Assembly (NCBI GenBank): GCA_003697105.1
Contig: RFFQ01000190.1
Coordinates: forward strand, 1-22,845
Length of the DNA stretch: 22,845 nucleotides
Direction: 5' to 3'
Source of the DNA: Gemmatimonadota bacterium
Lineage (GTDB): Bacteria; 4572-55; J002
Below, in pieces: positions 1 to 22,845 of the stretch (position 1 is the stretch's first letter; each line of letters opens with the position of its first letter). The position numbers and the translations under genes were made by a program. Below the pieces are notes generated by a model that did no database searches, was not told the DNA's origin, and was given only the letters and a program-made list of their open reading frames with translations.

Positions 1-1
1 C

Positions 2-1513
2 TTCTTTTATAATATCCCCCCCGGTGATACCAAAACCATGAATATCTTCGTGATGCCCGGTCGTCCGGGTGAATACGATTTTTCAACCGGCATCGTTGCC
101 CTCACCGATGATAATTTTGATAGTACGCTTGTCCGTTGTGTTGTGGAAGGTGTCCAGCAAGAATGGTTGGAGATGGTGCCGGATTCCCTCTTGACTCGAT
201 TTGATGAGCGAGGTATTCTCCGCACCGAATACGACCGCATCTCCCGCCTAGAACGAATGGCAAAAGGATTATATTACCGGCGACGATTTATCCGTAAGAA
301 GCTACCCCAAGTCGTCAAATTGGTGGAAACGGGTATCGGGATGTCAGGCTATTCCTTGGATAAACCGGCGAGTACTCTCGGTGCCGTGACTGCCGCCAAA
401 GATATGATGGAGTTTACCTACCGCGCGTCCCGATTGGCCGGGGAGATCACCGAATTTCACGACCGCTACCGGCGCTATGTCGCAACCGGTTCGTGGGACC
501 CGAACGATATTATCGGACCCGCCGGATTTGGGGACGAACGATGGATCAACGTACCACAACCGCTCACGTACCAAATTCGGTTTGAAAATGATCCAAACCT
601 TGCGAATGCCCCCGCCCAGGAGGTTCGCATCCGCCACCCATTGGATACCACCGTAGATGTGACCACCTTCCGGCTCGGCAATTTCGGGTTTAGCAACTTC
701 AATTTTGAAGTACCCGAGGATTGCGCCTTCTATGCAACTCGATTGGACGTTAGCGATTCGCTAGGGGTTTATGTCGATGTCCAAGCCGGCATTGACCTCC
801 AGACCCGCGAAGCCTATTGGACATTTACCGCCGTGGATACCGCTACGGGCGAACTCCCCACCGACCCCTACGCGGGCTTTTTACCGGTCAATGATGCGGC
901 ACATCGTGGAGAAGGGTTTGTGTTCTACACCATCCAGCCCAAACCGGATGTTCAAACGGGGGATGTGATTCACGCCAATGCCGAAATCATTTTTGATGTA
1001 AACGATCCGATTAACACCCCAGACATTTTCAATACCGTGGACATAGACCCGCCCGTTAGCCGGGTGAATCCGCTACCACCGGCAAGTATTTCGAGACATT
1101 TTCTGGTGGATTGGTCCGGTGAGGACACCGGCGCCGGTATCCGGGAATATTCCATCTTTGTGTCGGAAAATGGGGGTCCCTACAGACCGTGGTTGAGTGG
1201 GGTTACCCAGACTTCAGCGGTCTTTTCGGGCACCAACGGCAGTTTCTACCGATTTTACAGCCGGGCAGATGATTATGCCGGCAACATTGAGCCACCGAAA
1301 TCATTACCCGAAGCCTCTATCTTGGTCGCCCGCCCGAACTTCCCCTATGATGTCAACGGGGACGGTACGGTGGATGTGATCGACTTGCAGGACGTACTAA
1401 TCCACATCAACCGTGATGAATATGAGCCACAGTATGATATTAATGATGATCAGGTTATTGACCTTAAAGATGTGCAGGAAATGGGGTTGTTCTGGCATCA
1501 GAATACACCCTAA
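2..1513 (+). CDS. C-terminal part of a large secreted protein with Ig-like and dockerin-like modules (5' truncated)
   Basis: The reading frame is open to the first base of the window. The first ATG (38) has no ribosome binding site and the protein sequence runs through it, so the true start lies upstream. The visible part has a charged helical segment (about 180-480), then a beta-rich module (about 480-1050) ending in a stretch with NAEIIFDVNDPINTP, a type I recognise from the C-terminal parts of big repeat-containing secreted proteins. An Ig/fibronectin-like domain follows (about 1055-1320), with a WSGEDTGAGI motif. The last 55 residues hold two EF-hand-like loops, DVNGDGTVDVID (from 1349) and DINDDQVIDLKD (from 1436), which is the dockerin type I layout and implies calcium binding. 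I infer a surface or secreted structural protein, possibly attached through a cohesin partner not seen here. No T9SS-type C-terminal sorting domain is apparent. The overall function is unknown. Confidence 0.8.
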   Translation, partial: FFYNIPPGDTKTMNIFVMPGRPGEYDFSTGIVALTDDNFDSTLVRCVVEGVQQEWLEMVPDSLLTRFDERGILRTEYDRISRLERMAKGLYYRRRFIRKKLPQVVKLVETGIGMSGYSLDKPASTLGAVTAAKDMMEFTYRASRLAGEITEFHDRYRRYVATGSWDPNDIIGPAGFGDERWINVPQPLTYQIRFENDPNLANAPAQEVRIRHPLDTTVDVTTFRLGNFGFSNFNFEVPEDCAFYATRLDVSDSLGVYVDVQAGIDLQTREAYWTFTAVDTATGELPTDPYAGFLPVNDAAHRGEGFVFYTIQPKPDVQTGDVIHANAEIIFDVNDPINTPDIFNTVDIDPPVSRVNPLPPASISRHFLVDWSGEDTGAGIREYSIFVSENGGPYRPWLSGVTQTSAVFSGTNGSFYRFYSRADDYAGNIEPPKSLPEASILVARPNFPYDVNGDGTVDVIDLQDVLIHINRDEYEPQYDINDDQVIDLKDVQEMGLFWHQNTP

Positions 1514-1555
1514 ATTCCCGCCGTTCTATACCACCCGCGCACCATCCGAAATAAC

Positions 1556-1566
1556 AAGGAGGAGGT
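1556..1566 (+). promoter_or_regulatory. Ribosome binding site that fixes a TTG start
   Basis: AAGGAGGAGGT lies 3 nt before a TTG at 1570. It contains two overlapping Shine-Dalgarno cores, 4 and 7 nt from the TTG. The next in-frame Met is about 37 codons in, beyond the conserved GFYG motif, so TTG is the best start for the glycosidase gene. Confidence 0.8.
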
Positions 1567-1569
1567 AGA

Positions 1570-2895
1570 TTGATTTCAACCCGTTCATTTTCCCGTACTG
1601 GTATCATCGAAGGATTTTACGGCAAACCCTACTCTCACCCGCAACGGCTCGATCTCCTGCAATTTCTTGCCCAGCAGGGGATGAGTGAGTATATTTACGC
1701 CCCTAAAAACGATCCGTATCACCGCGATCAATGGCGTGACCCCTATCCACCGGTGAAAATACGCCAATTTCGGCAATTAATTCAGCAGGCAGAGCATCGG
1801 GGTCTAACGTTTACTTACGCGCTGAGTCCCGGTCTCTCCATCAATTATGCCTCAACCACCGATCGGGCACACGTCGTCGCAAAATTTCGAGTACTGGTTG
1901 ATTTGGGTTGCCGGAGTCTGGCGCTTTTACTGGATGACATTTCGCCGGATCCGGCAACCGTGGATTTGGCACACCGGCAAATCGAGTTGGTGCAATATCT
2001 GATAGACCGTTTTGAGGCGGTGTCATGGACGATTTGCCCGACAGAGTATCATGGTGACGGAAATTCAGACTACTTGCGGGCACTGGGTGAGGGGTTGTCG
2101 CCGGAAGTCTCCATCTTCTGGACGGGACCCGAAATCTGTTCCCCCTGGATTACTACGGATTACTGGCACTCAATTGCCCGTATTCTACATCGCCCGCCGC
2201 TCATTTGGGATAATTATCCGGTCAATGATGCCAGTATGACCAGCCGGATTCATCTCCGCCCTTTAAGCCAGCGCAGCCGGGACTTACCCGCCGCCGCCGG
2301 AGGATTTTTTGCCAACCCGATGACCCAATACGAAGCGTCTAAAATCCCGCTGATGACCATCGCCGCCTACTGTCGCGATCCACAGCAGTACGACGCCGGC
2401 AAGGCACTCGATCACGCATTAGACGCGTTAGTCCCCCCCGCTTGGAAGGCATCCATGCAAAAATTTATCGCTTGCAGCAGTTGGAGTTGCCTTACACCCC
2501 GCCCGGCAGAGAACCTCCTTGTTGAAATTACAAAGATGCTGAAAACCCCCTCATCAACCAGCCAACTGGATCGAATAGCAGAGGTTTGCGCTGAGTTGCG
2601 TTCAACCGGTGATACCATTTTGAACCTCCCACACCCTAAACTCCGCCAGGAGTTGCGCGGTTGGGCAAAACGTCTAATCCGCTGGGCGGATTTTGGCAAT
2701 TCGGTAATTGACCGGCTTTATCCGGTCTGGGAGGACACCGGTTGGGAAGGCCTGATCACCCGAAAAGCCATTCTCCGGGAGGCACAAGCTCAATTGCTAC
2801 ACCTTCTTTCGGAACGCACGTACACCATGGCGTTCGATACCCTGTATGAGGCGGCATGGCAAGGCATCCAGAATGCGGTAACATATTCAGAATAA
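1570..2895 (+). CDS. GH84-family beta-N-acetylglucosaminidase (O-GlcNAcase/NagJ-like), cytoplasmic
   Basis: This 441-residue protein matches the catalytic domain of glycoside hydrolase family 84, which removes terminal beta-linked GlcNAc using the substrate's own acetamido group. Family signs: GIIEGFYGKPY at residues 11-21, YIYAPKNDPYHRDQWR at 41-56, the adjacent aspartates D122-D123 in LLLDDIS (the catalytic pair of this family), WTGPE, and WDNYPVND further on. About residues 275-441 look alpha-helical, like the accessory helical domain of GH84 enzymes. Translation starts at TTG behind a very strong Shine-Dalgarno. There is no signal peptide or lipobox, so I infer a cytoplasmic enzyme, unlike many secreted GH84 hyaluronidase or mucin-type enzymes. 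It follows the dockerin protein by 56 nt. The substrate could be cell-wall GlcNAc recycling intermediates or O-GlcNAc-modified protein; the sequence does not decide. Confidence 0.88.
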   Translation: MISTRSFSRTGIIEGFYGKPYSHPQRLDLLQFLAQQGMSEYIYAPKNDPYHRDQWRDPYPPVKIRQFRQLIQQAEHRGLTFTYALSPGLSINYASTTDRAHVVAKFRVLVDLGCRSLALLLDDISPDPATVDLAHRQIELVQYLIDRFEAVSWTICPTEYHGDGNSDYLRALGEGLSPEVSIFWTGPEICSPWITTDYWHSIARILHRPPLIWDNYPVNDASMTSRIHLRPLSQRSRDLPAAAGGFFANPMTQYEASKIPLMTIAAYCRDPQQYDAGKALDHALDALVPPAWKASMQKFIACSSWSCLTPRPAENLLVEITKMLKTPSSTSQLDRIAEVCAELRSTGDTILNLPHPKLRQELRGWAKRLIRWADFGNSVIDRLYPVWEDTGWEGLITRKAILREAQAQLLHLLSERTYTMAFDTLYEAAWQGIQNAVTYSE

Positions 2896-2949
2896 ACCGG
2901 TTTTTGCCGCTGGATTTTCTACTTGACACTTTTTTTGATTTTCCATAAG

Positions 2950-2978
2950 TTGACAGAACTTTTGCGGTCTGCTGGAAT
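2950..2978 (+). promoter_or_regulatory. Candidate promoter for yebC
   Basis: A perfect -35 box TTGACA (2950-2955) is followed after 17 nt by TGGAAT (2973-2978), a 4-of-6 match to the -10 consensus. A second TTGACA lies at 2923-2928 with CATAAG 15 nt on. Either could serve. The -10 match is weak, so the call is tentative. Confidence 0.4.
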
Positions 2979-2993
2979 TTTACAGCAGACCGC
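2964..2993 (+). repeat. Perfect 11-bp hairpin between the glycosidase gene and yebC
   Basis: GCGGTCTGCTG (2964-2974) and CAGCAGACCGC (2983-2993) pair perfectly around an 8-nt loop. No T-run follows on either strand beyond the loop region, so it is not a standard intrinsic terminator. It may still end the glycosidase transcript, act as a protein-binding palindrome, or sit in the yebC leader. It overlaps the candidate -10 box. Confidence 0.6.
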
Positions 2994-3063
2994 CGGCATA
3001 ATTGTAACGTGTACCGATCCTGTTTAGCTTGACTTTAATCGACTTAAATAAAGGAGCAGAACC

Positions 3064-3810
3064 ATGTCAGGTCACTCGAAATGGGCGACAATTAAACGCA
3101 AAAAAGCGGCGGTAGATGCCAAACGGGGCAAAATTTTTACCCGATTAATTCGGGAAATTATGATTGCGGCGCGTGAGGGCGGAGGCGATCCCGAAGCGAA
3201 TTCCCGCCTGCGTACGGCAATCAATAACGCAAAATCCGAAAATATGCCCATGGACAACATCGAACGGGCGATTAAGCGGGGCACCGGCGAACTGGAAGGT
3301 GTGAATTATGAAGAAAGCTGGTACGAAGCGTATGCCCCGGGCGGCGTCGGGTTATATATTCAGGTGTTGACGGATAACAAAAACCGAACAGTGGCTGAAA
3401 TCCGGCATTTGCTAACCCGAAACAACGCGAGCATGGCAGAAGCTGGCGCGGTAGCGTGGATGTTTGAGCAAAAAGGGGTGATTACCATCGACGCCTCCAC
3501 AGTTGATGAAGACCAATTGATGGAGATTGCCCTTGAGGCGGGTGCGGACGATCTGGAAAGCGACGAAAATGTCCATATCGTCAAAACGGCACCGGCCGAT
3601 CTGCACCCGGTGCAAGCCGCCTTGGAGGAGCATAACGTTGCCTATCTTTCGGCGGAAATCACATATTTACCGAAAAATGAAATCGAATTGGATGCGGAAA
3701 CCGGTCAAAAAGTGATGAAGCTATTGGATGTGCTGGAAGATCATGATGATGTCCAAAACGTCTATCATAATGCCGATTTTCCCGAAGCATTATTAGCGGA
3801 AGAAGGTTAA
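3064..3810 (+). CDS. yebC: YebC/TACO1-family regulatory protein
   Basis: The protein has 248 residues, the usual length for the family. The N-terminus MSGHSKWATIKRKKAAVDAK is close to the family consensus, followed by FTRLIREI, SRLRTAINNAK and IERAIKRG. The middle contains EAYAPGGVGLYIQ and DNKNRT, the conserved core of the three-domain YebC fold. YebC proteins were first described as DNA-binding transcription regulators, and family members (including mitochondrial TACO1) are also linked to translation of difficult proline-containing stretches; the sequence does not show which role applies. The protein is cytoplasmic. The ATG at 3064 has AAGGAG 7-12 nt upstream. The stop codon overlaps the ruvC start by one base (TAATG), so the two are translationally coupled, the common yebC-ruvC arrangement. 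Confidence 0.96.
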   Translation: MSGHSKWATIKRKKAAVDAKRGKIFTRLIREIMIAAREGGGDPEANSRLRTAINNAKSENMPMDNIERAIKRGTGELEGVNYEESWYEAYAPGGVGLYIQVLTDNKNRTVAEIRHLLTRNNASMAEAGAVAWMFEQKGVITIDASTVDEDQLMEIALEAGADDLESDENVHIVKTAPADLHPVQAALEEHNVAYLSAEITYLPKNEIELDAETGQKVMKLLDVLEDHDDVQNVYHNADFPEALLAEEG

Positions 3811-4298
3811 TGTTGCGTGTAATTGGCATAGACCCGGGGATTCACATCACCGGTTGGGGTATTGTCGATGCGGAAGATCGGGAGGTTCAGTTGGTTGATT
3901 ATGGAGTGATCAAGACCAAACGAACCCAACCCCTTCCCATCCGGTTAAAGCATGTCTATGATGGGGTTTCGGGGATGATTGCCCAATATAAGCCGGAAGT
4001 ATTATCGATTGAAGAGGCATTCTATTCCAAAAATGTAAAAGTCGCCTTAACCATTGGGCAGGCGCGGGCGGCGGCAATCCTCGCTGGCACAAATGCCGCG
4101 TTGGAAGTCGCTGAGTATAGCCCGCGTGAAATCAAGCAATCCTCGGTGGGATTGGGTGCCGCCGTTAAAGGGCAGGTGCAGTATATGGTCAAAGTCCTAT
4201 TGAAGTTAGATAAAGAACCCTCTCCCGTGGATGCGGCGGATGCCCTCGCGGCGGCAATTTGCCATATCAACCGGGCGCATCTCAAGTATTTGGCGTAA
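3810..4298 (+). CDS. ruvC: Crossover junction endodeoxyribonuclease RuvC
   Basis: RuvC is the Holliday-junction resolvase that cuts four-way junctions symmetrically, working with RuvAB. This 162-residue protein carries the four acidic catalytic positions in family spacing: D8 in GIDPG, E68 in SIEEAFYSKN, and D141 and D144 in VDAADALAAA. The QARAA segment and the PREIKQSSVGLGAA stretch also match RuvC. The ATG overlaps the yebC stop by one base and has the purine-rich end of yebC (GAAGAAGG) as a ribosome binding site. ruvA follows after 32 nt. The length is slightly under the E. coli protein and nothing essential is missing. Confidence 0.96.
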   Translation: MLRVIGIDPGIHITGWGIVDAEDREVQLVDYGVIKTKRTQPLPIRLKHVYDGVSGMIAQYKPEVLSIEEAFYSKNVKVALTIGQARAAAILAGTNAALEVAEYSPREIKQSSVGLGAAVKGQVQYMVKVLLKLDKEPSPVDAADALAAAICHINRAHLKYLA

Positions 4299-4330
4299 GG
4301 TTCCGGAACCGCTGGGAGTAAAGATCAACC

Positions 4331-4927
4331 ATGATCACCTTTTTACGGGGAATACTCGTCAAAAAAGCACCCACACAGGTCGTCCTTGATGTCAATGGGG
4401 TCGGCTACACGATTGCAATCCCGCTTTCCAGCTACGAGGCACTACCCGCCACAGACAAACCCGTTCAATTGCTGACTCATTTGCACCTGCGTGATAATGA
4501 CATTCAACTTTTCGGTTTTATGAGCAGTAATGAAAAACGCCTGTTTGAAAAGGTGATTAACGTGAGTGGCGTTGGACCGCAATTGGCTTTAGGGATTCTC
4601 TCGGCGATGCCGGCCAATACCTTCAAACAAGCCATTTTTCAGCAGGATGTAAAGGCATTGACGAAGATTCCGCGCGTTGGTAAGAAACTGGCGGAACGCT
4701 TAATTCTGGAGTTAAAAGATTCGTTCAAAAACCTTGATATGGATGATCTGGCAATACCCACCACAAATGATGACAAAACCAAGATCGAAGAAGCGGTGCT
4801 GGCACTGATCTCCCTCGGCTATAAAGAGATGCAATCTCGCAGTGCCATTGTTAAAGCCCGAGCGGCATTGCCGGATGAGTTTACCGTCGAAGACCTCGTT
4901 CGAGAGGGGTTAAACGCATTTCTCTAA
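4331..4927 (+). CDS. ruvA: Holliday junction branch migration protein RuvA
   Basis: RuvA binds the Holliday junction as a tetramer and loads the RuvB motor. The 198-residue protein has the N-terminal OB-fold (MITFLRG; VVLDVNGVGYTI), two helix-hairpin-helix motifs (INVSGVGPQLALGIL at about 76-90 and LTKIPRVGKKLAERLILEL at about 109-127), an acidic linker, and a C-terminal three-helix domain (about 150-198; EEAVLALISLGYK) that contacts RuvB in known structures. GGGAG lies 12 nt before the ATG. It is the last gene of the yebC-ruvC-ruvA cluster. ruvB is not downstream, so the RuvB partner must be encoded elsewhere. Confidence 0.96.
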   Translation: MITFLRGILVKKAPTQVVLDVNGVGYTIAIPLSSYEALPATDKPVQLLTHLHLRDNDIQLFGFMSSNEKRLFEKVINVSGVGPQLALGILSAMPANTFKQAIFQQDVKALTKIPRVGKKLAERLILELKDSFKNLDMDDLAIPTTNDDKTKIEEAVLALISLGYKEMQSRSAIVKARAALPDEFTVEDLVREGLNAFL

Positions 4928-5029
4928 GCGGGTATCCCCAACATCACCTTGAAATGAGGCGAACATAAAATCCCTATTCTGGAGAGACGGTTATTTGATT
5001 CTGAGCCGCGTTCCAAACCAAATAAAAGC

Positions 5030-5058
5030 TTGACAACATCATGGGTTTGTGCTAGAAT
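5030..5058 (+). promoter_or_regulatory. Strong sigma70-like promoter for the lipoprotein pair
   Basis: TTGACA (5030-5035) and TAGAAT (5053-5058) are separated by exactly 17 nt. Transcription would start near 5065, leaving a leader of about 50 nt before the ATG at 5114, which has a strong AAGGAGG at 5103-5109. It separates this unit from ruvA. Confidence 0.85.
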
Positions 5059-5113
5059 GCCACTGAATTAATTCAACCATTTTTATTTATATCATGGGAC
5101 GTAAGGAGGTTTT

Positions 5114-5512
5114 ATGCAGAACTACTCAAAATACGCCACAGTGATCGTTTTAGGGGCGGTTCTGGTGTTTGGTAGTGGCTGTGCATCGCTAGTGCCCCCC
5201 CCAGCCGATGTGAGCCAAAAAATGGCTGACATAGAATCCACTCAGAAAGAGATGGCAACAGTCAAAGGTGATGTGGAAAAAATGCAAGGGGATATAACGT
5301 CACTCCAAAGTGAGGTTGACCGTGAACAGCAAGAATTGGATAAATTAAAAGCCCAAGGCAAACTCACGGAACAAGACTTTACGGCGAAAAAAGAAGAAGC
5401 CGTCAAGCGAATGCGAGGTAGTGGGCGGAGTGAAAGCCAAATCCGCGAGATGCTAACTACGCTCGGTTTTAATGCTCAGGAAATTCAAGATTTACTGGAT
5501 CGAACTCGATAA
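5114..5512 (+). CDS. Small coiled-coil lipoprotein with SHOCT-like segment
   Basis: This 132-residue protein begins with a short charged region, a hydrophobic stretch (about 8-20) and VFGSGC, with Cys23 as the likely lipidation site; Gly at -3 makes the lipobox slightly non-standard. Residues about 33-80 are heptad-rich and predicted coiled coil (QKMADIESTQKEMATV and following). LDKLKAQGKLTEQDFTAKK at about 75-93 resembles the SHOCT motif found at the end of many bacterial membrane proteins. The last 25 residues (SQIREMLTTLGFNAQEI) look like a small helical, UBA-like bundle. It shares a promoter with the LysM lipoprotein 18 nt downstream, suggesting a joint role at the cell wall or outer membrane, perhaps as a Lpp-like spacer. 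The specific function is unknown. Confidence 0.8.
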   Translation: MQNYSKYATVIVLGAVLVFGSGCASLVPPPADVSQKMADIESTQKEMATVKGDVEKMQGDITSLQSEVDREQQELDKLKAQGKLTEQDFTAKKEEAVKRMRGSGRSESQIREMLTTLGFNAQEIQDLLDRTR

Positions 5513-5530
5513 ACGTATAGGAGGCGACTT

Positions 5531-6322
5531 GTGAAAACTCTCATTAAATTTTCGTTATTAGCGATTATCGCTGTTGCGCTTTCATCGTGTGCGTCCAGTC
5601 AAGTGAATAAGACCTGTGACGAATTGGAAACCCTGATGGATTCGCAAGAAGGCCAATTAAAAGCGGCAGAATGGCAAGCCTATGCCGGTTGTGTGGATGA
5701 AGATTTAGCATCCTTACAAGGTGAACTGGATCAGTTAAATCAGCAAAAAGCAGATTTAGAAAAGCAAAAACGTGATTTGGAAAAACGGTTGCAAGGTATT
5801 CGGGGTGAAAAAGAAGCCTTTGCCGAAAACAATGTTCTGGTGGAAGAACGAAATCGGAACTTGAACAAAGGGTTAGAAGACCTCATCAATGAATACAAAG
5901 CATTACCAACAGAATACACCGTTCAAGACGGTGACGCACTCGCCGATATTTCTGCCCGGGATGACATTTACGCAGATAAGACCAAATGGAAACGCATCTA
6001 TCACGAAAATCGGGATAAAATCCGCAGCCCGAATCTGATTTATCCGAACTGGGTTTTGAAGATTCCACGAGATTGGCCCGATAAAATTACCGTTCGTCGA
6101 GGGGATTCCCTGTGGAAAATTGCCGGATATTGGTGGGTTTTTGACCAACCCACAGATTGGGTGATGCTTTACGCCAAAAATAAAGATACCCTCCGGGCTA
6201 AAAATAATCCTGACTTAATCTATCCCGATGAAGAATTGGTGATTCCCCGCGGTGAAGATGCCCGCAACGCCATGAAAGCGAAATCCAAAGACGACCTGCG
6301 CAGTTATTGGCAGTCAAAATAA
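5531..6322 (+). CDS. Double-LysM coiled-coil lipoprotein
   Basis: This 263-residue protein starts at GTG with AGGAGG 7-12 nt upstream. Residues 1-20 form a lipoprotein signal (AIIAVALSSC, Cys20). Residues about 58-120 are a long coiled coil rich in Glu, Lys, Gln and Leu. Two LysM domains follow, at about 128-179 (TEYTVQDGDALADIS to LIYPNWVLKIPRD) and about 186-239 (ITVRRGDSLWKIA to LIYPDEELVIPRG). LysM modules bind GlcNAc-containing glycans, here presumably peptidoglycan. The second LysM carries an insert (GYWWVFDQPTDW), as often seen in large LysM proteins of delta- and FCB-type bacteria. I infer a lipid-anchored protein, probably in the outer membrane, reaching the peptidoglycan through its coiled coil. 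It lies 18 nt after the coiled-coil lipoprotein and is followed by a terminator. Confidence 0.88.
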   Translation: MKTLIKFSLLAIIAVALSSCASSQVNKTCDELETLMDSQEGQLKAAEWQAYAGCVDEDLASLQGELDQLNQQKADLEKQKRDLEKRLQGIRGEKEAFAENNVLVEERNRNLNKGLEDLINEYKALPTEYTVQDGDALADISARDDIYADKTKWKRIYHENRDKIRSPNLIYPNWVLKIPRDWPDKITVRRGDSLWKIAGYWWVFDQPTDWVMLYAKNKDTLRAKNNPDLIYPDEELVIPRGEDARNAMKAKSKDDLRSYWQSK

Positions 6323-6351
6323 GCCATTTATCATAGTTTGATTTTAGGATG

Positions 6352-6384
6352 AAACCCCTGTTGGAAATCCGGCAGGGGTTTTTT
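6352..6384 (+). terminator. Intrinsic terminator after the lipoprotein pair
   Basis: AAACCCCTG (6352-6360) pairs with CAGGGGTTT (6373-6381). Pairing continues inward through G-T and GG-CC pairs to an AAAT loop, and a T-run (6379-6384) follows. This is a standard Rho-independent terminator 29 nt after the LysM gene. Confidence 0.9.
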
Positions 6385-6395
6385 GTATGAAACGC

Positions 6396-6424
6396 TTGCT
6401 TAAACGAGGTTTGAACGTTATATT
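6396..6424 (+). promoter_or_regulatory. Candidate promoter of the response regulator-lipid gene run
   Basis: TTGCTT (6396-6401) and TATATT (6419-6424) lie 17 nt apart, just past the preceding terminator. Transcription would begin near 6431. GGGAGG at 6458-6463 precedes the ATG at 6475. Confidence 0.65.
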
Positions 6425-6474
6425 CCACCAGACGTTAAAATGGTTTTTTATCTGCCGGGAGGAATCAAATTTCT

Positions 6475-7416
6475 ATGGGAAAACGCCGGATTTTTATTGT
6501 AGATGATGAAGACCGAGTTTTGGAGTTGCTCCGCTTCGGATTGGAGATGTCAGGTTACGAAGTCATCTCCGCTCGGGATGGGGGGGAAGCTCTGGAAAAA
6601 ATCCAGCAGACCAAACCGGATATTATTGTCTCTGACATCATGATGCCGGGCTTAGATGGGTACGAACTCTGCAAAATCCTGCGAGAAAACCCTGAAACCT
6701 ACCTGATCCCATTTATCTTTTTGAGTGCAAAAGGACAAGTACCCGATAAAATTAAAGGGATCAATCTAGGGGCAGATGAATACATGACCAAACCGTTTGA
6801 TGTCCAAGAACTCCTCGCCCGTATTGACGCGATCATGACGCGGGTCGATGAAGTTCAAAGCCATGCTACCAGCAGTGATACCGCCATCTCCGGCAAATTA
6901 TCCCAGATGGAGATCGTGGATGTGATCCAAATCTGCCAACTGGGGCAGAAAACCGGAATGTTAAAATTAATACGCGAAAATATGGAAGGCTATCTGTTTT
7001 TCCTAGAAGGAGAAATTATTGACGCCAGTTTGTTTACTCAAAAGGGCGAAAACGCATTCTACCGCCTCCTGACATGGCGAGAAGGCAATTTTCAATTTGA
7101 TCCGAGGGAGCCTCTAGTACAACGTACCATTTTTAAGTCCACTTCGGCGTTGCTAATGGAAGGATTACGCCGGCTAGAACAGTGGAAACAAGCCAAAGAA
7201 ACCGCCCCCTCGTTAAGTACCATGCTGATGCCTTCCGGACGAAGTGTGAACCGGGATCACCTCTCAGAAAATGAACGAATCGTCTTTGAAATGATTGACG
7301 GTAAACGTGACTTATATACCATTTTAACATTAAGCCAACTCACTGGGGAGCAAGTCTTTAAGAGTGTCCTGCGGCTGATGGAATTAGAACTAATTGAACC
7401 CATTATAAATACCTAA
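6475..7416 (+). CDS. Response regulator with C-terminal DUF4388 (PATAN) domain
   Basis: The protein has 313 residues. Residues 5-121 form a complete receiver domain: acidic pair D10-D11, phospho-acceptor D54 (IIVSDIMMPGLDG), switch residue S84 and K106 (MTKPF). Residues about 139-240 match DUF4388/PATAN (SGKLSQMEIVDVIQICQLGQ, GYLFFLEGEIIDA, REGNFQFDP), a domain found in gliding, polarity and signalling proteins. Residues about 255-313 look like a small winged-helix-like fold (ENERIVFEMIDGKRDLYTI). There is no standard OmpR or NarL DNA-binding domain, so output by protein-protein contact is likely. It is the first gene after a new promoter, and its stop codon abuts the ATG of the acyltransferase gene. 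A likely, unproven partner is the receiver-kinase encoded three genes downstream. Confidence 0.9.
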   Translation: MGKRRIFIVDDEDRVLELLRFGLEMSGYEVISARDGGEALEKIQQTKPDIIVSDIMMPGLDGYELCKILRENPETYLIPFIFLSAKGQVPDKIKGINLGADEYMTKPFDVQELLARIDAIMTRVDEVQSHATSSDTAISGKLSQMEIVDVIQICQLGQKTGMLKLIRENMEGYLFFLEGEIIDASLFTQKGENAFYRLLTWREGNFQFDPREPLVQRTIFKSTSALLMEGLRRLEQWKQAKETAPSLSTMLMPSGRSVNRDHLSENERIVFEMIDGKRDLYTILTLSQLTGEQVFKSVLRLMELELIEPIINT

Positions 7417-8337
7417 ATGGCAAAATCTATATCTCAAACGATTAAGAACAACCTATTATATGTCCTTATTCGGGTATTAATTCTTGTCGTTCAATTGGTT
7501 TCACGACCGGTCGCATTTATGATGGCTAAATTCTTGGGGAATTTAGCCTTTTTGCTACTTCGTACGGAACGGCACCGAATGCAACATCACTTGACAATAG
7601 CATTCGGTAAGGAAAAAAGCGCTCCTGAAATTGAGCTGTGGGCTCGACAAACCTTTGTGGATTTAGCCCAAAATGCAATTGACGCCATCCGCCTCCGGTA
7701 TATGAATGCCGATAATATCCGGGCATATATCACCGTTTCCGGCGAGGAACATCTGGCAAATGCCTACCACCAAGGTCGGGGTGTTATTGCCCTCAGTGCG
7801 CATCTGGGCTGTTTTGAACTCATTCCGGTGTTCTTTGCCTACCGGGGATTCCAGGTGAGTGTCTTTTCCCGGGTGTTATATGATCGCCGCTTGGATCACT
7901 TGTTGGTTCGAAATCGCCAGAAACATGGGGTCCATGATATTCATCGCCGGCACGGTATCCGAGGGTTGTTGCGTGCCCTCCGCAACGGGCACTGTCTCGG
8001 TATTTTAGGAGATCAGGATACCAAAGTCGAAGGTATTTTCGTCCCCTTTTTTGGAAAATTGGCACATACACCCTCCGGACCCGCCGCAATGGCACTCACC
8101 ATGAAAGCACCGATTGTTATTGTGGTAATCCATCGCGATTCACGAACTCAACGACACCATATTCAGGTCACACCGCCATTGATTCCACCCGAATCTACCA
8201 GTAAAGAAGATGCTATCCGGGAACTGACAACCCAATATAACCAACAATTGGAAATGTTTATTCAGGAACACCCAACCCAGTGGGTCTGGATGCACCGGCG
8301 CTGGAAAAAACAACCACCAAAAGAAATCACAAACTAA
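7417..8337 (+). CDS. LpxL/HtrB-family lipid A acyltransferase
   Basis: This 306-residue protein belongs to the lysophospholipid acyltransferase superfamily branch that adds secondary acyl chains to lipid A on the inner face of the cytoplasmic membrane. An N-terminal hydrophobic segment (about 12-48) would anchor it. The catalytic HX4E motif is SAHLGCFE with H129 and E134. Further family blocks are GILGDQD (substrate-binding region), VPFFGKLAHTPSGPAAMAL and the C-terminal WVWMHRRWK. The ATG follows directly on the stop of the response-regulator gene with no gap, so translation is probably coupled; lptC begins one base after its stop. Next to lptC, a role in LPS assembly is strongly supported. 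Which acyl position or chain it handles (LpxL, LpxM or LpxP type) cannot be told. Confidence 0.9.
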   Translation: MAKSISQTIKNNLLYVLIRVLILVVQLVSRPVAFMMAKFLGNLAFLLLRTERHRMQHHLTIAFGKEKSAPEIELWARQTFVDLAQNAIDAIRLRYMNADNIRAYITVSGEEHLANAYHQGRGVIALSAHLGCFELIPVFFAYRGFQVSVFSRVLYDRRLDHLLVRNRQKHGVHDIHRRHGIRGLLRALRNGHCLGILGDQDTKVEGIFVPFFGKLAHTPSGPAAMALTMKAPIVIVVIHRDSRTQRHHIQVTPPLIPPESTSKEDAIRELTTQYNQQLEMFIQEHPTQWVWMHRRWKKQPPKEITN

Positions 8338-8338
8338 G

Positions 8339-8905
8339 ATGAAATCTTTCCGACCCTTCTTATTTCTGCTCGTATTAGGGATAACCTTCAATAGCTGTGA
8401 ACCGGAGGAGATCGAGCCGCCGGTAAAAGCCCCGCAGGTCACGGATACCACCCGTACCCCAGATCAAATATTGTTCGGATTCCGGTTAAAAGAAACCGTG
8501 TTAGGCGACATCAAATGGGAAGCGCTGGCTCAAAAAGCCACTATTTTTGAGACGGATAAAAAAGTGATTGTCGATACCATCCAGATCGATTTTTATCAAG
8601 AAGGGGCTTTGTATTCCACCCTAACGGCAGATAGTGGCTTAATCTACCAAAATACCAACAACATGGAAGCCTACGGTAACGTGGTGATCGTCACGGAAGA
8701 CGACCAACGGCTTGAAACAGACCGCCTGTTTTGGGATAATACCCGGCAAAAAATCTACTCCGATGCCTTCGTGACAGTTACCCAAGGCAACGATGTTTTA
8801 ACTGGGGTTGGATTTGAGACAGACCCCCAACTCAAACATCTGGAAATTAAAAAGAACGTCAATGCGAAAATCCGAAAGATTAAGGGAGACCATCATGCCA
8901 AATAG
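8339..8905 (+). CDS. lptC: LptC-family LPS export lipoprotein
   Basis: The protein has 188 residues, with a signal peptide ending in a lipobox (FNSC, Cys20). It matches the FCB form of LptC, which is a lipoprotein rather than the single-span form of E. coli. The body is a run of short beta-strands (FGFRLKETVLGDIKWEA; ATIFETDKKVIV; GALYSTLTADSGLIY; MEAYGNVVIVTEDDQRLETD; QKIYSDAFVTV; LTGVGFETDP), the OstA/LptA-type beta-jellyroll fold. LptC receives LPS from the inner-membrane LptBFG complex and passes it to LptA. The ATG sits one base after the acyltransferase stop. The end overlaps the next gene's preferred start by 11 nt. lptA and lptB are not in the window. Confidence 0.88.
   Translation: MKSFRPFLFLLVLGITFNSCEPEEIEPPVKAPQVTDTTRTPDQILFGFRLKETVLGDIKWEALAQKATIFETDKKVIVDTIQIDFYQEGALYSTLTADSGLIYQNTNNMEAYGNVVIVTEDDQRLETDRLFWDNTRQKIYSDAFVTVTQGNDVLTGVGFETDPQLKHLEIKKNVNAKIRKIKGDHHAK
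8882..8888 (+). promoter_or_regulatory. Ribosome binding site choosing the kinase start at 8895
   Basis: AAGGGAG lies 6 nt before the ATG at 8895, inside the end of lptC. The upstream in-frame ATG at 8808 would add 29 residues lying deep inside lptC and unlike any receiver domain, so 8895 is preferred. Confidence 0.75.
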
Positions 8906-10019
8906 CACCGATCCACCCCGTATTTTGATTGTCGATGATGTCAAAAATAATGTATTGCTTATGGAAATGTTACTAAAAAAGCATGGATATATCCCCATTT
9001 CAGCGTATAGCGGTGCAGAAGCGCTGGAGAAAATCGAACAAAACGATATTGACGTGGTGGTCATGGATGTCATGATGCCCGAAATGGATGGCTTTGAAGC
9101 GACTCGCCACATCAAAGCCAATGAAAAAAGTAAACACATTCCGGTGATTTTACTTACCGCCCAACGTCGTAACCTCACGGACATGGTCACGGGTTTGGAT
9201 AGCGGCGCCGATGAGTACGCCACCAAGCCCATTGATGAGAAAGAACTCACGGCAAAACTGCGTGCGCTGCTACGCATTAAAGAATTATATGATCAACTGA
9301 ATGATGCCAATACCCGTTTGCGCGAACTCGACCAGCTTAAAAATGATCTGACTCACATGATTGTACACGATCTGCGAAACCCGTTGACCGGTATTCTGGG
9401 ACACCTGCAACTCTTAAAAATGACAGAACTCTCTGCAGAACAGTCCAACACGCTGGATAATGCCTTACAAAACGCGGAGCAACTGCTGGGGATGATCACC
9501 GACCTGCTGGACATCAGCAAAATGGAAGAAGGCAAATTAATGCTCAAGACCAGCCCAATCATTTTTGAAGATGTGGTCCAGGTGGCACTTCGTCAGGTTC
9601 AAGTGCTCGTGGAAGAAAAAGGGATCAACCTCCAAATCGCTATCAATGAAACACTCCCCGTGATCATTGCCGATTACGATAAACTGCTGCGGGTGATGGT
9701 TAACCTATTGAGCAATGCCATCAAATTCACCCCCCCAGCCGGACACATTGAGATTCGGGCTAACGTGGTCGATACGACTACCATTCAAGTCAGTGTGAGT
9801 GACACCGGAGAAGGTATTCCAGAAAATTATCTGGATCGAATTTTTGATAAGTTCATTCAGGTGGAAAGCCGCAAAGCCGGACGTAACCTATCCACCGGAT
9901 TGGGATTAACCTTTTGTAAACTGGTGCTCGAAGCCCATCAGGGAAAAATCTGGGTGGAAAGTGCTTTGGGGAAAGGAAGTACCTTTTATTTCAGCCTACC
10001 ACTACAAACTGAGCGATAG
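8895..10019 (+). CDS. Cytoplasmic receiver-histidine kinase (REC-HisKA-HATPase)
   Basis: With the 8895 start the protein has 374 residues. Residues 8-125 form a receiver domain: D14-D15, phospho-acceptor D58 (VVVMDVMMPEMDG), and K111 (YATKPID). A short coiled linker (about 128-150) leads to the HisKA domain with phospho-accepting H158 in IVHDLRNPLTGILGHL. The ATPase domain shows the N box (LLSNAIKFTPP), G1 (SDTGEGIPE), F box (FDKFIQVE) and G2 (STGLGLTF). There is no membrane segment or PAS domain, so the input must come through its own receiver or a partner protein. It overlaps lptC by 11 nt and ends 23 nt before the oxoamine synthase gene. I infer a phosphorelay with the response regulator at 6475, linked to envelope lipid genes. 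Confidence 0.93.
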   Translation: MPNSTDPPRILIVDDVKNNVLLMEMLLKKHGYIPISAYSGAEALEKIEQNDIDVVVMDVMMPEMDGFEATRHIKANEKSKHIPVILLTAQRRNLTDMVTGLDSGADEYATKPIDEKELTAKLRALLRIKELYDQLNDANTRLRELDQLKNDLTHMIVHDLRNPLTGILGHLQLLKMTELSAEQSNTLDNALQNAEQLLGMITDLLDISKMEEGKLMLKTSPIIFEDVVQVALRQVQVLVEEKGINLQIAINETLPVIIADYDKLLRVMVNLLSNAIKFTPPAGHIEIRANVVDTTTIQVSVSDTGEGIPENYLDRIFDKFIQVESRKAGRNLSTGLGLTFCKLVLEAHQGKIWVESALGKGSTFYFSLPLQTER

Positions 10020-10042
10020 ACCATTGTTGAGGGAGATATAAG

Positions 10043-11230
10043 ATGGACGCATTTATCCAAGCGCGAAAATTCGCCGCTGAAAAAAAAGACGTGGTGCATG
10101 CCGGAATTTATCCGTTCTTTATGCCACTAAGTGAAACCGAAGGAACTGAAGTCGCCGTCAAGGGTCATCGCTTGATTATGATTGGCTCAAACAATTATTT
10201 GGGCTTAACCACGCACCCCAAAGTGCGAGAAGCCGCCCTCCACGCGGTACAAAAATATGGCACAAGTTGTACCGGCTCCCGATTCTTGAATGGAACATTG
10301 GAACTCCATGAGGAATTGGAACACCGGTTAGCAAAATTCCTCCAAAAGGAAGCCGCTTTGGTGTTTAGCACGGGCTACCAGACCAATTTAGGGACCATCT
10401 CTACGATTCTTGGCAAAAATGAGCACATGATTGTGGACCGGGACGTTCACGCTTGCATCATCGATGGCTGGGCATTGGCCAACGGTAACTTAAAGCGTTA
10501 CCGGCATAATCAGATGGATGACCTGGAAAAAACCCTCCGTTCCTTGCCACAGGACGAGGGAAAATTGGTCGCCGTAGATGGGGTGTTCAGTATGGAAGGA
10601 GATTTAGCAAATCTACCAGAAATCGTCCCGCTCTGCCAAAAATACAACGCCCGTCTGCTGGTGGATGATGCGCATTCAATCGGTGTGATGGGACCGCGTG
10701 GCGAAGGAACCGGAGTCCATTTTGGCTTGCAAGATCAGATTGACTTGGTTACCGGCACGTTCAGCAAGGCTTTTGCATCGTTAGGGGGTGTTGTTGCCGG
10801 TAATAAAGACATAATTGATTACATTAAGCACTTTGCGCGTCCCTTTATTTTTAGTGCCAGTATGCCGCCCTCCAATATTGCCGCTGCACTTGCCGCCCTA
10901 GACATCATGGAACAGGAACCGGAACATCTCGCCCGTCTTTGGAAAAATACGGAATATATGCGGCGGGGCTTTCAAGATTTAGGGTTCGATACCGGGCATA
11001 GCGTCACCCCCGTGATTCCAATCATCATCGGTGGTAGCCGGGAGCGCGTATTTACGATTTGGCGGGCATTATTTGATGCCGGCGTTTTCGTCAATCCCGT
11101 TATTCCGCCTGCGGTGCCGCCCCGCCGTTCGTTGTTGCGGACTAGCTACATGGCAACTCACACCACCGATCAACTAGACCGTGTTTTGGAAATTTTCAAA
11201 ACAGTCGGTAAAAAATTTGATATTATTTGA
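10043..11230 (+). CDS. PLP-dependent alpha-oxoamine synthase, serine palmitoyltransferase-like
   Basis: This 395-residue fold-type I PLP enzyme belongs to the family that joins an amino acid to an acyl thioester with loss of CO2 (serine palmitoyltransferase, 8-amino-7-oxononanoate synthase, 2-amino-3-ketobutyrate CoA ligase). Seen: SNNYLGL at 49-55, GTSCTGSRFLNGT at 73-85, H136 as the cofactor-stacking His, DDAHSIGVMG at 208-217, and the Schiff-base K242 in TGTFSKAFASLGG. The N-terminus GIYPFFMPLSETEG, which ends in a Gly-Thr-Glu, recalls bacterial serine palmitoyltransferases of Bacteroides type more than BioF. No biotin or threonine-degradation genes are near, while LPS genes are, which favours a sphingolipid-type role. 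GGGAGA lies 6 nt before the ATG. The stop overlaps the convergent phosphorylase gene by 8 nt. The exact substrate stays open. Confidence 0.85.
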   Translation: MDAFIQARKFAAEKKDVVHAGIYPFFMPLSETEGTEVAVKGHRLIMIGSNNYLGLTTHPKVREAALHAVQKYGTSCTGSRFLNGTLELHEELEHRLAKFLQKEAALVFSTGYQTNLGTISTILGKNEHMIVDRDVHACIIDGWALANGNLKRYRHNQMDDLEKTLRSLPQDEGKLVAVDGVFSMEGDLANLPEIVPLCQKYNARLLVDDAHSIGVMGPRGEGTGVHFGLQDQIDLVTGTFSKAFASLGGVVAGNKDIIDYIKHFARPFIFSASMPPSNIAAALAALDIMEQEPEHLARLWKNTEYMRRGFQDLGFDTGHSVTPVIPIIIGGSRERVFTIWRALFDAGVFVNPVIPPAVPPRRSLLRTSYMATHTTDQLDRVLEIFKTVGKKFDII

Positions 11231-12539
11231 TGCCGGGTAATAGGCGGTCATATATCCCCGAAAGGGGCGTTGTCGGCGTATCGGAAATCTCAATAGCAGT
11301 TTGTAACCGGTGGATGGCTCGCTCCCCTTTCTGGGGGTCTGTGGCATAGACACGGATTAAAAGTTGCCCCGTATCAACAGCATCTCCCACCTTAACCGGA
11401 ACAGACAAACCCACTGCCGGGTCAATCACATCCTCGATTGTGGCACGACCTGCACCCAATTCGCAAGCAACTTGCCCCATGAGAAGTGGGTCCATCGACG
11501 CAATCCAGCCCGTTTGAGGACTTTTGATTTCGTACAGATGTGTTGCCTGTGGCAGGCGGGAGCGATCTGTAATCACACCGGGGTCACCTCCTTGAATCTG
11601 GATCAATTCTTCAAATTTCGCTAAAGCCTTTCCATCCGCAATGTGTTGCTGTAGCACCGTGATACCCTCTTCTAAGGTTTCAACGCGCTTTGCCAGCCAC
11701 AGCATTTCCGCACTGAGCGCATATACAATCTCCATCAGGTCTGCGGGACCCTTGCCGGCAAGGGCATCAATACTTTCTTCGACCTCCAGCGCATTGCCAA
11801 TCGCGTATCCTAATGGCTGATTCATGTTGGTAAGAAGTGCCACCGCCCCCCGTCCCATTTCAGCACTGATATTGACCAAATTTTGGGCAAGTGTTTGGGC
11901 ATCGTCCATAGTCTTCATAAAAGCGGCTTTTCCAACTTTGACATCAAACACAATTGCATCGGGTCCCGCCGCCAATTTTTTGCTCAGAATACTTGCCGTA
12001 ATCAGTGGAATACTTTCGACCGTGCCCGTCACGTCCCGTAGGGCGTAAAGTTTCCGGTCTGCGGGGGTCAGTTCAGGGGTTTGCCCAATCATCGCCACCC
12101 CGATTTTTGCGGTAATATCCCGGTATTCGCTGAGGCTCAATTGCGTCCGAAACCCGGGGATCGACTCCAGTTTATCCAGCGTACCTCCCGTGTGCCCCAA
12201 GCCGCGTCCGGAGATCATCGGGACGGGCACGCCTACCGAAGCCACCAGTGGCGCTAAAACTAAGGATACTTTATCTCCCACCCCACCGGTACTGTGTTTA
12301 TCAACTTTCGTTCCGGGGATCGAGGACAAGTCCACCACTTGCCCGGAGTGCATCATGGCTTGGATCAGTGCACGGGTCTCAGCGGGACTCATTCCCTGAA
12401 AATAGATTGCCATCAAGAGGGCACTCATTTGATAATCGGGGATCTCGCCGCGGGTGTAACGCTCGATTACAGCATGGATTTCACCAGTACTCAATTCCTG
12501 ACCATCTCGTTTTTTTTGAATCACATCTAGTACGCGCAT
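11223..12539 (-). CDS. pdp: Pyrimidine-nucleoside phosphorylase (DeoA/Pdp family)
   Basis: The enzyme splits uridine or thymidine with phosphate to give the base and (deoxy)ribose-1-phosphate, in cytoplasmic pyrimidine salvage. The 438-residue protein shows the phosphate site KHSTGGVGDK (81-90), the family signature SGRGLGHTGGTLDKLES (110-126), and the base-binding residues R168, S183 and K187 (LYALRDVTGTVESIPL; ASILSKK), the spacing of pyrimidine-nucleoside phosphorylases. The C-terminal domain (about 340-438) with GLSVPVKVGDAVDTGQLL completes the three-domain layout. The ATG at 12537-12539 has only a weak purine-rich AAAGAGA as ribosome binding site. It runs against its neighbours and has its own promoter. 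The length and residues fit Pdp slightly better than DeoA, but specificity is not certain. Confidence 0.94.
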   Translation of the reverse strand: MRVLDVIQKKRDGQELSTGEIHAVIERYTRGEIPDYQMSALLMAIYFQGMSPAETRALIQAMMHSGQVVDLSSIPGTKVDKHSTGGVGDKVSLVLAPLVASVGVPVPMISGRGLGHTGGTLDKLESIPGFRTQLSLSEYRDITAKIGVAMIGQTPELTPADRKLYALRDVTGTVESIPLITASILSKKLAAGPDAIVFDVKVGKAAFMKTMDDAQTLAQNLVNISAEMGRGAVALLTNMNQPLGYAIGNALEVEESIDALAGKGPADLMEIVYALSAEMLWLAKRVETLEEGITVLQQHIADGKALAKFEELIQIQGGDPGVITDRSRLPQATHLYEIKSPQTGWIASMDPLLMGQVACELGAGRATIEDVIDPAVGLSVPVKVGDAVDTGQLLIRVYATDPQKGERAIHRLQTAIEISDTPTTPLSGIYDRLLPGIK

Positions 12540-12593
12540 GATTTTCTCTTTCTTTTTTGAAGGTGACGTGTTATTCTACCGGTTCTGAAAACC

Positions 12594-12622
12594 AATATAC
12601 AGACCGGCAAACCAAGTCTCAA
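12594..12622 (-). promoter_or_regulatory. Promoter of pdp
   Basis: Read on the minus strand, TTGAGA (12622-12617) and TATATT (12599-12594) are separated by 17 nt. Transcription would begin about 12587, giving a leader of about 50 nt before the pdp ATG. Confidence 0.75.
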
Positions 12623-12634
12623 GTCCTTTTTGTG

Positions 12635-12668
12635 CTGATTTTGCCACAACGTAGCCTCACAAAATCAG
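12635..12668. repeat. Palindrome upstream of the pdp promoter (candidate operator)
   Basis: CTGATTTTG (12635-12643) and CAAAATCAG (12660-12668) are perfect inverted repeats with a 16-nt spacer. The near arm begins 13 nt upstream of the pdp -35 box. The position suits an activator or a repressor of nucleoside catabolism. It could also be a weak hairpin with no role. Confidence 0.5.
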
Positions 12669-12859
12669 TCCTCAACCCCAGCCGGATATGGGAAACAAAG
12701 TAACTTCTTTATCATCAAGGTATTAAGGTATAGGGTTATTATGAGGGTTCGGGGATTCCATGGCATAGACTCTGCTTGGGAAGCCGTAACCCCATGATGT
12801 TACCCAACATAATGGCTTGAAATCTATCTATTTATCCCAATCAGTTTGGAATCTCCACA

Positions 12860-15800
12860 GTGTCTTTTGATTTGAAACGTAATGCTTCGATGGTCTCATT
12901 CCGATTTTCCCCGTTGTGCCTTTTGATGTTCAGTTTGATCCTCTTTACCCCCTCTTCCAGTGGGGCAGAAACGCCACCGGAAGCCTATGATTGGTTGCGG
13001 GAACGTGCGTTTTTCCGCTATCGTGATGCCACACCGCAACTGACGGAACAAACCCCCGGGCTGAATTTTCTTTATGGACAACCCTTACTGAAATCCACCA
13101 ACCGGAATACGACCCCCCAACGCCGGTTTGAAATAGATTACCAACGAGGCATCGTGGTAATCTACGATGAAATTTACGGACACATTCTAGGGCAACCGCT
13201 TATCCTCTCGTTGGATGAATATTTCCGCCTAGCCAACCGTAACCAAAGTTTTCAAAATTTACTGAACCAAAGCATGACCGAGCTGGCGCGCCCCGACCGC
13301 TTTGTGGATAGTGGCGGCGGGTTGGTGCCCACCCTAACCTTGCCAATCCAAATTCCGGAAGATAGTTTTTTTTCCGGCTGGTTAATCTCGGAAGAAGGGG
13401 AAGGCAATCTGGCATCGTTAACCGTCAGCGGGCATCAGCGGATTTCGTTCTCGGGGCGGACGGATTACTACCCCAATCGAAACGATAATACCTCCGTAAA
13501 GCAGTCTAAATTCCCCAAATTGGATATGGAACAGGAACTCAAAGTCAATCTGGAAGGGAAAATCGGGGATAAAATCAGTGTACTGGTGGACCACGACAGC
13601 CGCCGCGACAGCCAGCATAAAAACACCATTCGCTTGCGGTATGATGGTGATGATGATGAAATCATTCAAGAACTAGAAGCCGGTAACACCACCCTCTCCT
13701 TAGGAAGCGGTCCCACGTTTATCCAAAGCAGTGTGGCACATGAAGGGCTGTTTGGCATCAAATCACGCCTTAAATTTGGAAATTTGACCATCACGACCAT
13801 CACCAGTAAAGAAGAAAGTAACACCGAAAGCTCCCGGTTTGAAGGTACCGCCCAAAGTGACAGTACCATCTTGGAAGATTACCGCTATATCCGCCGCCAG
13901 TTTTTCTACATCAACGAACCGGAACAGCTGGTTCGAGATTATGCCAGCGGGCAATGGAGTACCAGTTCTGTACTCCCCCGCGATGTCACCGAAATTCAAG
14001 TCTGGTTAGATGATGGGGAAATTGAGAATAATCTGGAAGACGGGGCTATCTATGCCAAAGCCGATATTTATGGGCGAGAAAATGCCACTAGCCCGTACCA
14101 GATTATTGATCAAACGGAAGGGAACTTTCACCGGTTGTACAGCCCGGAAGATTATCAAATTGAGTACATTGAGGATGCCAGTACCTCAGAAGTTATCGGA
14201 TACACGCTCTATTTTCGGCAAGCCATTTCCACGCAAGCCATGTTAGGGATTTACTACGAAGCTCGGGATGGTACCACCTATGGACGACTCCCCGCCAGCG
14301 AGGCGGACACCCTGCACCTAAAATTGATCAAATCCATCACCTCACATCTCCCGGATGACCCCACGTGGAAGTACGAAGTCCGTAACCGGTATCGCATCAG
14401 TAATACCGCCATTGAAGACAACAATTTTGAACTGGTGATTTATAGGGTCGCCCAGACCGGTGATCCGGTGGAGTTTCAAGAAGGCTCAAACCGGAGTTAT
14501 ATGGAGATTATGAACCTGCGAGACCCAGATACCGGCTGGTTTATTCCACCCAACCCCAGTTTTTGGGAGACCGGAATTCTGCAAGTGCCCGGTATCTATC
14601 CGTTTGCGGGGGGAGAAGACCCCGTACCCCCCGCTACACCGGATGTCGCCTTCTTCGGACCCTCTGAACTGACCGAAGAAGAACGCAACCCTGATATTTA
14701 CAATACCTCAGACTCAGAAATCAACCGCGATACCGGAAAATACAACAAGTTTTTCTTTGTCGCACGCTACGCCCGCACCCAGAAAGAACTCCGTCTGGGG
14801 CGCTTAAACGTACTGGAAAGCAGTATCCGGGTGTATAAAAATGGCCAATTGCTAGAACTAAACAAGGATTACCGCGTTGTACCGGAAATTGGCTTGGTGA
14901 CCTTGTTGGAAGCACCATTACCCACCGATGATATTGCCGTTGATTACGAATACAGTCCCTTTCTGGCGCAATCCCAAAAAACATTGCTCGGTATCCGTGG
15001 TGAATACGAAATAAGTGACCGTTCTAAAATCGGTCTGACGTGGATGTACAAAAGCGAAAGTACCCGTGAAGATCGCCCCCGCATCGGCAACGAACCGAGC
15101 CGCCACATGCTGTTGGATATGGATGTCACCTCGGATTTTGATATGCCGATTTTCACCCAGTTGGTCAATACCATCCCGTTTATGGAGACGGAGGCAAAAA
15201 GCCAGTTCCGTCTCGGCGGGGAGGTGGCGATGTCCCTACCCAACCCCAATACAAAAGGCGATGCCTATATCGATGATTTTGAAGGCTCCGAACAAGCCCA
15301 AACCCTCGGCATGACAGACCGCGCGTGGAAGTTGGGGAGTACCCCGCCCGCGATTTCCGAAAATTACACCCCCACCCCAGAAAATAAAGCCGAAATGTTT
15401 TGGTACAATCTGGTGTCACGGGATCGAGTGGTGCAACGAGAAGATATTTATTCTAATTTGGGTCGCCAAGAAGCAGATGACTACATTGATGATATTCTCT
15501 ATTTTGCCATCAAGCCGGATGTACCGGATTCCTCGTGGGCATCCGTCCAAAGTTTGCTCTCGAAAAGCGGAATCAGTTATGCCAACTCCAAGTATATTCA
15601 ATTTTGGGTGAAAAGCACCGAAGGGCACATCCACATTGATATGGGAGATGTCAGCGAAGACTCCTACAACACCGGATATGGCTACGTTTACGCCCAAGCT
15701 GGCAATGCGCAAAACCCCAGTTGTGCCCCCAATAAAGGCAACCTGAATTCCGAAGATATTTATTTGGGGAAACGCGATGGGCAACCCCAACTGAACGATG

Positions 15801-18800
15801 AGGATATCGGGTTGGATGGAATCCCGCGCAATAGCACCCGGTGTGACTCACTCGTGGATACGACGGATGATGACGCAGACCGATTTAATTACGATGCCAG
15901 CTTTGATTATAACAATCCCGTTAAATATAAATACGTGAATGGGACCGAAAAAAATGGCTACCTCGATACCGAGGATTTGGATGAAAATAATCGGCTAAAT
16001 ACCACTGAGCGCTTTTTCCGCTACTCTGTCGATCTGGATAGCTTGAGCGAAGACAGCCGGTTTGTGGTGGCGCGTGGTAATCGCGACCCCTCCTGGCGAC
16101 TCTTCCAAATTCCCCTGCATGACCCCGATGTCATTGAAACCAATACCACCGTTGATTTGCAAGACCCGGACGCCATTCGTTCCTTTTTGGATGGATTAAA
16201 ATATATGCGCATCTGGTTTGATGGTGTCCGCGATACGACAAAGTACACCATTATTCCCATCTACGATCTTCAAGTCACGGGTAATAAATGGCAGGAAAAT
16301 AACCTCCGCCAGTTCGGAACGGATCGGGATATTACCGATGCCGAAAAAGCCCCCACTGAAAAAGTAGAAATCACCGTCCGTAACACCCAAGACCACGAAT
16401 ATTATGAACACCCACGGGGGGTGTACGTCGGCAAGGATGAAGAAGGCAACCCCTACCGGGAACAATCCATCAGCTTGGTCATACAGGATGTACAAGCTGG
16501 GCACTATGGCTCCGTTTATTTGGGCTATCCCGAAGGGCAAGATTATCTAAATTACGGTGCGGTGGCGTTTTATCTGACCGGATACCCCACGGCGCGTACC
16601 CTGCCCGGCACGGAAGTCATCTTTTTTATACGAATGGGCGCCGATAATCCCGATACAACCCATTACTACGAATACCGCCGCAAGATCGACATTTCACAGG
16701 GCATCAATTGGGAAGAAATCAAAATCAATTTTGCCGATTTTACCCAGTTGAAGTTGGAACGTCCGGAAACGGATCAATACTATTGGACGGGTAATCTGGA
16801 GGAAGGGATTTACGCGGTGAAAGGCGAACCGTCGCTGATTAACGTCCGGCGGATCACCTATGGTGTCGTGGCGATTCAAAATAATACCAACGGTGAGGTC
16901 TGGATTGATGATATGCGAGTCGTGGATGTCAACCGCGAGCCCGGATATGCGGCACGGATGAGTGTTTCCACCCAATTTGCGGACGTGCTCAGCCTCTCTG
17001 CCAATGTCTCCTGGCGAGATGCCGAATTTTATACCTTTCGGGAATCTAGCGGCGGGCGGCAAACCACGTTTGCGTGGGGATTAAGTGGGGTGACCTTAAA
17101 CCTGCACCGGTTGTTTCCCCAAAGTTGGGGCTTGAAATTGCCGGTGACCGGCAGTTGGACGGAATCCGCATCGACACCGAAATATCTGCCCAGTTCAGAC
17201 ATTCTATTAACCCGGGACGTGGCAGATGCAGAAAAAAGTACCTCGCGACGGCAGGAACTCCGAGCACAATTTAGCCGCACCACCAAAAAGGGCAATTGGT
17301 TGACCAGTCTAACCATTGACCGACTTACCCTGAACGGCTCGGTCTCCCGCGATGTCCGGTTAACCCCCACCCGCGAAGATACCACAACCCAAGTGACCGC
17401 TACCGGAAGCTATAGTTGGCGCTTACCAAGCAATTTTGGGCTGAATCTGAAAATCACCAAATTTAATCCCTTACCCACAGATTTATCCCTACAAGGTACA
17501 CTCCAACGGCGCGAATCCAAACAATATACGATCAATCGCACAACCAACAGCCGGTATGAAAACAAAACCCAACCAGTCAAAACACTGGGGGGGAGTATGG
17601 CACTCGGATTTCAAATCTTTACCGGGTTGACGTCAAGTTTGAATGTCACCACGAACCGCGATCTCTCCGAAGATGTGGGGGAACGATTCCTAACCTTCAA
17701 TTTAGGTAAAGAAACCCGCCACTCGCAAAAATGGACGAACAACTTCCGACCCAATCTACCGTGGATTTTTGCCTCCATCCGCCCTCAATTCAGCTTTGAG
17801 ACCACCTATGATGAAGATAATCGTTTTATTTCGGGGGCAACAAATCCAGATGGAAGCCGGGAATATACGCGCAATGTCTCGGTTGGACGGCGCTACGGAG
17901 CGTCCGGATCATTAGCATTTAACGACATTTTGCGCACCTTGGGACTCAACCTGACCAAAACGGGTGCCAGAGTCCCCTCACCGCAGGCGAAGATTCCCAA
18001 ACCGGCGGCGGTAAACGATACCCTCACGTCAGATGAAGCAAAAACGACCGTACCAGACGACGGTCCCAGTATCATCAGTCGCGGTATCAACAGTTGTTTG
18101 GGCGGTATTACCGGTATTTTCGGGCGGATTTCCCCGATTACGGTACGGTATGACCATAATGAGGGGCAGCGGTATGATCAAGTGGACCATCGCAAACCGG
18201 GGTATCGCTTTCAATGGGGCTTGTTGGACAGCTTAGATGTGGAAGGCCGGTTGCAAGCGGAGACACGCTCCGATAATTATACTGCCGGTACAGGCGTACA
18301 ATTGCTCACCAATCTGAATGTAAATACGGATTATACCTTGCAAGTGAGTGAAAATGTCTCTACCACATCCTCAACCAAAAACCAGCGCGAAAGTTGGCCC
18401 AAAGTTCGGGTGCAATTTAATCAGATTGAGAAATTCCCCTTTGTGCGAGCCGTGCTAACTACCGCTAGCCTGAGTTCAGAATATTCACAAGATTCCGAAT
18501 GGTCGGAAACCAACGGCGAACGAACGAGCGAAACGGCACGAACAACGTGGAAAGTGGTTAGTTTACGTTCAACCCTATTCAAAAAAATCAATTTAAATTA
18601 TAACCATGATCGCACCAATGCCGAATCCAACAATTTTGGCATTGATGGGCAGGTCAACAGCACCACAATTAACCGTACACAGGCTCATAATTTCACCTTG
18701 AGTTCACGGTTTCGTTCGCCACAAGGCTTTCGTATCCCGTTGCCGATCCTTTCTCGAAAATTGATCAAGTTTGACAGCGATCTGGACCTGGCCATCCCCT

Positions 18801-19030
18801 TTCAATATACAAAAACGGAAGCCAGCACTCGCACCAAAGATGGCACTGAAACCCCGAACCCGACCAGCACCACCACCCGCTGGTCTATCTCACCCTCCAT
18901 GAACTATAATTTTTCCCGAAGTATTACCGGAGGAATGCGGATGAAATGGCAAGAGGATGTGTACCCGTTAGATGATACCCGCGATCACCGGGTGATTGAA
19001 GTGGGGATTAACGCCATGTTCAAATTCTAA
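12860..19030 (+). CDS. sprA: SprA/Sov-like giant outer-membrane beta-barrel protein
   Basis: SprA is the giant outer-membrane barrel that forms the export pore of the type IX secretion system in Bacteroidetes. This 2056-residue homologue is somewhat shorter than the usual 2300-2500. Seen: a hydrophobic signal sequence (about 14-33, ending SSSGAETPP); the SprA hallmark NPNTKGDAYIDDFEGSEQ from residue 795; an acidic EF-like stretch (about 975-1045, with DTEDLDENNRLNTTE); then about 1000 residues of alternating beta-strands; and a terminal Phe (INAMFKF), as in BAM-inserted barrels. The GTG at 12860 lacks a good ribosome binding site. An ATG at 12890 (residue 11) gives a more typical signal peptide and may be the real start. 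A terminator lies 34 nt after the stop. The other T9SS genes (porV, gldK-N, porU) are not in the window. Confidence 0.9.
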   Translation: MSFDLKRNASMVSFRFSPLCLLMFSLILFTPSSSGAETPPEAYDWLRERAFFRYRDATPQLTEQTPGLNFLYGQPLLKSTNRNTTPQRRFEIDYQRGIVVIYDEIYGHILGQPLILSLDEYFRLANRNQSFQNLLNQSMTELARPDRFVDSGGGLVPTLTLPIQIPEDSFFSGWLISEEGEGNLASLTVSGHQRISFSGRTDYYPNRNDNTSVKQSKFPKLDMEQELKVNLEGKIGDKISVLVDHDSRRDSQHKNTIRLRYDGDDDEIIQELEAGNTTLSLGSGPTFIQSSVAHEGLFGIKSRLKFGNLTITTITSKEESNTESSRFEGTAQSDSTILEDYRYIRRQFFYINEPEQLVRDYASGQWSTSSVLPRDVTEIQVWLDDGEIENNLEDGAIYAKADIYGRENATSPYQIIDQTEGNFHRLYSPEDYQIEYIEDASTSEVIGYTLYFRQAISTQAMLGIYYEARDGTTYGRLPASEADTLHLKLIKSITSHLPDDPTWKYEVRNRYRISNTAIEDNNFELVIYRVAQTGDPVEFQEGSNRSYMEIMNLRDPDTGWFIPPNPSFWETGILQVPGIYPFAGGEDPVPPATPDVAFFGPSELTEEERNPDIYNTSDSEINRDTGKYNKFFFVARYARTQKELRLGRLNVLESSIRVYKNGQLLELNKDYRVVPEIGLVTLLEAPLPTDDIAVDYEYSPFLAQSQKTLLGIRGEYEISDRSKIGLTWMYKSESTREDRPRIGNEPSRHMLLDMDVTSDFDMPIFTQLVNTIPFMETEAKSQFRLGGEVAMSLPNPNTKGDAYIDDFEGSEQAQTLGMTDRAWKLGSTPPAISENYTPTPENKAEMFWYNLVSRDRVVQREDIYSNLGRQEADDYIDDILYFAIKPDVPDSSWASVQSLLSKSGISYANSKYIQFWVKSTEGHIHIDMGDVSEDSYNTGYGYVYAQAGNAQNPSCAPNKGNLNSEDIYLGKRDGQPQLNDEDIGLDGIPRNSTRCDSLVDTTDDDADRFNYDASFDYNNPVKYKYVNGTEKNGYLDTEDLDENNRLNTTERFFRYSVDLDSLSEDSRFVVARGNRDPSWRLFQIPLHDPDVIETNTTVDLQDPDAIRSFLDGLKYMRIWFDGVRDTTKYTIIPIYDLQVTGNKWQENNLRQFGTDRDITDAEKAPTEKVEITVRNTQDHEYYEHPRGVYVGKDEEGNPYREQSISLVIQDVQAGHYGSVYLGYPEGQDYLNYGAVAFYLTGYPTARTLPGTEVIFFIRMGADNPDTTHYYEYRRKIDISQGINWEEIKINFADFTQLKLERPETDQYYWTGNLEEGIYAVKGEPSLINVRRITYGVVAIQNNTNGEVWIDDMRVVDVNREPGYAARMSVSTQFADVLSLSANVSWRDAEFYTFRESSGGRQTTFAWGLSGVTLNLHRLFPQSWGLKLPVTGSWTESASTPKYLPSSDILLTRDVADAEKSTSRRQELRAQFSRTTKKGNWLTSLTIDRLTLNGSVSRDVRLTPTREDTTTQVTATGSYSWRLPSNFGLNLKITKFNPLPTDLSLQGTLQRRESKQYTINRTTNSRYENKTQPVKTLGGSMALGFQIFTGLTSSLNVTTNRDLSEDVGERFLTFNLGKETRHSQKWTNNFRPNLPWIFASIRPQFSFETTYDEDNRFISGATNPDGSREYTRNVSVGRRYGASGSLAFNDILRTLGLNLTKTGARVPSPQAKIPKPAAVNDTLTSDEAKTTVPDDGPSIISRGINSCLGGITGIFGRISPITVRYDHNEGQRYDQVDHRKPGYRFQWGLLDSLDVEGRLQAETRSDNYTAGTGVQLLTNLNVNTDYTLQVSENVSTTSSTKNQRESWPKVRVQFNQIEKFPFVRAVLTTASLSSEYSQDSEWSETNGERTSETARTTWKVVSLRSTLFKKINLNYNHDRTNAESNNFGIDGQVNSTTINRTQAHNFTLSSRFRSPQGFRIPLPILSRKLIKFDSDLDLAIPFQYTKTEASTRTKDGTETPNPTSTTTRWSISPSMNYNFSRSITGGMRMKWQEDVYPLDDTRDHRVIEVGINAMFKF

Positions 19031-19064
19031 CCGGATAAACTACCGTTATCCATCTATTGACCGC

Positions 19065-19092
19065 GCCATCTGTCCCGGCAGATGGCATTTTT
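19065..19092 (+). terminator. Intrinsic terminator after sprA
   Basis: GCCATCTG (19065-19072) pairs with CAGATGGC (19079-19086) around a 6-nt loop, followed by ATTTTTA. It sits between sprA and the thiamine pyrophosphokinase gene. An alternative start for the latter (19082) would fall inside it, which argues against that start. Confidence 0.8.
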
Positions 19093-19095
19093 ATT

Positions 19096-19100
19096 GAGGA
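19096..19100 (+). promoter_or_regulatory. Ribosome binding site choosing the thiN start
   Basis: GAGGA lies 8 nt before the ATG at 19109. The in-frame ATG at 19082 falls in the terminator stem and has no such site. Confidence 0.7.
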
Positions 19101-19108
19101 TATGTACC

Positions 19109-19756
19109 ATGCCAACCGCTTTGATCATTGTGAATGGGTTGCTCCCCCAACCCCCGATTTTAACCGATTGTCTGCGACAAGTGGATCAGATCATTTGTGC
19201 GGATGGCGGGGCAAACCGGGCGTGCGCTGCCGGAATCATCCCGGATGTTATCGTGGGCGATCTGGATTCCATCACACCCGAAACCCGCGCTCAATTGTGT
19301 ACCACCACCTACCTCTACCGCCCCTCCCAATACGCTACGGACTTAGAAAAAACCCTACAGTATGCCGTGGAACAGCATATTCAAAAAGCCCTGTTGGTCG
19401 GTATGACGGGTTTCCGATTAGACCATCAAATTTGTAATTTACACATGATGGAAAAATTTGCGACCCACCTTGAACTCGAACTCCATGATGATTTCGGTGT
19501 CGGTTCGTTTTTGATTGCCCCTGAACCCCGTTCATTCCGGTTTGAAACCTTTCCGGGGCAACAAATTTCACTGTTTGCATTCCGAAAAACCGCAGGGATT
19601 CACACCACCGGCTTAAAATATCCCTTGAAAGGTGAATCGCTAACGTGGGCGGTACGCGATGGCTTAAGTAATGAAGCCCTCCATACGGAAATTACCATTC
19701 AAATTACACAGGGTTCACTATTTTGTTACCGGGTTCGCCAACTCAAGTCTTGCTAA
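19109..19756 (+). CDS. thiN: Thiamine pyrophosphokinase
   Basis: The enzyme transfers pyrophosphate from ATP to thiamine to make thiamine diphosphate. From the 19109 start it has 215 residues, the normal length. Seen: ALIIVNG at 4-10, CADGGANRACAAGIIPDVIVG at 30-50 (metal and nucleotide site), GDLDSI at 50-55 where family members often have GDFDSI, QYATDLEKTLQYA at 74-86, and the thiamine-site GFRLDHQICNL at 101-111 in place of the common GGRLDH. The C-terminal half (about 125-215) is the beta-rich thiamine-binding domain. It lies between sprA and a protease gene and has no metabolic link to either. No TPP riboswitch is visible upstream, so it is probably expressed by leaky read-through or an unseen weak promoter. 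Confidence 0.92.
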   Translation: MPTALIIVNGLLPQPPILTDCLRQVDQIICADGGANRACAAGIIPDVIVGDLDSITPETRAQLCTTTYLYRPSQYATDLEKTLQYAVEQHIQKALLVGMTGFRLDHQICNLHMMEKFATHLELELHDDFGVGSFLIAPEPRSFRFETFPGQQISLFAFRKTAGIHTTGLKYPLKGESLTWAVRDGLSNEALHTEITIQITQGSLFCYRVRQLKSC

Positions 19757-19770
19757 CCGCATTACGAGGC

Positions 19771-19799
19771 TTGTTTATCTTTGCAAGAAAAATTATATT
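19771..19799 (+). promoter_or_regulatory. Promoter of the S8 protease gene
   Basis: TTGTTT (19771-19776) and TATATT (19794-19799) are separated by 17 nt. Transcription would start near 19806, about 36 nt before the ATG at 19842. Confidence 0.7.
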
Positions 19800-19829
19800 T
19801 AGGCATTCGCTCATTTGTCACTTCAACAA

Positions 19830-19835
19830 AAGGAG
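19830..19835 (+). promoter_or_regulatory. Ribosome binding site choosing the protease start
   Basis: AAGGAG lies 6 nt before the ATG at 19842. An upstream in-frame TTG (19815) would place this site inside the coding region and spoil the signal peptide. Confidence 0.8.
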
Positions 19836-19841
19836 TCCAAA

Positions 19842-22109
19842 ATGTCTGTTAAGTCCCTCGTATTATGGATACTTATCTTCACCGTCAGTATAAATACCCG
19901 GTTGGCGGCACAACCCGCGGAAGAGACCCTGGCAGCCGCACCGGACGGTTGCCAACTCATCCCCGGACGGTTGATTGTCAATTTTCAACCGGCAATTTTT
20001 TCCGAGATCGACCCTACGAATATCCGGGTGGAACAGGGTATATTGACCACCGGCTTACCCTCCTTAGATGCGATTCATCGAGAGTTGCAGGTTTATGCGG
20101 GTTACCGGCTCTTTCCAGAAGCCCCGGCAATTCGTACCCGGGGTAAAGCCGCCTTACGCACCTACTATATCATCCAATTTCCCGAAACCGTCGATTTGGA
20201 TCGGGCAAAAACGCTGTATGCGGCACACCCGTTGGTGGAACATGTGGAGTTTGATCTGGCGTGCCCGGTGTATGAAGAACCCAACGACCCGCACTTTGGG
20301 CAACAGTGGGCAATGCCGCGCATCCAAGCGCCACTAGCATGGGATTTGACGCATGGTAGTGAGGCGGTTTCCTTGGCATCCTGCGATACCGGCGTGGATT
20401 GGAATCACCCCGATTTGGCAGAGAATATCTGGCAAAATTTAGGTGAAGATGCCGATGGCGACGGAACGGTACTAGAATGGACGGGTTCAACGTGGGTCTA
20501 TGACCCCGATGATGAAAATGGGGTGGATGATGATGGAAATGGCTTTGTTGATGATTTCATCGGGTGGGATTTTCTGGTATCTTCCACCTTTCCGGCACCG
20601 GGGGAGGATGGCGACACCCCGGATAATGATCCGATGGACTTCAATGGGCACGGTACGCACGTCGCCGGAATCATTAGTGCCACAACCGATAATGAGGAAG
20701 GTGTCGCCGGAACCGGCTACAACTGCAAAATTATGTGCTTACGCAATGGGTATCAAAACATCATTGGGTTGGGTTTGGTAGATATGAGTGCTTCCGCAAA
20801 TGCGTTCTACTATGGCACCAACATGGGTGTGACAGCGATCAATTGTAGTTGGGGTTCAAGTAATGGAGGCGGGCTAGCCGCAGCAACAGATTACGCCATT
20901 GAAAACGGGGTATTGATCGTCACGGCGGCTGGAAACGCCAATAATCAGGAAGCATCTTATCTGGCAAGCCGGGATGACGTCATGTCCGTTGCCGCTACAG
21001 ATCAAAATGACATTAAAGCCAGCTTTTCCAGTTATGGCACCTGGGTGGATATTTCTGCCCCGGGCGTGAATATCCACAATACGATGTTTGATGACACCTA
21101 CGCGGATTTGGATGGAACATCGATGGCAAGCCCACACGTTGTCGGTCTGGCAGGGTTAATCAAATCGGTCGCGCCGGACTGGCAATGGGAGGAGATTTAT
21201 AATCGAATTCAAGACACCGCAGACAATATCGATGACGTAAACCCTGATTATGCCGGTTTACTGGGAGCGGGGCGAATCAATGCCTTTCAGGCGGTGCAAG
21301 GTGTGGGAGACCCGGATATTGAGGTTTCAGTCTCTGAATTTCACGTGACCCAAGATGAAGGCGACCCGGCACAGCTCACCACCATGACGATCTTCAATTA
21401 TGGGAGTGAAACATTATCCTTTTCCATCACAGATGACCAAGAGTGGATTGAAACCGACCCCTCCACCGGTGAACTCGCCCCGCGGCACCAAGCCGAAATT
21501 GCCGTCACCATTGGAGGCGAAAATGTACCGGCAGGTGAACATACCGGGGAAATCAGCATTACATCCAATGACCCGGATGAATCTCCATTCACCATACCGG
21601 TTTTTCTAACAGTTCAAGAATCGGGACCCACTTACACCATCACCGGACAGGTAACATACAGCTTGGGCAGCCAACGGGGTATTCCCAATGCTACCCTGTA
21701 TTTAGGGGATAACTACCAGCAAAGAAGCTCAACTTCCGGTGACTTTTCGTTTGAACAAATCCCACCCGGTAACTATGCGTTATGGTGCGAAAACTCAGAA
21801 GATAACACCGGCATTAGCACCTTTGACGCCGCTCAAATTGCCCGTTTTGTCACCGGAAATCTGGATTTTAATGAATACCAGCAAATGGCTGCGGATGTCA
21901 CCGGTGATGGAAATGTCTCAATGTTTGATGCGGCACGGGTAGCACAATATGCCGCCGAACTGAATCCACCGAATACCCGGGCAGGGCAGTGGCAATTTCT
22001 ACCCGAACGGTATTCCTACATACCATTGGACAGCGATCAAACCCAGCAGAATTTTGTTGGAATCCTCTATGGTGAAGTCAGCGGGAATTGGTCACCGCCG
22101 GGACGTTAG
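19842..22109 (+). CDS. Secreted subtilisin-like (S8) serine protease with dockerin-like tail
   Basis: From the 19842 start the protein has 755 residues. Order: signal peptide (1 to about 23, ending TRLAAQ); a propeptide-like region (about 35-145); an S8 catalytic domain (about 150-485) with D182 in CDTGVDWNHPDL, H270 in NGHGTHVAGI, oxyanion N365 in AAGN and S427 in GTSMASPHVVGL. An acidic insert between D and H (about 200-240; DADGDG, DDENGVDDDGNG) probably binds calcium. Then come an Ig-like domain (about 491-591), a carboxypeptidase-regulatory-like strand domain (about 599-646) and two dockerin-like repeats (about 652-706; NTGISTFDAAQIARFVTG and DVTGDGNVSMFDAARVAQY), ending EVSGNWSPPGR. All catalytic residues are present, so it should be active. 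I infer a secreted, calcium-stabilised protease, perhaps exported through the adjacent SprA, although no T9SS sorting domain is seen. Confidence 0.92.
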   Translation: MSVKSLVLWILIFTVSINTRLAAQPAEETLAAAPDGCQLIPGRLIVNFQPAIFSEIDPTNIRVEQGILTTGLPSLDAIHRELQVYAGYRLFPEAPAIRTRGKAALRTYYIIQFPETVDLDRAKTLYAAHPLVEHVEFDLACPVYEEPNDPHFGQQWAMPRIQAPLAWDLTHGSEAVSLASCDTGVDWNHPDLAENIWQNLGEDADGDGTVLEWTGSTWVYDPDDENGVDDDGNGFVDDFIGWDFLVSSTFPAPGEDGDTPDNDPMDFNGHGTHVAGIISATTDNEEGVAGTGYNCKIMCLRNGYQNIIGLGLVDMSASANAFYYGTNMGVTAINCSWGSSNGGGLAAATDYAIENGVLIVTAAGNANNQEASYLASRDDVMSVAATDQNDIKASFSSYGTWVDISAPGVNIHNTMFDDTYADLDGTSMASPHVVGLAGLIKSVAPDWQWEEIYNRIQDTADNIDDVNPDYAGLLGAGRINAFQAVQGVGDPDIEVSVSEFHVTQDEGDPAQLTTMTIFNYGSETLSFSITDDQEWIETDPSTGELAPRHQAEIAVTIGGENVPAGEHTGEISITSNDPDESPFTIPVFLTVQESGPTYTITGQVTYSLGSQRGIPNATLYLGDNYQQRSSTSGDFSFEQIPPGNYALWCENSEDNTGISTFDAAQIARFVTGNLDFNEYQQMAADVTGDGNVSMFDAARVAQYAAELNPPNTRAGQWQFLPERYSYIPLDSDQTQQNFVGILYGEVSGNWSPPGR

Positions 22110-22159
22110 GTCGTCACGCGGACACCTCACTATCCCTAATTTCCGGTAATATCCACTAA

Positions 22160-22191
22160 AAAAGGCGATGTTGTGTTCAACATCGCCTTTT
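22160..22191. terminator. Bidirectional intrinsic terminator
   Basis: AAAAGGCGATGTTG (22160-22173) and CAACATCGCCTTTT (22178-22191) form a perfect 14-bp stem with a TGTT loop. The A-run on one side and T-run on the other let it work both ways, ending the protease gene on plus and the XRE gene on minus. Confidence 0.92.
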
Positions 22192-22217
22192 CTTGATGAC
22201 CGGAATAACCCATCTGT

Positions 22218-22679
22218 TTACGCTTCATTCATGGGACGTTGGTCGCCGCCCACTAATAACGCCAATTTGAAAATTTTACTCTCATTCAATTCCCCAAACA
22301 GACGACGAGTAAGCTCGCGCAAACTACGAGTGGATTGAATCTCTTCATATTTACTCAAAACACCAACCAATTCCGGGAATTTACGGGCTACTTCCAGCAC
22401 ATACAGTTCAGGCTCGGAAAGTGCTTGATCAAATGGCGGCGGATGAATCTGCTTGCGAAACAGCAGATAATCCAGTGAAATACCAAACGTGTTACACATT
22501 AACATCAAAAAACGGATGGGTGGAAACGCACGTCCATTTTCGTACGATTCCAAATTCGATGGTGAATATTCACCATTAAAATGCTTAACAAATTCTTCAC
22601 GCGTGGCTTTACCTCGCACCTTTCGGATTAAAGCGCCAAGTTCTTCACGTGTCAAGAATGTTGCGTCATCGTGGTTCAT
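22218..22679 (-). CDS. XRE-family helix-turn-helix regulator
   Basis: The protein has 153 residues. Residues about 12-75 form a Cro/CI-type HTH: LGALIRKVRGKATREEFVKH, then SPSNLESYENGRAFPP (the SxxxYExG recognition pattern) and IRFLMLMCNTFGISLDYLLF. The spacing between helices is longer than usual because of an HFNGEYSP segment. Residues about 80-153 are charged and helical (VARKFPELVGVLSKYEEI; LRELTRRLFGELNE) with no recognised domain, perhaps for dimerisation. GAGGGG 9-14 nt upstream of the ATG is the ribosome binding site. The target is unknown; overlapping inverted repeats at its own promoters suggest self-regulation. No toxin partner or phage gene is visible within the window, though the window ends 166 nt upstream. 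Confidence 0.85.
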   Translation of the reverse strand: MNHDDATFLTREELGALIRKVRGKATREEFVKHFNGEYSPSNLESYENGRAFPPIRFLMLMCNTFGISLDYLLFRKQIHPPPFDQALSEPELYVLEVARKFPELVGVLSKYEEIQSTRSLRELTRRLFGELNESKIFKLALLVGGDQRPMNEA

Positions 22680-22737
22680 GATACTTCCCCTCGGTTAATT
22701 AAAAAAAAAGAAACAAAAATGAATTAAAACCAACGTC

Positions 22738-22751
22738 TGCATTTTAATGCA
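22738..22751. repeat. Inverted repeat over the -10 box of the XRE gene
   Basis: TGCATT-TT-AATGCA is a 6-2-6 inverted repeat that covers the whole -10 hexamer of the proximal promoter. This is a typical position for a repressor operator. Confidence 0.5.
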
Positions 22752-22769
22752 AAATTGAATAGATGTCAA
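22741..22769 (-). promoter_or_regulatory. Proximal promoter of the XRE regulator
   Basis: On the minus strand, TTGACA (22769-22764) and TAAAAT (22746-22741) are exactly 17 nt apart, a near-consensus sigma70 promoter. Transcription would start near 22734, about 55 nt before the start codon. Confidence 0.85.
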
Positions 22770-22799
22770 TGATTTTTTGAATGATGGGTTCAAATAAAA

Positions 22800-22829
22800 A
22801 TAGTAAGAACTATAAAATATAGTGCTCAA
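22800..22829 (-). promoter_or_regulatory. Possible distal promoter of the XRE regulator with palindromic spacer
   Basis: On the minus strand, TTGAGC (22829-22824) and TACTAT (22805-22800) are 18 nt apart. The spacer contains ACTATA-AAA-TATAGT (22809-22823), a perfect 6-3-6 inverted repeat on the plus strand. It may be a second promoter with an operator, or an AT-rich coincidence. Confidence 0.4.
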
Positions 22830-22845
22830 AACCACCCCTATACTC

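Follow-up and report, generated by a model that had tools for sequence, protein, structure and literature searches.

The five co-directional genes described here probably make up a lineage-private transcription unit, in which a working two-component pair is housed in a rearranged lipid operon and has a putative LPS role. They lie in the window, i.e., the whole stretch of 22,845 nucleotides that was analyzed (contig C74 of the source genome), and run on the + strand in the order response regulator (RR, REC-PATAN), LpxL, LptC, soluble REC-HisKA-HATPase kinase (HK), and serine palmitoyltransferase (SPT)-like enzyme (Table 1), separated by intergenic gaps of 0, +1, −11, and +23 nt. The coordinates, together with Pfam and NCBIfam searches, bear out the original prediction on the gene families and on gaps and overlaps from −11 to +23, and its residue numbering for the regulator (D54) and the kinase (D58 and H158) is correct. 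A literature search found no paper describing an RR-LpxL-LptC-HK-SPT layout.

Table 1. Features of the five-gene unit and its upstream boundary (positions in the window).
Feature	Position	Strand	Evidence
Intrinsic terminator of upstream LysM gene	about 6351-6385	+	Stem-loop with T run, dG −23.4 kcal/mol, z −5.0 versus shuffles
Response regulator: REC (1-122), PATAN/DUF4388 (137-243), winged-helix-like tail (about 250-310), D54	6475-7416	+	Pfam, AlphaFold2
LpxL-type lipid A acyltransferase, HX4E motif HLGCFE at residue 129	7417-8337	+	PF03279, 175 bits
LptC, lipobox-like Cys close to N-terminus	8339-8905	+	TIGR04409, 109 bits (cut-off 38); PF06835
Soluble hybrid kinase REC-HisKA-HATPase, D58 and H158	8895-10019	+	PF00072, PF00512, PF02518, motifs, hydropathy
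SPT-like PLP enzyme, Schiff-base Lys in GTFSKAF (238-244)	10043-11230	+	Closest solved structures, NCBIfam

The terminator of the LysM gene parts the five genes from their upstream neighbor, so a new transcription unit starts downstream of it. A promoter consensus scan returned 13 sites versus 12.3 expected from shuffles, i.e., no better than chance, and was therefore uninformative; of the proposal that all five genes run from one promoter, the new unit after a strong terminator stands, while the single promoter is deduced from gene spacing, from which we infer transcription as one operon. The kinase start was taken as the ATG at 8895, and the mechanical open reading frame opens earlier, at a TTG (8808). 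Horizontal insertion of the signaling genes was considered and rejected, since the base composition is the same across the unit (GC 0.45–0.49). Elsewhere in the window, dockerin-like C-termini are found in a DUF7619 protein (1-1513) and in a subtilase with BACON-like repeats (19815-22109).

LpxL retains an intact HX4E motif and the SPT-like enzyme an intact PLP lysine motif, and LptC, a protein that works outside the cytoplasm, passes its curated cut-off. A lipobox-like cysteine near the N-terminus of LptC recurs in three other loci (L059, L060, and L140), which suggests, at the level of sequence, that LptC of this group may be a lipoprotein and not a bitopic membrane protein. The last enzyme of the unit has the aminotransferase I/II fold of the alpha-oxoamine synthase family, and its closest solved relatives are SPTs, not KBL, AONS, or ALAS: Sphingobacterium SPT (PDB 3a2b/8guh), the nearest, matches it over nearly its whole length (443.7 bits), followed by Sphingomonas SPT (308 bits), versus at most 288 bits for other oxoamine synthases (AONS/KBL 288, KBL 257). 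It scores 535.9 bits against the NCBIfam CFB SPT equivalog, below the cut-off of 640, and is therefore named SPT-like. In KSB1 bacteria, the gene directly after the SPT orthologues (L168 and L169) encodes a GNAT acyltransferase, which we read as being of the bCerS kind; the SPT-like gene of the window, in contrast, is not beside a bCerS-like acyltransferase gene, and the GNAT homologue of the source genome resides on contig C54. A sphingolipid pathway encoded by unclustered genes is plausible in the source genome.

Gene order was compared with 30 LpxL loci of the KSB1 phylum with 1.5 kb flanks, with loci L059-L061, and with G001, one other genome of the source genome's own phylum and a member of the same class. 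KSB1 bacteria are the nearest named relatives by LpxL, and the usual LpxL neighbors in that phylum are KdsD/KdsC, LptC, and LptA: a co-directional LptC match lies downstream in 28/30 loci and KdsD or KdsC upstream in 26/30, while neither the regulator nor the kinase stands beside LpxL in any of the 30 within these flanks. Similarly, loci L059-L061 have the order KdsD-LpxL-LptC-LptA-LptB-RpoN with no kinase or regulator, and the E. coli order is kdsD-kdsC-lptC-lptA-lptB-rpoN. Measured against this cluster (in KSB1, KdsA-KdsD-LpxL-LptC-LptA-LptB-RpoN), the window shares LpxL directly before a co-directional LptC; unlike it, the window lacks kdsD, lptA, lptB, and rpoN and has the regulator before the pair, the kinase after it, and then the SPT-like gene. 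LpxL-LptC adjacency is so widespread in relatives that we regard the two genes as an ordinary ancestral pair. In the source genome, lptA-lptB are located on contig C14, so LpxL-LptC does not run on into them. In G001, the parts are scattered: LpxL follows KdsC and an SIS-CBS (KdsD-like) gene on contig C75, LptC-LptA-LptB are on contig C15, the SPT orthologue (66%) is on contig C27, and the best matches to the regulator and the kinase are weak and lie on two further contigs, apart from the lipid genes. The five-gene order is absent from the 30 KSB1-phylum LpxL loci, from L059-L061, and from G001; among the genomes compared, the regulator, the kinase, and the SPT-like gene are additions to LpxL-LptC found in the source genome alone. 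Two apparent links in G001 were discarded: a shared LysM-SPT synteny, where the similarity is confined to a short LysM repeat in a different protein, and an SPT-kinase association, where the kinase is a PAS-HisKA-HATPase located downstream, 410 bp off. Downstream of the operon lies the gene for an SprA-like protein of 2056 residues (window 12860-19030), and the SprA homologue of G001 is divergent from LptF/LptG (L141:1-5606), placing SprA near lipid-transport genes in both genomes.

The kinase carries Response_reg, HisKA, and HATPase_c domains, in which D58, H158, and the N, G1, F, and G2 boxes are all intact. Domain searches and hydropathy (highest 19-residue value 1.20) agree that it has no obvious sensor domain and no membrane segment, in line with the original prediction. 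This soluble architecture is that of Myxococcus AsgA: in both, the receiver precedes the kinase core, and there is no membrane segment and no PAS/GAF sensor. The genomic partners of such kinases vary in every genome examined. At least 23 REC-kinase genes occur in the regions of the source genome that were covered, many standing singly inside other operons (gyrB/AMP-ligase, HflX-glycosyltransferase, RmuC-M23 peptidase); one of them (L155:5771-9222) overlaps the gyrB end by one base. Outside the source genome, window-kinase homologues neighbor housekeeping genes (purine, threonine, succinate-dehydrogenase, and others) or belong to signaling clusters. With REC-kinases scattered in this way through housekeeping operons, a kinase beside lipid genes is unremarkable on its own.

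The regulator is a PATAN/DUF4388 response regulator, with Pfam scores of 105.0 bits for Response_reg (cut-off 30.2) and 92.8 bits for DUF4388 (cut-off 25), receiver residues D54, K106, and S84 in place, and no membrane segment (highest 19-residue hydropathy 0.91). The source genome has 12 DUF4388 matches, one of which adjoins a small Ras-like GTPase gene. In an AlphaFold2 model of the regulator (mean pLDDT 91.7, 20 sequences), a long linker helix leads from REC to PATAN, after which comes a C-terminal helix-helix-helix-strand module. The latter falls in the ~65 residues beyond PATAN (H265-273, H280-286, H291-303, E307-310), and its winged-helix-like pattern is common to the regulator and the PATAN paralogues of the same genome. 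This tail, which has no Pfam match, was overlooked when the regulator was described as having no standard DNA-binding domain. On the strength of the model, the tail is possibly DNA-binding-like, and a conventional two-component system, in which it binds DNA and the pair controls transcription, perhaps of its own operon, would fit both the predicted fold and its conservation in the paralogues. We consider this quite unlikely: besides the missing Pfam match, fold searches (Foldseek/VIA) with the full regulator model had the receiver domain alone among the matches listed, and PATAN proteins that lack a receiver carry this tail too, so that it may instead serve as a protein-contact module.

The known regulators closest in design are the cyanobacterial PATAN (DUF4388) proteins PixE, PixG, LsiR, and PatA, which likewise combine a receiver with PATAN; in contrast to these, the regulator described here has an N-terminal receiver and then the winged-helix-like tail, and its neighbors are lipid genes as opposed to pilus or chemotaxis genes. 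WelA was examined as a counterpart and set aside, as it differs in having a C-terminal receiver and membrane segments. Our literature search met DUF4388 in an unrelated context only. PixE works by protein contact with the pilus ATPase PilB1 (PMC7690835).

Within the source genome, several REC-kinases neighbor LPS genes. The closest full-length paralogue of the window kinase (contig C8, 48%; L108:4933-8267) has a 4-base overlap with an O-antigen ligase gene. The second closest (contig C88, 40%; L109:3655-11416) is followed after 41 bases by a fused LptF-LptG; UppP, PAP2, and a further kinase lie upstream. More distant REC-kinases precede HldE (contig C68; L152:6548-10741) and a GT9 heptosyltransferase (contig C46; L113:935-4539). 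The LptF-LptG fusion has 854 residues and two full PF03739 matches (L109:3655-6219), and the two proteins are encoded by adjacent genes in G001. With the window left out and comparison genes drawn from the same regions, LPS genes make up 4/35 co-directional neighbors of REC-kinases versus 14/683 for other genes (Fisher p = 0.009), in small numbers and in regions picked by similarity to window proteins; the LPS reference list, compiled by us, includes three of the source-genome genes counted. Set against other signaling genes, the figures are 4/35 and 1/70 (p = 0.04), the single case being the window's own regulator. In other genomes, none of the 51 co-directional neighbors of kinase homologues is an LPS gene, and we reject the idea that this kinase subfamily is an LPS family across phyla. 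In the kinase tree, the C74 and C8 kinases are sisters (96/87), C88 belongs to the same wider group, and C68 and C46 fall elsewhere; the label "LPS-adjacent" must have changed at least twice across the tree, which rules out a single LPS-adjacent clade. A link of REC-kinases with LPS genes is lineage-specific at best.

The within-genome excess and the position of the two closest paralogues in LPS operons favor some LPS specificity and speak against the private-operon reading. Separate REC-kinase copies sit in the LpxL-LptC-SPT, O-antigen ligase, LptF-LptG with UppP, HldE, and heptosyltransferase operons. One reading is a distributed phospho-network, in which a branch of soluble REC-kinases would have been recruited to LPS assembly in this lineage and would link the individual steps that supply outer-membrane lipids, REC-PATAN being one output; this network strikes us as improbable. 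A narrower proposal is a dedicated LPS/sphingolipid relay, in which the kinase would sense the state of the envelope lipids and REC-PATAN, once phosphorylated, would bind to LpxL, LptC, or SPT and so alter their activity post-translationally. It draws on the tight co-directional spacing, read as co-transcription, on the paralogous kinases listed above, and on the protein-contact mode of known PATAN regulators, as in PixE-PilB1. We hold it to be unlikely because the gene order is not kept in relatives, kinase homologues outside the source genome have no LPS neighbors, regulator and kinase contain no lipid sensor, and the periplasmic domain of LptC is out of reach for a cytosolic regulator. The original prediction of a self-contained phosphorelay adjusting LPS had been staked on a survey of gene order in relatives; with 0/30 KSB1-phylum loci and the parts scattered in G001, the order is not conserved, which refutes the prediction on its own terms. 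The modest within-genome enrichment is what still speaks for it, and a dedicated LPS control relay is a weakly supported possibility.

Conversely, kinase and regulator could belong to separate, unrelated pathways and share an operon through rearrangement only. The same kinase type stands single among purine, threonine, and succinate-dehydrogenase genes elsewhere and by gyrB here, as such an insertion would have it. This is a real but minority possibility, as regulator and kinase stand on either side of lpxL-lptC within a single unit, an arrangement that favors a pair, and the within-genome LPS enrichment also counts against it.

We therefore return to the lineage-private unit with a working two-component pair. 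Its origin would lie in an ancestral lpxL-lptC, parted from kdsD upstream and from lptA-lptB, and joined with two genes drawn from the large two-component repertoire of the source genome and with a sphingolipid-type gene. Input to the cytoplasmic REC-kinase may come via its own receiver, acted on by another kinase, or through a cytosolic partner. The kinase would autophosphorylate H158 and may pass the phosphate to D54 of the co-transcribed REC-PATAN regulator, whose output may be protein contact through PATAN and possibly DNA contact through the winged-helix-like tail. Co-transcription would fix dosage; it does not make LpxL, LptC, or SPT the targets, and we infer both the kinase-regulator pairing and its target.

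How this uncultured phylum balances its outer-membrane lipid supply has, to our knowledge, not been described, and, if true, the LPS link would amount to direct phospho-signaling on LPS assembly there. As it stands, co-location with two-component genes is weak functional evidence where genomes scatter kinases through housekeeping operons. In another genome, G054 (L170:1451-5833), an SPT homologue is divergent from a cluster that encodes a Ras-like GTPase, Roadblock, and two PATAN proteins; UppP lies on the far side of this cluster.
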